The position numbers were made by a program, and so were the translations under genes. A stretch of 64,000 nt of DNA from Phaeocystidibacter luteus (GTDB lineage Bacteria > Bacteroidota > Bacteroidia > Flavobacteriales > Schleiferiaceae). The DNA lies in the NCBI RefSeq assembly GCF_008933115.1, contig NZ_WBVO01000010.1, positions 62,001 through 126,000 of the forward strand, given 5' to 3'. Below are positions 1 to 64,000 of this stretch, one piece after another (the stretch's first letter is position 1; each line of letters begins with the position of its first letter). The notes beneath the pieces were generated by a model. The model was not told the DNA's origin, made no database searches, and saw nothing but the letters and a program-made list of their open reading frames with translations.

Positions 1-67
1 GCGAAAATTGAATGCGAAAGAATAGTTAAAGCGAATTGGATAACTCAATAAATTGTAATTTTATCAA

Positions 68-490
68 GTGAAATGGTTGAAGTCCATATCGTTAACACTA
101 CTCATCCTCATTTCCAACAGTGGGATTGCAGCAAATTATCATTGGTGCGCAGGTGAGTTAATGGAGGCTTCTATTTCGTGGGGGACTGAGAAGCTGAGTT
201 GTGGTATGTCTGAAATGGATACTTGCCCAATTCCCGCTACACCATCTGAAGAAGATACCCTTTCGAATCTATCATGCTGTGACCACACCAGTCATATTCT
301 TTCGGTTGATGATGAACTCCGTAAAAGTGATGTAAGTGTAGATAACATCACACTCCACTTTATTATCGCCTTCGCAACTTCCATTACCTCAACTCATTCG
401 CAGAAGGAAGTCTTAGGATACGACATCTCGCATCGCCCTTCGACCCATCGAATTCCTTTCTACATCATTCACTGCTCTTACCTGATTTAA
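68..490 (+). CDS. HYC_CC_PP-like small secreted protein
   Basis: 140-aa protein with an N-terminal signal peptide (hydrophobic residues about 7-21, cleavage near the AA at 21-22). A His-Trp-Cys motif follows at 25-27, further cysteines at 45 and 53, and a Cys-Cys pair at 70-71 followed by Asp-His. The C-terminus is a hydrophobic HCSYLI. This Cys/His spacing matches the small HYC_CC_PP family of Bacteroidota, whose members often sit beside heavy-metal efflux genes, as here (cusA begins 70 bp downstream). The usual Pro-Pro is replaced by Arg-Pro. A metal-binding role is inferred from the residues and neighbours only. Confidence 0.7.
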   Translation: MKWLKSISLTLLILISNSGIAANYHWCAGELMEASISWGTEKLSCGMSEMDTCPIPATPSEEDTLSNLSCCDHTSHILSVDDELRKSDVSVDNITLHFIIAFATSITSTHSQKEVLGYDISHRPSTHRIPFYIIHCSYLI

Positions 491-560
491 ATCTTTTCGT
501 TCACGAGTAAAAGCCATCCCCCTTGGATGGTGCATTCATGAATTGGAAAAGAAGTAAATC

Positions 561-3500
561 ATGCTCAACAAACTCATAGACTATTTTTTAAGGAACAAGC
601 TTGTAACGTCCTTGTTTCTCGGTGGTCTCATAATTTGGGGAATCGCCACTGCTCCGTTCGCATGGAACATCCCGGCCATCCCCTCCGCCCCAGTACCCGT
701 TGATGCCATACCGGATATTGGAGAAAATCAACAAATCGTATTCACTAAATGGCCAGGAAGATCTCCTCAAGATATTGAGGACCAAATCTCCTATCCACTA
801 ACAACGTATCTCCTCGGAATTCCTGGAGTAAAAACCATTCGGAGCAATTCCATGTTCGGATTCTCGAGTATCTATATCATATTCGAAGAAGATATTGAAT
901 TCTATTGGTCGCGTTCCCGAATCTTGGAGAAATTGAACTCCATGCCAAGCGGTTTGCTTCCGACAGGGATAACACCATCTTTAGGTCCAGATGCTACAGC
1001 CTTAGGCCAAGTGTACTGGTACACCATAGAAGGCAGAGATTCGAGCGGCCAAGTTACAGGCGGATGGGATCTTGATGAACTCAGAAGCATTCAGGACTTC
1101 TATGTAAAATATGCACTCAGTGCTGTAGATGGTGTTTCTGAAGTCGCCTCTATCGGAGGATTTGTGAAAGAGTATCAAATCGACGTCAATCCCGATGCTC
1201 TGCAGAGTTATGAAATCACACTACTCGATGTTGTGAATGCGGTTCGCAACTCCAACATTGACGTCGGAGCTCAAACCATAGAGGTGAACAAGGTCGAATA
1301 CATGGTTCGAGGACTAGGCTACGTCGAGTCTCTCGAAGACTTGGAACTGGCGGTTGTGGCAGAATTCGATAATACTCCCATCTATCTAAAAGAAGTTGCC
1401 CGTGTCAGCTATGGCCCGGCCACAAGACGAGGAATACTAGATAAAGGTGGCGCCGAGGTGGTTGGTGGTGTTGTCGTTGCGAGATATGGCGCAAATCCAA
1501 TGCACGTAATCAACGGAGTTAAGGAAAAAGTAGAGGCTATAGCGGGAGGACTTCCCTCAAAAGAATTAAGCGATGGAAGTACTAGTCAACTCACAATAGT
1601 TCCTTTCTACGATCGATCAGAATTGATTGAAGAAACCCTAGGCACGCTGGAGGAAGCACTTTCACTGGAAATTCTTATCACCATTCTGGTGGTACTGTTA
1701 ATGGTATACCACCTAAGGGCATCGATGCTAATATCATTACTCCTTCCTATAGCTGTGCTCTTCACCTTTATCGCAATGAAGGGTTTTGGCGTGGATGCAA
1801 ATATTGTCGCATTATCAGGAATAGCCATTGCAATTGGCACCATGGTAGACTTAGGTATTATTCTTACAGAAAACGTACTGGTTCACGTTAATGACGGATC
1901 GAATAAACCTCTAATCGACAGGATCTCGTCTGGAGTATCCGAAGTTTCTACTGCCATAGTAACTGCGGTTAGCACTACGGTAGTTAGCTTCATTCCTGTT
2001 TTCGCGATGGAGAACGCCGAGGGAAAACTGTTTGGTCCATTGGCCTACACAAAGACATTTGCACTTGTTGCAGCACTCTTAGTCTCACTGTTCTTTCTGC
2101 CCATGCTCGCCCACTTATTCATGTCCAAAGTGAAGGGCAAGTATTTAGCCATTGTTGCAAAAGTGCTCACCATACTGGCGGGAGTAGCTACTCTGGCACT
2201 AGGCCACACCGCTGTAGGTACAGGGCTTTTGTTAATCGGTGCAATTGACTTTTTCAAAACGAAATACGGAGGCTACGAAATCAACAATCGACTGTTGACC
2301 CATGTATGGCATAACTCCACAATCCTGATTGCTGTGGTTGTTGTAACGTGGATGCTTTCAAGCTACTGGATGCCATTAGGACCTGCGGTAGGCGAGCTCA
2401 TCAACTTTGTATTTGTGAGTGTGCTGGTAGGGCTAGTTCTTACTTTATTTTCACTGCTCAGATGGAGATACGAGCAAATCCTGCACTGGTGCTTGAATCA
2501 CAAGTGGACTTTCCTTTCCATTCCAGCGCTCTTCATCGTTCTTGCGCTAAACATTTGGCTTGGATTCTCAACCGTATTTAGCTTTATCCCTAAGGGGTTC
2601 AATGCAATAGACATCAATATTCAGCAAACCAAAGTATGGTCTAGCTTGTCGCATGCATTCCCAGGAATCGGACAAGAATTTATGCCGTCTTTGGATGAAG
2701 GTGCATTCCTGTTAATGCCCACCTCTATGCCCCATTCTGGTGTTGAATATAACCGGGAAATTGTTGGTCAGCTGGACATGCGCATTGCGTCCATACCAGA
2801 AATCAACGAAGTAGTTGGAAAGGCAGGGCGCGTAGAGTCAGCCATTGATCCCGCGCCAATTTCCATGTTCGAGAACATCATCACTTATAAGTCTGAATAT
2901 GCCACTGATCCTGATGGAAGAAGGTTGAGATTCAGAGCGCACGGAGACCGCTTCATTTTAGAAAATGGCACCTATGTCCAAATGGACTCAGCTGCCTATC
3001 TCGGCATACCATCTTCGGAGCTCATACCCGATGAAGACGGGTATTTCTACCGTCAATGGCGTCCAGAAATTGAATCACCCGATGATATATGGAACGAGAT
3101 TGTAGCCGCTTCAAGGATTCCAGGCGTCACATCTTCTCCAAAACTACAGCCTATTGAAACCCGGCTTGTCATGCTACAAACTGGCATGCGTGCACCAATG
3201 GGTATCAAGATTTACGGTGATGACCTGAAGGTCATGGAACGCTTTGGACAATCACTCGAAGGTCATTTGAAGAAGGTTCCAGGCGTAAAGGCAGAAGCCG
3301 TATTTGCCGATAGAATTGTAGGCAAACCCTACTTGGAAATCGACATTGATAGAGTGGCCATTGCTCAATATGGCTTGACCATTAAGGGGGTACAAGATGT
3401 CATTGAAATTGCCATAGGTGGCATTCCCCTTACCGCGAGTGTCGAAGGTCGTGAGCGATACAATATCCGTGTTCGATATCCGCGTGAGAGGCGGGATGAC

Positions 3501-4376
3501 CCTGAAGCTATTGGAGAAATTTTGGTTCCCACACCTTCAGGTACTCAAATTCCATTGTCACAACTAGCTGATTTGAATTATGTACAAGGGCCTCAATCCA
3601 TTAAGAGTGAAGACACCTTTTTGGTAGGGTATGTTCTTTTCGATAAGCAAGATGGATATTCAGAGGTAGAAGTCGTTAACAACGCACAGTCCTTCCTCAA
3701 AGATAGAATAGATGCAGGCGAGCTGATTATGCCGGAAGGTATTCGATATGAATTCTCAGGATCCTATGAGAATCAAGTGCGCGCAGAAAAACGTTTGTCA
3801 TTCATCGTTCCTGTAGTACTTGTGCTGGTATTCCTCATTCTCTATTTCCAATTCAAGAGTGCCTCAACTTCCATGATGGTATTTTCTGGCATAGCGATGG
3901 CCTTTAGTGGTGCTTTTCTTGTGCTGTGGTTATTTGGACAGTCCTGGTTCATGGATTTTGATGTGATTGGCCAGTCGTTTAGGTCCATCTTCGGCATTCA
4001 AACCATCAACCTAAGTGTGGCCGTATGGGTTGGATTTATTGCACTTTTTGGAATTGCCACCGATGATGGTGTGCTGATGGCGACGTATTTAGATGAATCG
4101 TTCAAGAGGAACAAGCCCAAGAACATGAAGGAAGTTCGTGAAGCAGTTGTTGAAGGAGGCCTCAAGCGTATTCGCCCAGCCGTCATGACTTCGGCAACGA
4201 CGGTCATCGCACTACTCCCTATCCTCTCCTCTTCTGGAAGAGGAGCCGATGTAATGATTCCGATGGCCATTCCAGCTGTTGGAGGGATGTTGATGGCGTC
4301 TATCACTTACTTTATTGTGCCAGTGCTTTATGCCATGCGAGAAGAGCGTAGAATCCGAAAAAGTACTAAATCATGA
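561..4376 (+). CDS. cusA: Heavy-metal efflux RND transporter permease (CusA/CzcA family)
   Basis: Inner-membrane proton-driven pump of the heavy-metal efflux RND family, which forms a tripartite complex with an adaptor and an outer-membrane channel. Residues 1-40 hold the first membrane helix; the porter segment KWPGRSPQDIEDQISYPLT is typical of CzcA/CusA. The helix with GTMVDLGIILTENV (about 427-440) corresponds to the proton-relay helix, and the MPSLDEGAFLLMPTSMP block near 709-725 is a family signature. It is 1271 aa against roughly 1040 for E. coli CusA; the excess lies around residues 525-690, where several extra hydrophobic segments occur. It is the first gene of a translationally coupled operon. 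The substrate (Cu/Ag or Zn/Co/Cd) cannot be decided from sequence alone. Confidence 0.93.
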   Translation: MLNKLIDYFLRNKLVTSLFLGGLIIWGIATAPFAWNIPAIPSAPVPVDAIPDIGENQQIVFTKWPGRSPQDIEDQISYPLTTYLLGIPGVKTIRSNSMFGFSSIYIIFEEDIEFYWSRSRILEKLNSMPSGLLPTGITPSLGPDATALGQVYWYTIEGRDSSGQVTGGWDLDELRSIQDFYVKYALSAVDGVSEVASIGGFVKEYQIDVNPDALQSYEITLLDVVNAVRNSNIDVGAQTIEVNKVEYMVRGLGYVESLEDLELAVVAEFDNTPIYLKEVARVSYGPATRRGILDKGGAEVVGGVVVARYGANPMHVINGVKEKVEAIAGGLPSKELSDGSTSQLTIVPFYDRSELIEETLGTLEEALSLEILITILVVLLMVYHLRASMLISLLLPIAVLFTFIAMKGFGVDANIVALSGIAIAIGTMVDLGIILTENVLVHVNDGSNKPLIDRISSGVSEVSTAIVTAVSTTVVSFIPVFAMENAEGKLFGPLAYTKTFALVAALLVSLFFLPMLAHLFMSKVKGKYLAIVAKVLTILAGVATLALGHTAVGTGLLLIGAIDFFKTKYGGYEINNRLLTHVWHNSTILIAVVVVTWMLSSYWMPLGPAVGELINFVFVSVLVGLVLTLFSLLRWRYEQILHWCLNHKWTFLSIPALFIVLALNIWLGFSTVFSFIPKGFNAIDINIQQTKVWSSLSHAFPGIGQEFMPSLDEGAFLLMPTSMPHSGVEYNREIVGQLDMRIASIPEINEVVGKAGRVESAIDPAPISMFENIITYKSEYATDPDGRRLRFRAHGDRFILENGTYVQMDSAAYLGIPSSELIPDEDGYFYRQWRPEIESPDDIWNEIVAASRIPGVTSSPKLQPIETRLVMLQTGMRAPMGIKIYGDDLKVMERFGQSLEGHLKKVPGVKAEAVFADRIVGKPYLEIDIDRVAIAQYGLTIKGVQDVIEIAIGGIPLTASVEGRERYNIRVRYPRERRDDPEAIGEILVPTPSGTQIPLSQLADLNYVQGPQSIKSEDTFLVGYVLFDKQDGYSEVEVVNNAQSFLKDRIDAGELIMPEGIRYEFSGSYENQVRAEKRLSFIVPVVLVLVFLILYFQFKSASTSMMVFSGIAMAFSGAFLVLWLFGQSWFMDFDVIGQSFRSIFGIQTINLSVAVWVGFIALFGIATDDGVLMATYLDESFKRNKPKNMKEVREAVVEGGLKRIRPAVMTSATTVIALLPILSSSGRGADVMIPMAIPAVGGMLMASITYFIVPVLYAMREERRIRKSTKS

Positions 4377-5608
4377 GAGTCCTATTTATCACCCTATTTG
4401 GCTTATTCTCCACAGGACTGAGCGCTCAGAGTTTAGATAGCTTAAAAATCGAAGCCATTCAGAACAACCCGTCAGTTTTGGCTTCATATCACTTGTTTGA
4501 AGCACAATTGGAACGAGTGGCGCAAGTGAATGCTCTTCCCGATCCTCAGTTGTCGGCTGGGGTATTCATCCAGCCTATCGAAACACGAGTTGGACCACAA
4601 GTTGCCAAAGTTTCGATTTCACAAATGTTCCCATGGTTCGGAACGCTTAGTGCTAGAGGCGATGCAGCAGCACTACAAGCTGAAGCTGCTTATGCCGTAT
4701 TTCTCAATGAGAAATTAACAGTGACGCGGAATCTTGAGATTACCTATTACGAGTGGTTAGAATGGCATGAATCCATGACTATTCTGCAGGATGATATTAC
4801 TCTTCTTGAGCGAATCTTGAATACTGCCGAACTTCAAGCTGAAGTTGGAGAAGCGAGCTTGGCCGATGTGCTCCGCCTCCAGATCCGTATCGAAGATGTG
4901 AAATCGAATCTCAATCAATTGAGAAATCAAGAAGAGGTGATTTTGACCAAGCTGAGATCCCATTTGAATCGTGTAGACTCCATCACTATTCAATTGGAAG
5001 TAGTGCCAATAGACTCAATGGATTACTTCATAACATGGCCAGTGGATTCTGGAATAGATAATCACCCAAGGATTAGTAGATTTCTTTCTCTTCGGAATAG
5101 CGAAATATCTAGGGAAGAAGCTGCAAAAAAAGCAGGATATCCAAGTATTGGATTGGGTTTGGATTACATGTTCGTAAATCCAAGGTCAGACATGTCGGTT
5201 CCCAATAGCGGACAAGATGCAATCATGCCAATGGTGTCCATCTCTCTCCCTATTTTCAGATCGAAGTACAATGCCAGTATTCGAGAAGCTCAGCTTCGTC
5301 AGAATGCATATGACTACCAAAGTCAGAATGAAGCTAATGCAATTCGAAACGAATGGGAAATGGTGAAATTTGAATGGTTATATAATCTAGAAGAAGTTCG
5401 TAGACTGGAAAGCAACGTGGATCGAGCTTCCTCTACCTTGAGATTACTTGTATCGGCATATGAAGCTGATGGGGCCGATTTCAACGGTGTGCTAGAAGTG
5501 GAGGAGTTATTACTCAAGTACAGATTGGAAGAGTTATCCGCGAAAATCAACTTACTGAAAACAAAGTCTCAATTGAATTATCTGTTGGGAGAAAACATAG
5601 AAAAATGA
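4373..5608 (+). CDS. TolC family outer-membrane efflux protein
   Basis: 411-aa outer-membrane channel component of the tripartite metal efflux system. A signal peptide ends at about residue 19 (LSAQ). The rest is two repeats of long amphipathic helices with heptad patterns, typical of TolC/CusC, including the PDPQLSAG segment near residue 55 that is common in Bacteroidota CusC-like proteins. Its start overlaps the cusA stop by 4 bp (ATGA) and its stop overlaps the start of the adaptor gene by 4 bp, so the three proteins are probably made in matched amounts from one mRNA. Confidence 0.9.
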   Translation: MRVLFITLFGLFSTGLSAQSLDSLKIEAIQNNPSVLASYHLFEAQLERVAQVNALPDPQLSAGVFIQPIETRVGPQVAKVSISQMFPWFGTLSARGDAAALQAEAAYAVFLNEKLTVTRNLEITYYEWLEWHESMTILQDDITLLERILNTAELQAEVGEASLADVLRLQIRIEDVKSNLNQLRNQEEVILTKLRSHLNRVDSITIQLEVVPIDSMDYFITWPVDSGIDNHPRISRFLSLRNSEISREEAAKKAGYPSIGLGLDYMFVNPRSDMSVPNSGQDAIMPMVSISLPIFRSKYNASIREAQLRQNAYDYQSQNEANAIRNEWEMVKFEWLYNLEEVRRLESNVDRASSTLRLLVSAYEADGADFNGVLEVEELLLKYRLEELSAKINLLKTKSQLNYLLGENIEK

Positions 5609-7272
5609 AAAAGAAGCAAATCATTGGAATTATAGCAGTGGCTATTGTCGCCGGTGCTCTTGGGTGGTTGATCAAACCCAATCATGAAGCACATAACCAC
5701 ACCGAAACAGTCACTGAATCTCAAATTTGGACTTGTTCTATGCATCCTCAGATAAGGAGCAATGAACCAGGAAATTGTCCGATTTGTGGGATGGATTTGA
5801 TTCCTCTTGAAGAAGAGGGCGAATCGGCGAATTCTCATGAAATTTCACTCACCGAAAATGCAAGGAGACTCGCAAATGTTCAAACAGAGGTCGTTGGCCA
5901 CTCTGAAACATCAAATGAAATCAGACTCAGTGGAAAAGTGAAGCCAGACGAGCGTTTAGTACAATCTCAGACCGCTCATTTCCCTGGAAGGATAGAGTCT
6001 CTAGCTGTAGATTTCACCGGAGCTTATGTTGAAAAAGGACAGGTAATAGCACGAATTTACAGCCCACAACTTCTGGTTGCCCAGCGTGAACTTCAGGAAG
6101 CCGCACGATTCAAGGATTCTCAACCGAGCTTGTATCAAGGAGCTAGGCGCAAGCTGCAGAATTGGACTATTCCAGCTCATCAAATCGATGCTATTGAGGC
6201 CGGCTCTATAGACATGAATGCCTTTCCTGTTTTGGCCAACGCTTCGGGCTACGTAACCGCTTTGAATGTATCTCAAGGAGACTATATTGATCGAGGTACT
6301 GTCATGTATGAGATTACAGGTTTGGAAAAAGTGTGGATTTCACTTGACGTTTATGAAAACCAATTGAATGCCATCTCCAAAGGTGATGAAGTGACGTATA
6401 CAGTTAGGAGCAATCCAGGCAATAAATACACTGGGGTGATTGATTACTTAGATCCTGTTCTCCAAGGATCACGCCGCACACTAGAAGCACGAGTGGTACA
6501 TCAAAACCGAGGTCAAGAATTAAAACCAGAAATGATTGTTTCTGCAGTCGTAAAGCCAAAGGTCAATTCAATGCAATTATCCGTACCGTCGAGTGCAGTT
6601 CTTTGGACTGGAGAAAGGTCGATTGTCTATGTAGAGAATCCATCTAGTGCAGGTGTATATCAATTGCGAAATGTAGAATTAGGCCAGCAAATTGGTCGTC
6701 GCTATGAGGTGCTAAAAGGATTACAAAGCGGCGAAAAAGTGGTAATCAATGGTACGTTTACGGTAGATGCAGCTGCTCAACTCGCTTCAAAGCCAAGCAT
6801 GATGTCAAATGAATCTGAATCCAAACACGCCGTTAGTGCTCAAACAGAAGAGAAATTGAGGCAGCTTCTTAGCACTTATTTGGAATGGGAAAACGCCTTA
6901 CACAACGATGAATTGGAAAAGGCTAGGTCAGCATTTAATGCGTTTCAAGATAACGCTTCCCAGTTCCAGATGAGCGACTTCGCAGGTCCCGCGCATCAAG
7001 TATATATGGAAGCCGTTTCAGGATTAGAATTGTCAGGCAGTAGTGCGTCCATTTCGATACAGGAACTGCGTGAACAATTTTATTCTGCCTCCAAGGCCCT
7101 GATTCTTCTCACTGAAAAAATTGAGTACAACACCGACGAACTCTACGTTCTTCATTGCCCCATGGCAAACTCGAATAATGGTGCCGATTGGCTTAGCACA
7201 CAACCCGAAGTTCTGAATCCATATTTCGGTTCGAGCATGTTGAGATGTGGAGAGGTGAAATCAGCGATCTGA
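5605..7272 (+). CDS. cusB: Heavy-metal efflux periplasmic adaptor (CusB-like) with metal-binding N-domain and DUF3347
   Basis: 555-aa membrane-fusion protein linking the RND pump to the TolC channel. Residues 5-24 form an N-terminal anchor. A heavy-metal-binding domain follows, with C44, M46, H47, C58, C61 and M63 (WTCSMHP...CPICGMDLIPL), the hallmark of CusB/CzcB proteins from Bacteroidota. Next come the barrel-sandwich and beta-barrel adaptor regions (about 95-390). The C-terminus (about 410-555) is a DUF3347-like domain ending in HCPMA...NPYFG...MLRCGEV, with cysteines that may bind metal. It is the last gene of the coupled three-gene operon; the first tRNA-fragment repeat starts 72 bp after its stop. 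Confidence 0.92.
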   Translation: MKKKQIIGIIAVAIVAGALGWLIKPNHEAHNHTETVTESQIWTCSMHPQIRSNEPGNCPICGMDLIPLEEEGESANSHEISLTENARRLANVQTEVVGHSETSNEIRLSGKVKPDERLVQSQTAHFPGRIESLAVDFTGAYVEKGQVIARIYSPQLLVAQRELQEAARFKDSQPSLYQGARRKLQNWTIPAHQIDAIEAGSIDMNAFPVLANASGYVTALNVSQGDYIDRGTVMYEITGLEKVWISLDVYENQLNAISKGDEVTYTVRSNPGNKYTGVIDYLDPVLQGSRRTLEARVVHQNRGQELKPEMIVSAVVKPKVNSMQLSVPSSAVLWTGERSIVYVENPSSAGVYQLRNVELGQQIGRRYEVLKGLQSGEKVVINGTFTVDAAAQLASKPSMMSNESESKHAVSAQTEEKLRQLLSTYLEWENALHNDELEKARSAFNAFQDNASQFQMSDFAGPAHQVYMEAVSGLELSGSSASISIQELREQFYSASKALILLTEKIEYNTDELYVLHCPMANSNNGADWLSTQPEVLNPYFGSSMLRCGEVKSAI

Positions 7273-7344
7273 TTAATCCAACCAGAATTGATTCTAAAGA
7301 GTTTGATATCTTCGTTTCTGGATTCGAATTGAGAACTTCTGAGC

Positions 7345-7400
7345 CGGTGAGAGGGGGACTCGAACCCCCGGTACCTATCCAATGATAACACACTATCGAT
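7345..7400 (-). pseudogene. tRNA-Ser-like 3' fragment (anticodon loop to 3' end)
   Basis: Reverse-complement reading gives an anticodon-loop-like segment TCGATA, a 3' anticodon strand GTGTG, a 5-bp variable arm (TTATC-attg-GATAG), a perfect T-arm (GGGGG TTCGAGT CCCCC) and acceptor strand TCTCACC with discriminator G at 7345. The long variable arm and G discriminator fit a class II tRNA-Ser, and CGA fits the anticodon position. No matching 5' half (GGTGAGA, D-arm, CACAC) precedes it, so this is a fragment and not a functional gene. Confidence 0.7.
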
Positions 7401-7666
7401 TTACGAGAACTCAATATTCATAGGACTTCGGAATCTCTGTCGATTCCGAAGTCTTACTTCGCAATATTGCGAAGTAAGAAGTGGTCTTATTGATCCATTT
7501 AGTAGGAACTTACTATCTTCAAACTAAGGTTACCAACTGAGAACTTCTGAGCGAGAAGCCCTCTGCACTGAGAAGTTTCTCCCGCAACCGCGGGATAACC
7601 CTTCTGAGAAGCAAGGCTCTGAAATACTGATTTTTAGGACGATATAAGAGAGGTTCATTTCCCTCC
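7345..7666 (-). repeat. Modular tRNA-fragment repeat, copy A
   Basis: First of four related modules (others begin at 8600, 10090 and 10720). Read on the minus strand it is a conserved tail starting GGAGGGAAATGAACC, two adjacent perfect palindromes, then the 3' part of a tRNA gene. The palindromes are an 11-bp stem with a 6-base loop at 7425-7452 (ACTTCGGAATC/GATTCCGAAGT) and a 24-bp perfect palindrome at 7454-7477. The tail holds another small hairpin (TCCCGC/GCGGGA). It separates the cusABC operon from merTP. It is best explained as the end of an integrative element next to a displaced tRNA 3' end; that is inference. Confidence 0.8.
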
Positions 7667-7742
7667 TTCTTGGAGAGAGAATAGATTTGATTGAAATTAA
7701 GAATGTTAATTTTGCATTGATAATTAGAAAACAGGGGTTTCA

Positions 7743-8354
7743 ATGAAGAAAAAGAACTCGAGAGCATTCGCCTTTACCGGTCTGCTTACTGCAATTACTG
7801 CATCGCTTTGTTGCATAACCCCTGTGTTGGCCCTGATGGCTGGATCAAGCGGACTTGCCGCGACATTTTCTTGGTTAGAGCCATATAGGCGATGGTTAAT
7901 AGGCTTGTCCGCTCTAACCTTAGTGTTTGCATGGTACCAAAAGCTGAAACCGAGATCCGCTGAAGAAATTGCATGTGAATGTGAAGAGGATGCAAAGCCC
8001 TCATTTTGGCAATCGAAGAAGTTTCTGGGGATAATAAGTGTCTTCGCATTGTTGATGATGGCCTTTCCGTATTATTCAACTTCCTTTTATCCTGAACCGA
8101 CAATTTCTCCAGCTCAAACAGCTCAAAATGAGTCAAGCTATGAAATCAATATTAGTGGCATGACTTGTTCTGGATGTGAAGAGCACGTGAAAATGGAAGT
8201 AGGAAGCCTACCAGGAATATCAGGATTGGAAGTGTCTTATGAAAAAGGAAGTGCTTTGGTTTCCTTTGATAAAGAACTTACCAATCTTGAAGAGGTGAAG
8301 GAAGCCGTGAAGAAGACCGGATATACAGTAGAATCGGTTAAGCAATCAAGATGA
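7743..8354 (+). CDS. merTP: MerTP-type mercuric transport protein (MerT membrane domain fused to HMA domain)
   Basis: 203-aa inner-membrane protein. Residues 8-65 hold two to three membrane segments, with a vicinal Cys-Cys (SLCCITPVLALMAG) in the first, the mercuric-ion site of MerT. A loop with C-E-C follows near 77-80 and a further membrane helix near 98-112. The C-terminal 65 residues are a heavy-metal-associated domain with the motif GMTCSGC, equivalent to MerP. Such MerT-MerP fusions occur in Bacteroidota. It imports Hg(II) or a similar soft metal; no mercuric reductase (merA) is seen here. It overlaps the next gene by 4 bp. The cassette is bounded by tRNA-fragment repeats A and B. Confidence 0.88.
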   Translation: MKKKNSRAFAFTGLLTAITASLCCITPVLALMAGSSGLAATFSWLEPYRRWLIGLSALTLVFAWYQKLKPRSAEEIACECEEDAKPSFWQSKKFLGIISVFALLMMAFPYYSTSFYPEPTISPAQTAQNESSYEINISGMTCSGCEEHVKMEVGSLPGISGLEVSYEKGSALVSFDKELTNLEEVKEAVKKTGYTVESVKQSR

Positions 8355-8563
8355 GCGAGGTAATTTTAAAATCTACAATAACATGTCCTACATGTGGACA
8401 TCAGAAGGAGGAAATCATGCCCACTGATGCCTGTCAATTTTTCTATAATTGTGAAAATTGCAAGGAAGTACTTCGACCAGAGCCCGGTGACTGTTGCGTC
8501 TATTGTTCTTATGGGTCGGCAGCTTGTCCACCTATTCAGGAAAATGGTAAAGGTTGCTGCTGA
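8351..8563 (+). CDS. GDCCVxC-domain small cysteine-rich protein
   Basis: 70-aa protein with ten cysteines, including CPTCGH near the N-terminus, CENC in the middle, the signature GDCCVYC near residue 47 and a terminal CC. This is the small GDCCVxC family found beside mercury and copper genes in many bacteria; some homologues replace a cysteine with selenocysteine, but none is needed here. The start codon overlaps the merTP stop by 4 bp, so the two are co-translated. A thiol-based metal-handling role is inferred. Confidence 0.85.
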   Translation: MSEVILKSTITCPTCGHQKEEIMPTDACQFFYNCENCKEVLRPEPGDCCVYCSYGSAACPPIQENGKGCC

Positions 8564-8599
8564 TGTTTTTTTAAGTGAAGGGAATAGAACCTTTTGAGG

Positions 8600-8624
8600 T
8601 GGAGATAGTCGGAGTCGAACCGAC
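8600..8624 (-). pseudogene. tRNA 3' fragment (T-arm and acceptor strand), second tRNA type
   Basis: On the minus strand: T-arm GTCGG TTCGACT CCGAC, acceptor strand TATCTCC and discriminator A at 8600. The preceding bases differ between this copy and the one at 10720, so only the T-arm and acceptor part can be called tRNA with confidence. No partner GGAGATA 5' strand precedes it. The amino acid identity was not assigned. Confidence 0.6.
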
Positions 8625-8880
8625 GCCACCTCACTACTTTCATATAGATACGAATTACTTTAACCCGCTTGAACACTACTCTCCGGAATCTCTGTCGATT
8701 CCGAAGTCTTATTGATCCATTTAGTAGGAACTTATTATCTTCGAACTAAGGTTACCAACTGAGAACTTCTGAGCGAGAAGCCCTCGACGTTGAGAAGTTT
8801 CCAAATCGTAACCCTTCTGAGAAGCATAGCTCTGAAACACTGATTTTCAGGACGATATAAGAGAGGTTCATTTCCCTCCC
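8600..8880 (-). repeat. Modular tRNA-fragment repeat, copy B
   Basis: Second module. It carries a different tRNA 3' fragment from copy A but the same hairpin (GGAATC/GATTCC core near 8683-8703) and the same tail ending at TTCATTTCCCTCC. Against copy A it lacks exactly 33 bp that contain the 24-bp palindrome; the deletion lies between two GTCTTA direct repeats that are present in A. It marks the right edge of the merTP cassette. Confidence 0.78.
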
Positions 8881-8967
8881 TCTCCGGGGATAGTAACAAT
8901 AACATTACGGGTTTTCGAACAAGATCCTATTATAGAGGAAGTGTGGCAGAACAGTATCTTAATAACT

Positions 8968-9933
8968 ATGGCAAATTATAAGTTGCATATCGTTATATGG
9001 AGCAATATCTTCTTGTTCATGTTGCTTCTTTGCTCGTGTAGTAGTCATTATAATCATGATATTGAGAACTGGTCACTATCTTACTTTCGTGGACTCAATC
9101 CTTATGATATACATTCGCCAGGTCTATTGGTGATAAAGAATGATTCAATTAGATGGTATGGGCACATGTTTGATGTTCAATCAAACCTGTGTCTTGACAA
9201 TTTAATGGATCATAGATATTGTGGGCCGTATACACGAGAACATTTAGGTGCGGTCTATGATTACTGTCATAACACAATTCCACATGTAAAATTGAAAATG
9301 ACGGATACATGCAGATCCATTAGTGTCATTGTAAGTCCTCGAATTTTGCATTATCGGTTTCAATCGACTGACACCATCTATACTATTAAAACTGGAGAGG
9401 CCTTTGATTTATGTGGCCTGATTTTGCAGCACGGCCTAGCGCAAGGTAGAGAGGATGAAAATTTGATTTACTTCGGAAACAGAGAGATTTGGCACCGATT
9501 ATTTGCATTTCCAATTGCCGCTAAATCTGGAATACTCCCTCCAGTAACTAGGTCTATTGAGAGGTATTTTAGTAATTTTAATAATCCCCGCATAGATGAG
9601 ACCGGATATGCTAAAAGAGCGTATAGTGAGACCATTAGCTTCAGAGATGATGATACCTGGATGATGCTAGGTCAGTCTTCGAACTTAAAGTCAGAACTCG
9701 ATTCAATTATGACCACCTTTACTCAGGATGCTTATCAGGTCATTAAAGATCGTGATGATTTGGAGCAGATAATGATGGCATATTTTAAATTGATACTCTC
9801 TGGTGAGGAGTACTTAAAGATTAATAAGTTGGATGTAGATTCAGGACTTTTATTTATTTCATTATGTGAAGAAAATATGGTTCTCGAATATTGTGTTGAA
9901 CGTCCGTATATATTCAGAATACATGAGCAATAA
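8968..9933 (+). CDS. Orphan lipoprotein between repeat copies B and C
   Basis: 321-aa protein not recognised. The chosen start gives a hydrophobic leader ending in a lipobox (LLLCSC, Cys about residue 24); a GTG 27 bp upstream would add nine polar residues. The mature part has no membrane segment and is rich in aromatic residues and aspartate, with no clear domain. The gene is AT-richer than its surroundings and is flanked by repeats B and C, so it looks like cargo of the repeat system. Confidence 0.7.
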   Translation: MANYKLHIVIWSNIFLFMLLLCSCSSHYNHDIENWSLSYFRGLNPYDIHSPGLLVIKNDSIRWYGHMFDVQSNLCLDNLMDHRYCGPYTREHLGAVYDYCHNTIPHVKLKMTDTCRSISVIVSPRILHYRFQSTDTIYTIKTGEAFDLCGLILQHGLAQGREDENLIYFGNREIWHRLFAFPIAAKSGILPPVTRSIERYFSNFNNPRIDETGYAKRAYSETISFRDDDTWMMLGQSSNLKSELDSIMTTFTQDAYQVIKDRDDLEQIMMAYFKLILSGEEYLKINKLDVDSGLLFISLCEENMVLEYCVERPYIFRIHEQ

Positions 9934-10089
9934 GCAACCGGTATCACACATTATTGACATCAGTAAGCTTCCCGTTGAGACGAGTTGGTTATCAGTCAAT
10001 ATTTCATCGTTTTTTAACTCACTATACCTGGGGTATTTACGCAGATACAATGATAAAGGGTTGAATAAGGAGTATTTGGACTTTTCGGT

Positions 10090-10145
10090 CGGTGAGAGGG
10101 GGACTCGAACCCCCGGTACCTATCCAAAGGTAGCACACTATCGAT
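10090..10145 (-). pseudogene. tRNA-Ser-like 3' fragment, second copy
   Basis: Nearly identical to the fragment at 7345-7400: the same T-arm, acceptor strand and TCGAT start point. The variable arm differs (CTACC-tttg-GATAG against TTATC-attg-GATAG), so it is not a simple recent duplicate. Translations crossing it give a spurious tRNA-derived peptide and were not called as genes. Confidence 0.68.
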
Positions 10146-10222
10146 TTACGTTAACTCAATATTCATAGGACTTCGGAATCTCTGTCGATTCCGAGGTGCT
10201 ACTTCGCAATATTGCGAAGTAA
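10090..10222 (-). repeat. Modular tRNA-fragment repeat, copy C (truncated)
   Basis: Third module, with the tRNA-Ser-like fragment and both palindromes (one mismatch in the first stem). It stops matching the other copies right after the second palindrome, so the conserved tail of about 190 bp is missing. Confidence 0.78.
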
Positions 10223-10370
10223 AAAGTTGCGGTCGTTCATCATTGTTCTCACTTTTAGAGGACATTTTTATTCTCTTCAGAATCATAAAGCGATCTCTCC
10301 TTGGCCCTCTAGTAACTTTACACCTGCACTTCTGTGTGAGTCGTCAATTGACGGGGCTAAGGTATCCCTC

Positions 10371-10521
10371 TTACCAGCCTTTTAGATTTTTGAAGTAATT
10401 GCGCTTCATTTTGACTTCTGACCTAAAAAGCGCAACTCGCCTCATTGTTTAGTGATTTGATCATTAGCAGTTCTCGATAATCCCATACTAAGGAATCTAG
10501 CGCAGGCCGATTTGTCTTCAT
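10371..10521 (-). other. Two mini-ORFs with a duplicated start context; possible recombinase remnant
   Basis: On the minus strand a 32-codon ORF (start 10521, stop 10423) and a 12-codon ORF (start 10409, stop 10371) both begin in the same context, AGAAGTCAAAATGAAG. The first contains LVWDYRELLMIKSLNNE, which weakly resembles the N-terminal SAM-like core-binding part of tyrosine recombinases before it hits a stop. That frame is open upstream to 10674. Between repeats C and D (10223-10719) I see nothing else. Confidence 0.25.
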
Positions 10522-10719
10522 TTTGACTTCTCTTGGTGTGTTCTTTCTCATTTCAATTGAGTGCGCGGATGAGCTCTGCTCAGACGCTCCATCTTGCTTT
10601 AATCTTTTATTTAAATAGTTAGAATATACTGGTATGGTTGTCGTTTTTTCCGGAATCCCCTCTGAAACGCCCATGTTTTCGTTGACTATCTAAAAATGGA
10701 CTTCGGAAATTTTTTCCGT

Positions 10720-10744
10720 TGGAGATAGTCGGAGTCGAACCGAC
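10720..10744 (-). pseudogene. tRNA 3' fragment (T-arm and acceptor strand), second type, copy 2
   Basis: Same T-arm and acceptor strand as the fragment at 8600, with discriminator A at 10720. The bases before the T-arm (AAGGTC) look like a class I variable loop, so the source may be a class I tRNA. No 5' half is present. Confidence 0.6.
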
Positions 10745-11043
10745 GACCTTCAACCAACTATACATAGATACGCAATCTCCTGATGCCACGTAAGCACTGC
10801 ACTTCGGAATCTCTGTCGATTCCGAAGTCTTACTTCGCAATATTGCGAAGTAAGAAGTGGTCTCCATGCCCCATTTATTGGGATCTTATTATCTTCGAAC
10901 TAAGGTTACCTACTGAGAACTTCTGAGCGAGAAGCCCTCTGCACTGAGAAGTTTCTCCCGCAACCGCGGGATAACCCTTCTGAGAAACATAGCTCTGAAA
11001 AACTGATTTTCAGGACGATATAAGAGAGGTTCATTTCCCTCCC
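10720..11043 (-). repeat. Modular tRNA-fragment repeat, copy D
   Basis: Fourth module, full length, with the second tRNA type, both palindromes and the conserved tail ending at TTCATTTCCCTCC. It is the rightmost copy; unrelated GC-rich sequence follows and then a T9SS gene. Confidence 0.8.
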
Positions 11044-11240
11044 GTAGAAATGGCGGTGGAAAACCGAATCCAAGCGACCGAAGGGAGCTTGAGCAAAGGT
11101 TTGTGCATTAAAAAACTAGTCGCTGAGGAACGAAGCGGCCGTGGTTTTGAAGTTTTATAGGTTCCCCGCAAGCCGAGGAACGAGGCGCAGCGGAACGCCG
11201 ACCAATAGCCTAAACACACCTCCTTTTTCACTTTGGATGA
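11044..11240. other. Non-coding GC-rich stretch with short hairpins
   Basis: No gene seen. It contains short inverted words such as CGCT...AGCG and GCC...GGC around GAGGAACGA (near 11127 and 11174). The same word recurs inside hairpin loops near 52651 (reverse complement) and 58428. Confidence 0.4.
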
Positions 11241-11278
11241 GAAGGAATAAGTAGACTCTTTCCGATTCCAGCATTTCC

Positions 11279-11286
11279 TATCTTTA
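11279..11286 (+). promoter_or_regulatory. Putative -7 promoter element TATCTTTA
   Basis: Matches the Bacteroidota TAnnTTTG-type -7 element with A in the last position; it lies 5 bp before the start codon at 11291, implying a very short leader. Confidence 0.3.
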
Positions 11287-11290
11287 ATTC

Positions 11291-12799
11291 ATGAAATCTC
11301 TCACCTCTATCCTTTTCTTTCTGCATACTGCATTGTCATTCGCGCAAGTGCCTTATACAAACGTTGCAAACTACATCTGTCATAATTCCGACCCGTCCAT
11401 TGAAGTTGTCGGCAATCATTACTTCATCGCCAATATAAATAATAGCATCTCTGAAGAAATTTTTCAATTTGTCAAGTGTGACACACTTGGTAACATACTT
11501 GACACCCTAACTCTGAACTATAGCTCAACTGAGGATTTTGTAACGAATTGTAAAAAATGCCTGGAGTACCATGATGGAGCACTGTACCATGGGTTTATTA
11601 ACGATCTTGCTTTTGTGCCTTTCGATACTGGAGTTGTCGTATTCACTAAGATTAAGCCCGATCTTTCTGACACTATTAAAACTCTAGTATATAATTCCAA
11701 TAGAAGAAATCTCCTAGGTCTAACCGACATGGAGTTTGATTCAGATTCCACATTTGTCTCTTGTATGTTTCGTACGTTCATTGCCGGAACTGACTCTACA
11801 CTTCCAGGCTATTACAAAACTGAAAGTCTAATTACTAAATTGGATACTAATCTCAATGTGCTTTGGGAACTTAGCATTCCAGATCCGGATTCTAGTCGAG
11901 ATTATGGTCATTCCCCCTCCAAAATAATCATCAACAATGATGGCACTGCTTTTATTATTGGACCCGACCATGCATTTCACGTTTCTTCATATCGAGAATC
12001 ATTTGTTGCAAAAGTCAGACTAAGCGATGGCCATTTACTCTGGAGAAAAACCTTTACACATCCGCGAGGTTTCAGAGGCATGTATGCAGCGGATAATGGT
12101 GATGGCACCTTGAGATTCGTCAGGAGCACTTATCAAAGCACAGGTCAATTTCACACATTACTAAGTGTGGGTATTATAGATACTGCTGGAAACATCTTAA
12201 ATGAAAAGGAGTACGGTTGGAAGAACTCAATTATTGTTAGTGATGATCTAATCAAACTGGACGACGGGAATTTCTATTGTAGTGGCGAGTATCAAAGAAA
12301 TCGTGGTTTTGGCTTCAAATTCTCACCAAACTTAGATAGTCTTTGGATGGTTAATTACGATTATCCATTTAACGTAGGATTATCTGTTCCGGATGCATTT
12401 ATTCAAGACTCAAGCGGCATGATTGCACATACTGGATGGACCGTTTTAACCATTGACAGTGTAACGGATGTTTACAACTGGTTATTCAGAGTAGACACCC
12501 GAGGCTGCACCGTTTCAAATTGTGATATCAGTATCTACGAGCATACACAGTTAGATCCTCGATGGAGGGGATTTCCAATTCCATCTACAGGGCCGCTTAC
12601 TATTGATCATCCTGAATTGGCCCGTTTTGGAAGCGTAGCTATTCAGGTTTTTGATCTTGCCGGGCGAAAGGTCTATGCACAAATACACGACTGCAATCAA
12701 GCCATATCCATAAACATTGAAGCACCTGGACAGTACCAAGTGCTTATTGGAGACGAAAACCTCAATGCATTAGGCCTTTTAAAGGTTGTGATTCAGTAG
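11291..12799 (+). CDS. Secreted protein with T9SS type A sorting domain
   Basis: 502-aa secreted protein. The signal peptide ends near residue 19 (LSFAQ). The middle has repeated beta-strand segments with motifs such as VKCDTLGNILDT and LDTNLNVLWE, like the PQQ/propeller-type repeats in many Bacteroidota secreted proteins. The last 80 residues form a T9SS type A sorting domain (VAIQVFDLAGRKVY ... APGQYQVLI ... LLKVVIQ). It is therefore probably exported through the type IX system and surface attached or released. Its specific function is unknown. Confidence 0.8.
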   Translation: MKSLTSILFFLHTALSFAQVPYTNVANYICHNSDPSIEVVGNHYFIANINNSISEEIFQFVKCDTLGNILDTLTLNYSSTEDFVTNCKKCLEYHDGALYHGFINDLAFVPFDTGVVVFTKIKPDLSDTIKTLVYNSNRRNLLGLTDMEFDSDSTFVSCMFRTFIAGTDSTLPGYYKTESLITKLDTNLNVLWELSIPDPDSSRDYGHSPSKIIINNDGTAFIIGPDHAFHVSSYRESFVAKVRLSDGHLLWRKTFTHPRGFRGMYAADNGDGTLRFVRSTYQSTGQFHTLLSVGIIDTAGNILNEKEYGWKNSIIVSDDLIKLDDGNFYCSGEYQRNRGFGFKFSPNLDSLWMVNYDYPFNVGLSVPDAFIQDSSGMIAHTGWTVLTIDSVTDVYNWLFRVDTRGCTVSNCDISIYEHTQLDPRWRGFPIPSTGPLTIDHPELARFGSVAIQVFDLAGRKVYAQIHDCNQAISINIEAPGQYQVLIGDENLNALGLLKVVIQ

Positions 12800-12832
12800 T
12801 CATTTCATATTCTTCTCCAAGGATGAATTGAA

Positions 12833-13747
12833 TTAAAGCAAGATTGAATAGTTCACAAAGAATCCCAAGGAGTTCAATGGCCTTGGTCCAAGGTAAAAAC
12901 CATACTGCCCTCTAACCGGTGAGTACTCATCTGTGAATGACTCATCCGCATTCGAATAGGTAGTCTTTTGAGTATTGAAACTCTGGAAGTACACACTAAC
13001 ACCTAAACCAATCGAGGAACCATTCTTCAAATACCTAGCAAGGGAAATTTTATTATCAAATCCCACAGAAAGCTTGCTAATGGCTCGTTCATTTGGGTAT
13101 CGTGTGGCAGACAGTGAAGTTGTAGCAAGAAGTTCATTACCTTCTTGAGGCACCCAAGAGTGGACTTCTTTATTCATAACTCCCATACCTACATGAACAT
13201 CCGAAGAAAAGCGCAATGCATATTTCTCTCTACTTCCTAGAGGTAATTCAGCACCTAGGCCAACATAAAGAGAAGTGAACCACAAATCATAGGAATACAC
13301 CTCAGTTTCCCTAGTTGATGCATTAACATGAATGCCTCCATTAACTGGACTAATCCATTCTCTTCTATAAAAGTAGCCAGGATAATATGGGGTCGCTTGA
13401 TTATTCCAACTAATCAATTGACGTAAGCCAAATCTCAAATAAACGTGCTCAACTATCCTATGACTATATGTAATGTTCAACACAGGCCCATCTCCATAGC
13501 CTCCCGTTTCCTGGTCATACTCATTGAAAAAGTATATATAATTTCCAGGTACTGGCTGAGTCGATCGACTAGGAGTCTCTGTAACCACAAATGAATTCTC
13601 TCCATAGGTTCCTGGTAGCCTCATAGAATAATTAAGCTCTATGGTCAATGAGTGTGAGCCTCCTTGCCCGTAGAGACCTAGACTAGTTAATAGCAAGAAT
13701 ACCCCTACTAGTCCTTTCACGCTGAATAGTCTACCAATTTCATTCAT
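12833..13747 (-). CDS. Predicted outer-membrane beta-barrel protein
   Basis: 304-aa protein with an N-terminal signal peptide (hydrophobic 11-25, ending LGLYGQ) and alternating polar/aromatic strands throughout, such as HVYLRFGLRQLISW and IGLGVSVYFQSF. It ends on a hydrophobic strand (FFVNYSILL), as outer-membrane proteins do. It is convergent with the T9SS gene, 33 bp away, with no obvious terminator between. No specific family recognised. Confidence 0.65.
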   Translation of the reverse strand: MNEIGRLFSVKGLVGVFLLLTSLGLYGQGGSHSLTIELNYSMRLPGTYGENSFVVTETPSRSTQPVPGNYIYFFNEYDQETGGYGDGPVLNITYSHRIVEHVYLRFGLRQLISWNNQATPYYPGYFYRREWISPVNGGIHVNASTRETEVYSYDLWFTSLYVGLGAELPLGSREKYALRFSSDVHVGMGVMNKEVHSWVPQEGNELLATTSLSATRYPNERAISKLSVGFDNKISLARYLKNGSSIGLGVSVYFQSFNTQKTTYSNADESFTDEYSPVRGQYGFYLGPRPLNSLGFFVNYSILL

Positions 13748-13968
13748 AAGTTTCTGATCTGAGGTTTTATAGTTGGGTTTTGAGTCGATTTAATCTTTCT
13801 GCTTTAAAGGCAACTCAGTTTTAAAGTCCGACTCTAAAGCTAGAACTATCACGAACAAAATACCAAGTTGTGTCAGAATTGTGCTGACGGGTTACAATCT
13901 TGAGCGGAGTGCTTGATTTTTCGACTGACCAGTCGTGGACTAACGCTATGAAAGGTTATTAAAAAAAC

Positions 13969-14033
13969 GCCACCCAACAACACCTATACGCAACGCCCTT
14001 CGGGACACTGCGCATAACCAAACTGTTATGTGC
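13969..14033 (+). repeat. attC-like recombination site
   Basis: Imperfect inverted arrangement resembling an integron attC site. The outer pair is GCCACCCAAC (13969) and GTTATGTGC (14025), similar when reverse-complemented. The inner pair is TATACGCA (13985) and TGCGCATA (14009), 7 of 8 complementary, around a CCC/GGG hairpin. A cassette-like start (CTATTTGAGAAAATG) follows directly. No integrase is in the window, and the consensus core is imperfect. Confidence 0.4.
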
Positions 14034-14044
14034 TATTTGAGAAA

Positions 14045-14653
14045 ATGAGATTAGCTATATTGACCACCATCCCATTGCAGGCATGTATAAATAATCAAGG
14101 CAATCGAAAAAATAACATTACTGGCATGTCAGAGTTGCCCACATTTAAATACAATCCCAATGCAGAAAGACTTGGGATAATTTCAAAAGAAAATACAACT
14201 TGCCCAGTGTGCGGACAAGACCGAGACTACCTTTATCAAGGGCCATTCTATTGTATTGACGATGTTGAAGGTATTTGCCCATGGTGCATCGAAGACGGTT
14301 CAGCAGCCAAAAAATATGACGGCGAATTTCAAGACGCGGCCTCTTGCGACACAGTAGACAACGAAGAATATCTGGTAGAATTGACAACAAGGACGCCCGG
14401 ATACTCAGGATGGCAGCAGGAAAGATGGTTGAGTCATTGCGGTGACTTTTGCGCACTAAAAGAATATGTTGGCTGGACTGAAATAAAGGATCTACTAGAA
14501 GAGCTTGCTGAAGACCTCAACGAAATCAAAGCAGGCTACAAATTGACACAAGAAGAACTAGAAAGGTATTTTGTCCATAATGGTCGTATTCAAGGTTATT
14601 TGTTTCAATGTTTACATTGCGAAAAGCACCGGCTGACCGTCGATATGAACTAA
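14045..14653 (+). CDS. CbrC family (UPF0167) protein
   Basis: Resembles the CbrC/UPF0167 family, known in E. coli for effects on colicin tolerance. Family features are the N-terminal LPTFKYNPNAERLG, the CPVCG and CPWCIEDGSAA motifs, a TPGYSGWQQERWLSHC block and AGYKLTQEE. The start is uncertain: ATG at 14045 follows the attC-like site but adds about 27 residues; ATG at 14126 (MSELPTFKY) fits the family length better. It is probably a gene cassette and stands apart from its neighbours. Confidence 0.75.
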   Translation: MRLAILTTIPLQACINNQGNRKNNITGMSELPTFKYNPNAERLGIISKENTTCPVCGQDRDYLYQGPFYCIDDVEGICPWCIEDGSAAKKYDGEFQDAASCDTVDNEEYLVELTTRTPGYSGWQQERWLSHCGDFCALKEYVGWTEIKDLLEELAEDLNEIKAGYKLTQEELERYFVHNGRIQGYLFQCLHCEKHRLTVDMN

Positions 14654-15006
14654 CCTTCGGAACGGTGCGCAACAACTTATCTAGCTTATTTCGGGTGAAC
14701 CGCTGCAAGCACGGCTTGAATTACGCAGCTTTCTTTCATCTCCCTATCTCTCTTACTTCCTTGCATGAATTCTACGCTCAAAAGGAAACGTATAGTCAAA
14801 TTGAGCTCTCCGCAAAAAAAGGTTTTTGGGGATTTGATGTATTGCTAGATCGGAGACAAAAATGAGCAGTCCGCAATCGATACGTCTTCATCGTTTTCGT
14901 AGCTTTATCTCACCGCTCTATCTCTCAATCCTCTTCATAACAAGGACACTTCCGAGGTAAAGCCTAACAAACTTGATTAAATCATCGAGTTAACTACTAT
15001 TGAAAA
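14654..15006. other. Intergenic stretch without recognised gene
   Basis: About 350 bp with no supported gene; short open frames look spurious. At its right end GCCTAAC...AACTTGAT...ATCGAGTT lies just before an ACTATTGAAAAATG start. This is close to the context before the CbrC gene and may be a decayed cassette boundary. Confidence 0.35.
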
Positions 15007-15465
15007 ATGAAAAGGATAATCGCCCTAATAATCCTGTCAATGTCGGCTTTTCCAATAAAGGCTCAGACGGACACTGTTGAAATTGTGTTTAACGGATTCT
15101 ATGAAGTGCGCGAAGGCTTAAATGGCGACAAGTACTATTCATTGCTTTTTGACTCAACATATTACGAAAGTGAAAATCTACAATTCATAAGGACTCTTTT
15201 ATTAGGCAATAAAGATGAGTTAGCAGATTCTCTTGTTAAAGGCCGAACGTATATAGTAGTAATTCAACAAAAACAACAACACCGTTTTGGTTGCTCGGAC
15301 AACTTGATTATTATTCGTTCAGGCCGTATCTCGACAGACCAAGGAACTTTATTTGGCTCCGATTTTCTGGAAAAACAAAAAGTGATTGCGAAAGAAAGTT
15401 CATGTGAATACAAAGCAATTGAAGATTACTACATACTTGAAATAACATATAAACCCGGTGGCTAA
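15007..15465 (+). CDS. Small secreted hypothetical protein
   Basis: 152-aa protein with a signal peptide ending at PIKAQ (about residue 20). The mature part is beta-strand rich with two cysteines (GCSDN, SSCEYK). No family recognised. The start context ACTATTGAAAAATG matches that of the cassette-like gene upstream. Confidence 0.6.
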   Translation: MKRIIALIILSMSAFPIKAQTDTVEIVFNGFYEVREGLNGDKYYSLLFDSTYYESENLQFIRTLLLGNKDELADSLVKGRTYIVVIQQKQQHRFGCSDNLIIIRSGRISTDQGTLFGSDFLEKQKVIAKESSCEYKAIEDYYILEITYKPGG

Positions 15466-15540
15466 CTAAGTGAGCTGCTCTTTGCCCAAACCAATCAAAC
15501 CGTTTCTGGGCTTCTATGTCGAAATGTAATCGAGTAAAAA

Positions 15541-15794
15541 ATAGCAGAGGAATTGAAAGGTGAAAAAGACCTAACCTGCGTTCACGGACCTAAACTTTAT
15601 GATTGTCTGATTGAGCCAATAAAAGAGACTTACACAAGCTCTGTTGATAGTTCGAATTCTGGACCGTCTTCAAAGAAATGCCAAACAGGAGTGATTATAG
15701 GATAATCTTCGAAGAGACCGAAGGCTCCTTTGGACAGGGAATGGTGGGCGACAACGGTGACCTGTTTGACAGAAAATTTCAACAAATTGCCTAA
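15541..15794 (+). pseudogene. Frameshifted gene remnant
   Basis: Two open segments in different frames join into one protein-like sequence. 15541-15705 encodes ELKGEKDLTCVHGPKLYDCL and continues to KKCQTG before a stop. From 15693 another frame reads YRIIFEETEGSFGQGMVGDN to a stop at 15794. There is no start codon in front. The parent family was not recognised. It is best read as a 5'-truncated, frameshifted gene. Confidence 0.35.
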
Positions 15795-15802
15795 TTCAAA
15801 GT

Positions 15803-16528
15803 ATGAGAATTCCAGATGACATACTAGATCCTTTGAATTGTGCCTTGAATGAATCGAGACTAACGCAGTTCTCTCTTGACCGAGAATTGAAAAAAGTTAC
15901 GATAGTCTTGGAAACTGTAGCAATGAACCAAGATGGAACAATCCCGGATGACTCAAGAGTGGTTATAACTTTCCATAATGTGTGTCGGTTAGCGGGTAAA
16001 CTGAAACATGGAATTTGGAATGATGAATCTGCCAGAATTGAAACCTTACAACCAGAAGAATTAACCGAAAGACTACGGAACTTCAATGGTCATACGATGT
16101 ATGGCTGGGATTTCATTAATGTAGAGAACTCGGATAAAGAATTTCAGAAATGGGAAGCCGATGCAAGCTTCGATTTAGAATTATCCGATTGCAAAAAAGA
16201 TGTGAATACAATTGACATCTTTTCAGAACACTACAGCCAGAAATCAAAAACTCTTGACTTAAGAGTTTGGTTTGAAGAACTTGATTTTCGGTCGATTACC
16301 GGTCTACCTATGACTACTAAGGAATTTATTGACCGAGGGATTCGAGGTTGGAATGCTGTGTACAACGGTCACAAAGGAATGACGAAGGTTTCCGGAATAG
16401 TAGCTGCAGGTTCAGACGAAAAAGAAAACAACAATACCCAACAAAAAGGGGCTAATCAAGCTAGACATTTGCATAAAACGCAAGGTAATCTATTATTAAA
16501 ATTTTGGTCACGGCTCACTAAGAAGTAA
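15803..16528 (+). CDS. Hypothetical protein
   Basis: 241-aa soluble protein not recognised. It is acidic in the first 200 residues and ends in a polar, Gln/Asn/Lys-rich tail (from about 208). No signal peptide or membrane segment. Its place in a row of small orphan genes after an attC-like site resembles immunity-type or cassette genes, but no function can be assigned. Confidence 0.5.
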   Translation: MRIPDDILDPLNCALNESRLTQFSLDRELKKVTIVLETVAMNQDGTIPDDSRVVITFHNVCRLAGKLKHGIWNDESARIETLQPEELTERLRNFNGHTMYGWDFINVENSDKEFQKWEADASFDLELSDCKKDVNTIDIFSEHYSQKSKTLDLRVWFEELDFRSITGLPMTTKEFIDRGIRGWNAVYNGHKGMTKVSGIVAAGSDEKENNNTQQKGANQARHLHKTQGNLLLKFWSRLTKK

Positions 16529-16575
16529 GTAAAATGCTCCGCTTAACTCAACCCCAACTCGCAGCACATTGAAAA

Positions 16576-16938
16576 ATGAACAAACAACTCACCCTAACCA
16601 CCACCCTATCAACCATCGGCTGGTTACTCCTCAGACTGACTATTCTGAATGTCGTCATCCTGATCGTCGCATTCGCTCTAGCGGCTGCACGTAACCTTTT
16701 TGAACCGACAGACCAGTTTGTGATGACGTTCCCCTTTCGACTTTACGTGGCGACTCTCTTCCTGACAAACTTGGTTTATATCATCGGAAACACCTTCGAG
16801 TCCATTTATCTCCGACTTTGGGATAAAGCGATTAATGTCAGAGATTTTGAGAAGAAGTTTTTCAAAGCGGGATTGGCAATGACGTTGATTGTCAATGCCA
16901 CAGGGGTGGTTATGTACGTAATAGATTACCTCGAGTGA
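16576..16938 (+). CDS. Small membrane protein
   Basis: 120-aa protein with three hydrophobic segments (about 10-40, 54-70 and 96-116) and a charged loop between the last two. No family recognised. The start follows GCACATTGAAAAATG, a context like that of the other cassette-like genes here. The next gene starts 11 bp downstream. Confidence 0.55.
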   Translation: MNKQLTLTTTLSTIGWLLLRLTILNVVILIVAFALAAARNLFEPTDQFVMTFPFRLYVATLFLTNLVYIIGNTFESIYLRLWDKAINVRDFEKKFFKAGLAMTLIVNATGVVMYVIDYLE

Positions 16939-16948
16939 TTCGAATAAA

Positions 16949-17491
16949 ATGAAAGACGGATACCAATTCATAACACAGCCCGATGGAACCTCAAGAGAGA
17001 TCGACTGGGAAGAGTTAAACCAACTCAAAAAAGATATCCTTTGGTTATACGACGAGAATTTCGGCGAGAAATACGGTGTCTTTGTTCCAGAATACTCCTT
17101 TAGAAGTAATTATTGGGAATATTTGACCCTGAATGGAGACAAGTGGTTTCAAGAAGACGAAAAGGCATTCTACCGTACAGGCTGCTTGATAATTCTGCTC
17201 TACTTCTGCATTGAGTACATCGATATAGAAGCTGGAAACCAACGTGTTTTTGAAAGAAGCACACTCCCAGAAATCATTAGCTATGTAAACGGTTTTCAGC
17301 CAAATACCGAAATTGAAAAATCGATTAAAGAAAAGGTTCTTCTTGGTCTAGAAATATCGCTATCGATGACGCCAGAAAATTTAAGAGATTCTGATTTTGA
17401 GCATGAAAGGACTGCCGAGTTTTATAATGGATCACACGAATTAACTGATAGGGTTATCAGAAAGTATTACGAAGAGATCTTAAGAAAGTAG
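16949..17491 (+). CDS. Hypothetical protein
   Basis: 180-aa soluble protein, no signal peptide. It has a hydrophobic stretch with a cysteine pair near 78-87 (TGCLIILLYFC) and an acidic C-terminus. Not recognised. It is 11 bp after the membrane protein and 5 bp before the next gene, so the three probably form one transcript. Confidence 0.5.
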   Translation: MKDGYQFITQPDGTSREIDWEELNQLKKDILWLYDENFGEKYGVFVPEYSFRSNYWEYLTLNGDKWFQEDEKAFYRTGCLIILLYFCIEYIDIEAGNQRVFERSTLPEIISYVNGFQPNTEIEKSIKEKVLLGLEISLSMTPENLRDSDFEHERTAEFYNGSHELTDRVIRKYYEEILRK

Positions 17492-17495
17492 ACGC

Positions 17496-17954
17496 ATGAA
17501 ACTACACCTCAACCAAGGAATCAACAATCTGAGATTCGGAATGACTCGCACAAAAGTTGAAAGCATTCTTGGACAGCCAGACAAAATACTTATCGACCCA
17601 GATGATGAAAATGAGTTGATTTGGGAATACTCAGATCAAAAGCTAAGATTAACTTTTTATCAGAACGAAGCAGACAGACTCGGTTACATCCGATGTTCAA
17701 ATTCCAATTTGACCATAAAGGGCCTGCAGATTATAGACAAGAAAATCGTAGACGTTCAAAACCAGATTGACTCAGATCCTGATGCGTGGGAAATAGAAGA
17801 GTATCATTTCTTCAAAGTCTATTTCCTTGAACAGTATTGGCTGTCTTTGCAGGTCGAATACGAAAGGGTAACCGTCATTGAACATGGAGTTCCTTTTAAA
17901 AATGACGATGAATATGACTGGCCAGATGAAGACGATTTTAGCCTAGTGTCATAA
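17496..17954 (+). CDS. Hypothetical protein with BamE/SmpA-like N-terminal motif
   Basis: 152-aa protein whose first 50 residues (GINNLRFGMTRTKVESILGQ, then PD and a WEY strand) follow the pattern of small SmpA/BamE-like and immunity-like domains: a helix after FGMT, a Gly-x-Pro turn and a beta strand. The rest is acidic. No signal peptide, so it is probably cytoplasmic. It is last in the small three-gene run. Confidence 0.5.
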   Translation: MKLHLNQGINNLRFGMTRTKVESILGQPDKILIDPDDENELIWEYSDQKLRLTFYQNEADRLGYIRCSNSNLTIKGLQIIDKKIVDVQNQIDSDPDAWEIEEYHFFKVYFLEQYWLSLQVEYERVTVIEHGVPFKNDDEYDWPDEDDFSLVS

Positions 17955-18145
17955 TACATCTTGCACGAAATAGAATTGCATCCGACTTCAAGTATTGTCT
18001 TTTAGATCTCGTGAAATCGTAAGATCCATACCTCAATCACTATAGAATCTAAGTTTATTGAGCTTTCTAACCGGGAGGTTAAACTAAAGAATGCGAACCT
18101 TCCCACACCCTTTCCGTACCTTACCCCTACCAAATTTCAACCACC

Positions 18146-19195
18146 ATGAAAAAGCTAGCGGTACTTCTCGCATTCACATCACTCTTAGCCTGTAACCCAA
18201 CGGATAAGTCTCGTCAGAACGATACAGAAACTTCCAGCGAATTGGTGAGCGTCACCCCCGAGACTTTCATCCGTGCCGAAACAGATCGCGCTTTCGCCGA
18301 AATGATTAAAAATGCCGGCCAGACCAACGCTTTCTACCATTTCCGCCGACCTACTCCGCTCGACAAACAATCCGTGATTCGAATGAATAGAGACGTGTTG
18401 TACTCCGGTGGAGTTTTCGATGCGCGTGAAGGTCTGGAAATTACCTTTCCTGAAATGCCCGATGAGCGCTATGCCTCCATCTTCATTCTGGACAACGACC
18501 ACTACGTGCAGGAGTTGATTTACGAACCCGGACAATACACCATCCAAGGCAACACGGATTTCCTGTACATCATCATCCGACTGCAAGTCCTCAATGCTGG
18601 CGATACTCAGGAAATTGAAATGTTGAACAACCTTCAAGACCAATTTGTGGTCCATTCCATATCTAACCAAGAATTCCCTGAACTGACATGGAATCTGAAT
18701 TCCCTCGATTCACTTCGTGCGGTGTATAACGAGGAGGCCACTGCGTATTCCAGCTGGAAGGGAATGATGGGAAAACGCGGAGAAGTTGACGAAAGCACAC
18801 GTCACATTGCCGCGGCGGCGGCATGGGGACTATTACCCGAGGAGGCAGCGACCTACCTGAATTTCAAGCCTGAAAATCTCACGGGTCCAGGATGCTATTC
18901 CGCTACTTATACGGTACCCGAGCACAACGGCTTTTGGTCCATAACTGTCTATGGAAACGACGGCTACATCACATCCGAAAATTGCCTTCTTAACAACTCC
19001 AATGTTCAGCTGAACGATGACGGTACTTTTACGGTCTACTACGGTTCCGAGGAAGAATGTGGAGACGTGCCAAACAGGCTCGACGCACCTGAGGGATGGA
19101 ATTTCCTCTTCCGAGTTTACCTGCCTGGCGAAGAGGTACTTTCTGGCGAATACGAGCTGCCGGAGGTTCGGAAGACGGTTGCTTCTGTTGAATAA
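18146..19195 (+). CDS. DUF1254/DUF1214 domain lipoprotein
   Basis: 349-aa lipoprotein (lipobox LLAC, Cys 16). The N-terminal half matches DUF1254 (MNRDVLYSGGVFDAREGLEI, then a proline-rich strand), and the C-terminal half matches DUF1214 (NGFWSITVYGNDGYITSEN and ... YLPGEEVLSG). This pair of domains is widespread in secreted or lipid-anchored bacterial proteins of unknown activity. Confidence 0.8.
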   Translation: MKKLAVLLAFTSLLACNPTDKSRQNDTETSSELVSVTPETFIRAETDRAFAEMIKNAGQTNAFYHFRRPTPLDKQSVIRMNRDVLYSGGVFDAREGLEITFPEMPDERYASIFILDNDHYVQELIYEPGQYTIQGNTDFLYIIIRLQVLNAGDTQEIEMLNNLQDQFVVHSISNQEFPELTWNLNSLDSLRAVYNEEATAYSSWKGMMGKRGEVDESTRHIAAAAAWGLLPEEAATYLNFKPENLTGPGCYSATYTVPEHNGFWSITVYGNDGYITSENCLLNNSNVQLNDDGTFTVYYGSEEECGDVPNRLDAPEGWNFLFRVYLPGEEVLSGEYELPEVRKTVASVE

Positions 19196-19253
19196 GCTCT
19201 ATGAGATTACCCGCTATTCCCTCTTTCGTATCTTGAAGTACAAATAACACAAT

Positions 19254-20141
19254 ATGCCGCTCTTCAAGGACCCGAAACGCCTGCAGTACATTCTGATCGG
19301 ATTGCTGGCGTATATGAATTTCTATTCACTCCGATTTGCAATACTGGAGTTCGGAAATTTTTACGAGTATCAGATACTTCAATTTGACTTTGAAAATTTC
19401 GAGTCATTCGTCTCCTATTTAATCAATGCCTGGTTTGCTTTCTCGGTGCTTACTTCCTTGATTGTCATGGCAAGCAAAAGGAAGTTTTACTTGAGCAGGG
19501 CCTTAAAAGCCTACATGTTTTGGATTGTCATTCACCAGTTAATTGTTTGGGTGATTTCCACGATTGACCTCAGCACTACCTACTCTGCTGCACTCGAAGG
19601 CTACCAACAAGCTCAGGAATTTGGAGGTGAAATTTCCTATCCATTGTGGCAACTTGTTCTCTTTCTATTTAACAATTTGGTCAATGATGCAATCATGGTG
19701 CTTGGCCTCATCTATGGGTTTACTCAAGTAAAGGTTACTTCGGGACATCATTACACCAAAGTGGGACTAGGATCGCGGTTCTTGAACAGAGTTTTCGACC
19801 TAATTATCATCTTGTTCTTTGCCTATCGATACGATATGATAGAAACGCCGTGGCTCATCCTGCCCTTTCCTTTCTTCTATTACTTCACGCTTGAATACGT
19901 GTTTCGTCAGACCATTGGAAAACTTCACAACGACGCATATGTGCATCATGTGGAAGAGGGTTGGACACCAGCACAATCGAGAATACGCAATGCCCTTCAG
20001 AGAACGCTGTGCAGGTTCATTCCATTCGAGGCGTTTTCGTTTCTCTTCACATCCAACCATGTGGGCTGGCACGATAGATTTTCGAAGACGAGGGTTGTGG
20101 GACCGAGCAGAAAGGGAAATACTGAGATTATTGATATGTGA
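19254..20141 (+). CDS. RDD family membrane protein
   Basis: 295-aa membrane protein with three to four N-terminal helices (about 10-30, 55-75, 86-105 and 127-150). A C-terminal RDD-like domain starts at SRFLNRVFDLIIILFF and contains FRQTIGKLHN, RTLCRFIPFEAFSFLF and VGWHDRFSKTRVV, the three conserved blocks of the family. Function unknown; RDD proteins are proposed transporters. Confidence 0.78.
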   Translation: MPLFKDPKRLQYILIGLLAYMNFYSLRFAILEFGNFYEYQILQFDFENFESFVSYLINAWFAFSVLTSLIVMASKRKFYLSRALKAYMFWIVIHQLIVWVISTIDLSTTYSAALEGYQQAQEFGGEISYPLWQLVLFLFNNLVNDAIMVLGLIYGFTQVKVTSGHHYTKVGLGSRFLNRVFDLIIILFFAYRYDMIETPWLILPFPFFYYFTLEYVFRQTIGKLHNDAYVHHVEEGWTPAQSRIRNALQRTLCRFIPFEAFSFLFTSNHVGWHDRFSKTRVVGPSRKGNTEIIDM

Positions 20142-20256
20142 GAGATGTGCTCATTAACCTCCCCTTCTTTAGTTCGAAAGAGAGAGGCTTCAAGACATTC
20201 GGATTTCAAAACGAAATGTACCTTTAGCTGACAACGAAAAACTCGCTCTCTGTATC

Positions 20257-20418
20257 ATGAAAACAAACTTTCAAGGTCTAACCGTCAACGAAAGACTCCA
20301 CGCTGTTGGCTTGATGGAAGAGTTCGACCAAGTGAAGAATTCGGATAAGATCAGGGCGGCGGAGATTCTAAGGCAGATTGAAGTTGATGAGGCGTCAATC
20401 GAACAGATTCTCTCATGA
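20257..20418 (+). CDS. Small conserved-type protein (53 aa) coupled to DUF2071 gene
   Basis: A 53-aa ORF with N-terminus MKTNFQGLTVNERLHAVGLM followed by an EEFDQV helix and ending EASIEQILS. It looks like a real protein: all-helical, balanced composition, and like small Bacteroidota proteins that carry NERL...G....FD.A...D. Its TGA overlaps the ATG of the next gene (ATGA), indicating translational coupling. Function unknown. Confidence 0.6.
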   Translation: MKTNFQGLTVNERLHAVGLMEEFDQVKNSDKIRAAEILRQIEVDEASIEQILS

Positions 20419-21149
20419 AAATTCGACAGATTCTTACTTACACCGCTCATCGGCCGTGGGAATTGCCAAAAGGAGATTGGAAATTCTATCAGGAATGGAA
20501 CGATGCGATATTTCTGCATTACAAAGTAGACAAGGCGGAACTCAGGAAGCATGTCCCTGAAGAGCTCGAAATTGATTTAATCAACGGTGATGCTTGGGTT
20601 TCTGTAGTCCCCTTTACGATGGAAAAACTACGTCCTCGCAACTTGCCCTATTTCCCTCCTATATCTGATTTCCACGAAATCAATATTCGAACATATGTAA
20701 GATCTGGACACAAATCGGGTGTCTATTTTTTGAGTATTGAAGGCGGAAATAGAATTTCGTGTAAGCTTGCCAAAAAAATATCTGAACTTCCGTACAGGTT
20801 CACCAGTATAACTCGAACAGACGGCAAATACGAGTCCTATAATGAAGTCTATGGCGACTCGTTAAAACTTCAATTTGAAGTCAATAAAAGTCATGTCCCT
20901 AAATCTGATTTCGACAACTGGCTCACCGAGAGGTATGCACTTTTCCAAGACTCAGGTGAATCTATCAATGCGTTTGACATCCATCATTTAGCCTGGAAAA
21001 TTCAGGATATCAAAATGATTAGATTAGAAATTAACTACCCTCGTTTCAATAACTTGATTCATAATAAGCCCGATGTCGTTCAATACTCGAAAGGTGTGCA
21101 GGTGATTGCTTGGGAGAAGATGAAGTCCACACGAAAAACACTTGAATGA
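20415..21149 (+). CDS. DUF2071 (YqjF-like) family protein
   Basis: 244-aa soluble protein of the DUF2071/COG3361 type. Family blocks are RPWELPKGDWKFYQEWNDAIF, VPEELEIDLINGDAWVSVVP, FHEINIRTYV, SGVYFLSIEG and LTERYALFQ. Members are of unknown biochemical role. It overlaps both neighbours by 4 bp, so 20257-21664 is one coupled unit. Confidence 0.85.
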   Translation: MKIRQILTYTAHRPWELPKGDWKFYQEWNDAIFLHYKVDKAELRKHVPEELEIDLINGDAWVSVVPFTMEKLRPRNLPYFPPISDFHEINIRTYVRSGHKSGVYFLSIEGGNRISCKLAKKISELPYRFTSITRTDGKYESYNEVYGDSLKLQFEVNKSHVPKSDFDNWLTERYALFQDSGESINAFDIHHLAWKIQDIKMIRLEINYPRFNNLIHNKPDVVQYSKGVQVIAWEKMKSTRKTLE

Positions 21150-21664
21150 AGTACGTCTACTCCCTCATTATTGCTACGTCTCTCTTCAGCTGCACGACAA
21201 AGTCCACACGGCCCACAGAGCCGACAACTCCGACCATGCTTGGGTATGACAACCTTCAAAAAACTATCATCATAAGATCTGACGAACCGATAGATCTTGC
21301 CACTTGTATTGAAGAGCACTCATATCCTCCACATTTGAATCAGGACATCTATTGGAATTTACCAGACACTTCTGATTGGGGATATAATGCGAAGAGCACC
21401 ATTGCGATTAAACATTCGTTTGATTCAATTGGAAGATTAGGAGAGTACTACTACAGGGGAAGTTTAATTTCTGGTGAGTATCCTCTATCCTATAAAATAG
21501 AATATGCAACGCAAGGATCTGATGTTATCGTGAGATTCGAAGATATCTTTAATCGAGAAGAGTATCTAGTCGATTATTTCAAAGATGGAGGTGTGAAGCA
21601 AATTCAAAAACGGGACTCTACCGGGCGGGTAGTTGAAGTTCTTGCGGTTCAACCTATCAACTGA
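21146..21664 (+). CDS. Hypothetical lipoprotein
   Basis: 172-aa protein with a lipobox (SLFSC, Cys about 16) followed by a Thr/Pro-rich linker. The mature part has alternating strands such as IAIKHSFDSIGRLGEYYY and repeats of DG/DSTGR turns. No family recognised. Coupled to the DUF2071 gene by a 4-bp overlap. Confidence 0.55.
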   Translation: MKYVYSLIIATSLFSCTTKSTRPTEPTTPTMLGYDNLQKTIIIRSDEPIDLATCIEEHSYPPHLNQDIYWNLPDTSDWGYNAKSTIAIKHSFDSIGRLGEYYYRGSLISGEYPLSYKIEYATQGSDVIVRFEDIFNREEYLVDYFKDGGVKQIQKRDSTGRVVEVLAVQPIN

Positions 21665-21997
21665 TTGAAGGCTAACGTGAAAGTCCGCACCGAAACCATT
21701 TCCGAAATCAAGCTCAACTCAAACAACGAGCTGCACCTCGTACTGGAGAGTGGTGGCCGACCTGATTATCAGTACATCTATCGTACTGCCACTGGTATAT
21801 CCTGGCTAAGCGATTCTACCTCTTTCAAAGTTGGGCCACTACGAGATTGGAGCGTAGAAGAAGCGTACCGACATATTGTTAATTCGGTTGCCCAAACCAT
21901 GAATCTCCAACTTTCCTTTTCCAGTGAAACCGCTTGGCATAATATCCCTGAAGAAGAACAAAGAGCAATTGAGCGGAAAAATTCGAATCAATCATGA
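21665..21997 (+). CDS. Small hypothetical protein
   Basis: 110-aa protein; the start is TTG at 21665 or GTG at 21677 (no in-frame ATG). It has an alpha/beta pattern with VKVRTETISEIKLNSNNELH and a YQYIYR strand. Not recognised. It follows the previous stop directly and overlaps the next gene by 4 bp. Confidence 0.5.
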   Translation: MKANVKVRTETISEIKLNSNNELHLVLESGGRPDYQYIYRTATGISWLSDSTSFKVGPLRDWSVEEAYRHIVNSVAQTMNLQLSFSSETAWHNIPEEEQRAIERKNSNQS

Positions 21998-22323
21998 AAA
22001 CCACTCCCCACTTCATCGCTCAACTCTCCTATCTCCCCACCGGAGATGGCGGTCGACAAACACCCGCCCGATCTGGCTATCGACCACATATAGAGTTCGA
22101 TCACATTCCTGGAAAGCGAACTACTGGAATGCAACGTTTTATCGGACAAGAGTGGGTTGAACCTGGTCAAACTGTAGAAGCAGAAATCACCGTAGTATCT
22201 CCCAAATTCTTCTCTGGGAAAATACAGGTTGGAGATACGTTTACTTTTGATGAGGGGCCTCGTGTGGTCGGAACGGGGGTAGTGAAGGAAGTGGTGGATG
22301 AACGGTTGATGAAGAAAAACTAA
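21994..22323 (+). CDS. Stand-alone EF-Tu domain III-like protein
   Basis: 109-aa protein made only of a domain like the C-terminal beta-barrel (domain III) of elongation factor Tu: FIAQLSYLPTGDGGRQTP, SGYRPHIEF, a strand with IGQEWVEPGQTVEAEI and FTFDEGPRVVGTGVV. It lacks the GTPase domain. Such solitary EF-Tu-like proteins occur in Bacteroidota and their function is not established. The start overlaps the preceding stop by 4 bp. Confidence 0.8.
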   Translation: MKTTPHFIAQLSYLPTGDGGRQTPARSGYRPHIEFDHIPGKRTTGMQRFIGQEWVEPGQTVEAEITVVSPKFFSGKIQVGDTFTFDEGPRVVGTGVVKEVVDERLMKKN

Positions 22324-22516
22324 ATCTATCTCATTTAATTATGGCTGTGCCTGTATTCACCTCGATAGAATATGGGTATATCAGACGCTAGGGTCCATCG
22401 AATGGAATTTAGTAGTACAGGTCTGGTTCGACAAAGATGGCCTACCCAATAAGGTCTGGCATTCATATCGAGGTGAAGAGAAAACGTATATGGTAGAAGT
22501 AGAACGCTGGGATTGA
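22313..22516 (+). pseudogene. Truncated gene remnant
   Basis: An open frame without a plausible start runs to a stop at 22516 and encodes a protein-like C-terminus (GSIEWNLVVQVWFDKDGLPN, then KVWHSYRGEEKTYMVEVERW). It overlaps the end of the EF-Tu-like gene in another frame. It is probably the 3' end of a lost gene, similar in style to the small orphan proteins nearby. Confidence 0.35.
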
Positions 22517-22615
22517 TATGATACACCCAAAAAGTCCAACCCAAACGTAATTCTGTATACGTTAACCGGGTTGAATCAATCCGACCTTTGTTTCATTCAT
22601 TAAAGACCCAAAACA

Positions 22616-23563
22616 ATGAGTGCAAACAAGTTTGGAAAAGAAGGATGGACTCCCAATCGCATAAAAGACCTCAGCGGCAAGACATTCGTCATTACTGGAA
22701 CCACCAGCGGAACAGGCTTTGAGGCAGCCCGTATCCTTCTCTCAAAAGGAGCGAGAGTAGGAATGCTCAATCGCAATCCTCAAAAAGCGAAAGAGATTAC
22801 CCAAATCCTGCAGCAAGAGAATAGCAAGGCAGATATCATCAACATCCAAATTGATCTCGGAGTACAGGCTTCCGTCAAGCAGGCCGCTGCCGAAGTGCTA
22901 CAATCTATAGATCGAATTGACGCCTTAATGTGCAACGGAGCTATTGCTCAAGTTCCCACCCGAAAACTCACCAAAGAAGGATGGGAAAGTCAAATGGGCG
23001 TAAACTACTTCGGACATTTCACTTTGCAAGCTCTACTCTATCCTCTCATCGAGAAATCTCAGGGTCGAATCGTGACAGTCGGAAGTTTAGGATACGATAT
23101 GGGACTCAAAACCATCAAGTTTGATGACCTAAATTGGAATGAAGGCTATACGCCGAACAACGCGTACAGTCAGAGCAAGCTTGCTCAAATCATGTCGGCA
23201 TACGAACTTCAGCGCCGTCTCGCCCTCGCAGGAAAAACCGCGGTAAAAGTCTATGCATGCCACCCTGGATCTTCGCGAACCTCACTCATCAAAACAAGCG
23301 GAAGCTTGCTTATGCGAATCACTTTTGGATTGATGAAGCTGTCACCTCTAACCCAACCTGCAGAGAAGGGCGCGTATCCAGAATTGATGTGTGCAACCGA
23401 AGAAGACCTTGACCAAACAGCATTCTATGGACCTACAGGTAGAAGTAACTGGGTTGGTCCGGTCGGAGCTCACCACATAGAATCGCATGCTAAAGATGAG
23501 GCCGTGGCTCAAAGGCTATGGGATCTCTCCGTAGCTGAAACTGGTGTTACTTGGAATATATAA
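22616..23563 (+). CDS. Short-chain dehydrogenase/reductase
   Basis: 315-aa NAD(P)-dependent oxidoreductase of the SDR superfamily. A Rossmann fold starts at residue 22 with the cofactor motif TGTTSGTG (a T replaces the usual central G residue pattern). NG-A is at about 108-110, and the catalytic Tyr/Lys lie in NAYSQSKLAQ (about 181-190). Its length and C-terminus resemble retinol-dehydrogenase-like SDRs. The substrate is unknown. It lies 24 bp before a membrane protein and an AraC regulator, probably one operon. Confidence 0.88.
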   Translation: MSANKFGKEGWTPNRIKDLSGKTFVITGTTSGTGFEAARILLSKGARVGMLNRNPQKAKEITQILQQENSKADIINIQIDLGVQASVKQAAAEVLQSIDRIDALMCNGAIAQVPTRKLTKEGWESQMGVNYFGHFTLQALLYPLIEKSQGRIVTVGSLGYDMGLKTIKFDDLNWNEGYTPNNAYSQSKLAQIMSAYELQRRLALAGKTAVKVYACHPGSSRTSLIKTSGSLLMRITFGLMKLSPLTQPAEKGAYPELMCATEEDLDQTAFYGPTGRSNWVGPVGAHHIESHAKDEAVAQRLWDLSVAETGVTWNI

Positions 23564-23587
23564 TTTGAAAATTCAAATCGGCTAGAC

Positions 23588-24094
23588 ATGGACATTCTAA
23601 AAGTTGCGACAGATTGGGCAAAAGATGAACTCGTTTCAACCTCGTTCTTTGTTTTGGTTGGACTTGCATTCGTACTGATGAGCATTGGATTCTGGCAGTT
23701 TGGTAAAACTGATTTAGCGCGTGCATACATCATTCCTATGTTGGTAGCAGGATCCTTCCTGATGACGGTCGGAATTGGGCTCTTCTACACCAATAAAACC
23801 CGGATTGCTCAGTTTGAGATGGCCTATGCAGACAGTTCCCCCTCGTTCATCTCCGCAGAAATCGAAAGGACTGAGAGTACATTGAAGGAATACAAAACCA
23901 TTGTGTTTAGGGCGATACCCATCATTATTATTGCGAGTGGAATTGTGCTTTACTTCTTCAATGCCCCACTCATCCGGGCAAGTATGATAACTACCATTGC
24001 CATGCTTTCTGTGATTCTTCTTATTGATGGTTTGGCTCACGCCAGAATCGATGCATATCACAAACACCTCATTCAGGCTCATAGTCAGCTTTAA
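23588..24094 (+). CDS. Membrane protein between SDR and AraC regulator
   Basis: 168-aa integral membrane protein with four hydrophobic segments (about 17-35, 46-66, 104-122 and 128-148) and a polar loop between the second and third. No family recognised. It is 3 bp before the AraC gene, so co-transcribed with it. Confidence 0.65.
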   Translation: MDILKVATDWAKDELVSTSFFVLVGLAFVLMSIGFWQFGKTDLARAYIIPMLVAGSFLMTVGIGLFYTNKTRIAQFEMAYADSSPSFISAEIERTESTLKEYKTIVFRAIPIIIIASGIVLYFFNAPLIRASMITTIAMLSVILLIDGLAHARIDAYHKHLIQAHSQL

Positions 24095-24097
24095 ACC

Positions 24098-25009
24098 ATG
24101 CAGCACTTCAGTACACTATCATCATATCTGGAGTACTTGGAACTTCCAGGTCCTGAACACCCAATGCTCAGTGTTTTTACAGCCACAAGCGATGGTTTTT
24201 TGCCTTGCCCGAAGGAAAGCTCACCGCCCATTACAAACGACTGCTACACAATCAGCTTTAAGAAGATTGTGAAGGGGAATTTGAACTACGGACGGACCAA
24301 GTACGATTTCACCAATGGGGCTCTCTTTTTTATCGGCCCTAGACAGGTTTTACAATGGGATGATGCGGTCGTATTCGAGCAGATGGGGTTCTCCATCAAC
24401 TTTCACGAAGACTTCTTAAAAGGAACGGATCTCGCACATCAGATCAGGAAATATGGATTTTTTTCCTACTCTACCAACGAAGCGCTTCACCTGTCGCCCA
24501 AGGAGGAACGTCAGATGGAATTAATCGTAGAGAACATTCATTTAGAATATCAGAATAACCACGACTCTTTCAGCAAGGAAATCATCATTTCACATCTCTC
24601 CACCCTGTTGAAGTATGCAGAACGATTTTACGAGCGCCAATTCATGAATAGAGCAGAGCTTTCAAGCACGCTCCTAGAACAGTTTCACCAATTACTGATC
24701 GATTACTTTGAGTCTGGACGGCTCGAAAAAGAAGGTATACCTAGTATTCAAGATATAGCAAGCAATTTGAACGTGTCACAGAGATATCTCAGCGATTCCT
24801 TAAAAAGAGAAACTGGCAAAACCACGATTGAGCATCTGCATAGTTACCTCATAGATGAAGCGAAGAATATGCTACTCTCTCCCACAAAAACCGTTGCAGA
24901 GGTGGCCTATGAGCTGGGCTTTGAAAACCCACCGTACTTTTCCAGATTATTCAAGAAGAAAGAAGGTGTGAGTCCAACAGAATATCGGGATAGGTATAGG
25001 ATGAATTAA
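24098..25009 (+). CDS. AraC family transcriptional regulator
   Basis: 303-aa regulator with an N-terminal sensing domain of about 200 residues and two C-terminal helix-turn-helix motifs. The first is around IPSIQDIASNLNVSQRYLSD and the second around KTVAEVAYELGFENPPYFSR, followed by the typical FKKKEGVSPTEYR. It probably controls the upstream SDR/membrane protein genes with which it is transcribed; this is inferred from position. Confidence 0.9.
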   Translation: MQHFSTLSSYLEYLELPGPEHPMLSVFTATSDGFLPCPKESSPPITNDCYTISFKKIVKGNLNYGRTKYDFTNGALFFIGPRQVLQWDDAVVFEQMGFSINFHEDFLKGTDLAHQIRKYGFFSYSTNEALHLSPKEERQMELIVENIHLEYQNNHDSFSKEIIISHLSTLLKYAERFYERQFMNRAELSSTLLEQFHQLLIDYFESGRLEKEGIPSIQDIASNLNVSQRYLSDSLKRETGKTTIEHLHSYLIDEAKNMLLSPTKTVAEVAYELGFENPPYFSRLFKKKEGVSPTEYRDRYRMN

Positions 25010-25144
25010 GGGCCAGACGTTAAGGACAAGGATCTTCACGGTTTTAGTATCTTCATGGTGCTCGAAACCCTAAGGGCAATACGCTCATTCTCGTTTTACT
25101 TCCTTGAAAGGATTGTTGGGTTACTTCAATTAATCCCCACTCTT

Positions 25145-25810
25145 ATGAAACCTCTCTTCGTCATCCTTCTTCTCTTCACCAGCCTTTCCTCTCGCGCTGA
25201 GTATGTGGCCGTTCCTCTTTACCAAATGATACTTACCGCCGACGAAATCGTCTACGGCGAAATTATTGCCCTCGATTCTACGAGCTACCAATTCAAGATA
25301 GAAGGTGAAACTGTTGAAGATCGTGAGGTTATTACCGTAAGGCGATTTGAAGATTGGGCCTGCGCATCTCGCTGGACGAAATACGCCGTTGGTCAAAAGT
25401 TGTTGCTTTTCCTAGTTGAACATGATGGTGCTTACGTCACGATGAGCGCCGGTAACGAGGGTGAACTGCCCATTTTAGGTGACCATATTTATCTTCATCG
25501 CTTTAGCTCACCTATACTTCCTCGAATTCCCGATTCAGATGAGGGAGATGAGGATGAAGAAAGAGCTCTATCCATGAAAAGATACCCACTGTACGGCGGA
25601 AGGTTTCTAGGATACCAAGTAAGTCTCGAGCAGTTCTTAAAGACAATCGAAACGCTCAAAAATTGCGTCGAAGTAAAAACCATTGGGAATTATCACAGGA
25701 TTACAGATGCTTCCTTTACATGCAGCAACGAAGAACTACAAGTGCTTTGTGAAGACGATCTAGTGCTAGAGACGATGGTGATTGAGTTGAAGGAGCGATA
25801 CGCAGATTAA
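25145..25810 (+). CDS. Secreted hypothetical protein
   Basis: Start chosen at 25145 because it gives a clean signal peptide (MKPLFVILLLFTSLSSRAEY); an ATG 90 bp upstream adds a non-secretory segment. The mature protein, about 200 residues, has a beta-rich first half (ILTADEIVYGEIIALD ... VGQKLLLFLV) like small binding or protease-regulator domains of Bacteroidota, and an acidic linker (DSDEGDEDEE). No family assigned. Confidence 0.6.
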   Translation: MKPLFVILLLFTSLSSRAEYVAVPLYQMILTADEIVYGEIIALDSTSYQFKIEGETVEDREVITVRRFEDWACASRWTKYAVGQKLLLFLVEHDGAYVTMSAGNEGELPILGDHIYLHRFSSPILPRIPDSDEGDEDEERALSMKRYPLYGGRFLGYQVSLEQFLKTIETLKNCVEVKTIGNYHRITDASFTCSNEELQVLCEDDLVLETMVIELKERYAD

Positions 25811-25956
25811 CTCCAAACGTGTGTAGTATCTGAAGTGTTACCTTTTGCCTTCGACCAATGAGGAACAAGGCACGCATTTTGGCAAATTAGAAGTATCTTC
25901 TAGGTTCCAAATTGGTTCTCTGAACGTAATCCAGAATAGCCAACTGAACCCACGCC

Positions 25957-26916
25957 ATGAAACTCTACAAGCTCATTCGGAAGCCCCCCTTCTTTCTTCA
26001 GGCGAAACACTACATCCGAAAGGACGAATCGCCCATGACAAGCGCTCCAAATGCCAGGAGAGCAGTTATCATCCCCACACTCCTCATCCAATACGGGAGT
26101 CTGCGCGATAAGTTTAAAAGTCTGCCACTCGTCGGCAAAGCATTCAAGAGGTCATTCATCGAGCTTTACAAGAGTGCTTCTCAGTTGAAACAAAACCCGC
26201 ACTTAGGGAAGACACAAATCGATCCAAAAACGCTGTTAGAACTCGAGGCCTATGCCAGAGAGCTGGGCATTTCGAAAATTGGATATACCAAAGTGAATCG
26301 CGACTTCATCTTCAAGGGTTTCGAAATTCTGTACCCAAACGCCATGGTGCTCGGAATGGAAATGGACAAGGATAAAATGAAGACCAATCCGTCCGACGCC
26401 TCCACTACCGAAATCTGGAAGGCCTACTCTAACCTCGGAATTGCCGTGAACAAGCTCGCAAAGTGGCTCCGGGATAAGGGCTACAATTGTCACCCATCAC
26501 CCGCCATCGGCGGCGATGTAATGATAACACCCGTTGCCCAAGATGCACACCTTGGCTATGTCGGCAAAAACGGACTCCTCATTACCGAAGAGTTCGGTCC
26601 TTCCCTACGCTTAGCAGCTGTTTTCTGTGATATTGAGAATTTACCGCTCACCGAACCCGAAGAAAATCCGCATAAGTGGATTCGTGAATTCTGCGACGAG
26701 TGCAATAACTGCGTTCACAAATGTCCCGGCGATGCAATTTTCGAGGAAACAAAAACGCTTGAAGACGGCTATCCACAGTTCATCGATCGCGAGAAATGCG
26801 CCCCACACTTCTCCAAAAACTGCAGCCAATGCATCTCCTCATGTCCGTTTATTCATGGGCATTACAACAAGATTAAGGAGACCTTCGAACGTCACCACGA
26901 AACGGAGAGCGCATAA
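25957..26916 (+). CDS. QueG-like 4Fe-4S protein (epoxyqueuosine reductase-related)
   Basis: 319-aa protein. The C-terminal quarter has two cysteine clusters, CDECNNCVHKCPGDAI and CSQCISSCPF, forming a double 4Fe-4S domain as in QueG and reductive-dehalogenase-like proteins. Upstream blocks (YARELGISKIGYTKVNRDF, then LGYVGKNGLLITEEFGPSLR) match the cobalamin-binding region of this superfamily. It differs from true QueG in its N-terminus, so a related reductase is possible. ATG at 26035 is an alternative start. Confidence 0.7.
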   Translation: MKLYKLIRKPPFFLQAKHYIRKDESPMTSAPNARRAVIIPTLLIQYGSLRDKFKSLPLVGKAFKRSFIELYKSASQLKQNPHLGKTQIDPKTLLELEAYARELGISKIGYTKVNRDFIFKGFEILYPNAMVLGMEMDKDKMKTNPSDASTTEIWKAYSNLGIAVNKLAKWLRDKGYNCHPSPAIGGDVMITPVAQDAHLGYVGKNGLLITEEFGPSLRLAAVFCDIENLPLTEPEENPHKWIREFCDECNNCVHKCPGDAIFEETKTLEDGYPQFIDREKCAPHFSKNCSQCISSCPFIHGHYNKIKETFERHHETESA

Positions 26917-26929
26917 AGCCGCAGCCTCA

Positions 26930-27691
26930 TTAAAACCCAAAGTGGTAATCAACCCCTACATAGGCATACGTTCCTCTGAACCGATATATGCCTGAACTCG
27001 GTGCGCTGTTTTCCAAATTGGCAATCCAATACCTCCCGCGAAATTGGGTTTGCAATGAAAAACTAAAACCGGCATTAACGGTCCATTCGGCATCCCAAAA
27101 GGCAACGTCGTACCCAATATTTGGAGCCACATACGCATAAAGCGTGTAGTCATTCGCCGGCAGTATCTCCTCGTAGAAAACCTCCTTTTCATTCTGCCCA
27201 TTTTCGTCGGCATACGTAATGGAAACCTCCACCGATCCCCTCGGCAGATGCGTTACCCCAGCCGCGAGGCCAATTGAAAGTGGCGAATCTCTAAATTGAT
27301 ACTGAAGGTTCACGCCAAAGTCAAGCTTGTAGAACCCGTATTCGGTCGACCGTGTGGTCGATTCATCATAATCGTAATTGAAGCCTAGGTCGTCCGTTTG
27401 AAAGGTGATCTCAAAAGTTTGAACTGGAGCAAGTCCAATGCCGCCGACAAGATCGATGACGAATCCGTGGTCCAACCAAAACCTCCGCTTCACCAAAAAG
27501 GAAGCCCCGGTTATTGTGCTTGATGTTATAGGGTATGACGATTCTGTGAATTCGAAACTCCCCGGAACGTGAAGTTCGGTGCGCACACCAGCAAAGAACG
27601 ATTGCGCCTTCAATTGAGTTGTTGCCCCAATCAAGAGAACAAAAGAGAGAAGCAGTCGTCCGTTCAATACTGAATTCACTCTTTTCATCAA
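26930..27691 (-). CDS. Predicted outer-membrane beta-barrel protein
   Basis: 253-aa protein with a signal peptide ending TTQLKAQ (about residue 30), followed by alternating strands and ending in aromatic TYAYVGVDYHFGF, a typical outer-membrane C-terminal strand. No family assigned. Its stop lies 13 bp from the convergent QueG-like gene. Confidence 0.65.
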   Translation of the reverse strand: MMKRVNSVLNGRLLLSFVLLIGATTQLKAQSFFAGVRTELHVPGSFEFTESSYPITSSTITGASFLVKRRFWLDHGFVIDLVGGIGLAPVQTFEITFQTDDLGFNYDYDESTTRSTEYGFYKLDFGVNLQYQFRDSPLSIGLAAGVTHLPRGSVEVSITYADENGQNEKEVFYEEILPANDYTLYAYVAPNIGYDVAFWDAEWTVNAGFSFSLQTQFRGRYWIANLENSAPSSGIYRFRGTYAYVGVDYHFGF

Positions 27692-27802
27692 GCCTAAGTT
27701 GATAGATGCAGGTTGAAATTAGGCATAAAGTCTAATAAAGTGGAACATGAAACTCACAAGGAAGTTTGAAGTGAATCCATTTTCCCTTCCACTCGCCTTA
27801 CC

Positions 27803-27810
27803 TACTTTTA
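27803..27810 (+). promoter_or_regulatory. Putative -7 promoter element TACTTTTA
   Basis: TAnnTTTR-type motif 33 bp before the start at 27844. Confidence 0.25.
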
Positions 27811-27843
27811 CCGGCCAGAATCGACACATTGCTCCAAGGACCT

Positions 27844-28488
27844 ATGAAAGCCAGCATCATTTCATTATTGACTATCGCACTGCTCGCCCAAGCCTGCAGG
27901 GAACCAGCTTCGGATTACGGTCATCTTCGCGAGGGGGACCTCCTCTTCCAAGACCTCGACTGCGGACCTATGTGTGACGCCATTGAAACGGTAACCGAAG
28001 GCGTGGATGGAAAGGACTTTTCACATTGTGCCATGGTCGTAGAGCGCAACGATTCTCTTTTCGCCATTGAGGCTATTGGTTCCGGTGTGCAGCTTACCCC
28101 TATTGAAAAGTTCTACCGTAGAAGTGGCGACACTCTGGAGGTTAAGAACATCACGGTTGGACGTGTAAAAGCAGAATACACGTACCTCATCCCTCAAGCG
28201 ATGCGATTCGCCACTCAGCAGGTCGGACAACCTTATGACGATCCTTTCCTGTTGAACAACGGCCGCTGGTATTGCAGTGAATTGCTGTACGAGAGCTTTA
28301 AATCGGCCAATGGCGGTGAGGACTTCTTTGAACTTTTTCCGATGACCTTCAAGGATCCTGGCACTAATGAGTTTTTCCCCGCGTGGACAGACTACTACGC
28401 CGAGCTAGGCGATAGTATTCCGGAGGGTGAGCCGGGACTGAATCCGGGGTCTATATCAAGGTCCGAACGCATCGAGATTATCGAATAA
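27844..28488 (+). CDS. YiiX/YebB-like permuted NlpC/P60 amidase
   Basis: 214-aa lipoprotein (lipobox LLAQAC near residue 18) with the permuted papain-like fold of YiiX/LRAT-type enzymes: REGDLLFQDLDCG at the front, a catalytic His in FSHCAMVV and the catalytic Cys in WYCSELLYESF near residue 141. It probably cleaves an amide or ester bond in the envelope. The chosen ATG gives the lipoprotein signal; an ATG 15 bp upstream is less likely. A strong terminator follows. Confidence 0.8.
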   Translation: MKASIISLLTIALLAQACREPASDYGHLREGDLLFQDLDCGPMCDAIETVTEGVDGKDFSHCAMVVERNDSLFAIEAIGSGVQLTPIEKFYRRSGDTLEVKNITVGRVKAEYTYLIPQAMRFATQQVGQPYDDPFLLNNGRWYCSELLYESFKSANGGEDFFELFPMTFKDPGTNEFFPAWTDYYAELGDSIPEGEPGLNPGSISRSERIEIIE

Positions 28489-28492
28489 AAAC

Positions 28493-28524
28493 AAAACAGC
28501 GCCCTCGTTTGAGTGCGCTGTTTT
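28493..28524. terminator. Bidirectional intrinsic terminator
   Basis: Stem AAAACAGCGC (28493-28502) pairs with GCGCTGTTTT (28515-28524), with an inner CTC/GAG extension. A and T runs at both ends make it work for the two convergent genes on either side (YiiX-like and DUF2490). Confidence 0.88.
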
Positions 28525-28528
28525 CATT

Positions 28529-29230
28529 TTAAAAATTGTGATGCAAACTCACCTGGGCTTGATTTTTGGCCCATCCGGCAGTGGTTTGACGCATCCAACC
28601 GAGCTGAACACGGAGGTTGCTGAGTATTCCATATCCAACCCCAATGTAACTTCGGTTTCGGTCGAAATACTGTCCCGGAAGCCTACCATTCGTTCCCGTT
28701 TCTCCATTGATGAAAATCTCGTTGTACAGCGCCGCATACACCACGCCCTTGTCGAGCTTGGTATCGTTAAATGGCACATTCACAAAGATGTTGTAGCGGT
28801 AACGGGTTCGAAAATCCTGACCTTCAACCCAGCGTTGCTCGCTTCTGAAGCGGTGCGTAAGGAGAACACGGTTTCCGAGTTTCTGCGGTATTAACGCCTC
28901 CTGGTAAATACGATGTTCCATGGAGGTGGCATCACTTTCACCAAAAGCGCCGGAGGTGATATTCGCATATCCAGCGGTGAAAAGGACGTTTGCGTTTGTG
29001 GGTCTATAGGTAACCCCCGTTCTTAAGAGCACCTGTTCTAAATCGCTACCGAAATCCCAAAATCGGAATTGATAATCCCCTTGAATTCCCCAGTTACTGT
29101 CTTCAAACTGTTTCTGCACGAAGTACATGTACCAGGCACCGAGTTGACCTTCATCAAACTCCGATTGGGCGTGTGTTGAGACCGTTCCCCAACAAACTAT
29201 GGCAGCTAGAAAATATCTAATCGACTTCAT
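28529..29230 (-). CDS. DUF2490 outer-membrane protein
   Basis: 233-aa beta-barrel protein with a signal peptide ending VSTHAQ (about residue 22). The body follows DUF2490: LGAWYMYFVQKQF, WGIQGDYQFRFWD, LLRTGVTYRPTNANVLFTAG, HRFRSEQRW, RYRYNIFVNVP and YNEIFIN, and ends in HHNF. Function unknown; the family is common in Bacteroidota. Confidence 0.9.
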   Translation of the reverse strand: MKSIRYFLAAIVCWGTVSTHAQSEFDEGQLGAWYMYFVQKQFEDSNWGIQGDYQFRFWDFGSDLEQVLLRTGVTYRPTNANVLFTAGYANITSGAFGESDATSMEHRIYQEALIPQKLGNRVLLTHRFRSEQRWVEGQDFRTRYRYNIFVNVPFNDTKLDKGVVYAALYNEIFINGETGTNGRLPGQYFDRNRSYIGVGYGILSNLRVQLGWMRQTTAGWAKNQAQVSLHHNF

Positions 29231-29305
29231 TCTTTAAGTATTAGGAGTAAGCCGGAACTTCTCCATTCGGATAGTGTGGCCGGCTTACTCTAATTCGCAA
29301 ATCGA

Positions 29306-29962
29306 TTAGTTGCCAGCCGGATTGTATGGAAGAGAAGACTGATGGGTTACAATTCTGAGTTTCCCGGTCTTGTCTTTCACATATGCAAAGGTATACTCCA
29401 CCTTGGTTTCATTTCCATTGGTGTCGGTAAAGTAGTAGTTCCCCATCGCCACGGCCATTCTACAGCTGTTGTTGATGATACCTACATTGTCAAACTTCAC
29501 CTTTGTATACGGCTTGATGGCGAACCCTTTGTCTTCGGCATACGCCTCGTTACCACCTACGAAATACGACAAAGCCGCATCGAAACTAGAGCGGAACTGA
29601 TCGTTAGATGCCAATGTAGGCTTGAAGAGTACACTACTCAAATCGTATCCGTACATATCCTGGATGAAGTCGGCGGCCTCTTTTGAATAGTCACCTTTCT
29701 CTGAATACACCTTGCCGATACGAACGATACCGTCGCCCCACATCTTCTGTGCTTCAACGACTTCGCGCTCTGTTATACACTCATCCGAATAGAGTAAAGC
29801 GGTATTGCTTTCTTCTGCTATTTCGATAACCGCTGCCGTTTGAGTGCTTGCGGAATTGGGTTGATTCGTACAGCTGGCAGATAGCACACCTGCGGTTCCA
29901 AGTGCGAGAATGTATGCGATTGATTTCCCAAAAGGGTTTGATTTCTGAAACAATGATTTCAT
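29306..29962 (-). CDS. SnoaL/NTF2-like lipoprotein (often annotated phosphoribosyl-AMP cyclohydrolase-like)
   Basis: 218-aa lipoprotein; the ATG at 29962 (MKSLFQKSNPFG) is chosen because it gives a signal with Cys near residue 30 (SASCTNQ). The mature domain has ITEREVVEAQKMWGDGIVRI, ALSYFVGGNEAY, EDKGFAIKPY, VAMGNYYFTD and LRIVTHQSSLPY, which is a SnoaL/NTF2-like fold family. Databases sometimes label such proteins phosphoribosyl-AMP cyclohydrolase, but the HisI cysteine motifs are absent, so that name should not be used. Confidence 0.75.
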   Translation of the reverse strand: MKSLFQKSNPFGKSIAYILALGTAGVLSASCTNQPNSASTQTAAVIEIAEESNTALLYSDECITEREVVEAQKMWGDGIVRIGKVYSEKGDYSKEAADFIQDMYGYDLSSVLFKPTLASNDQFRSSFDAALSYFVGGNEAYAEDKGFAIKPYTKVKFDNVGIINNSCRMAVAMGNYYFTDTNGNETKVEYTFAYVKDKTGKLRIVTHQSSLPYNPAGN

Positions 29963-30116
29963 GTGTCTTTCTATTAAATTTTGAATACGATGAACCGGAT
30001 GGCAATTGCGAAGCGCAATGCAACCATCAAATTTGGGGTGTGACAAATTCGAGTGATATTAGAATCTCACACGTTCAAGAAGCGGTTCTTAAAAATGGAA
30101 CAGTGACCGAATGGTC

Positions 30117-30398
30117 TTAGCGTACGTGCTCTGGTGGCACGTCTGGAATAGAAAGCACTGGGGCTTTGTAGATGATGTTGGAGTACCCGACAGATAGTCT
30201 AGCTTCGCCTTTCAAATGGTCTGCATTTGAAACCTCAACGAACTCACGGATTTCGTATTCCGACTTGTCGAGCTTCTCTTCGCCAACGAGCTCGGCATTC
30301 ATAGAAATACCGTCATGCCAAGAATCGACGAACTTCATTGCGTCTTCGGCGGTCCAGGCTAGGACAAAAACTAGGGCTATGTACTTAAGAAATCTCAC
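30117..30398 (-). CDS. Small secreted hypothetical protein
   Basis: 93-aa protein with a hydrophobic N-terminus (about 4-18) that may be a signal peptide or anchor. The rest is charged and unrecognised. It lies alone between the SnoaL-like gene and the LRR-like gene. Confidence 0.45.
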   Translation of the reverse strand: MRFLKYIALVFVLAWTAEDAMKFVDSWHDGISMNAELVGEEKLDKSEYEIREFVEVSNADHLKGEARLSVGYSNIIYKAPVLSIPDVPPEHVR

Positions 30399-30500
30399 AG
30401 GGTCGTTTGAAATAACTTCGAACTACTTAACCTTGAAAGGTGAAAAAGGTTCTTACGGGTTGTAAATGTTTTTATTGATTTGATGTCAGCGCGTAATCAG

Positions 30501-30508
30501 TAGCTTTA
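30501..30508 (+). promoter_or_regulatory. Putative -7 promoter element TAGCTTTA
   Basis: TAnnTTTR-type motif 5 bp before the start at 30513, so a leaderless or near-leaderless transcript is likely. Confidence 0.3.
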
Positions 30509-30512
30509 CGGT

Positions 30513-31538
30513 ATGCTCTCTATTCAGCCCCAAATTCGAATTACGGATCCTCAACGTATCGACCGCAACGCTATACTGCGCGATATTGATGCTGGGATTC
30601 AGGTGATTGTGCAGTTCTCAGGTCAGACCTACACCCGGCGGTTGCTAGAAGAACTCAACGAACTTTGTTCTGAATTAGACGATAATTTCACCTTAAGATT
30701 TTACACATTGGGCCGCACGACCTACGACGGCCGCATACTTCGTTTTGTCCCGAATGTGAAGTCACTCCAAATAGATTCACAATACGAATCTACACATGGT
30801 GATTCCTTCACAGAACTCACCGAGCTAAAAAAACTGAATGTTGTAATCTCAGACCTCGCCCAGAAAGAAATACTTCAATCGGAAAATCTCAGAAGATTAG
30901 AGTACTTGGGAATTGGCAGCGTGAAGACCAAAGCGTTGAATCTTGAATATCTACGTGATTACAATGATCTCACTTCGCTCATGATAAACGGGCAAATCAA
31001 GAACATCGAAGCAGTAGGTTCGCTTCCGAAACTGAAGGAACTTCACCTCCATAGTCTTCCTAAAATTCCACTTCACTTTATTAATGAGCTGAAAGGACTG
31101 AGGAAGTTATCCATCCTTTTGGGAGGAAGAGAAAACATATTGGAAATCGAGGAGAATGAGATTGAAGACCTTTCTATTGATTGGGTGAGGGGCTTTAATA
31201 ACTTGGATAATATTTCAAACTTCAGGAACCTAAAATCACTCAACATAGAAAATCTGATAAAGCTGAAAAGTCTTCATTTTGATGAAGCACTGCCTCGATT
31301 AGATTATCTAAGGATCTTAAATTGTAAAACGTTTGAATCTCTAACTGGAGTTCAGAATCTCCCTATACTCGATGAACTCAGGATAGTCGAGACGGCGCTC
31401 GATTTCGATCAATTCATGACTCAGCCTCTTCCTGAATCTCTGAACGAGTTGGCTTTCTATGCTAAAAGCGAAAGAGAGATCAAAGAGATTGGGAGGAAGC
31501 TGGAGACCTTGGGGTATTCGATTGAAAATAGAGTTTAA
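30513..31538 (+). CDS. Degenerate leucine-rich-repeat protein
   Basis: 341-aa protein without signal peptide. From about residue 95 it has repeating units of 20-25 residues with Leu/Ile spacing (LTELKKLNVVIS, LRRLEYLGIGSV, LPKLKELHLHSL, FRNLKSLNIENL, LPRLDYLRILNC, LPILDELRIVET), a degenerate LRR solenoid. It is probably a cytoplasmic protein-binding protein. The partner is unknown. Confidence 0.7.
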   Translation: MLSIQPQIRITDPQRIDRNAILRDIDAGIQVIVQFSGQTYTRRLLEELNELCSELDDNFTLRFYTLGRTTYDGRILRFVPNVKSLQIDSQYESTHGDSFTELTELKKLNVVISDLAQKEILQSENLRRLEYLGIGSVKTKALNLEYLRDYNDLTSLMINGQIKNIEAVGSLPKLKELHLHSLPKIPLHFINELKGLRKLSILLGGRENILEIEENEIEDLSIDWVRGFNNLDNISNFRNLKSLNIENLIKLKSLHFDEALPRLDYLRILNCKTFESLTGVQNLPILDELRIVETALDFDQFMTQPLPESLNELAFYAKSEREIKEIGRKLETLGYSIENRV

Positions 31539-31551
31539 ACGAAGTGCTACA

Positions 31552-31950
31552 ATGAAAAGAATTCTTCCTCTCTTGCTTCTGGTCATATGCATGTATGGTT
31601 GCTCGAAAACGGCCGAGTTCAACCGCGTAATTGACTATTCAGAGCCGTTCACACTAACTAGGATTGGACAAGATTCCGCCTCAGGTTACGACGTCTTTCT
31701 TTCAGAGAACTTGCCATTAGAATCGGAGAAAAGCGAACGAATCAGGCGCTTCCTAAATACGCATTCGGATGGATGGAACACCAATATTTCGTCCATTATA
31801 GGCGATATGACGGTGTCCCAAGGCGACTTCCGAATGATCTATTCTGAGGGGGCGGAAAGTGTCAGTATTACCTATTTAGACAAGAATGGGCGCCCGACCC
31901 AATTGAGTAGGCGAATTGAACCAGGCGCTCTGGACTTTCTCTTTGATTGA
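31552..31950 (+). CDS. Small lipoprotein
   Basis: 132-aa protein. The ATG at 31552 gives a lipobox (CMYGC, Cys about 16); an upstream ATG overlaps the LRR-like gene and lacks a signal. The mature part is polar with no recognised family. It is 13 bp after the LRR-like gene and may be in the same transcript. Confidence 0.6.
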   Translation: MKRILPLLLLVICMYGCSKTAEFNRVIDYSEPFTLTRIGQDSASGYDVFLSENLPLESEKSERIRRFLNTHSDGWNTNISSIIGDMTVSQGDFRMIYSEGAESVSITYLDKNGRPTQLSRRIEPGALDFLFD

Positions 31951-32005
31951 TGCAGTATATTGCTCTAATGAAAGCTCTCGTCATACTTTAACAACCTGGA
32001 CTGCC

Positions 32006-32368
32006 ATGCCCCAAAAAGTAAACCTCCAGGAGAAATTCGATCTCATTCAAGAGTATTGGAGTCCGAAAATTGTAGGTGAACTGAACAACCAACAGGTGAA
32101 GTTAGCCAAGTTCAAAGGGGAATTTGTTCGTCATACCCATGAACACGAAGACGAGTTGTTTCTCGTGGTTGAAGGGGTACTTTTTATCGAGTTGGAAGAC
32201 CAAACGCTCGAGTTGAACTCTGGAGAGTTCGTCGTCATCCCCAAAGGCGTAGAACACAAGCCTTACGCACCAGAGGAAGTGAAGGTGATGTTGTTCGAGC
32301 CTGCAACAACGCTCAACACGGGAGATGCGGATAGCGAGATGACGGTGAGAGATTTGGATAGGATTTGA
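32006..32368 (+). CDS. Cupin domain protein
   Basis: 120-aa single-domain cupin. Motif 1 is RHTHEHEDELFLVVEG (metal-ligand His residues and Glu) and motif 2 is VVIPKGVEHKP (third His). The family includes small metal-dependent enzymes such as mannose-6-phosphate isomerase-like proteins. It is cytoplasmic. The start MPQKVNLQEKF is chosen because the upstream extension is not cupin-like. Confidence 0.88.
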   Translation: MPQKVNLQEKFDLIQEYWSPKIVGELNNQQVKLAKFKGEFVRHTHEHEDELFLVVEGVLFIELEDQTLELNSGEFVVIPKGVEHKPYAPEEVKVMLFEPATTLNTGDADSEMTVRDLDRI

Positions 32369-32384
32369 TTTTCACGATTAACCC

Positions 32385-32392
32385 TACCTTTA
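32385..32392 (+). promoter_or_regulatory. Putative -7 promoter element TACCTTTA
   Basis: TAnnTTTR-type motif 23 bp before the start at 32416. Confidence 0.3.
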
Positions 32393-32415
32393 CTCTTCAC
32401 CCAAATTCTGCCTAC

Positions 32416-32985
32416 ATGAAGCTCACCTATTCTTCCCTCCTGCTCTCCCTTACCCTCTTCGCAAATGTGCTCTTCGCACAAACAGAGGATTGGGTGACTA
32501 TAAAGTCTGATGAATTCGGTTACATAGCAGACTTCCCACAAGAGCCCGAACCAAGCCAAACTGCTACTCAATCGGCGGTTGGTGAGCTTTATCTCAACAT
32601 GTATATGTATGATGCCAGCAAGTCCGGCATACCCGATGACAACCTCATATACATGTGCTCCGCAACCGAGTATCCTGGAGAAGCTTTTGAGAAAAAGACG
32701 GAATCTGAACTCGACGGAATTTTCGACGGAGCCATTAACGGAGCCGTTACCAATGTTAATGGACGCTTGCTTTCGCAGGAGACTATAGAACTCCAAGGAA
32801 TCGAAGGTCGCGCCGTGAAAATCTCTATCTACGACGGTCAGGCTTTCCTTTACATGAGGCTTTTTCTCCGCGGAAACAATCTCTACCTGCTTCAGGTAAT
32901 TACAACGGGAGAGAACGATGGGAATTCTGATATTGATGCCTTCTTCAATTCATATCGATTCCTGGTCGTTGCCAACAAAAAGTAA
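32416..32985 (+). CDS. Secreted hypothetical protein (PsbP-like pattern)
   Basis: 189-aa protein with a signal peptide ending VLFAQ (about residue 22). The mature part starts with WVTIKSDEFGYIADFP, a pattern seen in many secreted Bacteroidota proteins with a PsbP-like alpha/beta fold. The start at 32416 removes a 17-residue non-signal extension. Function unknown. The next gene has a similar layout and may be a distant paralogue. Confidence 0.6.
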   Translation: MKLTYSSLLLSLTLFANVLFAQTEDWVTIKSDEFGYIADFPQEPEPSQTATQSAVGELYLNMYMYDASKSGIPDDNLIYMCSATEYPGEAFEKKTESELDGIFDGAINGAVTNVNGRLLSQETIELQGIEGRAVKISIYDGQAFLYMRLFLRGNNLYLLQVITTGENDGNSDIDAFFNSYRFLVVANKK

Positions 32986-33051
32986 ACTGACCTATTCACG
33001 GGTCAAACCATCTCTGACCCCTTTTCGAACCACAAACACAATTCTCGAAAT

Positions 33052-33615
33052 ATGCTTCGTTCCACTATCCTTCGTTCCTCTGTCACGCTTCTATTCGCTT
33101 CGACAACCCTGTTGCTCACTTCCTCGTGTGCAAAGTCGGGCGATCAAGTCATCACACACGAAAACGGCTTTTCGCTTACCATTCCTGCAAGCATGAGGGA
33201 GTCTTCAGATTTAAATGAAGATGCCTCGCTTCAATATGAAAACATGTTCGACGACATCTATGTGATTGTTATTGAAGACACTAAAGAAGAAATGGAAGCC
33301 GCACTTTCTGAAAACGATTTGCTCGACCTCTACCCAAATACGTTGGAAGGTTTCACCGATCTCATCAGTGAATCGCTCGTTTCTTCACTTTCAAATGTGA
33401 ATCAATCGCCAATTCTAGACACCACGATTAACAGTCTAGATGCCCGAATAATGACCATTTCGGGAACCTATCTCGATATTGACGGTTACTACTACCTCGG
33501 TTTGTTTGAAGGATCCGATCGCTATTATCAGGTGATGACATGGACTAGTCTCGACAACAAGGCCGAGCACACCGCTAAAATGAAGAACATGGTGTATTCC
33601 ATGACCGAAATTTAA
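33052..33615 (+). CDS. Lipoprotein (PsbP-like pattern)
   Basis: 187-aa lipoprotein (lipobox TSSC, Cys about 26). The mature part starts with HENGFSLTIPASM and ends with a helix (AEHTAKMKNMVYSM), the same overall plan as the preceding protein. Function unknown. Confidence 0.6.
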   Translation: MLRSTILRSSVTLLFASTTLLLTSSCAKSGDQVITHENGFSLTIPASMRESSDLNEDASLQYENMFDDIYVIVIEDTKEEMEAALSENDLLDLYPNTLEGFTDLISESLVSSLSNVNQSPILDTTINSLDARIMTISGTYLDIDGYYYLGLFEGSDRYYQVMTWTSLDNKAEHTAKMKNMVYSMTEI

Positions 33616-33634
33616 TCCAACCAAAAACCGACCT

Positions 33635-34465
33635 ATGATTTCAAGAGTGCACCCTTTACTGGCGGCTTTAGCCATGGCAACCGTATTAACCGGATGCGGA
33701 AACGATGGGAATTCTTCGAGTTCCTCTTCTGGGGCTACCAACTTTGAATGGACGCTTACAGAAGGAAGTCGCTATACCTATGACTACAGCCATACCACCG
33801 AAACGATGCACCAATGGGCCGCCGATGAGGAGCCGATGCGTGCCACCTTACTCATGGATGGAAGTATTGAAATCATAGGATCAGCGGCCGATAGAGGCAA
33901 CTTGAACACCACAAATACTGTGGTGCGCATGATTGATTACAACGACGAGGGCGCTCCGGTGGACACCATGCTTCAAGAACTTCCATCAAACAGAATAGAA
34001 GGATTTGCGAGCAACGGTTCACTCACCGGCGACATGTCCGGCTTATACACCAACTACCTCTTCCCGCTTCCGCCAGATGTAATTGCACAAGGAGGAACCT
34101 CTACGAAGGCCTTTACCACGGTGGCAAAAACAGCCGAGCAGGACTATGACGCCAAGGGGACGAATACGCTAACCTTCACCGGCTTTGAGCAAATGAACGG
34201 CAGAAACTGCGCGGTGCTCACAGGAGACATCGTGTTCACCGAGGTTGCACTACCCGAAGGTGAGGTTGGTGAAAGAAGCTACACGGTTGAGGGTAAAGGC
34301 AAGTACTACTTCGATGTAGAAAACGGCCTCTACGTAAAGAGTTCGGTTGAGATCACCACACATATCTTCGTCAACACCAAAATACCAGAAAACGATGGCC
34401 GAGGCTACTTCATGGACCGCGTAACGGTGGATAGTTATGAGGTGAATTTGGGTGGGACGGAATAG
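33635..34465 (+). CDS. Hypothetical lipoprotein
   Basis: 276-aa lipoprotein (lipobox VLTGC, Cys about 21, followed by a Ser-rich linker). The mature domain is beta-rich with alternating strands such as LTEGSRYTYDYSHTTE and GKGKYYFDVENGLYVKSSVE, resembling families that bind or sense hydrophobic ligands. No family assigned. It starts 19 bp after the previous gene and ends 8 bp before the next. Confidence 0.6.
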   Translation: MISRVHPLLAALAMATVLTGCGNDGNSSSSSSGATNFEWTLTEGSRYTYDYSHTTETMHQWAADEEPMRATLLMDGSIEIIGSAADRGNLNTTNTVVRMIDYNDEGAPVDTMLQELPSNRIEGFASNGSLTGDMSGLYTNYLFPLPPDVIAQGGTSTKAFTTVAKTAEQDYDAKGTNTLTFTGFEQMNGRNCAVLTGDIVFTEVALPEGEVGERSYTVEGKGKYYFDVENGLYVKSSVEITTHIFVNTKIPENDGRGYFMDRVTVDSYEVNLGGTE

Positions 34466-34473
34466 GATTAGAA

Positions 34474-35547
34474 ATGAGAGGAATCTTCACGACGCTATTC
34501 TGTTTACTTCTTTTCGGATGCTCGAATGAAAAGACCACTGAAGCAAGCAATAAACCTGTCGATGCTAATGTATTGAACAGTTCATCGGTTGTAGTTGAGA
34601 AGAGCCAAACTCAGCCTGACTTTCAGAAATACATAAACTCTCTACCTCAACTAAAACTCCCGTTTAACGCTAGCACTCAAACCGGAATAAGCATACCTGA
34701 AGAGTATGACAAAGAGGGTTTTGACAAATTCAAAAGTGAAAGAGCTTACTATCCTTATGCATTGGTATTCCAATCGGATAGTGCGGTTGGAGTTCTAGAA
34801 ATAATTGTTGGCGATTTACTTGTTCCTTACTACACAATTTATAATTGGAAAGGTGAAAAAATCGAGTCCTTGTTCTTTTATGACCGAGCCGGATGGGATC
34901 CAGCTTATGAAGGAAAGGTCTATATTACCTTCAATGCTGATTTGTCCGTAGCAGTTAGAGACACTGTTCACCAATGGGAAGTAGACGTTGACGACTTCCC
35001 AATTGAGGAATCTAAGAAGACTACCACTAGCCTAACGACCTATATGGTAAGTAAAACGGGGCGCGTATCAAAAGTGATTGTAGAAGATGAGAAGAAAGTC
35101 GAACGCAACTTTGGAAGCGAAGTTAAAATTGATCAGGTCCAATTGAATGTCTTCCTTGACACACTCATTGAGCTTAGTGATCGACATCTATCTATTGCTT
35201 TATCGTTTGCCATGCACTGCTATCGAGAGTATGGAGTAAACATTGATGACTTCAAGGCTAAGTCAAAATCATTCGAGAAATTCAACTACTCGTTAATTGA
35301 TCGTCCCGGAACTCCTGAGAACTTCGAACATCACATGGAACGGTTTAGCGAATTCGAAGAAAATCTGTCAGTTTTAGTTGATCAACAATCAGAAATTGAA
35401 AACGAAGCGCCTTCTCAGCAATTCATTGATTTACTCAATGCGCTTGAAAGCTCTCGAAACAGAATTACAGTGATTTTACAAGAGTATAACAATCTGATAA
35501 GCTCTGGTGATGGCTATATTGACTTTCCGATGTATGAATCGAAGTAA
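34474..35547 (+). CDS. Lipoprotein with possible LemA-like helical C-terminus
   Basis: 357-aa lipoprotein (lipobox FGC, Cys 16). Residues about 40-220 form a beta-rich domain of unknown type. Residues 225-345 are helical; the end (FIDLLNALESSRNRITVILQ, then EYNN) resembles the closing helices of LemA-like four-helix proteins, but the conserved LemA core is not clear. A distinct DUF3829-like helical domain is another option. Confidence 0.5.
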   Translation: MRGIFTTLFCLLLFGCSNEKTTEASNKPVDANVLNSSSVVVEKSQTQPDFQKYINSLPQLKLPFNASTQTGISIPEEYDKEGFDKFKSERAYYPYALVFQSDSAVGVLEIIVGDLLVPYYTIYNWKGEKIESLFFYDRAGWDPAYEGKVYITFNADLSVAVRDTVHQWEVDVDDFPIEESKKTTTSLTTYMVSKTGRVSKVIVEDEKKVERNFGSEVKIDQVQLNVFLDTLIELSDRHLSIALSFAMHCYREYGVNIDDFKAKSKSFEKFNYSLIDRPGTPENFEHHMERFSEFEENLSVLVDQQSEIENEAPSQQFIDLLNALESSRNRITVILQEYNNLISSGDGYIDFPMYESK

Positions 35548-35619
35548 ATTGGCGCTACATCGAATCTGATTCGACAGTTAAATCCTGCCCTTGAGAACGG
35601 AAATTTCAAAATGATCTTT

Positions 35620-36765
35620 ATGAAACTTCTACTCCCTCTTGTATTCTGCTCAACCATCGCTTTCGCACAAAGCAATCCACGTGTTTACGTGACCGACACC
35701 TCTCTGTACCACCAAAGTCTAATCGATCATTGGCTAGAGCTCAATCCTAATTCACTCTACATTTCGCACGATACCATTGTTGTGGATGGACATGTGAATT
35801 CACCAATTCTATTGCCAACGGATCTTCCGCTGAACGAAGAGGTGCACTACAAAGGCGCTAAAGGTGATACCCTTTTTCAGATGCTAATCACTCGGCAGAA
35901 TTATACCACACTCGAGTACCACATGCACGGAAGCATACATGGTGATGTCTACTTTATTCGTCAGGGCACCGCTGTAATCAATCCGGCATTTTATTTCGGT
36001 TTTGAGAGTATTTACAACGATGAGGAGGGAAATGCCTTTGGCATGATTCGCTATGATGTTCAAGATATCGAGTTCTCCGCGTCACTCGTACTTCCCATGG
36101 GCACCGATGAGTTGATGGAGTACCGTGAGTCGATGGACGGTTACAGTTTCAATCTGCGCTTTGTGAATCCGGCGTATCAGAAGAGTACTGAGCAATTTTC
36201 CTGTAAAGAATTCAGGTTCGCATCCGCCCAAGAGCATGCGGACACCCTCCTGTTTTTAATGCAGAGGATCCAGAATTCAGGTGGCAAAGCCAAGATGAAA
36301 TGGGAACAAGCGTTCTTCTGTGCATTCCCAAGCTCATTTCACGAAATGATTGGTCTGTTTGGAATTGACGATATCCGTGGCCCTGGTCCGCTTTACGACT
36401 TTCAAGTCGGTGGTCCCGTTCTACGCCAATTCAACCAACTCGCCACCATCCCAGATTCCACGTTCTTCCACAAGTACATCTCCATTTGTGTTGAAGGAGA
36501 GTATCACGCCGATTTGATTCAAGGCGGTTTTGGAATAGCGACGAGAATTCAGAGCAAACCAGAAGCTTTTGTAAAGGCCCTCTCCAGCATTCCAGATTAC
36601 AAGAGGTTGAGTGTGTTCAAATACATATTCGATGGCCCTGCTCCCGACAATGAGACCAATCAGGCTATTCTAAAAGCGCTCGACGAGGCTATTCGTCCGC
36701 ACAGCGAAAGAGAGGCCGATATTCTCAACCAAGCGTATCGCGAAGTTGTGGAGAAATGGAAGTAA
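35620..36765 (+). CDS. Secreted hypothetical protein
   Basis: 381-aa protein; the ATG at 35620 (MKLLLPLVFCSTIAFAQ) gives a clean signal peptide, and one codon group upstream adds MIF. The mature part contains acidic and aromatic segments with no recognised domain; it ends in a helical stretch rich in Arg and Glu. Function unknown. Confidence 0.6.
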   Translation: MKLLLPLVFCSTIAFAQSNPRVYVTDTSLYHQSLIDHWLELNPNSLYISHDTIVVDGHVNSPILLPTDLPLNEEVHYKGAKGDTLFQMLITRQNYTTLEYHMHGSIHGDVYFIRQGTAVINPAFYFGFESIYNDEEGNAFGMIRYDVQDIEFSASLVLPMGTDELMEYRESMDGYSFNLRFVNPAYQKSTEQFSCKEFRFASAQEHADTLLFLMQRIQNSGGKAKMKWEQAFFCAFPSSFHEMIGLFGIDDIRGPGPLYDFQVGGPVLRQFNQLATIPDSTFFHKYISICVEGEYHADLIQGGFGIATRIQSKPEAFVKALSSIPDYKRLSVFKYIFDGPAPDNETNQAILKALDEAIRPHSEREADILNQAYREVVEKWK

Positions 36766-36868
36766 GAGAGGCACCGTAGACCTTCGAGGCTGATAAAATT
36801 AACACCGCCATAATTGGTTAATAGTCAGTAAAATGTGATATTTAGAACCACACATGACCACTGACCTT

Positions 36869-39067
36869 ATGCGCAAGACTTTACTCTACTTGGCCTTTTT
36901 GGCTTCGCCTACACTTTTCTCTCAAACGACTTTCACCTCAGCTCAGAGTGGCCCTTGGAATGACGGAGCCTCTTGGGGAAATACGAGCCCCGGATCAGCT
37001 GGGACAGATTACCCAGGTACGGGAGATCATGCGGTGATTGACGGACATGCTATTACGTACACGATTAATGCGCCTGCCGATTTCGGGGATATCACCCTGC
37101 AGAATTCGGGTTCATTTATCACCGATGGAACAACGGGTACTATTTCATTCGACAGCTTCACACAAGATGCTTCTTCGAGTTTTTCTACCGCGGCTAACGC
37201 AGGAGCCATCACTTTTGATGCTGATGTGACGGTAAACGGAACTCTCACAGTCCAATCCATTCTAACCATCAATGGCGACTTCACCTTGGCTGTAGGAGGT
37301 ACCACAACTATTCAGAATCTGGGTGTATTACGCGTCATTTCCTCATCCACCGCTGTTGAAGTGAACGCAGATTTAACCATTTCACAAGGTGTATTCGCGC
37401 TCAATGCGAATGGTTCCAACTCCATAACTGTGAATGCTGCCTCTGATTTTATCGTAGCTGACGGAGGATCATTTTACTTTGAAGGAAATGGAGCGGCTAA
37501 CATCACCAACAATGGAAACATTACCGCGGAGCAAGGTGGTCAGATCATCAATAACTCTGGAGCCAATATCAATATTGACAATCAAGGATCTATCACTTTT
37601 GAGTGGGGATCCAGCTATTACGAAGGTGATGGTGTAAATAAGATTAGCGTCTCCACCAATCGTCCGACTTTTGAAATTGCACTTTCCTCTGGCGGACAAT
37701 GGCGTCAGCTCGGGTCTCCTTTTGCAGATGGAACGACACTAAGCGTGTTATCAGGCACAGACTTAAACCCGAATGTAACCGCCGGGCAAAGGAATATGTA
37801 TTATTGGGATGCAACGGTAGCCTCTGCGGGTGATAATGCTCCAGGTTGGACAGAAGTAACGAGCCTGGGGGATGCCTTTGATGGCGATGACGCATCGGGA
37901 AGGGCGTACAACATATACACTGGAGATGCGAATTACCCTTTTTCAAACAGTGGAGTGGTTTCTTTCGATGAACAACTCCAGTCTCCCGCACAATTTGACT
38001 TTACCACATACAACTCTAAAGACCCAAATGGTGATGGTTCTTCCACCGATCAAGGATGGAACCTAGTGTATAATCCGTACTCTCATTGGCTAGACATAGA
38101 GGATGTTTTCGACGATACAGATAATGACAACTTCACCTATGAAGGAGCGCATTTCTGGGACGTAAGTGCTGGACAGTATGTGGCTTACATGGCTAATGGA
38201 GAATCTTTGATTACGCACTCAAACGGACAACCCTCAGGTGCAACTGGTTCCAGACGCATAAGTCCGTTTCAAGCCTTTTGGGTCAAACTAGAATCTGGAA
38301 ATGGAACGACTGAAACTCTGCGGATAAAGCACTCTCATTCTGCATTCATTGCCCCAGCAGACTACTACATGAAAAACTCTACGGTCGAATCTCGCATCCG
38401 ACTAAACACCTTCGCTGTGACAGATTCAGCTTGGGATCAAGTTCTTGTTTCGATAGACCCTTATGCATCGGTTGATCGAGTTGGTCGAGAAGACGCCTAC
38501 GACCGCGTTCCAAGCTTTGGTGTTCCTAACATGACGCTCTTGCATGCGGATGGCTCTCGCTTGTCGATTGACACACGTCCACTCGATTCAACCACCACCA
38601 TACCCATGTCGTTCACCAATGCGGTTGATGGACAGGAATACTACATTGAGCTTGATAAGTCGTACTTCGACCAAACCATGGGCGCCTTCTTGGAAGATGT
38701 GAAAACGGGCACGATTCACGACTTACAGATTGGGGCTTATCGCTTTGCGTACGACGCGAACTGGGGAGGTGTTCGGTTCATGATATACCTTTCGAGAAGC
38801 ACGATTGGTATTGAAGAATCTGTCGAGTCGCTCAGTGAAGTTTGGATCCATGACAATGTGATGCAAATTCGAAGTGAGCAAGCCTTGCGAGACGTTATTC
38901 TTGAAGAACTAGACCTTTCTGGAAGGCTGATAAGCCGTATGAACCTTGAGCTTTCCACCGGCGTAAATGAGATTGAACTTGAAAGAGCTAGTGCGGGTTC
39001 TGTTCGGCTTTATCGAATCATAGAACCCACCGGATCTGTTATAAACCTTAAGCACATTTGGAGATGA
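36869..39067 (+). CDS. Large secreted beta-helix-like protein with T9SS-type C-terminus
   Basis: 732-aa secreted protein. The signal peptide ends TLFSQ. The N-terminal 60 residues (SAQSGPWNDGASWGNTSPG ... HAVIDGHAITY) match the start of G8-like/parallel-beta domains of surface proteins. A low-complexity beta-helical region rich in Asn/Thr/Gly (about 75-270) follows, and then a large domain. The last 75 residues (LDLSGRLISRMNLELSTGVN ... SVRLYRII ... LKHIW) look like a divergent T9SS type A sorting domain. The stop overlaps the next gene by 4 bp. Confidence 0.75.
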   Translation: MRKTLLYLAFLASPTLFSQTTFTSAQSGPWNDGASWGNTSPGSAGTDYPGTGDHAVIDGHAITYTINAPADFGDITLQNSGSFITDGTTGTISFDSFTQDASSSFSTAANAGAITFDADVTVNGTLTVQSILTINGDFTLAVGGTTTIQNLGVLRVISSSTAVEVNADLTISQGVFALNANGSNSITVNAASDFIVADGGSFYFEGNGAANITNNGNITAEQGGQIINNSGANINIDNQGSITFEWGSSYYEGDGVNKISVSTNRPTFEIALSSGGQWRQLGSPFADGTTLSVLSGTDLNPNVTAGQRNMYYWDATVASAGDNAPGWTEVTSLGDAFDGDDASGRAYNIYTGDANYPFSNSGVVSFDEQLQSPAQFDFTTYNSKDPNGDGSSTDQGWNLVYNPYSHWLDIEDVFDDTDNDNFTYEGAHFWDVSAGQYVAYMANGESLITHSNGQPSGATGSRRISPFQAFWVKLESGNGTTETLRIKHSHSAFIAPADYYMKNSTVESRIRLNTFAVTDSAWDQVLVSIDPYASVDRVGREDAYDRVPSFGVPNMTLLHADGSRLSIDTRPLDSTTTIPMSFTNAVDGQEYYIELDKSYFDQTMGAFLEDVKTGTIHDLQIGAYRFAYDANWGGVRFMIYLSRSTIGIEESVESLSEVWIHDNVMQIRSEQALRDVILEELDLSGRLISRMNLELSTGVNEIELERASAGSVRLYRIIEPTGSVINLKHIWR

Positions 39068-39243
39068 GCGTATTGAATAAGACCACACTCACATTCGCAC
39101 TTTTAACCGTTGCCGGAACTGTGCTTGCATTTGCTCAACCGGGAAATCCGAGCACTCCAGCTCCACTAGGTTTCATGGAGGTCCTCTTACTTACTGGCGC
39201 CGCCTATGGAGCCAAAAAAATTAGCCAAAAAAGAAAATCATGA
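39064..39243 (+). CDS. 59-aa protein with signal peptide and C-terminal helix-plus-basic tail
   Basis: Very short protein: a signal-like N-terminus (about 7-24), a short Pro-rich linker (GNPSTPAPLG), a hydrophobic helix and a basic end (KKISQKRKS). This three-part tail resembles Bacteroidota C-terminal sorting signals of the PID-CTERM kind, so it may be a processed surface peptide. ATG at 39064 overlaps the preceding stop (ATGA), and its stop overlaps the next start by 4 bp. Confidence 0.6.
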   Translation: MSVLNKTTLTFALLTVAGTVLAFAQPGNPSTPAPLGFMEVLLLTGAAYGAKKISQKRKS

Positions 39244-39620
39244 GAAAGCTATTGTCTTACGCCTCCATCCTCCTTATCGCTGTTTCCACGTTTGGACTGC
39301 AATCATGCGACGACGATTCTGGCTATGCCAATGTGACTATCCCACCGAACGAACAATTCCTGTTGGGAGAATACAAGACTGGAGGATTCCAAGTGAAGTT
39401 TTCCAACACTGGGGATGTAGAAGTTCAAATCAAGACCATCGATACGGGGACGAAGGAACAGACTTCTGGCTTTGGCCTCCCGGCTGGCTCCACACAAACG
39501 GTCAACGTTCGTGAAGGAAACACAGCTGTCATTGTGAACGACAACGACGAAGAAGCAGTGGTGAGAGCCTACCTCGACGAACAGGTGGAAGGCATGCGGT
39601 ATGAGGCGTTGGGTGAGTAG
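39240..39620 (+). CDS. Small lipoprotein
   Basis: 126-aa lipoprotein (lipobox LQSC, Cys about 23) with an acidic start (DDDSG). The body is beta-rich (GGFQVKFSNTGDVEVQIKT, STQTVNVREG). Third member of a tightly coupled trio with the large secreted protein and the 59-aa peptide, suggesting a joint surface function. Confidence 0.6.
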   Translation: MRKLLSYASILLIAVSTFGLQSCDDDSGYANVTIPPNEQFLLGEYKTGGFQVKFSNTGDVEVQIKTIDTGTKEQTSGFGLPAGSTQTVNVREGNTAVIVNDNDEEAVVRAYLDEQVEGMRYEALGE

Positions 39621-39751
39621 TTAATCATTGGAAATTATATCTCACGTGGAATAACTCTATTTGGGACACGTTCTTAGGCATGCACCCTGCGTTTCTAAAC
39701 ATCGATTCACTCTTGGCTGAGAAGACGATATTGCATTAACAATTCGCGTAA

Positions 39752-40354
39752 ATGGCCTGGTTCCTCCTCTTCGTTGTCGTACTCCTTCCCTTTTTCCTAA
39801 GTTTCTTCACTCGATTCTACGGGTCGAAAAATAAGAGGTTTGTATCCAGAGTATGGAAAGTGACGCTACTGTCCTTCGGCCTCATAGTATTCATCTTCAT
39901 CATAGATGTGTTCAACCTGCGCTTTAGTGGGAAGTACACAGAGCTCATAGTCTACATAGTCTTCGAAATTACCGCTATTGTGTACTTCTTAAAAGTTCCC
40001 ACGAACTGGAGTAAAATTGCCTTGGACTTTGCTCTTATCCCAACCTACTTGGTCGTGCTGTTTCAGATTGTGATCTATTCTCCACCCTCAGTATTTCCTC
40101 TTGATGATACATACTCTATTTCTACAAGAATTGAAGGGTTGCTGGCCTGTGGCGAGAGCATTTCAATCACCAAAAATCGATTGTGGATTTTCGTGGAGAC
40201 TCTTCACAGCAATGATCCGTGTTTACGCAATGTGGAAAGCATAGACGTTATTGACTTCTCTCCAGAAAAACTTATCATCTACATCCATCACGACGGTGAC
40301 CTCGACTCTGAGAATCCCTATCGTTATGAAGTGGAAAATGAAGGATATTGGTAA
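39752..40354 (+). CDS. Hypothetical membrane protein
   Basis: 200-aa protein with four hydrophobic segments in the first 115 residues and a soluble C-terminal domain of about 85 residues containing two cysteines (LLACGES, DPCLRN). Not recognised. It is preceded by 131 bp with no gene. Confidence 0.55.
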   Translation: MAWFLLFVVVLLPFFLSFFTRFYGSKNKRFVSRVWKVTLLSFGLIVFIFIIDVFNLRFSGKYTELIVYIVFEITAIVYFLKVPTNWSKIALDFALIPTYLVVLFQIVIYSPPSVFPLDDTYSISTRIEGLLACGESISITKNRLWIFVETLHSNDPCLRNVESIDVIDFSPEKLIIYIHHDGDLDSENPYRYEVENEGYW

Positions 40355-40363
40355 CTTCCCCTC

Positions 40364-40783
40364 ATGGCAGGACTCGTAACCATCGAAACAGATAGAAGCG
40401 TTGATAATTTCATCGCGCAGGTTGGCAATGCTTCCAAAGAAGCGGATAGCCAGGTCATTTTGAAAATGATGGAAGAAGCCACCGGAATTGCTCCCAAAGT
40501 GTGGGGAAACGATAAGGTGCCCGATTTCATCATTGGTTTCGGAAAGTACAGCTATACACGCAAAGGATCGAAGGAAGAGTTTGAATGGTTCAAACTCGGC
40601 TTTGCCGCCCGGAAGACAAAGCTCACGCTGTATCTTCCCGTTGACCTGACCCAAGAGCCGCTCATAGATGACCTCGGCAAATGCAAGATTGGCAAGGGCT
40701 GTCTGTACATCAACAAATTGGCAGACGTTGATCAAAACGTGTTAAAGCAGCTCATTGAAAAGAGCGCAACCAAGATGAAATAA
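40364..40783 (+). CDS. DUF1801 domain protein
   Basis: 139-aa cytoplasmic protein matching DUF1801 (YdhG-like): VDNFIAQVGNASKEADSQVI, PKVWGNDKVPDFIIGFGKYSYTR, FKLGFAARKTKLTLYLP and GKCKIGKGCLYINKLADVD. Function unknown. Its stop is 2 bp from the convergent hisIE stop. Confidence 0.88.
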   Translation: MAGLVTIETDRSVDNFIAQVGNASKEADSQVILKMMEEATGIAPKVWGNDKVPDFIIGFGKYSYTRKGSKEEFEWFKLGFAARKTKLTLYLPVDLTQEPLIDDLGKCKIGKGCLYINKLADVDQNVLKQLIEKSATKMK

Positions 40784-40785
40784 CC

Positions 40786-41373
40786 TCAGCCCGCACGTTC
40801 ACGTAGCACCTTTTCAACATCTCCCAAACTCTTGTTCTTCGCTTTGAGCAACAGTAAGGTATGATAGAGCAAGTCCGCTGCCTCATTTAAGAACAGCTCG
40901 TCGTTGTCATCCTTAGCTTCTATTACCAATTCAACCGCTTCCTCCCCTACTTTCTGCGCTACTTTATTGATGCCCTTTTTATACAATCGATTCGTGTACG
41001 AGTCAGCACGGTCGTTGTCAATTCTATCCTGAATCACGGATTCCAATTGGTATAAAAACCTACCCTGATTCATTTCATCAAAGCAGGTATCGCTGCCGGT
41101 GTGGCAAACCGGACCGTTGGGAACGGCTTGTATCAGGAGGGTATCTCGATCGCAATCCAACTTCACATCTTTAACCTGAAGTGTATTTCCAGAGGTCTCA
41201 CCCTTTGTCCACAATCGCCCTTTACTTCTGCTGTAAAAGGTGACCAATCCCGTTTCGGTGGTGCGTGTGAATGCCTCTTCCGACATGTAGCCGAGCATCA
41301 GCACTTTTTGAGTGTAGTAATCTTGGACTATGGCGGGAACAAGCCCGTCGCCCTTAGAAAAATTGATTGTCAT
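40786..41373 (-). CDS. hisIE: Phosphoribosyl-AMP cyclohydrolase / phosphoribosyl-ATP pyrophosphatase (HisIE)
   Basis: 195-aa bifunctional enzyme for steps 2 and 3 of histidine synthesis. The HisI half (1-105) has MLGYMSEEAF, TFYSRSKGRLWTKGETSGN and the metal-site motif DCDRDTLL. The HisE half (110-195) has KKGINKVAQKVGEEAVELVI and NEAADLLYHTLLLL. It is the last gene of the operon and overlaps hisF by 4 bp. Confidence 0.97.
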   Translation of the reverse strand: MTINFSKGDGLVPAIVQDYYTQKVLMLGYMSEEAFTRTTETGLVTFYSRSKGRLWTKGETSGNTLQVKDVKLDCDRDTLLIQAVPNGPVCHTGSDTCFDEMNQGRFLYQLESVIQDRIDNDRADSYTNRLYKKGINKVAQKVGEEAVELVIEAKDDNDELFLNEAADLLYHTLLLLKAKNKSLGDVEKVLRERAG

Positions 41374-42122
41374 CGTACTTGAATATTTACGTCTTTGAGG
41401 TACTTCTTGAGTTGAGGAATAGGTATGAGACCATCGTGAAAAATGCTCGCCGCCAATCCAGCAGATGCCCTAGTATTGTTGAACAGCGCTTCAAAGTGTT
41501 CTTCCGAACCCGCGCCTCCCGAAGCAATGACTGGAACACTCGATTCTCTTGAGACTTCATCTGTAAAGTCCAGCGCGAATCCGTTCTTCGTGCCGTCGTT
41601 CGAAATAGATGTCAGGAGTATTTCTCCTGCCCCGTGAGCAATAGCTTCTGCTATCCAACTCTTGGCAACTAGTCCGGTTGACTCTCTCCCTCCCTTCACG
41701 AAAACGACCCATTCGTCATTTTGAAAAGCAGCGTCGACAGCAACCACTACACATTGCGAGCCGAACTCGGTGGCAATTTCTGTGATCAGCTGTGGACGAA
41801 GAACTGCCGAACTGTTTAGTGAAACTTTGTCGGCGCCAGCTTGCAGGAGCCTGCGTGCATCCTCCACCGACTTAATGCCACCTCCAACGGTAAATGGGAT
41901 GTCAATTTCTGCCGCGATTCGCTCCACCAGGGGAACCAGTGTTTTACGTTCTTCTATCGTAGCGGAGATATCTAAAAACACGAGTTCATCCGCACCTTCG
42001 TTGGCGTACTTTAACGCGAGCTCCAAAGGGTCTCCCGCATCGCGAATTCCCACAAAGTTCACTCCTTTTACTGCGCGTCCACCTTGAATATCCAAGCATG
42101 GGATTATCCTTTTCTTCAACAT
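41370..42122 (-). CDS. hisF: Imidazole glycerol phosphate synthase cyclase subunit (HisF)
   Basis: 250-aa TIM-barrel subunit that uses ammonia from HisH to make imidazole glycerol phosphate and AICAR. It has the N-terminal [15 protein letters not shown] with the catalytic Asp, a second catalytic Asp in VVAVDAAF, and phosphate-binding GGGIKS and SGGAGS. It overlaps hisA by 7 bp and hisIE by 4 bp. Confidence 0.97.
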
Positions 42123-42829
42123 AATTCAACCAATTCCTTTAGTGTAATTCGTCCTTCATATATCGCCTTTCCAACAATAGCCCCCTCACAACCGAGGTTG
42201 CGCAATCGTTTCAAATCATCAACCGATTGAATGCCGCCGCTAGCGATGGGATGCACATTCGTTTCCCTCAAAATCTTCGCATACAGCTCAAAACTGGGGC
42301 CCTGCAACATGCCGTCCTTTTCTATATCAGTAGAAATCACGCTCCTTATTCCCGATTCAGAATACGATTGGATAAAGTCGATGACATCCCATTGTGTTTC
42401 ATTGCTCCACCCCTGGGTAGCGATCTTCCCATTTCGACAATCTGCTCCGAGGATGATTCGCTCGGCTCCATACCGCTTTACCCATTCCAACACCGCATTG
42501 GGATTGCTCGCGGCAATACTTCCTGCGGTTATCTGATTTGCACCCGAATCAAAAGCGATTCTTACGTCGGAATCCGTTTTCAACCCTCCACCAAAATCAA
42601 CTTTTAAGCATGTACTAGTGGCGATAGTTTCGAGCACTTTTTGGTTGATAATGCGCTTCGATTTGGCGCCGTCGAGATCAACCAAGTGAACGTATTTCAA
42701 CCCAGCGGCTTCAAATCTTTTCGCCACCTCCAGAGGATTCTCGTCATACATTTTTGCGGTTGAATAATCCCCTTTGCTAAGGCGTACGCACTTGCCATCG
42801 ATGATATCAATTGCTGGTATAATCCTCAT
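42116..42829 (-). CDS. hisA: ProFAR isomerase (HisA)
   Basis: 237-aa TIM-barrel isomerase for step 4. It has [17 protein letters not shown] at the start (catalytic Asp), the second catalytic Asp in LGADCRNG, and phosphate-binding GGGLKT and SGGIQS. It overlaps hisH by 4 bp. The HisH-HisA-HisF order is usual in Bacteroidota. Confidence 0.97.
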
Positions 42830-43404
42830 AATCTCAGGAAGTTTAAAAGCAGTTGTGTTCCTTGAGTTGATGATTTCTCAGGGTGAAACTGCGTTGCATA
42901 AAAGTTCCCTTTGTTGAGCGCTGCCGAAAAGGGCAGGATGTAGTTACACGTAGCCGAAGTATCCGCACTCAACTCCGCGTAATAGCTGTGTACGAAATAG
43001 AAGTCGGACGGCGAATTCAGACCTCGGAACAGTTCATCCTCTTTCGCCCGAACCTCATTCCAACCCATGTGTGGAACAATTTCGTTGGCCTCAAATTTTC
43101 GAACCTGATTAGAGAAAATGCCTAAGCACGGTGTATCCCCTTCTTCCGAGTACTCGCAGAGCACTTGAAGTCCGAGGCAAATGCCTAAGAAAGGTTGTGT
43201 GAGCGTGGGAATCACTTCGTCCAATCCCGAATTGCGAAGATTCCGCATCGCCGACCCCGCCTCGCCTACACCTGGCAGAATCACCTTTTCGGCAGCTCGA
43301 ATTTCAGTTTCATTCTTAGTTATTGCGGATGGATAACCTAGCCGTGTGAGCGCGTTTTGCACGGACCGTACATTTCCCGCATTGTAGTCAATTATTGCAA
43401 TCAT
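42826..43404 (-). CDS. hisH: Imidazole glycerol phosphate synthase glutaminase subunit (HisH)
   Basis: 192-aa class I glutamine amidotransferase that feeds ammonia to HisF. It has the [14 protein letters not shown] start, oxyanion strand [10 protein letters not shown], nucleophile Cys in [12 protein letters not shown] and catalytic His-Glu in QFHPEKSS. It overlaps hisB and hisA by 4 bp each. Confidence 0.97.
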
Positions 43405-44492
43405 AGTGTGCCTTTTGTGCTTGGAATACTCCCTGTGGAATTCTGAGTTTTGGCCATTTTTATCGCCTTAGCTAGACCTTTGAAAATCGCCTCAATTTTG
43501 TGGTGTTCGTTTTCTCCCTCTGCCTTGATATTCAAGTTGCACGCAGCTGCATCACTAAATGATTTAAAGAAGTGCATGAACATCTCTGTTGGCATGTCGC
43601 CAATCTTCTCTCTTTTGAAATCGGCGTCCCAAACCAGCCAAGGTCTGCCCCCAAAATCAATGGCCACTTGTGCCAAACAATCGTCCATGGGAAGAAGAAA
43701 TCCATAGCGTTCTATTCCCTTCTTACTTCCCAAAGCGCGTTTGAAGGCTGCTCCAAGAGCTAATGCTACGTCTTCTATCGTGTGGTGTTCATCAATTTCC
43801 AGATCGCCTTTTGAGCGGATGATCAAATCCATCTCACCGTGCCTTGCAATCTGTTCCAACATGTGATCGAAAAAGGGAAGTCCGGTATCAATGTCCGACA
43901 CACCTGTCCCGTCAAGATTCAATTCTACCGAGATTTGAGTCTCACTAGTCTCTCGCGACACAACCGATTTCCGTGGCTCCACAGACAGGTAGTCGAAAAT
44001 CTCATTCCAGCTAGAGGTACAAAGCGCCGCTTCGGGTGAAGATTCACCACCAATTAAAATTCCTTTTGCACCTAGGTTGATAGCGAGTTGCAGATCTGAT
44101 TGTCGGTCGCCAATAACAAACGAGTTCGCCAAATCATACGGACCGTAAACATACTTACCCAACATGGCCGTCCCCGGCTTCCGAGTAAGTGCATTGTCTT
44201 CTGGAAAGCTTCGATCAATGAAAATTTCAGCAAAGTGGATCCCTTCATTTTCAAAGGCGCGAAGCACTTTATTCTGTGCGGGCCAGAAAGTATCTTCGGG
44301 AAAGGACTCGGTACCAAGTCCATCTTGATTCGTCACCATAACCAACTCGTAATCAAGCAGACTGGCAATTTTGGACAATCCTGAAAATACGGTGGGATAG
44401 AACTCCAGCTTCTCAATGCTGTCGAGTTGCTTATCCACAGGAGGCTCAATCACGAGCGTCCCGTCTCTATCTATAAACAGTACTTTTTTCAT
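43401..44492 (-). CDS. hisB: Bifunctional histidinol-phosphatase / imidazoleglycerol-phosphate dehydratase (HisB)
   Basis: 363-aa fusion enzyme (steps 6 and 8). The N-terminal HAD phosphatase has [13 protein letters not shown] and VTNQDGLGT, with [11 protein letters not shown] later. The C-terminal dehydratase (about 170-363) has [33 protein letters not shown] and [14 protein letters not shown], the His-rich metal sites. It overlaps hisC by 26 bp, an unusually long overlap for this operon. Confidence 0.97.
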
Positions 44493-45519
44493 CGTTGAGT
44501 TTTGCTAAGGTGGACAGCAAAGCATCATTTTCGGCTTGTGTGCCAACAGTTATCCTTAGGCAATTGGGCACTACATTGCTTCGATTCCGTACAATGATTT
44601 TATTCTGAAGGAGGGAGTCGTAAACGGCATCTGCGTTCGCAAATTCAACCAAGAGGAAATTTGCTTCTGAAGGGTAGATTCTCCGCACATTATCCAGCTG
44701 CGACAGCTGAAATCTCAGCCTACTCCTTTCTTTAGTAATTCGATGACCGACGCGTTCAGCCTCAGCCGCCTTACTCAAGGTCTCCAATGCCGATTGCTGG
44801 TTTAAGCTACTCACGTTATAAGGAGGCTTAACGGCGTCGAGAAGAGCGATAATCGATTCTGATGCAAGCGCATAGCCAATTCGTGCACCCGCCAATCCCC
44901 AATACTTACTCAGGGTGCGCATGATCACTAGGTTAGGCAGCGATCCGAGTTGTGTAGCCAGAGAAGCTGTAGCACTGAATTCGATGTAGGCCTCATCCAC
45001 TACAACAAGCCCCTCGCTCGCCTCGGCAATGCGTTTGATGCAACCAAGCGATAGCGTGTTTCCGGTAGGATTGTTCGGAGAGCAAAGGAAAATCAGCTTT
45101 GGTAGGTATAGCTCAATCGCGCGAAGCGTCGAAACCAAGTCGATATCGTACTCCGAATTGAGGGGTACCTCAATGACCGCGACGTCATTTACTGCGGCGC
45201 TAACCGCGTACATACCGTAGGTTGGGGGAAGAACTAGCACCCTATCTAAGCTTGGTCGGCAGAAAATTCGGAACAGAAGATCGATCACTTCATCGCTTCC
45301 ATTTCCAACGAACACTTGGGGGGTGTCTACATCGTTCAGTTGCGCTAACCTATTTCGCAACTCGTGCTGGATAGGATCTGGATAACGGTTGAGTTCACCA
45401 TTCGGATTTTCGTTGGCGTCGAGGTACACTTTTGCCTCACCAGAAAATTCACTTCGGGCTGACGAATATGGAACAAGGCTCCGAATATTCTCGCGAACCA
45501 GGGCATTCAAATCAAACAT
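44467..45519 (-). CDS. hisC: Histidinol-phosphate aminotransferase (HisC)
   Basis: 350-aa PLP-dependent aminotransferase (step 7). It has [10 protein letters not shown] near the start, [12 protein letters not shown] and [10 protein letters not shown], and the PLP lysine lies in [16 protein letters not shown]. The C-terminus has CLRITVGT. It overlaps hisD by 8 bp. Confidence 0.97.
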
Positions 45520-46804
45520 TGCTAAGGGATTTTAATCTGACAGTCACCGCGTTTGCGTGTCCATCGAGCAGTTCGGCTTTGGCCATCGTTTCTATGGCGG
45601 GCCCAATCTCTTTGATACCGCGGGCGGAGATATTCTGGAAGGTTATTTTCTTGATGAAACTGTCGACCGAAACCCCACTGTACGCCTTTGCAAACCCATT
45701 GGTGGGAAGGGTGTGATTGGTACCACTCGCATAATCTCCAGCGCTCTCGCAACTGTAGTTTCCGAGAAAGACGGAGCCTGCATTTTGAACAAGAGGAACA
45801 TATTCCTCCGCATTTTCAGAGGCGATGATTAGGTGCTCAGGAGCATAATAATTACTGAACTGGAGGCATTGCTCGATGTTTTCAAACTGAATTACCCTAC
45901 TGGCATTCAAGGCCATTTCTGCTATTGCTCGACGCTTGAGTGTGGGCAACTGTCGGTCAATTTCTTCTAGTACCTCGGCGATTACTCGGTTTGAATCACT
46001 CAGAAGCAAAACTTGGCTATCTGGACCGTGTTCGGCTTGCGACAAAAGGTCGGATGCCACGAACTCGGGAACTGCGGTAGAATCAGCGATGACTAGCACT
46101 TCACTTGGACCGGCAGGCATATCAATCGCAACACCTTTCTCTTGCACGAGCTCTTTGGCTTTTGTCACGTATGAATTACCCGGGCCGAAGATTTTGGAAA
46201 CTGCGGGGATAGACTCGGTTCCATATGCTAAAGCTGCAATGGCTTGAGCTCCACCTACCTTGAACACCTTTCGGATTCCAAGGAGCTTTGCGCAGTACAA
46301 AATGATAGGATTCACATTGCCGTTGGCGTCTGGAGGTGTACAGAGAATGATGTCGGAACAACCCGCTAATACTGCGGGAACGCCCAACATCAGGACGGTT
46401 GAAAAGAGCGGCGCAGAACCGCCAGGGACATACAGCCCAACACGCTCTATCGCTCGAGCTTCTCGCCAGCATGAGACTCCAGGTACGGTTTCAACTCGTT
46501 CTTCTTTCAAGACCTGAGAGCGGTGGAAAGCCTCGATGTTTCCTTTGGCCAGTTGGATGGCACCCTTGAGTTCAGCGCTCACTTTCGATTCTGAATCGAA
46601 AATCTCCTCTTCAGAAATTGCGATAGTATTCAAGGAAACACCATCGTACTTCTCGGTCAGTTCAAGTAGTGCAGAATCTCCACGTTGAGCAACGCGTTCG
46701 AGAATTCCACGGACGTCCGATTCTAAACTTGCTGAAGACGCAGAAGGACGTTGGGATAGCGACTTCCATTTTGATTTAGGGGGAAACTTTGATCGTATCA
46801 TCAC
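45512..46804 (-). CDS. hisD: Histidinol dehydrogenase (HisD)
   Basis: 430-aa zinc-dependent NAD enzyme for the last two steps. Blocks include YVPGGSAPLFSTVLMLGVPA, IFGPGNSYVTKAKELVQ, IDMPAGPSEVLVIAD, DLLSQAEHGPDSQVLL and GDYASGTNHTLPT. It overlaps hisG by 4 bp. Confidence 0.97.
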   Translation of the reverse strand: MMIRSKFPPKSKWKSLSQRPSASSASLESDVRGILERVAQRGDSALLELTEKYDGVSLNTIAISEEEIFDSESKVSAELKGAIQLAKGNIEAFHRSQVLKEERVETVPGVSCWREARAIERVGLYVPGGSAPLFSTVLMLGVPAVLAGCSDIILCTPPDANGNVNPIILYCAKLLGIRKVFKVGGAQAIAALAYGTESIPAVSKIFGPGNSYVTKAKELVQEKGVAIDMPAGPSEVLVIADSTAVPEFVASDLLSQAEHGPDSQVLLLSDSNRVIAEVLEEIDRQLPTLKRRAIAEMALNASRVIQFENIEQCLQFSNYYAPEHLIIASENAEEYVPLVQNAGSVFLGNYSCESAGDYASGTNHTLPTNGFAKAYSGVSVDSFIKKITFQNISARGIKEIGPAIETMAKAELLDGHANAVTVRLKSLSNV

Positions 46805-47658
46805 ACCACCATTTTATCGATTGGCACTACGAGAATTCCCTCTGCTCCGGCAGACTTCAGCTCGTCTATGACGTTCCAGAATCTCTCTTCCTCGATCACG
46901 GAGTGTAGAGAACTCCATCCTGGTTCAGCTAGCGGAAGCACTGTTGGCGATTTGAGCACAGGTAGGATTTTCGTGACCTCGTCGATTCTTTCGTTCGGAA
47001 CGTTTAGCAGGATGTACTTAGAATTCCTAGCTCGAAGCACAGACTCAATTCGAAAGGTCAATTGATTTAGGATTGACTGCTTCTCAGGACTAAGATTTCG
47101 GGCTGAAGCTAGCACGGCCTCTGACTTTAGGATTACCCCCACCTCTTTGAGTCCGTTGCTAAAAAGTGTGGAACCGGTACTTACGATATCGCATATTCCA
47201 TCGGCTAAACCGATGTTTGGTGCGATTTCAACGGATCCCGAGATTGTGTGTATTTCGGCGTTCACCCCTTGGCTTTGGAGGTAGTTTTGAAGTGTATTTG
47301 GATAAGACGTAGCCACTTTTCTCCCTTCGAAGTAACTCGCATCTGTGGCATCTACTTCCTTGGGCACGGCTAGAGAAACACGGCATCTCGAGAAGCCAAG
47401 TCGGGATACAACATCCACTTGTTTTTCTTGCTCCACCAGCAAGTTCTCGCCTACAATGGCAACATCGGCAACGCCATCCTCTAAGTACTGTGGGATATCC
47501 GAGTTTCTCAAATAGAGAATCTCTAGCGGGAAGTTGGGGGCTGAAACTTTCAGTCGGCCTTCGCCATTTTCAACCTTAATGCCGCAGGACTCCAGCAGCT
47601 TTAGGGAGTCGGAATTCAGCCTTCCGGATTTTTGAATCGCAATCTTCAGTTTACTCAT
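46801..47658 (-). CDS. hisG: ATP phosphoribosyltransferase (HisG, long form)
   Basis: 285-aa first enzyme of histidine synthesis, of the long type with its own regulatory domain. It has KLKIAIQKSGRLNSDSLKLL, DVAIVGENLL, GLADGICDIVSTGSTLFSNG (PRPP-binding), and a C-terminal ACT-like domain (about 205-285) that binds histidine for feedback inhibition. It is the first structural gene of the operon, 103 bp after the leader peptide stop. Confidence 0.97.
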   Translation of the reverse strand: MSKLKIAIQKSGRLNSDSLKLLESCGIKVENGEGRLKVSAPNFPLEILYLRNSDIPQYLEDGVADVAIVGENLLVEQEKQVDVVSRLGFSRCRVSLAVPKEVDATDASYFEGRKVATSYPNTLQNYLQSQGVNAEIHTISGSVEIAPNIGLADGICDIVSTGSTLFSNGLKEVGVILKSEAVLASARNLSPEKQSILNQLTFRIESVLRARNSKYILLNVPNERIDEVTKILPVLKSPTVLPLAEPGWSSLHSVIEEERFWNVIDELKSAGAEGILVVPIDKMVV

Positions 47659-47700
47659 TTTGAAATGAATGTGTCTGAGTAAACCGTACGGCAGAAAACA

Positions 47701-47731
47701 AAAAACCCGTCTGATTTACTCAGACGGGTTT
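47701..47731 (-). terminator. his attenuator terminator
   Basis: On the minus strand AAAACCCGTCTGA pairs with TCAGACGGGTTTT (13 bp, loop of 5) and is followed by a T-rich stretch (TTGTTTT). It lies between the leader peptide and hisG, so it can stop transcription before the operon. Confidence 0.93.
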
Positions 47732-47778
47732 TGTGAAATTATTTGAGAATACTACACATCATTACCACCTCGCCTGAG
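47718..47778 (-). promoter_or_regulatory. his antiterminator (competes with the terminator)
   Basis: CUCAGGCG near the end of the leader-peptide ORF (47771-47778) can pair with CGUCUGAG (47718-47725) in the terminator 5' arm: 8 bp with one G-U. A ribosome stalled at the His codons (47792-47803) leaves CUCAGGCG free, so this pairing can form and block the terminator; a ribosome at the stop codon would cover it. Standard attenuation logic, read from the sequence. Confidence 0.8.
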
Positions 47779-47821
47779 AGCGTGTATGGAAATGATGATG
47801 ATGTAGTTGAATCGAATACAT
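47762..47821 (-). CDS. hisL: Histidine operon leader peptide (HisL)
   Basis: 19-residue ORF encoding MYSIQLHHHHFHTRSQARW: five His codons in six, four of them consecutive CAT. The stop is 103 bp upstream of the hisG start. It serves as a histidine-supply sensor by ribosome stalling. It is too short for automatic ORF calling and was found by reading the region upstream of hisG. Confidence 0.9.
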   Translation of the reverse strand: MYSIQLHHHHFHTRSQARW

Positions 47822-47838
47822 GTCTTTGCTTGAAGGCA

Positions 47839-47846
47839 CAAACTTA
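47839..47846 (-). promoter_or_regulatory. Putative his promoter -7 element TAAGTTTG
   Basis: Exact match to the Bacteroidota TAnnTTTG element. It lies 17 bp upstream of the leader-peptide ATG, which would give a 5' leader of about 10-15 bases. No clear -33 TTG was fixed. Confidence 0.55.
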
Positions 47847-47934
47847 GAAACTATTTTCAAACCAGAAAAGTTCATCCCAATGAATGGGCACACAGATTCG
47901 TTCAATTAATTAAATTCGAATAAAATCACTCTCC

Positions 47935-48747
47935 ATGCATCGCATTACCCTGCTCTTCCTACTTGTCTCATTTTTTAGTCAGGCTCAATCTGTAGTTACA
48001 GACACTTTAGATCGGGTGAGTTTGAGCTATGTAGCTATCGATGGGTTCTTCGTTCTTGACAACCCCAATCCGATGTACACCTACCTCGATGAACCGTTTC
48101 AGGACACGGATTTCGATTCAACCCAGTTTGGAAGCTACAATCGTTCAAACGGAGAGGCCGTGCTTGTTTCAGGCATTCGCCTTTCCTATCAGAGTTGGAT
48201 TGCTACTCAAGTTTTTATCAACCTTGGAGTAGAATACGATTTCGTATCATTCACGCCGTATCGAACTGGAGCTGGCACACAAAATGCCCCCTTCCTTTAT
48301 GTGGATGAGCGCTACTCTTCCCTAAATGCAACGGTAGGAATTGGCTACGATTTCTTGCCTTCGGGGACCTATGAGCTGGGCTTAGGAGCATATTGGACAG
48401 GTGGACCGGGCACCATTCGAATGGAATCCTATTTTGATGAAGCTAACACCCAAGTTGCGAACACGATTGAGCGAACTGGGTTTGCGAACCGATTTGAGCT
48501 CAAGCTGCATTATGCGATGTTCTTCGAAAGCGGCGTAGGGTTCATGGCTGCCCTGGGCAAACCGATCAATCAAACCTTTTCCCCAGGTCTGCTCACGACG
48601 TATGAAGAAGTGGACGGAACGGACCGTATTGCCAAGCGATACACCTTTGATGAGGAATACGACGAAAGTCGGGATCAACTCATAGAGGAGAACAATGTGC
48701 TGCGGGATATGTGGACGGTTACGGTGGGGGTTGTGTATGGGTTTTGA
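47935..48747 (+). CDS. Secreted beta-rich hypothetical protein
   Basis: 270-aa protein with a signal peptide ending FFSQAQ (about residue 18). Repeating strands (FINLGVEYDFVSF, LNATVGIGYDFLPS, ELGLGAYWTGG, FELKLHYAMFF) and a final aromatic VVYGF suggest an outer-membrane beta-barrel. It is divergent from the his operon. No family assigned. Confidence 0.65.
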   Translation: MHRITLLFLLVSFFSQAQSVVTDTLDRVSLSYVAIDGFFVLDNPNPMYTYLDEPFQDTDFDSTQFGSYNRSNGEAVLVSGIRLSYQSWIATQVFINLGVEYDFVSFTPYRTGAGTQNAPFLYVDERYSSLNATVGIGYDFLPSGTYELGLGAYWTGGPGTIRMESYFDEANTQVANTIERTGFANRFELKLHYAMFFESGVGFMAALGKPINQTFSPGLLTTYEEVDGTDRIAKRYTFDEEYDESRDQLIEENNVLRDMWTVTVGVVYGF

Positions 48748-48768
48748 CGGTGCGGGATTCGCTGACTC

Positions 48769-49016
48769 TGGTTCTCGCAAAAACGCAAAAAGCAAAAACG
48801 CAATTTGATGAAGATGTATGTTGCGGATATGCTGAATGTGCTTCACGCAAAAACGCCAATTATTAAAACCAATAGGAGCGAGTAGAAAACGCCAATCGAA
48901 ATCGCGACTGTGTCGCTTTGCGTTTTTTTCTCACAAGTTCTCTTTTTTTTTAGCGATTTTGCGAGAACCACACCAAGTAATCAGCGTTTTTGCTTTTTGC
49001 GGTTTTGCGAGAACCA
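48769..49016. mobile_element. MITE-like inverted-repeat element
   Basis: 248-bp non-coding element bounded by 33-bp inverted repeats (48769-48801 and 48984-49016, 32 of 33 positions complementary). The arms start TGGTTCTCGCAAAA. Inside, a 26-bp segment near the right end (48953) repeats directly at 48999. It fills most of the gap between two convergent genes. No transposase or clear target-site duplication is seen. Confidence 0.65.
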
Positions 49017-49030
49017 CACTAAGTGCATCA

Positions 49031-50626
49031 TCAAAACGAATACCCCACCCCAACATTCAATCCTACCCGCGTGAAGGTATCCCGATTCAGCAGTGGATCA
49101 TTCGACAGCGGCACGGCTACATTTGTACGCAAGTACATTGTCCAGCGGTCGTTCCAAGAATACCCGATGTATGGGCGGAACAACGCATCAAGACCGTAGC
49201 CCGTAGTAGGTGTAAGCTCTGGATGAGTGTATGTCACGCTACGGAAATTGATTCCCGCTTGAATACCGTAGCTCCATTCGTTAGTGGTCCACTCGTACCC
49301 CCCAAGAACTGGAATTTGGATATAGGTAGTTTGAACTCGCGAGAGTTGTTGTCGAGTTACCAATCGAGAAGAAGTATCTGTTCGAGTAAACTGTACCGTA
49401 TCAATGACTTCAACTTGCACCGTGTCGTATACAAACTCGCCCGTATACCAACCTGTAATCACCCAAGTTTGAATAACTCTTTGCTGATACGAGGTATCAA
49501 TTCGAGTATCGGTCACTGTATCCATGCGAATGACAGTCTCGTTGTATGGCGTGTAGACATTCCCTGAAGTGTTTGCCACTTCAAGTCCCACTTGGGCTGT
49601 CCAGCCCTTGTTTCTGTACCCGAAAGCGAATCCACCGTCGAACGTATTGAGTGCGGTATTCACGGAAGTAGCTACACCGAGGTTAGCTTCAACCCAAAAC
49701 GGTCGCTCGCGATTGGATGATTGACGGATTACAGGTCGAGCCTCCTCTGCTGATTCCTGTGCATCCCCCACTACGTCTTCAGCCGGAAGTTCCTCTGCTG
49801 GTTCTAGAGCGACAGCTGCAGACTCCTCCTCTACTTCAGGTGTAGATTCGGAAGACGCTTCTGCAATGATCTCTTCTGTCGACTCATCTTCTGATGAAGT
49901 AGGAGAAGCCAATGGCTCGGCGAGCTCAAATTGCACTTGCGACTCGTGTGCAGCAGTCGGCTCTTGTCTTGCGTCGGATGCCAGTCGCTCATTCATTGCA
50001 CTAAACTCTCCTGAATTCGATTGTTCGGATGATGTGCTGGAAGTTCCTTCGGACTCGATAGATGGTTCGTCAAAATTGGAAGAAGCAACGCCTTCCACAC
50101 GCTCACCTTGCAAGGCATTGGTCGTGGCGAAATCCTCTTCTGGAGCATTAACATTATCAAAATCAGAAACCTGACTTCCTTCGCTAATTGGCGTTGTAGA
50201 AGCAGATGCTTCCGTGGATCTTTCTCTCGCTACAGTTATCTCATCGTCGCTAGACATCCCGTTCTCGGTCGAATTTCGAGTCGGTGGCTCCATTGGGTAA
50301 TCAGCAGAAGGATAGGTCGATGGCGCATCGTTGGAAAGTGTATTGCTTTCAGGCGCGCTGTCACTTTTTCCACTATTGGTAGTGGTAATTACCTCAACTT
50401 CTCCATCGGTAGCTGAATCTGATTCCGCAGGATAGAACAGAACAGCTGAAATGCCGATAACGGAGACTAGGAAAATGGTGATTCCACCCCATCTCAAGTT
50501 GCGTCCTTTGGTCGGAACAATCTGGGTTTCATCCAGAAGTGTTTCCATAGCCTTCCAGTCACCTTCCTGCATAGGTGTGGCGGTACTATCTACCTTTTCC
50601 TTAAATATTGACCATAAATTCTTCAT
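49031..50626 (-). CDS. Anti-sigma-like/outer-membrane-like fusion protein downstream of ECF sigma
   Basis: 531-aa protein. Residues 1-45 are cytoplasmic with the EGDWKAMETLLDE pattern of Bacteroidota anti-sigma N-termini, followed by one membrane helix (about 47-66). A long Ser/Glu/Thr-rich linker (about 70-290) comes next, then a beta-barrel-like C-terminal domain (FWVEANLGVATSVNTAL ... GWTAQVGLEVANTSG ... YLRTNVAVPL) ending VGLNVGVGYSF. Inner-membrane anchor and outer-membrane barrel in one chain imply a cell-envelope-spanning protein. The start overlaps the sigma gene stop by 4 bp. Confidence 0.75.
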   Translation of the reverse strand: MKNLWSIFKEKVDSTATPMQEGDWKAMETLLDETQIVPTKGRNLRWGGITIFLVSVIGISAVLFYPAESDSATDGEVEVITTTNSGKSDSAPESNTLSNDAPSTYPSADYPMEPPTRNSTENGMSSDDEITVARERSTEASASTTPISEGSQVSDFDNVNAPEEDFATTNALQGERVEGVASSNFDEPSIESEGTSSTSSEQSNSGEFSAMNERLASDARQEPTAAHESQVQFELAEPLASPTSSEDESTEEIIAEASSESTPEVEEESAAVALEPAEELPAEDVVGDAQESAEEARPVIRQSSNRERPFWVEANLGVATSVNTALNTFDGGFAFGYRNKGWTAQVGLEVANTSGNVYTPYNETVIRMDTVTDTRIDTSYQQRVIQTWVITGWYTGEFVYDTVQVEVIDTVQFTRTDTSSRLVTRQQLSRVQTTYIQIPVLGGYEWTTNEWSYGIQAGINFRSVTYTHPELTPTTGYGLDALFRPYIGYSWNDRWTMYLRTNVAVPLSNDPLLNRDTFTRVGLNVGVGYSF

Positions 50627-51195
50627 GAGAACGAGGATTGGATTTGGTGTTGTTTCCCTAGTTCTTCCTTCAGCATGTCTTTGGCTGACTTCAAATACCG
50701 CTTGGTTGACCTCTCGGTAACTCCAAGTTCGAGTGCAATCTCATGGTGCTTATACCCTTCAATTTCATGAAGTGTGAACACCAGTCTTTCGTTATCTGGC
50801 AGGTTAAAAATCAACTTCTTGATTTCGTCTGCGCTCATGGCGGAAACAGCATCTACGTAATGTTCATCGGAAGACATCCCTTCTAGATCTCCTTCTGAAT
50901 CACTGTAGATCATTTCCAAATTGTGCGTGCGGTTAGATCGATACTCATCGATGGCTGTTCTGACCATGATAGTTGAAGCCCAGGGGAAGAAATTCTGCTT
51001 ATCGTCGTACTTATCGAGATTCACAAGAATCTTCAAAAACCCGGAATTCAACAATGCAAGTGCGTCTTCTCTATTCCGCTTATATCGGTTACATATGAGC
51101 ATGAGGCGATCGAAGCAATGTTGATATAAATCAAATTGCGCTCGTCGGTTGTTCTCCCGACATTTTTTGATGGTCGCCTTGAGGTCTTTGCTCAT
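50623..51195 (-). CDS. ECF-type RNA polymerase sigma factor
   Basis: 190-aa sigma-70 family factor with region 2 (about 20-90: FDLYQHCFDRLMLICNRYKR, PWASTIMVRTAIDEYRSNR) and region 4 (about 128-180: LIFNLPDNERLVFTLHEIEG, EIALELGVTERSTKRYLKSA). No region 3, as in ECF factors. It is coupled to the downstream membrane protein, which may control its activity. Confidence 0.92.
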   Translation of the reverse strand: MSKDLKATIKKCRENNRRAQFDLYQHCFDRLMLICNRYKRNREDALALLNSGFLKILVNLDKYDDKQNFFPWASTIMVRTAIDEYRSNRTHNLEMIYSDSEGDLEGMSSDEHYVDAVSAMSADEIKKLIFNLPDNERLVFTLHEIEGYKHHEIALELGVTERSTKRYLKSAKDMLKEELGKQHQIQSSFS

Positions 51196-51210
51196 CTATG
51201 AAAAAGCGAT

Positions 51211-51236
51211 ACCACCCTGCGGTTTGGCAGAGTGGT
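51211..51236 (-). terminator. Candidate intrinsic terminator
   Basis: On the minus strand ACCACTCTGC pairs with GCAGGGTGGT (one G-U), with a run of five T residues 7 bases later. It lies 37 bp after the T9SS/PKD gene and 16 bp before the sigma factor start, separating the two transcripts. Confidence 0.65.
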
Positions 51237-51272
51237 AAAGCATTGTGTTCTACTTATTCGAGAATGATAGAA

Positions 51273-52484
51273 TCATTCAACAATCAACCTTTGTGAGGTT
51301 ACGGCATTCTCTGTTTGGATGCGAACCATATACACTCCAGTTGGAAGCGAAGATATCATCACTTCATTATTGTTCGGTGTGAGGTTCAACATTTGCTGAC
51401 CATTGATTGTGAATACGCTCACTTGATCAACATTCAAAGTCGCATCCCAAGTCAATCTAGCCTCACCTTTTGATGGGTTTGGATAAAGAGAAATCGACTC
51501 AAGCAATGGATCGTCGAGTGAGAAGGTGGCCGGATCAATAACATTTACGGTAAAGCCATTCTTCAATACAGGGGCACCTGTGGAATCGAACTGCACCGGT
51601 AGGCAGAAAGTGCTTCTGCATGTATCGGCACCATCAACAGCGGTGATAGTCAAGCAGATGTTATAGGAAGCAGCAGTCGCGGCATACGTGTGGATTGGGT
51701 ACTGAGTGTTGTACAGATTTCCGTCGCCCATATCCCAAACATAGCTAACAATGGAACCAGAAGAAGTGGTCGAATTCTCTTGAAGAATAAGCTGACCTTG
51801 GAACGCGGCAGTGTTGACTGAATCAACAAAGAAGCTCGCGTTACAAGACAAACCAGATCCACCTCCGTTGTACCATAGTGAATCCCACACGGCCGAGCAG
51901 AGTGAGTCGGTTCTCGTGTAAAAGATAGTAACGGGACCACTCGCCGGTAATGCAGAGTTAGGAACCATCACGGACGACGAATTAGCGCTTGACGTCGTTC
52001 CCTGATATGATGTTCCGTTCACATCAAAGCGGTGGTCAGAACCCGGAAGGTTTGTCCAATTGATATCGCGAAGAGCAGTTGCCTCGATGCCAAGACCGGT
52101 TGCAGTCTGACCAGTGCGAATGATTGCCGAGCAATCGTTTGGCACACAAGTAGTGTAGACCAGAGTGTCCATTGCCTGACTAGCTGGTGCGAAGATGTGG
52201 AAACCTTGATAGAAATTCCCGCTGCAATCGAATGTACCGTAGAAGGCCGTATCGGAAGAAGTGGTAAAACTCGCGATACCGTTACCACTTGTGTATTCGA
52301 CCTGTGTAAAGAGATCTGTATTTGTGATGGGACCGGTTGTTCTGGCCATTGGGTTTTCGTAAAGAAAAACCGCAACTCCTGAATGAGGTTGATTACCATT
52401 ATCTACCTGGACAGTAACGGTGTTTTGTGCGAACGCCCCTATGGAAAGAGACAGGCACAGAAGGGATAGTAGTTTTTTCATCAT
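51273..52484 (-). CDS. Secreted PKD-domain protein with T9SS type A sorting domain
   Basis: About 403 aa. The start at 52484 (MMKKLLSLLCLSLSIGAFAQ) gives the signal peptide; an upstream ATG adds a polar segment. A PKD domain with the SGSIVSYVWDMGDGNLYN core is near residue 250. The last 80 residues form a T9SS type A domain (LYPNPSKGEARLTWDATL ... GVYMVRIQTEN ... RLIVE). Secreted through the type IX system; role unknown. Confidence 0.85.
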   Translation of the reverse strand: MMKKLLSLLCLSLSIGAFAQNTVTVQVDNGNQPHSGVAVFLYENPMARTTGPITNTDLFTQVEYTSGNGIASFTTSSDTAFYGTFDCSGNFYQGFHIFAPASQAMDTLVYTTCVPNDCSAIIRTGQTATGLGIEATALRDINWTNLPGSDHRFDVNGTSYQGTTSSANSSSVMVPNSALPASGPVTIFYTRTDSLCSAVWDSLWYNGGGSGLSCNASFFVDSVNTAAFQGQLILQENSTTSSGSIVSYVWDMGDGNLYNTQYPIHTYAATAASYNICLTITAVDGADTCRSTFCLPVQFDSTGAPVLKNGFTVNVIDPATFSLDDPLLESISLYPNPSKGEARLTWDATLNVDQVSVFTINGQQMLNLTPNNNEVMISSLPTGVYMVRIQTENAVTSQRLIVE

Positions 52485-52565
52485 AGAAATTTTTGATTCT
52501 CTATTCACAACTACGGAGGAGGGGGTGAAAGGGTGACAGGGGGGGGATTCTGCGCCTGCGGCTTG

Positions 52566-52739
52566 AAAAGGATCCGCCTACCGGCGGAAAGGATCCTCCG
52601 CCTGTCGGCGGAAAGGGTCATCGCCTGTCGGCGGATGAAAGGATTGTCTCGTTCCTCGACAAAAAGGATCCGCCTACCGGCGGATAAGATCATTTCTTCC
52701 CTGTGGTCAGAAATGATAAGACTCACCGCTAAACGCGGT
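52566..52739. repeat. Hairpin array with AAAGGAT spacers
   Basis: At least six consecutive hairpins in 174 bp, most separated by AAAGGAT or AAAGGGT: CCGCC-tacc-GGCGG, CCGCC-tgtc-GGCGG, a CATCGCC stem with one bulge, TTGTC/GACAA, CCGCC-tacc-GGCGG, ATCATTTCT/AGAAATGAT and ACCGC/GCGGT. Seen from the minus-strand gene at 52484 the spacers read ATCCTTT and the array lies about 80 bp upstream, so it would be in a 5' leader. Confidence 0.7.
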
Positions 52740-52779
52740 TCGTAAGGCCGATCGCCAACTAAAGGTCAGGGGCCTAACC

Positions 52780-53474
52780 AACGGGAGAGTCTTTCCCTTG
52801 CAGCGCCACGACCATCGGGAGAGGCTCTGCCTTGCGAAGCCTTATTCGCATCGCGAATCTTGGCGAAGCCCTCTATCAAATCAACCTGCCAGCAAAAATC
52901 ACTTAGCGCTAAACATATCTCGTGTGAGCAACCATCGGCTAATGCCCTTGCAGAGCCCCGACCATCAGGAGAGACTCTGCCTTGCGCAGCCTTATTGGCA
53001 TCGTGAATCTTGGCGAAGCCCATTATAAAATCAACCTGCCAGCAAAAATCACTTAGCGCTAAACATATCTCGTGTGAGCATCCATCGGCTAATGCCCCTT
53101 GCAGAGCCACGACCAGCGGGAGAGACTCTGCCTTGCGCAGCCTTATTCGCATCGCGAATCTTGGCGAAGCCCATTATAAAATCAACCTACCAGCAAAATT
53201 CACTTAGCGCTAAACACCTCTCGTGTGAGCAACCATCGGCTAATGCCCTTGCAGAGCCACGACCATCGGGAGAGGCACTGCCTTGCGCAGCCTTATTCGC
53301 AGCGCGAATCTTGGCGAAGCCGTTTATAGAATCAACCTACCAGCAAAATTCATTTAGCGCCAAACACCTCTCGTGTTAGCAACCATCGGCTAATGCCCCT
53401 TGCAGAGCCACGACCAAAGGGAGAGGCTCTGCCTTGCGCAGCCTTATTCGCATCGCGAATCTTGGCGAAGCCCA
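52780..53474. repeat. 150-bp tandem repeat (about 4.6 copies)
   Basis: Unit ends (TGGCGAAGCC) recur at 52861, 53011, 53162, 53312 and 53463, a period of 150-151 bp. Each unit holds several hairpins: TTAGCGCTAA, CAGAGCC/GGCTCTG, ATTCGC/GCGAAT and GGC/GCC. The first copy lacks its 5' part. The ORF across it on the minus strand is judged spurious. It ends exactly at the stop of the methyltransferase gene. Confidence 0.85.
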
Positions 53475-54257
53475 TTAATCCTTGATTAACTTAATAAAGC
53501 AATAATCCCCTATCTCATTCTCATAACTTTTCCTGATTCGGTCAAAATCCCCATTATCGATATCGGCCCGCAGGCGATGAAGTCCAGATTCCACCTCATC
53601 TTGATTCTGAGCAAGGGCGAAGGAGGAGATTCCTCGGCGGACACCCTCATTGAAATACAGCTCTGGATTGTGTTTGCCAGAATTCAGGAAGAGATCTTGA
53701 AGGTCTGGAGATACGTTGTACGATTGCTCTTGCACTAACTTGAATCCGGATTCAGTTGCCGCATTTAAAATGGATGATCGTTCTGGGAGTGTTTTCGCGG
53801 AATTGGCAATCATTTGGGGGAAATAATGCTTTAGCCAGTAGGCGGCTGTTTGCTCGGGATAGCTTGTAAAAATGACCGTGTTACCTTTTGGCCTTATGAC
53901 TCTTCCAACTTCGGATAAACCCTTTTTCAAATCACTCCAATGATGTAGGGTTAGCGTGGCAAAAACACCATCTACGGAGTCGTCTTTAAGCGGAATATCC
54001 TCGGCCGTTCCGATTTTCCAATCGATTGAAGAGGACTTCTGTTTTGCTTCGCTGATCATCTTTTCAGATGGATCGACGCCTATAAAATTCACACCCATTT
54101 GGTGCAATGCAGTGGTGTAGTTCCCCGTTCCGCATCCGATATCCAGATAGACCTTCTCAGGACTTGGATTTAGCAATTCAAACAACGTTTTTGCCAAAAA
54201 TGGGTCGGCTTTACGGGTAACGTCGTAGTTGGTTCCGATATGGTTGTAGCGGGTCAT
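53475..54257 (-). CDS. Class I SAM-dependent methyltransferase
   Basis: 260-aa methyltransferase. Motif I VYLDIGCGTGNYTTAL is near residue 35, an acidic residue follows in NFIGVDPSEKM, and FATLTLHHWSD (about 105) with VIRPKGNTVIFTSYPEQ matches the Methyltransf_11/25 type. Substrate unknown. Its stop abuts the 150-bp tandem repeat. Confidence 0.88.
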   Translation of the reverse strand: MTRYNHIGTNYDVTRKADPFLAKTLFELLNPSPEKVYLDIGCGTGNYTTALHQMGVNFIGVDPSEKMISEAKQKSSSIDWKIGTAEDIPLKDDSVDGVFATLTLHHWSDLKKGLSEVGRVIRPKGNTVIFTSYPEQTAAYWLKHYFPQMIANSAKTLPERSSILNAATESGFKLVQEQSYNVSPDLQDLFLNSGKHNPELYFNEGVRRGISSFALAQNQDEVESGLHRLRADIDNGDFDRIRKSYENEIGDYCFIKLIKD

Positions 54258-54947
54258 TTGACAGACTTTTGGACTAATAGACTATTTGACTGATGTGCCG
54301 ACTGAAAGGAGGCATCCCGAAAGGCAGAGCCGCTTCGGGAGGTTGATGAGTGTCCCTTTGCTCCTTCCTAATTATGATTGACGGGACATATGATATGTTG
54401 GGAATGAGGTTTGAAAACTGAGTTGATGAAGAAAGGGGCATAGGTGACGATGGATTGGGCATTCTGGGGGCTCTTGGATGGATTGAGGGAAGGGTTAATT
54501 GAGTTGAGGATTGAGTCGGGAGAAGAGTTTGGGGTTGAGTCGGGTCTTTACGTTCGGCTTTGGTGGGGTTTTGCATTGGCTTTTCAGGGCTGTTGGGGGG
54601 CTACGAACCCCTCCCCGTTCTCAAGTTACGCGTTCCAAATCCGTTTCTGGAATTCTCAACCTCCTTTCACGCAGTATCCGTCATTAAACGTATACACCCG
54701 TTTAAAATCCGACTTTGTCAAAATGAAATGCAGAACTTGATACTGGGGTCGCGGGAAGTGGCCCCGGGCAGAACCCAACACCAAACAAAGGAGTCAGCTT
54801 GCATTCATCCCTACCTACTTCCTAGCCCCGTCTCCCTAAAAGCTCCTGTACAGTCGACACACTCTTGCCTGAGGCCGGTCGCCTCTTGCCTGAGGGCTAA
54901 TGCCTGTGGCCTGCCCCCTGTTTTCTCAAGCCTATCTCTTCCCCCCT
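54258..54947. other. Intergenic stretch without recognised gene
   Basis: 690 bp. The only structure seen is a TCCCGAA/TTCGGGA hairpin near 54314-54339 and a tRNA-like T-arm near 54595 that breaks the conserved A58 rule, so it is not called. Open frames here have atypical composition and overlap the next gene. Confidence 0.4.
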
Positions 54948-56066
54948 TCATTCCAACCACCATTCCTCCCTCGGGAAATCTATACCCAACACAAACCTCT
55001 CTCCTATATAGGGATGAACCATCGGCAGTCCTCTGCGCCCACTTTCTGCCTTGAAACGTAGAATTGGGTCCGTCCATTCGTGGACCGATAACGCAAAAGC
55101 TCCCCAGTGAATAGGCATGATCAGGTCGGCTCGAACGTCAAGTCCAGCGAGTACGCTCTCCTCCGGCATCATGTGGATTTGCGACCATGCCTCGTTATAC
55201 TGACCACACTCTAGCATGGCGAGGTCAAACGGGCCGTATTGGTTGCCAATTTCTTCGAAATGCGGACCATACCCTCCGTCACCACTGAAGTACAGGTTAA
55301 CGTCTGCCGTTCGAATAACCCAACTCGCCCATTGTGTCTTGTTTCGGTCTAGTATACCGCGACCAGAAAAATGCCGTGCGGGAGTTGCGATGAGCTCAAC
55401 CTCTCCAACCTTGTTACTTTCCCACCAGTCTAGCTCGGTGATTTTTTCCTCTGGAATATCCCAACTCTTCAAATGCGATCCAACCCCTAGAGCCGTGTAA
55501 AAATGGGCTACCTCATCTTTCAATTGAATTACCGTTGCATAGTCGAGGTGATCGTAATGGTCGTGAGATAAAATGAGGATATCGATATCCGTTAACTCCT
55601 CTATTGGAATAGGCTCTTCATAAGGGTAACGCTGTGTGCCGAATGAAACCGGCGCGGAATACTCACCGAGCATGGGGTCGATCAGAATTCTGTAGCCCGA
55701 CGTTTCAATGAGAAAAGCTGAGTGACCATACCAGGTGATATACGTCAGAGTGTCGATGGTTTGATTTCCTGCTTCTCCAAACTTCACGGGCAAGACGGAA
55801 TCTGGAGCGAGATTTTCACCCCAAATGGCATCTGGCAAGGTCCCCATCATTTCGCCAAAAGAACCTAGTGCGGTTGGAATGAGATTGATAAACTCCCCGT
55901 CCCCATAGTTCGGTGAAGCTTCAATTCGTTCTAGGTCGGCTCCAGACGGACTCTCGCCTATCTGCGGCGCGGTGCCGACAAACACGAATACGGCAATAGT
56001 GAACAGTATAAGCAGACTTACTAAGACGAGGAACGTGCGCTTCAGAAATTTCCAGACTCTTCTCAT
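54948..56066 (-). CDS. MBL-fold metallo-hydrolase (NAPE-PLD/UlaG-like)
   Basis: 372-aa protein; the start at 56066 (MRRVWKFLKRTFLVLVS) gives an N-terminal membrane anchor, and the upstream ATG adds 14 residues. The metallo-beta-lactamase fold has WYGHSAFLIETSGYRILIDP, the metal motif ILSHDHYDHLD, a TPARHFSGRG His, YFSGDGGYGPHF and MPIHWGAFALSVHEWTDPI near the C-terminus. This arrangement fits NAPE-hydrolysing PLD-like enzymes of COG2220. Probably acts in the periplasm or at the membrane face. Confidence 0.9.
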   Translation of the reverse strand: MRRVWKFLKRTFLVLVSLLILFTIAVFVFVGTAPQIGESPSGADLERIEASPNYGDGEFINLIPTALGSFGEMMGTLPDAIWGENLAPDSVLPVKFGEAGNQTIDTLTYITWYGHSAFLIETSGYRILIDPMLGEYSAPVSFGTQRYPYEEPIPIEELTDIDILILSHDHYDHLDYATVIQLKDEVAHFYTALGVGSHLKSWDIPEEKITELDWWESNKVGEVELIATPARHFSGRGILDRNKTQWASWVIRTADVNLYFSGDGGYGPHFEEIGNQYGPFDLAMLECGQYNEAWSQIHMMPEESVLAGLDVRADLIMPIHWGAFALSVHEWTDPILRFKAESGRRGLPMVHPYIGERFVLGIDFPREEWWLE

Positions 56067-56161
56067 GATGAATGGTAGGTTTTGAGGGTTCAAAGATGAG
56101 TCGAACATTCAAGAGTCATGAATACAAAATCGTTTGATTCTAACACATTTTAGGGAAAACA

Positions 56162-56998
56162 TTAAGGCCCATAGTACAGCTTGGTATAAATCCAGCTTCC
56201 CCTACCTTCCCAATTATAGGCATCCCTCCAATCCAACATTGGGATGTACTCAAGTTCCAAGGTTGATATCAATTCTAGCTTTACAGAATCAGTTAACTCG
56301 CCCTCCCAACTCTCATCAAAATATACAAGATTGAATGCAGACTGATGCAAGCCAATCTCACGTAAGTAATTGAAATATTCAAGCGCTATGACGGAGGAAT
56401 AAGGAGTTCCTTTCGAGTCACGAAGCTCCAAATCAAACTGAATGAGAGTAAGCAAAGTGTCATTCAAAGGCAGAGCACTTGGCTGTTTTACTTCATCCAT
56501 GACATAAATAGCTCTAACATCATCGATAATACTTTTGACCGTTTCAGCATTGCCATCCGCCCTTCTTCTCTTCCAAAACTTGACGTAGTAATTGGCAGAG
56601 TCCAAATCAGTCCTATCGTATGAATCATGCAATCTATCAACCAATTCAGCGAGAGTGAGGTTGCGGTCATATCCGAGTCTCTTATTGAAATATTCATCCT
56701 TTGAGATAAAACGCTCATACCCTATTGTCAAAGCGAGATTATGAAGCATCTCTAGTCTCGATGAGTCGCGAAAGCCTTCTAGCCCCGCCCATTCGTACGC
56801 ACAATCCAAACGCTCAATTCCATGATTTTCATTGCAATCCTTCCACGAGTAATCATCCGTTGCAAATCCAGATCGTACGAAATGAACGAAGCTCATTTCT
56901 CTCTCCTTCATTGGCATAGGATCTTTTCTGAATAGCCCACAACTGGCAATTAGAAGCAGCAACAATAGGATGGGGAGCAATACCTTGGGTTTCAACAT
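56162..56998 (-). CDS. Hypothetical lipoprotein
   Basis: 278-aa lipoprotein (lipobox IASC, Cys about 20). The mature part is largely helical (FATDDYSWKDCNENHGIERL, HNLALTIGYERF) with a short alpha/beta end. No family recognised. It is 96 bp upstream of the MBL gene on the same strand. Confidence 0.55.
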   Translation of the reverse strand: MLKPKVLLPILLLLLLIASCGLFRKDPMPMKEREMSFVHFVRSGFATDDYSWKDCNENHGIERLDCAYEWAGLEGFRDSSRLEMLHNLALTIGYERFISKDEYFNKRLGYDRNLTLAELVDRLHDSYDRTDLDSANYYVKFWKRRRADGNAETVKSIIDDVRAIYVMDEVKQPSALPLNDTLLTLIQFDLELRDSKGTPYSSVIALEYFNYLREIGLHQSAFNLVYFDESWEGELTDSVKLELISTLELEYIPMLDWRDAYNWEGRGSWIYTKLYYGP

Positions 56999-57055
56999 AA
57001 TCTGATAGATTGAGCTTTCAATGTAAGCATTGAAGTATGATTTACTCCGCTACCT

Positions 57056-57063
57056 TACCTTTA
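57056..57063 (+). promoter_or_regulatory. Putative -7 promoter element TACCTTTA
   Basis: TAnnTTTR-type motif 5 bp before the Crp/Fnr start at 57068, suggesting a nearly leaderless mRNA. Confidence 0.3.
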
Positions 57064-57067
57064 TCAC

Positions 57068-57643
57068 ATGAGCACACTTCTCATCGATTTCCTCAGATCC
57101 ATTCCCGAGCTTCAAAATGAAAACCTCGAAGCGATTGCACGTGCTATTCCGCATATCGAAGCTAAAAAAGGAGATATCCTACAACGAGAAGGTGAAGTGC
57201 CAAAGCACTGCTACTTCGTACTGTCGGGCTTAGTTCGGGAGTACCGTATCAAGGACGGTCGCGAGCTTACGGTTGAATTCTACGATGAGGAAATGTCCAC
57301 AATTAACTCCCTCGCCTTCGAACGTCAAGTTGCTAGCCCATCTTACCTTGAATGCGTAGAAGATTCGATGTTAATTGCTGGATCGCGAGAAGTAGATCAG
57401 CAAAATCTAGAGACATTCCCGGTCCTCCAAAAAGTGGTTACCCGAATGTTGAATTCAGAGCTAGTCGAAAGAAAAGAGCTGTACACGAACTATCAGATGG
57501 CTTCTCCGAAAGAACGTTATGAGAACCTCTTGGCTACAAGACCGAAGCTTCTGCAACGCGTGCCGCAGCATCAAATCGCCAGCTATTTGGGGGTTACGCC
57601 AGAATCGCTAAGTCGTATTCGTGGTCGACTTTCAAAGGCTTGA
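57068..57643 (+). CDS. Crp/Fnr family transcriptional regulator
   Basis: 191-aa regulator with an N-terminal cyclic-nucleotide-binding-like barrel (IEAKKGDILQREGEVPKHCY ... YFVLSGLVREYRIKDGREL) and a C-terminal helix-turn-helix (HQIASYLGVTPESLSRIRGR). No Cys cluster for an Fe-S site, so not an Fnr oxygen sensor. This short Bacteroidota type is common and its ligand is often unknown. The last 12 bp overlap the stop of the convergent DUF4386 gene. Confidence 0.9.
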   Translation: MSTLLIDFLRSIPELQNENLEAIARAIPHIEAKKGDILQREGEVPKHCYFVLSGLVREYRIKDGRELTVEFYDEEMSTINSLAFERQVASPSYLECVEDSMLIAGSREVDQQNLETFPVLQKVVTRMLNSELVERKELYTNYQMASPKERYENLLATRPKLLQRVPQHQIASYLGVTPESLSRIRGRLSKA

Positions 57644-58267
57644 AATGAATCTTTTCGGCGCAATTATCCAATAAACCGCCAGACCTAATTCGCCCACAAC
57701 CATTGGAATGACGAAAACGTTCTCAATTTCGGAAACAATGTGTTCATACTCTGGAAATAGATTCACCCCTGCATCCACAATCACATAACCGATTCCAGCT
57801 ATGACGAGAAGCCATCGGAATGCCATGTTTGCCCAACCTGATTTCGGCATTGACATCCCTAGGGTAATTAAATGGAATCCGAAGACAATCAATCCGAGTG
57901 TCCACCATTTTTCAAAATGATAAAAGGCCTCCGGACCTCGCATGGTGAGTAGAATGATGATGCATGTAATCAAGAAACCGGTGTAGGTCCAGCGTAAAAT
58001 CGCACTGGCTTTTCCAATCACACTCTTCTCAAATATTTTGATGATACCAAGGGCAACGAGGAAATCCAAGAGCATGATGAGCGTCCAAATCACTGCAGCG
58101 CCTTTTTCAATGTTACCTTCCCCTTCCACGGAAATGAGTTTTCTCACCGTCATTTCATCTCCGGCCAGCGCTTCACCGAATCGTCCCGACATCACCACAC
58201 CGGCCAACAACCCCATCAGTACAAGGGCAATCCCAGTCATTCGAGCTATTCCAACTTTAGACTTCAT
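57632..58267 (-). CDS. DUF4386-like membrane protein
   Basis: 211-aa integral membrane protein. The start at 58267 (MKSKVGIARMTGIALVLMGL) is chosen because the upstream extension runs into hairpin repeats. Helices are at about 8-28, 60-80, 92-114, 126-145 and 152-172. The pattern fits DUF4386. Function unknown. Its C-terminus overlaps that of the Crp/Fnr gene by 12 bp. Confidence 0.7.
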   Translation of the reverse strand: MKSKVGIARMTGIALVLMGLLAGVVMSGRFGEALAGDEMTVRKLISVEGEGNIEKGAAVIWTLIMLLDFLVALGIIKIFEKSVIGKASAILRWTYTGFLITCIIILLTMRGPEAFYHFEKWWTLGLIVFGFHLITLGMSMPKSGWANMAFRWLLVIAGIGYVIVDAGVNLFPEYEHIVSEIENVFVIPMVVGELGLAVYWIIAPKRFISSL

Positions 58268-58406
58268 GTTCGTTTGGTTTATTTGATGTGACAAAGATGC
58301 AGGATGCGGAATAGATAGGCATTGATGAACGTCAAGGAAGGCCAAGTGGCAGGCTTGAGGCTGCAGGCTAAAATACCTCTTTGCCAACACGATAAACTTC
58401 CCCACC

Positions 58407-58500
58407 TTGCGAGCAACGCGAGCCTTGCCGAGGAACGAGGCCTTACTTCCGCAGGAAGTCTTACCTCCAACGGAGGTCTTACCAAGACTTGAATACCCTA
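58407..58500. repeat. Ladder of short hairpins with CTTA spacers
   Basis: Consecutive small stems: GCG/CGC, GCC/GGC around GAGGAACGA, ACTTCC-gca-GGAAGT and ACCTCC-aac-GGAGGT, separated by CTTA. AAGTCTT (58455) and AAGACTT (58484) enclose one of them as an outer stem. It lies on the same side as the 53-bp repeats and in front of the Wzm-like gene. Confidence 0.55.
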
Positions 58501-58525
58501 CCCAATTAACCAGCCGCCCCCCTTT

Positions 58526-58838
58526 CCTTCGCCAACCGGCGAAGGATCCTTTTGCCCATCAACTGATGGGCAACCCTTTCATCCGCCGGAGGTGGAGAAT
58601 CCTTTACCCCATCAACCGATGGGCAATCCTTTCATCCGCCGGAGGTGGAGGATCCTTTACCCCATCAACTGATGGGCAACCCTTTCATCCGCCGGAGGTG
58701 GAGGATCCTTTACCCCATCAACCGATGGGCAACCCTTTCATCCACCGGAGGTGGAGGATCCTTTTGCCCATCAACTGATGGGCAACCCTTTCATCCGCCG
58801 GAGGTGGAGGATCCTTTTGCGCGCCATATCACGCGCAA
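58526..58838. repeat. 53-bp tandem repeat/hairpin array with ATCCTTT spacers
   Basis: Starts with CCTTCGCC-aacc-GGCGAAGG, then five copies of a 53-bp unit (58578, 58631, 58684, 58737, 58790). Each unit has a CCGCC/GGTGG hairpin and a GCCCATC/GATGGGC hairpin, joined by ATCCTTT or ACCCTTT. It ends with TTGCGCG/CGCGCAA. The start of the Wzm-like gene is about 28 bp downstream. Same spacer word and same gene-relative direction as the array near 52.6 kb. Confidence 0.75.
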
Positions 58839-58865
58839 TCCCTCCTTTTTCTCTATTTTCCCCCC

Positions 58866-59705
58866 ATGGCCCAAAACAACCATACCATCCATGTCGATGC
58901 GAATGCTCCAGCAACCGCAGGCCGGCTCAAAACCTTGCTAGAATACAAGGAGTTACTGCTTTCTTTGGCAACAAGAGATTATCGAGTACGGTTTGTTCAA
59001 ACACGCTTGGGCTATGTGTGGGCTATCGTACAGCCCATAGTGCTCATGCTAATTCTCACCTTCGTCTTCGGCAAAATGCTGAATGTGAATACCGGTGGAA
59101 TCGAATACCCAATCTTCGCCCTAAGCGGACAAGTGCTTTGGTCATATTTCAGCTTCTCGGCCGTGCAGGGTGGACAATCACTCGTGCAATCACAGCACAT
59201 GATTCGCAAGATTTGGTTTCCTCGAGTAGTACTTCCCTTAAGCAAAGCGGCCGTGGGATTCATGGATCTGGCAATCGGATTAGTCGTTCTAGGTGCGGCG
59301 ATGGCCGTGTACAAAGCCCTGCCGAGTGTATCCCTCATTGCATTGCCTTTGGCAATTCTTTTCACCTGGATTGCAGGAACTGGCGTTTCACTTTGGACAT
59401 CTGCCTTGAGCATTCGATACCGTGACATTCAACACGCGCTTCCCTACTTCATCCAGTTCTTGTTCTTCCTTACCCCAGTCGCTTACCCCGCTGGTGTACT
59501 GAGTAAATCCTTACCTGAATCCATCAGTTGGGCAGCCTACCTCAATCCGATGAGTGGTATCATCGACCTTGCAAGATTCAGTCTATTTGATGCAGAATTG
59601 GTATGGAACAATGTGCTGATATCTGTTGGCGTTGCCGTTATCTTGCTAGTTACTGGCTGGCACTATTTCCATAAGGTTGAACGAAATATGGCCGATACGC
59701 TATGA
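58866..59705 (+). CDS. Polysaccharide ABC exporter permease (Wzm-like)
   Basis: 279-aa ABC-2 permease for surface polysaccharide export. Amphipathic N-terminus (LLLSLATRDYRVRFVQTRLG) then six membrane segments; YVWAIVQPIVLMLILTFVFG, RKIWFPRVVLPLS and IRYRDIQHALPYFIQFLFFL are family blocks, as is AYLNPMSGIIDLAR near the end. It pairs with the downstream ATPase, overlapping it by 4 bp. Confidence 0.92.
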   Translation: MAQNNHTIHVDANAPATAGRLKTLLEYKELLLSLATRDYRVRFVQTRLGYVWAIVQPIVLMLILTFVFGKMLNVNTGGIEYPIFALSGQVLWSYFSFSAVQGGQSLVQSQHMIRKIWFPRVVLPLSKAAVGFMDLAIGLVVLGAAMAVYKALPSVSLIALPLAILFTWIAGTGVSLWTSALSIRYRDIQHALPYFIQFLFFLTPVAYPAGVLSKSLPESISWAAYLNPMSGIIDLARFSLFDAELVWNNVLISVGVAVILLVTGWHYFHKVERNMADTL

Positions 59706-60904
59706 GTTCACACGCCATTGAAATACACGGTCTCGGTAAACAATACCGAATCAAGGGAAATTCAACATCTTCTCTGTTAGGTAAAATTGCTCGTAGAAAT
59801 CAAGAGGATAGCTTCTGGGCGCTTAAGGACCTGAACTACAACCTCGAACAAGGCAAAGTACTTGGGGTAATCGGACCAAACGGAGCAGGAAAAAGCACCT
59901 TGCTGAAACTACTCTCAAGAATTACCTTCCCTTCTGCCGGCAAGTTCACCGCCCACGGAAGGATGAGCAGTCTTCTTGAAGTTGGAACCGGATTTCATCC
60001 CGAATTGAGCGGGTACGACAATATCTTCTTGAATGGATCCATCCTCGGGATGTCCAAAACTGAGATCAAGTCTGCCCTAGATGAAATCATAGAGTTTTCT
60101 GGGGTGGAGAACTTCATTCACATGCCTGTAAAGCACTACTCAAGTGGAATGAAGGTTCGACTCGCGTTCTCAGTAGCCGCTCACCTCACCGCCGAGATTC
60201 TCCTAATCGACGAAGTTCTTGCCGTAGGTGACGCCTCTTTTCAAAGAAAGTGCATAGAGCGAATGGAGGATGTATCCAGACATCAAGGTCGAACGATCCT
60301 CTTCGTAAGCCACAACATGCGCGCAGTGAATGACCTGTGCAATGAGGCCATTTACATTGATGGTGGTCAGCTCGTAAAATCAGGCACCGCCGAAGAGATT
60401 ACGAGCTTCTACAACAAGAGTCTAGAGCAACGCGCCATTTCTATTGATTTAGCCGATAGGAAAGATCGCGAAGGCACTGGCTCTATTCAACTGCAATCCA
60501 TGACATTCACCGACGAAAACGGAAACCCACTAAGCGAGCTTCGCAGCGGTGAACCCGTTACCTTGGAAGTAAAGTATGCAGGCTCAAAAGCACCTACAGG
60601 ATTAAACGTACGTTTGAGTATTGGTCGCGAAAATGATGGCTTCATCGGCGCTCTTTCCAACTCACTAGCCGGCAATCAATTTGAAAATCTAGGAACAGAA
60701 GGAACCTTGCGCTGCAAACTCGACAAGCTTCCATTCATGACCGGTAAATACGTTGTGAATGCCCGCCTAACCGAACACAACATCGTGACAGACGACGTGA
60801 AGCGCGCCATCGTTTTTGAAGTGAAAGAAGGGGATTACTTTGGAAGTGGCGACCTATTCAGCACGGAGCGCACCGGCGTTTACATCAATCAACATTGGGA
60901 GTAA
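59702..60904 (+). CDS. Polysaccharide ABC exporter ATPase with Wzt C-domain
   Basis: 400-aa ATPase. Walker A GPNGAGKST (about 60-68), signature YSSGMKVRLAFS, Walker B ILLIDEVLAVGD and the switch His in LFVSHNMRAV. Residues 260-400 form a Wzt-type polysaccharide-binding beta-sandwich, which recognises the end of the exported chain. Energises the Wzm-like permease. Confidence 0.93.
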   Translation: MSSHAIEIHGLGKQYRIKGNSTSSLLGKIARRNQEDSFWALKDLNYNLEQGKVLGVIGPNGAGKSTLLKLLSRITFPSAGKFTAHGRMSSLLEVGTGFHPELSGYDNIFLNGSILGMSKTEIKSALDEIIEFSGVENFIHMPVKHYSSGMKVRLAFSVAAHLTAEILLIDEVLAVGDASFQRKCIERMEDVSRHQGRTILFVSHNMRAVNDLCNEAIYIDGGQLVKSGTAEEITSFYNKSLEQRAISIDLADRKDREGTGSIQLQSMTFTDENGNPLSELRSGEPVTLEVKYAGSKAPTGLNVRLSIGRENDGFIGALSNSLAGNQFENLGTEGTLRCKLDKLPFMTGKYVVNARLTEHNIVTDDVKRAIVFEVKEGDYFGSGDLFSTERTGVYINQHWE

Positions 60905-60905
60905 C

Positions 60906-61781
60906 CTATTTCCCGAACAGCTTCTCTGTCCAGCGTTTGGCCTTTGGCTTCCCATGATGTCCCGTAAATAGTTTCATCATATATTCCGACCCCTCTGAAG
61001 GTGGTAGGTGGTCAACCGGAGTGAGCTTCCAATCCTCCGTATCATAGCCGTTAAACTCCATGTATTCGGTGTACAGCGGACGATAAAATTCCACATCATC
61101 CTTCGTAAACCAACGTCGCCAGTTTCCGTGTTTCTTACTTCTAGCTACATGTGTAAACCGCTTGTCGGTAGGATCTGATTCGTGAATAGCAAACCCCAAA
61201 TACTTCTCGAGCTCATCGAGATTACCGTCCATGATATCCTCATACTTCACGACGAACCAGTCGTTCTTCTTGGCTTCAGTTAGAAACTTCTGCACGCGTG
61301 CATGTAGCTTCGTTTGCCTTTCCTTCCAAGCCACAAAACGAACAGGATTCGTGGTAAACAAAGTGTAGAAAGGAAGGTCTTGAGGGTGTGCCTCCTTGTG
61401 CTGAGTAAGGCGATGGGCGATCTCGAATTCTTCCTTCTTAGGCTTGTGCAAGTGGTACCAACGGTAGAAAAAATCACTAATCCATCGGTCACGCGGATCT
61501 CTAACAATGAAGATTTTCTTGTCGAAATCGGCGTAGTCGTCAATAATCGTATCGGGAGAAACGCCCATTCCTTCCACTCCTGGAAGAAGGGACTTGACGA
61601 TAGCATGTTCGCCTATTTTATACGAGCTCTTATCGAGTTTATAGAGCGTATCACCTTCTCGGCTTGTCGCTTCGAATACCTCAGAAACGGAGGAACTGTA
61701 CTTTGCTTCCATCGCTCTCTTAATCTTGAGGTGAAGCACCGTAGTTCCACTCTTCGCCAAACCGTAAATCAATACTCGCAT
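60906..61781 (-). CDS. Sulfotransferase family protein
   Basis: 291-aa protein; the start at 61781 (MRVLIYGLAKSGTTVL) puts the PAPS-binding P-loop-like GLAKSGTT at residues 7-14, as expected, so the 19 residues upstream are dropped. The 3'-phosphate site is in FIVRDPRDRWISDFF (about 97-111), and WFVVKYEDIMDG follows. Its acceptor is probably a sugar or lipid in the adjacent polysaccharide locus. It is convergent with the Wzt gene, separated by 1 bp. Confidence 0.8.
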   Translation of the reverse strand: MRVLIYGLAKSGTTVLHLKIKRAMEAKYSSSVSEVFEATSREGDTLYKLDKSSYKIGEHAIVKSLLPGVEGMGVSPDTIIDDYADFDKKIFIVRDPRDRWISDFFYRWYHLHKPKKEEFEIAHRLTQHKEAHPQDLPFYTLFTTNPVRFVAWKERQTKLHARVQKFLTEAKKNDWFVVKYEDIMDGNLDELEKYLGFAIHESDPTDKRFTHVARSKKHGNWRRWFTKDDVEFYRPLYTEYMEFNGYDTEDWKLTPVDHLPPSEGSEYMMKLFTGHHGKPKAKRWTEKLFGK

Positions 61782-61848
61782 GGGGTAAAGATAAGCACCC
61801 TGCTCATTCGAGCGTAAGTATGTACCTTCCGCTTTCAATATTCCATCA

Positions 61849-62616
61849 ATGCTTCCACTTCATTTTAATCGACCCGTAGTGATAATTGGCATGCACCGCT
61901 CAGGCACTTCGCTAGTTGCCAAGGTTTTGCATGAAGCAGGAATTAATATGGGAGTCGAAAGAGATCACAATGAAGAGTCGCTTCCCTTTCTCAGCATCAA
62001 TCAAAAAATGATGAGTGAGAGCGGCAATTCTTGGATTGATCCATTGAAAAATGACGCTCAATATCATTCACCAGAATCGGCATTGAGCATGTATGTCAAC
62101 CATTTTAAAATTGATCCAAACGACTACGCCCTTGGTGGGAAGCCAAGATCTTGGTACCTGAAGTTCGCACACAACACGCCTTGGGGTTTCAAAGATCCGA
62201 GGAACACGTTTACACTAAATGCCTGGCTCGAATTGTTCCCTAATGCGAAGGTGATTCACGTGACACGACATCCCGCAGCAGTAGCGGATAGTCTTGCGAG
62301 GAGAAACGAAATTGATGGTGAGGTTCACGATGAACGGCTAAACGACCTGCAATTCAACCTCAATCTCTGGAAAGTATATGTAGATGAGGCCATGAAGCAA
62401 ATGGACTCCATTCCCGCTAGCCGCAAACGCACCATTCAATATGAACGCCTTCTTCAAGGCGGAAAAGAGCTCACAGATTTAGGCAGGTTTGTGGGTGCCG
62501 ACCTCGTTGCCGGATTTGCTGCACGTGTCCATCCAGATAGGGCAAATCATCACCCAGACCTAGACCTTTCAAGCGTAGCCGAAGAAATGAAAATCCTCGG
62601 CTACACGGATAACTAG
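61849..62616 (+). CDS. Sulfotransferase family protein (second)
   Basis: 255-aa protein with the PAPS 5'-phosphosulfate loop IIGMHRSGTSLVAKVL at residues 12-27 and the 3'-phosphate motif VIHVTRHPAAVADSLARR near 139. TPWGFKDPRNTFTLNAWLEL is typical of bacterial carbohydrate sulfotransferase-like proteins. It diverges from the first sulfotransferase by 67 bp. Confidence 0.85.
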   Translation: MLPLHFNRPVVIIGMHRSGTSLVAKVLHEAGINMGVERDHNEESLPFLSINQKMMSESGNSWIDPLKNDAQYHSPESALSMYVNHFKIDPNDYALGGKPRSWYLKFAHNTPWGFKDPRNTFTLNAWLELFPNAKVIHVTRHPAAVADSLARRNEIDGEVHDERLNDLQFNLNLWKVYVDEAMKQMDSIPASRKRTIQYERLLQGGKELTDLGRFVGADLVAGFAARVHPDRANHHPDLDLSSVAEEMKILGYTDN

Positions 62617-62649
62617 AGTTCCTGTATTTTCGCATTCAAACGAAAGCCC

Positions 62650-63702
62650 TTGCCCAAAGTATCCGTCATTATCCCCAACTACAATCACGCTCGCTTTCTC
62701 CCAAAGAGAATCGAAAGCGTATTGCTACAATCGTATACGGATATCGAGGTCATCATCTTAGATGATTGCTCCCCAGACAATTCGCGAGAAATCATAGAAG
62801 CCTATGCGGCTAAAGATGAACGAATTCGGCTGCACTTCAATGAAGTGAATTCTGGGTCGACCTTCGTGCAATGGAACCGAGGAGTGGAGCTCGCTCGCGG
62901 CGAATACATTTGGATAGCAGAGAGTGACGACTTTGCGAGTACAGACCTGCTGGAATCGCTCGTGCCCGTGTTAGAGAAGAATGAAGACGTGGTTCTCGCT
63001 TACGGTCAGACCGTGGTTGTTGATGAAAGCGGCGACCGAATACGAAGTTATCAGCAGGATTACGACTTCCTTTTTAAAGGAAAATCAGATCGATGGAAAT
63101 CGGATTTCATTGTAGACGGAAAGAGTGAGGCATCAGAGTTCCTGATATTTCACAATACCATTCCAAATGCGAGTGCAGCCCTTATTCGCAAATCGAGTTA
63201 TTTGAAAACGGGCGGTGCAGAGCCTAAATGGAAACTCAATGGGGATTGGATGTTTTACGCTAAACTGCTGATGAACGGAAAGTTAGCATTCGTAAACAGT
63301 GAAGTAAACTTCTTCCGTACGCATCCGGTTACGCAACGTCAAACCGCCAACCTCACACCTAGGGTGTATGATGAGATTCTGCACATCCTTCGATTCATTC
63401 GTGAAAATGGCCATCCAACTTCGAAAAACATCTGGAAGGCCCACAGAATCGTAGCTGCCTGGTGGACAGGCAGTTTGTTTAGGCAAAAGTGGACCCTCAA
63501 AACGGCCAGTGTTAATTTTCGCCTTTTCTGGCAATTTCTTCTTTGGAAACCGTGGCTACCTCTGAGCTTGGTTCTAACTTTGTTCTTTTATATTCTGAGT
63601 AATCTAACCACTTGGCTCGGGATTAAAGGGAAGCTCCGAAAGTGGATCAACCGAGTAATTCCAGGCCTGTTATTCGATCCTGAGGAAAAGGAGATAGAAT
63701 AG
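62650..63702 (+). CDS. Family 2 glycosyltransferase
   Basis: 350-aa GT2 enzyme. KVSVIIPNYNHARFLPKRIE at the start (the start codon is TTG), DDCSPDNSREIIEAY and the DxD-like ESDDFAST near 97. A hydrophobic segment at about 302-322 may anchor it to the membrane. It probably adds a sugar in synthesis of the exported polysaccharide. It ends 0 bp before the next gene (TAG then ATG). Confidence 0.9.
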   Translation: MPKVSVIIPNYNHARFLPKRIESVLLQSYTDIEVIILDDCSPDNSREIIEAYAAKDERIRLHFNEVNSGSTFVQWNRGVELARGEYIWIAESDDFASTDLLESLVPVLEKNEDVVLAYGQTVVVDESGDRIRSYQQDYDFLFKGKSDRWKSDFIVDGKSEASEFLIFHNTIPNASAALIRKSSYLKTGGAEPKWKLNGDWMFYAKLLMNGKLAFVNSEVNFFRTHPVTQRQTANLTPRVYDEILHILRFIRENGHPTSKNIWKAHRIVAAWWTGSLFRQKWTLKTASVNFRLFWQFLLWKPWLPLSLVLTLFFYILSNLTTWLGIKGKLRKWINRVIPGLLFDPEEKEIE

Positions 63703-64000
63703 ATGAAGATTGGCGTCCTCATACCGATGTATAACGCGGCTCAAACTATCGAAGAAACAGTTCGGTCAGTATTGTCGCAATCGGAACTCCCCTATGAAAT
63801 CTGCATAGTCGACGATGGCTCTACCGACAATTCGGATACCATCGTTCGCAAGTTTGCGCATGAAGACAACTCCATTCTTTGGAAAATCGTCCAGATGCCA
63901 AACAAAGGACTCGGTGCTGCGCGCAATGCTGGTTTAGAGGTGATGACCTCAGATTATGTGGCCTTCTTAGATGCCGATGACTGCTGGACGGCAGATAAGC
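63703..64000 (+). CDS. Family 2 glycosyltransferase (partial at window end)
   Basis: 99 codons visible. It starts with MKIGVLIPMYNAAQTIEETV, and DDGSTDNSDTIVRKF and the DxD motif FLDADDCW follow, a standard GT2 catalytic domain. The ATG is directly after the stop of the previous gene. The rest lies beyond the window. Confidence 0.9.
   Translation, partial: MKIGVLIPMYNAAQTIEETVRSVLSQSELPYEICIVDDGSTDNSDTIVRKFAHEDNSILWKIVQMPNKGLGAARNAGLEVMTSDYVAFLDADDCWTADK

Follow-up and report, generated by a model that had tools for sequence, protein, structure and literature searches.

What is marked by short pieces of tRNA genes that recur between small cargo genes? The question is raised by a 64-kb stretch of DNA (the window), in which four modules in the same direction start at positions 7345, 8600, 10090 and 10720. 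Each contains an inverted copy of a tRNA 3′ end, 29–30 nt long and called L here. These modules are real, and no L-type match was obtained from dinucleotide-shuffled versions of the window. The initial annotation had described the fragments as tRNA-derived and alternating, which holds, but had named them Ser(CGA) and ‘type 2’, and these identities need correction. The L copies of modules 1 and 3 (7345–7374 and 10090–10119, minus strand) are the inverted 3′ end of tRNA-Ser(GCT); the first agrees with the genome's own gene at 29 of 30 positions (chance expectation 0) and forms an attB-like core. Those of modules 2 and 4 (8600–8628 and 10720–10749, minus strand) correspond to tRNA-Ala(GGC), the former with two differences to the pattern and the latter identical over 30 nt to the genome's own tRNA-Ala(GGC). 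As expected for 30-nt pieces, ARAGORN found no tRNA genes in the window. Hits in Rfam, to tmRNA and to plastid UTRs, all scored below gathering and are ascribed to the common T-arm.

On the plus strand, L is followed by palindromes and, in three modules, by a conserved tail. The palindrome pal1 is present in all four modules and pal2 in three of them (both at 7425–7478, 10170–10221 and 10801–10854; pal1 without pal2 at 8681–8711 in module 2), and pal1 hardly varies among the three species compared. The tail, proposed earlier, is confirmed by nhmmer. In module 1 (7536–7669, E = 2.9e-41) it is attR-like, with CTGAGAA arm motifs, a core at 7648–7666 and a tRNA-Ser mimic at its end; in module 2 (8758–8886, matched over 8758–8882 with E = 1.1e-42) it carries the full 3′ end of tRNA-Ser(TGA), CCCTCCCTCTCCG; and in module 4 (10912–11044, E = 3.3e-40) it is again attR-like, with a core at 11024–11042. 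A remnant of an older tail, truncated by module 1, lies at 7320–7344 of the plus strand, where GAGAACTTCTGAGC is identical to the tail start. Module 3 has no tail, and in its place there is a decayed piece of an integrase-neighbour gene (10222–10718, minus strand). This remnant resembles DNA beside the tRNA-Ala integrase of another genome (91% to G001:C2:852273-852779), and part of it (10521–10718, minus strand) matches a replication-initiator-like backbone gene (87% over 207 nt). The interval 10230–10700 was also considered as an integrase remnant; tblastn rejected this, and it represents the neighbouring backbone gene region. Searches of the tail against viral contigs and of the module against plasmids gave no match.

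The palindromes are tentatively read as probable binding or origin sites of a replication-initiator-like protein. No relatives of this protein, or of the small protein that neighbours it in the G001 element, were found in viral contigs, and the confidence of its predicted structure was too low for use.

Cargo lies between the modules, all of it on the plus strand. The genes first described as merTP are a single 203-aa ORF (7743–8354), in which MerT is fused to a heavy-metal-associated, mercury-binding domain (PF02411 and PF00403). It is followed by a small Cys-rich ORF (8352–8564), read earlier as a GDCCVxC protein from its sequence alone, and, after module 2, by a lipoprotein-like ORF of 330 aa (8941–9933) with no match in Pfam. 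The suggestion that the system spreads metal resistance is too narrow, as type III restriction-modification, type II CBASS, HerA-type genes and secreted proteins are carried elsewhere.

The window contains only the far end, with the last four joints, of an array of about 40 kb that extends well beyond the first description. Its head is an intact tRNA-Ser(TGA) gene at C2:33336-33421, 36 kb upstream of module 1 on the same contig, and further modules are found at C2:43,042-54,537, upstream of the window. The tail ends are the 3′ bases of this tRNA, and about 600 bp of the DNA behind it recurs, 96% identical, after the tail at C2:43171. The Ser(GCT) and Ala(GGC) loci likewise have an anchoring RNA gene whose 3′ end is repeated at island boundaries. 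In two sister genomes the same modules surround other cargo, and what is carried at tRNA-Ser(TGA) differs between two species.

Related tyrosine recombinases, 55–67% identical, are encoded beside exactly the three tRNAs that are copied in the modules. They comprise Arm-DNA-bind_5, SAM-like and catalytic (PF00589) domains. A scan of genome contigs with the integrase as query gave two distant loci. The integrase adjoining tRNA-Ser(GCT) in this genome has an intact reading frame. Those adjoining tRNA-Ser(TGA) and tRNA-Ala(GGC) come from a sister genome, and no integrase of this family lies beside tRNA-Ser(TGA) here. The expectation of an integrase beside the intact tRNA is borne out here for Ser(GCT) and in the sister genome for the other two tRNAs, but not at the array's own anchor, which counts against the model given below. 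Within the window, tblastn with the related integrases gave no match, in agreement with the initial annotation. Its broader proposal, that Bacteroidota harbour a stacked system of variable cargo linked to tRNAs and to a tyrosine recombinase, is upheld by the integrases beside the tRNAs and by the modules around other cargo in relatives; the tRNA resemblance has likewise persisted.

The tails and the integrase loci are connected by common arm motifs, which occur both in the tails and in the stretch that separates the tRNA from the integrase gene. Arms and tails, 3.7 kb in total, contain 16 copies of the motif CGTAACCC, compared with 5 in 460 kb elsewhere. Tail class follows the tRNA, with tail 1 at Ser and tail 2 at Ala, that tRNA's downstream DNA included, and the same class terminates at both Ser tRNAs. 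Tails lacking L are found at island ends, adjoining tRNA downstream DNA. One-gene cassettes with their own tails occur in an independent genus (G016), where the 15-base TTGCTTAGCGGCTTG is found four times in the whole genome, in the integrase-side arm and in three tails; G062 has two copies, in the arm and at the far island end. The 3′-end mimic of tRNA-Ser(TGA), together with the arm motifs held in common with the tRNA–integrase DNA, makes attR the best reading of the conserved tail.

These observations point to a model, to which we assign a probability of about 0.7, in which the modules, L included, are joints in a tRNA-anchored stack of integrative cassettes moved by a tRNA-targeting recombinase. 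Full elements behind tRNA-Ser and tRNA-Ala genes would encode an arm-binding tyrosine recombinase that joins the tRNA 3′ end, with its T-arm core, to a two-armed element site. One arm would then remain behind the tRNA, adjoining the integrase gene, and the other, the tail, would remain at the far end and close in the mimic of the tRNA 3′ end (attR). Cassettes consisting of cargo and a tail only would be moved in trans and accumulate behind tRNA-Ser(TGA); it is the matching of arm motifs that suggests such movement of integrase-less cassettes. Of this model, the anatomy, the tRNA at the anchor, the integrases with their tRNA partners, the common arm motifs and the differing cargo in relatives are observed; that cassettes are excised and moved in trans, and where the crossover falls, is inferred. 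Neither an excised circle nor an empty site was seen among the genomes examined, which counts against the stack. The L and tail edges also cut genes at arbitrary places, so site-specific recombination alone is insufficient as an explanation.

The least certain step concerns L. The inverted fragments had been interpreted as displaced 3′ fragments of this locus, which is probably incorrect because the anchor is Ser(TGA) and L is Ser(GCT) or Ala; that role fits the tail end, with its mimic of Ser(TGA). In all nine typed cases (9/9) L belongs to a different tRNA gene from the module's own end, a count of copies that are related by descent, and hence not independent, from a census of genome searches and selected stretches that may miss decayed copies. 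Unlike the tail core, L comprises the two half-sites of the tRNA and is free of arm motifs; it is conserved jointly with its inner flank. Together with the lack of CCA at the junctions, this joint conservation led us to drop tRNA-primed reverse transcription as its origin. L may instead be an embedded landing site that permits arrays inside arrays: a cargo-side, core-only attB for the cassettes of another tRNA family, from which an array could grow inside a cassette. At three loci (G002 C25, G002 C62 and G000 C2), tails of the Ala type are found on the outer side of L(Ala) and in the same direction; the arrangement predicted for a landing site was not found for L(GCT) and L(TGA). A further class, L4, fits no tRNA; the one resemblance noted, of its G000 copies to the acceptor end of a tRNA-Ala(TGC), is unconvincing. 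More tentatively, and with slightly less than even odds, each joint would combine its own attR with an inverted landing site from a different tRNA, and two or three tRNA-specific recombinases would build branching, nested arrays with heterotypic relay sites, as opposed to linear stacking.

Other explanations were also considered. The array could consist of old, immobile stacked islands, with L as a functionless scar of aberrant excision or rearrangement between tRNA loci. Such decay would suit the lack of a family integrase beside this genome's tRNA-Ser(TGA), the genes cut by L edges and, within the window, the shortened tail, the missing palindrome and the remains of genes. It is nevertheless rather unlikely, given the intact integrase frame beside tRNA-Ser(GCT) and the single tail class ending at both Ser tRNAs, the 30/30 match of the L(Ala) of module 4 to the host tRNA, the near invariance of pal1 and the different cargo at tRNA-Ser(TGA) between two species.

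It is less likely still that the tail core and L are alternative attachment cores around common arms, each for another tRNA, with no landing site involved. Both stop exactly at a tRNA 3′ end, of different genes in every typed case, and tails in another genus are also flanked by L-like cores, as this would predict; against it, L differs from the tail core in its half-sites and its lack of an arm motif, and no copy was seen in which L borders the downstream DNA of its own tRNA. A non-autonomous, MITE-like insertion element some 330 bp long, which would insert anywhere, have tRNA-derived inverted ends by chance and leave neighbouring DNA to be mistaken for cargo, is improbable. The sharp, tRNA-like, inverted edges and the outer flanks that vary between copies would suit such an element, but it is difficult to reconcile with tails that lack L beside tRNA downstream DNA, or with arm motifs common to tails and the integrase-side arm. 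Where both flanks of a module can be read, they belong to different truncated genes (at C2:54217-54537, RteC and, on the opposite side, an unrelated gene), and no target duplication was seen by eye.

If the model of a tRNA-anchored stack is correct, Bacteroidota possess a non-integron cassette system that gathers genes for metal resistance and phage defence, and in which arm motifs direct small cassettes to a tRNA-specific recombinase resident in the genome. With heterotypic tRNA sites embedded in its arrays, a genome could gain cassettes and leave its tRNA genes untouched, and nested and inverted cassettes would be explained. A motif common to the integrase-side arm and distant tails would also permit direct searches for arrays and the matching of orphan cassettes to recombinases.

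In integrons, a gene is followed by a structured recombination site, arrays are anchored at a fixed site and the recombinase is encoded elsewhere, an outline similar to that seen here. Unlike integrons, the present system has a tRNA-gene anchor, arm repeats with tRNA cores, and integrases with Arm-DNA-bind_5 and SAM-like domains. The array is not a member of the integrons, as its anchors are tRNAs and not attI beside an IntI-type integrase.

That cassettes lacking an integrase stack up behind a tRNA is an already known kind of process, and the anchoring RNA gene, the repeats of its end and the recombinase of full members agree with tRNA-targeting integrative elements that grow by accretion (IME/CIME type). 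The ssrA islands of Dehalococcoides, in the portions of the report drawn on here, form a tandem stack behind one RNA gene with short 3′-end repeats as bounds, insert in the T-loop region and include members with and without an integration module, among them integrase-less ‘cis-mobilizable’ ones (PMC3146451). They use a large serine recombinase (DsiB/CcrB-like) and a tmRNA target, in contrast to the tyrosine recombinase (PF00589) and Ser/Ala tRNAs found here, and those portions do not describe an inverted second-tRNA copy at the joints (PMC3146451). Tycheposons, likened from their description in part of PMC10872708, which cites the original work on Prochlorococcus, are similar in their tRNA border, tyrosine recombinase and variable cargo; they are 4–200 kb in size, whereas many units here have one or two genes and no recombinase. 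An additive flexible island in Methylophilaceae also has repeated tRNA ends between variable cargo that includes resistance genes, but these are direct 20-bp repeats of one tRNA-Lys end, and arm-bearing tails and heterotypic inverted copies are not described in the same part of that source (PMC10872708). Within Bacteroidota, the 10K genomic island of Riemerella anatipestifer is likewise tRNA-adjacent with a tyrosine integrase, and its excision and integration were shown experimentally (PMC6764341). It is a single island with 53-bp direct repeats and no stacked integrase-less cassettes (PMC6764341). The unusual feature of the array analyzed here is the inverted copy of another tRNA's end, L, at its joints.

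The window contains four modules, starting at 7345, 8600, 10090 and 10720 and all running in the same direction, as the initial annotation had proposed. Each module opens with an element, here called L, that is a copy of a tRNA 3' end in inverted orientation (n = 4). The alternation between two tRNA types noted earlier is also evident: modules 1 and 3 carry the end of Ser(GCT), each matching tRNA-Ser(GCT) at 29/30 positions, and modules 2 and 4 that of Ala(GGC), the L of module 4 being identical over 30 nt to the genome's own tRNA-Ala. No such matches were found in shuffled windows. ARAGORN detected no tRNA within the window, as expected for parts that are fragments. L is followed by ∼45 nt and then by two palindromes, pal1 (ACTTCGGAATCTCTGTCGATTCCGAAGT) and pal2 (TTACTTCGCAATATTGCGAAGTAA). 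Three of the four modules, as annotated, also carry a conserved tail.

The window covers bases 62001-126000 of contig C2, and further members of this module family stand upstream of it at C2 positions 43042, 49919, 51444 and 54217, of which the last two are inverted. Upstream of every module in the array lies an intact tRNA-Ser(TGA) (C2:33336-33421), the final bases of which are repeated at the tail ends (CCCTCCCTCTCCG), and ∼600 bp from behind this tRNA have a 96% identical copy following the tail at C2:43171. Together, these features indicate that the window holds the distal joints of an array of ∼40 kb anchored at tRNA-Ser(TGA).

The suggestion that a tyrosine recombinase should be sought next to the tRNAs involved proved fruitful, and such genes stand behind exactly the three concerned: directly behind tRNA-Ser(GCT) in this genome (G000), and directly behind tRNA-Ser(TGA) and tRNA-Ala(GGC) in a sister genome, G001. 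These recombinases share 55-67% identity, and the one tested for domains has Arm-DNA-bind_5, SAM-like and catalytic domains. A search across 88 genomes of the family recovered relatives (E up to 1e-60) in 14. A majority of the loci scanned contain a tRNA within a short flank, namely Ser (TGA, GGA or GCT), Asp or Pro. Two classes of tail pair with the tRNAs, tail 1 with Ser(GCT) or Ser(TGA) and tail 2 with Ala(GGC), and tails at island ends are followed by the downstream DNA of the matching tRNA.

Short motifs are common to distant tails and the interval between tRNA and integrase gene (the arm). For example, arms and tails totalling 3.7 kb contain CGTAACCC 16 times, vs five times in 460 kb of other DNA examined; the p-value of this difference is indicative only, because the motif was picked once the sequences had been inspected and the tails share ancestry as copies. 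Cleaner, independent evidence comes from TTGCTTAGCGGCTTG in G016, a genome of another genus, where its four genome-wide occurrences are the arm beside integrase 1 and three tails; in G062, also of another genus, its two occurrences are an arm and the far island end. In G016, CGTAACCC is present both in a further tail and in the arm belonging to the array's second integrase, and two G016 cassettes consist of a single gene followed by a tail. This sharing of motifs supports a reading of the tails as putative attR sites and of each cassette as targeted to a single resident recombinase.

The core of L is complete, comprising the T-arm and acceptor strand, and there is no arm motif, so that L resembles attB rather than attR. 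In all nine typable cases L derives from one tRNA gene and the end or anchor of its module from another; in one of these cases both are Ser tRNAs. Were L a landing site, cassettes of its tRNA type would be expected on its outer side, in the same direction. For L(Ala) this arrangement is seen at three places, in a small sample of copies related by descent: a two-gene cassette with a terminal Ala-type tail directly after L(Ala) (G002, a sister genome, C25), a piece of Ala-type tail adjoining L(Ala) (G002 C62), and two inverted Ala-type tails, foreign to the Ser array, outward of the L(Ala) of module 2 or 4, at 8600 or 10720 in the window (G000 C2). It was not seen for L(GCT) or L(TGA), and no tRNA fits a fourth class of L. 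That L serves as a landing site for cassettes of its tRNA type is a tentative proposal, to which we give slightly less than even odds. In the other genus, an inverted tRNA-like core (GGTGAGAGAAATGAACC) lies ∼75 bp upstream of tails at G062:C86:393-500 (L135) and G016:C1:1293480-1293500, and an L-like part may be general beyond this genus.

Cargo genes are cut at arbitrary points by the edges of L and tail, including RteC at a module edge (C2:54537) and, by direct reading of the sequence, AlbA-like and STAS-like genes, which implies an additional cargo-capture step. A gene for an RteC-like regulator recurs in truncated form, with differing cut points, at cassette starts at G000:C2:33931, 43674 and 54538 (L009, L010). 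The palindromes pal1/pal2 are also found upstream of a gene for a protein of 462-503 aa, downstream of two integrases (L013:4764-6275, minus strand; L041:9435-10823, plus strand). Its sole family match, a weak one, is to replication initiation proteins, its predicted structure is of poor quality, and in a search within the family it was seen only in this genus. Two modules in G002 (C74:84-136 and 1159-1211) have another hairpin (CCCGAAGTATCGGG) in place of the pal1/pal2 border, where hairpin shape may matter rather than sequence. An apparent IS3-type transposase gene pair sits between the palindromes and tail of one module (G001:C2:866353-868021, L044).

Cargo between the copies was described earlier as merTP plus GDCCVxC, and an orphan lipoprotein; the mercury gene is a MerT fused to HMA rather than separate merTP, and a lipoprotein-like gene does come after it. 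An AcrB-type transporter and a CusB-like protein are encoded upstream of module 1, and G001 has metal transporters between two L sites. Similar arrays elsewhere carry a type III restriction enzyme, DNA methyltransferases, a HerA-type ATPase and type II CBASS (2TM effector, cyclase, E1-E2, JAB), and cargo differs between G000 and G001 at the same tRNA loci. Two paralogous secreted proteins, both seemingly with type IX sorting tails, adjoin modules of the same array (window 11291-12799 and L010:6438-7901), as if one cargo family had been collected twice. The G001 element behind tRNA-Ser(TGA) (L041:6791-20000, L071:1-17256; G001:C2:76.8-105.2 kb) encodes an endolysin (GH108) amid small unplaced ORFs, followed by an ArdC-like protein, type II CBASS and DNA methyltransferases. 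This element may represent an atypical prophage or satellite with defence genes.

The array shares general features with tycheposons. It is like an integron in outline, but the features tested place it outside both integrons and Dehalococcoides-type ssrA islands. The portions of the literature searched contain no description of joints that each carry an inverted copy of a second, different tRNA. Stacking of islands at tRNA or tmRNA genes, including members that lack an integrase, is already described in PMC3146451 and PMC10872708, and the array appears to work like these; the inverted tRNA copy is its unusual part.
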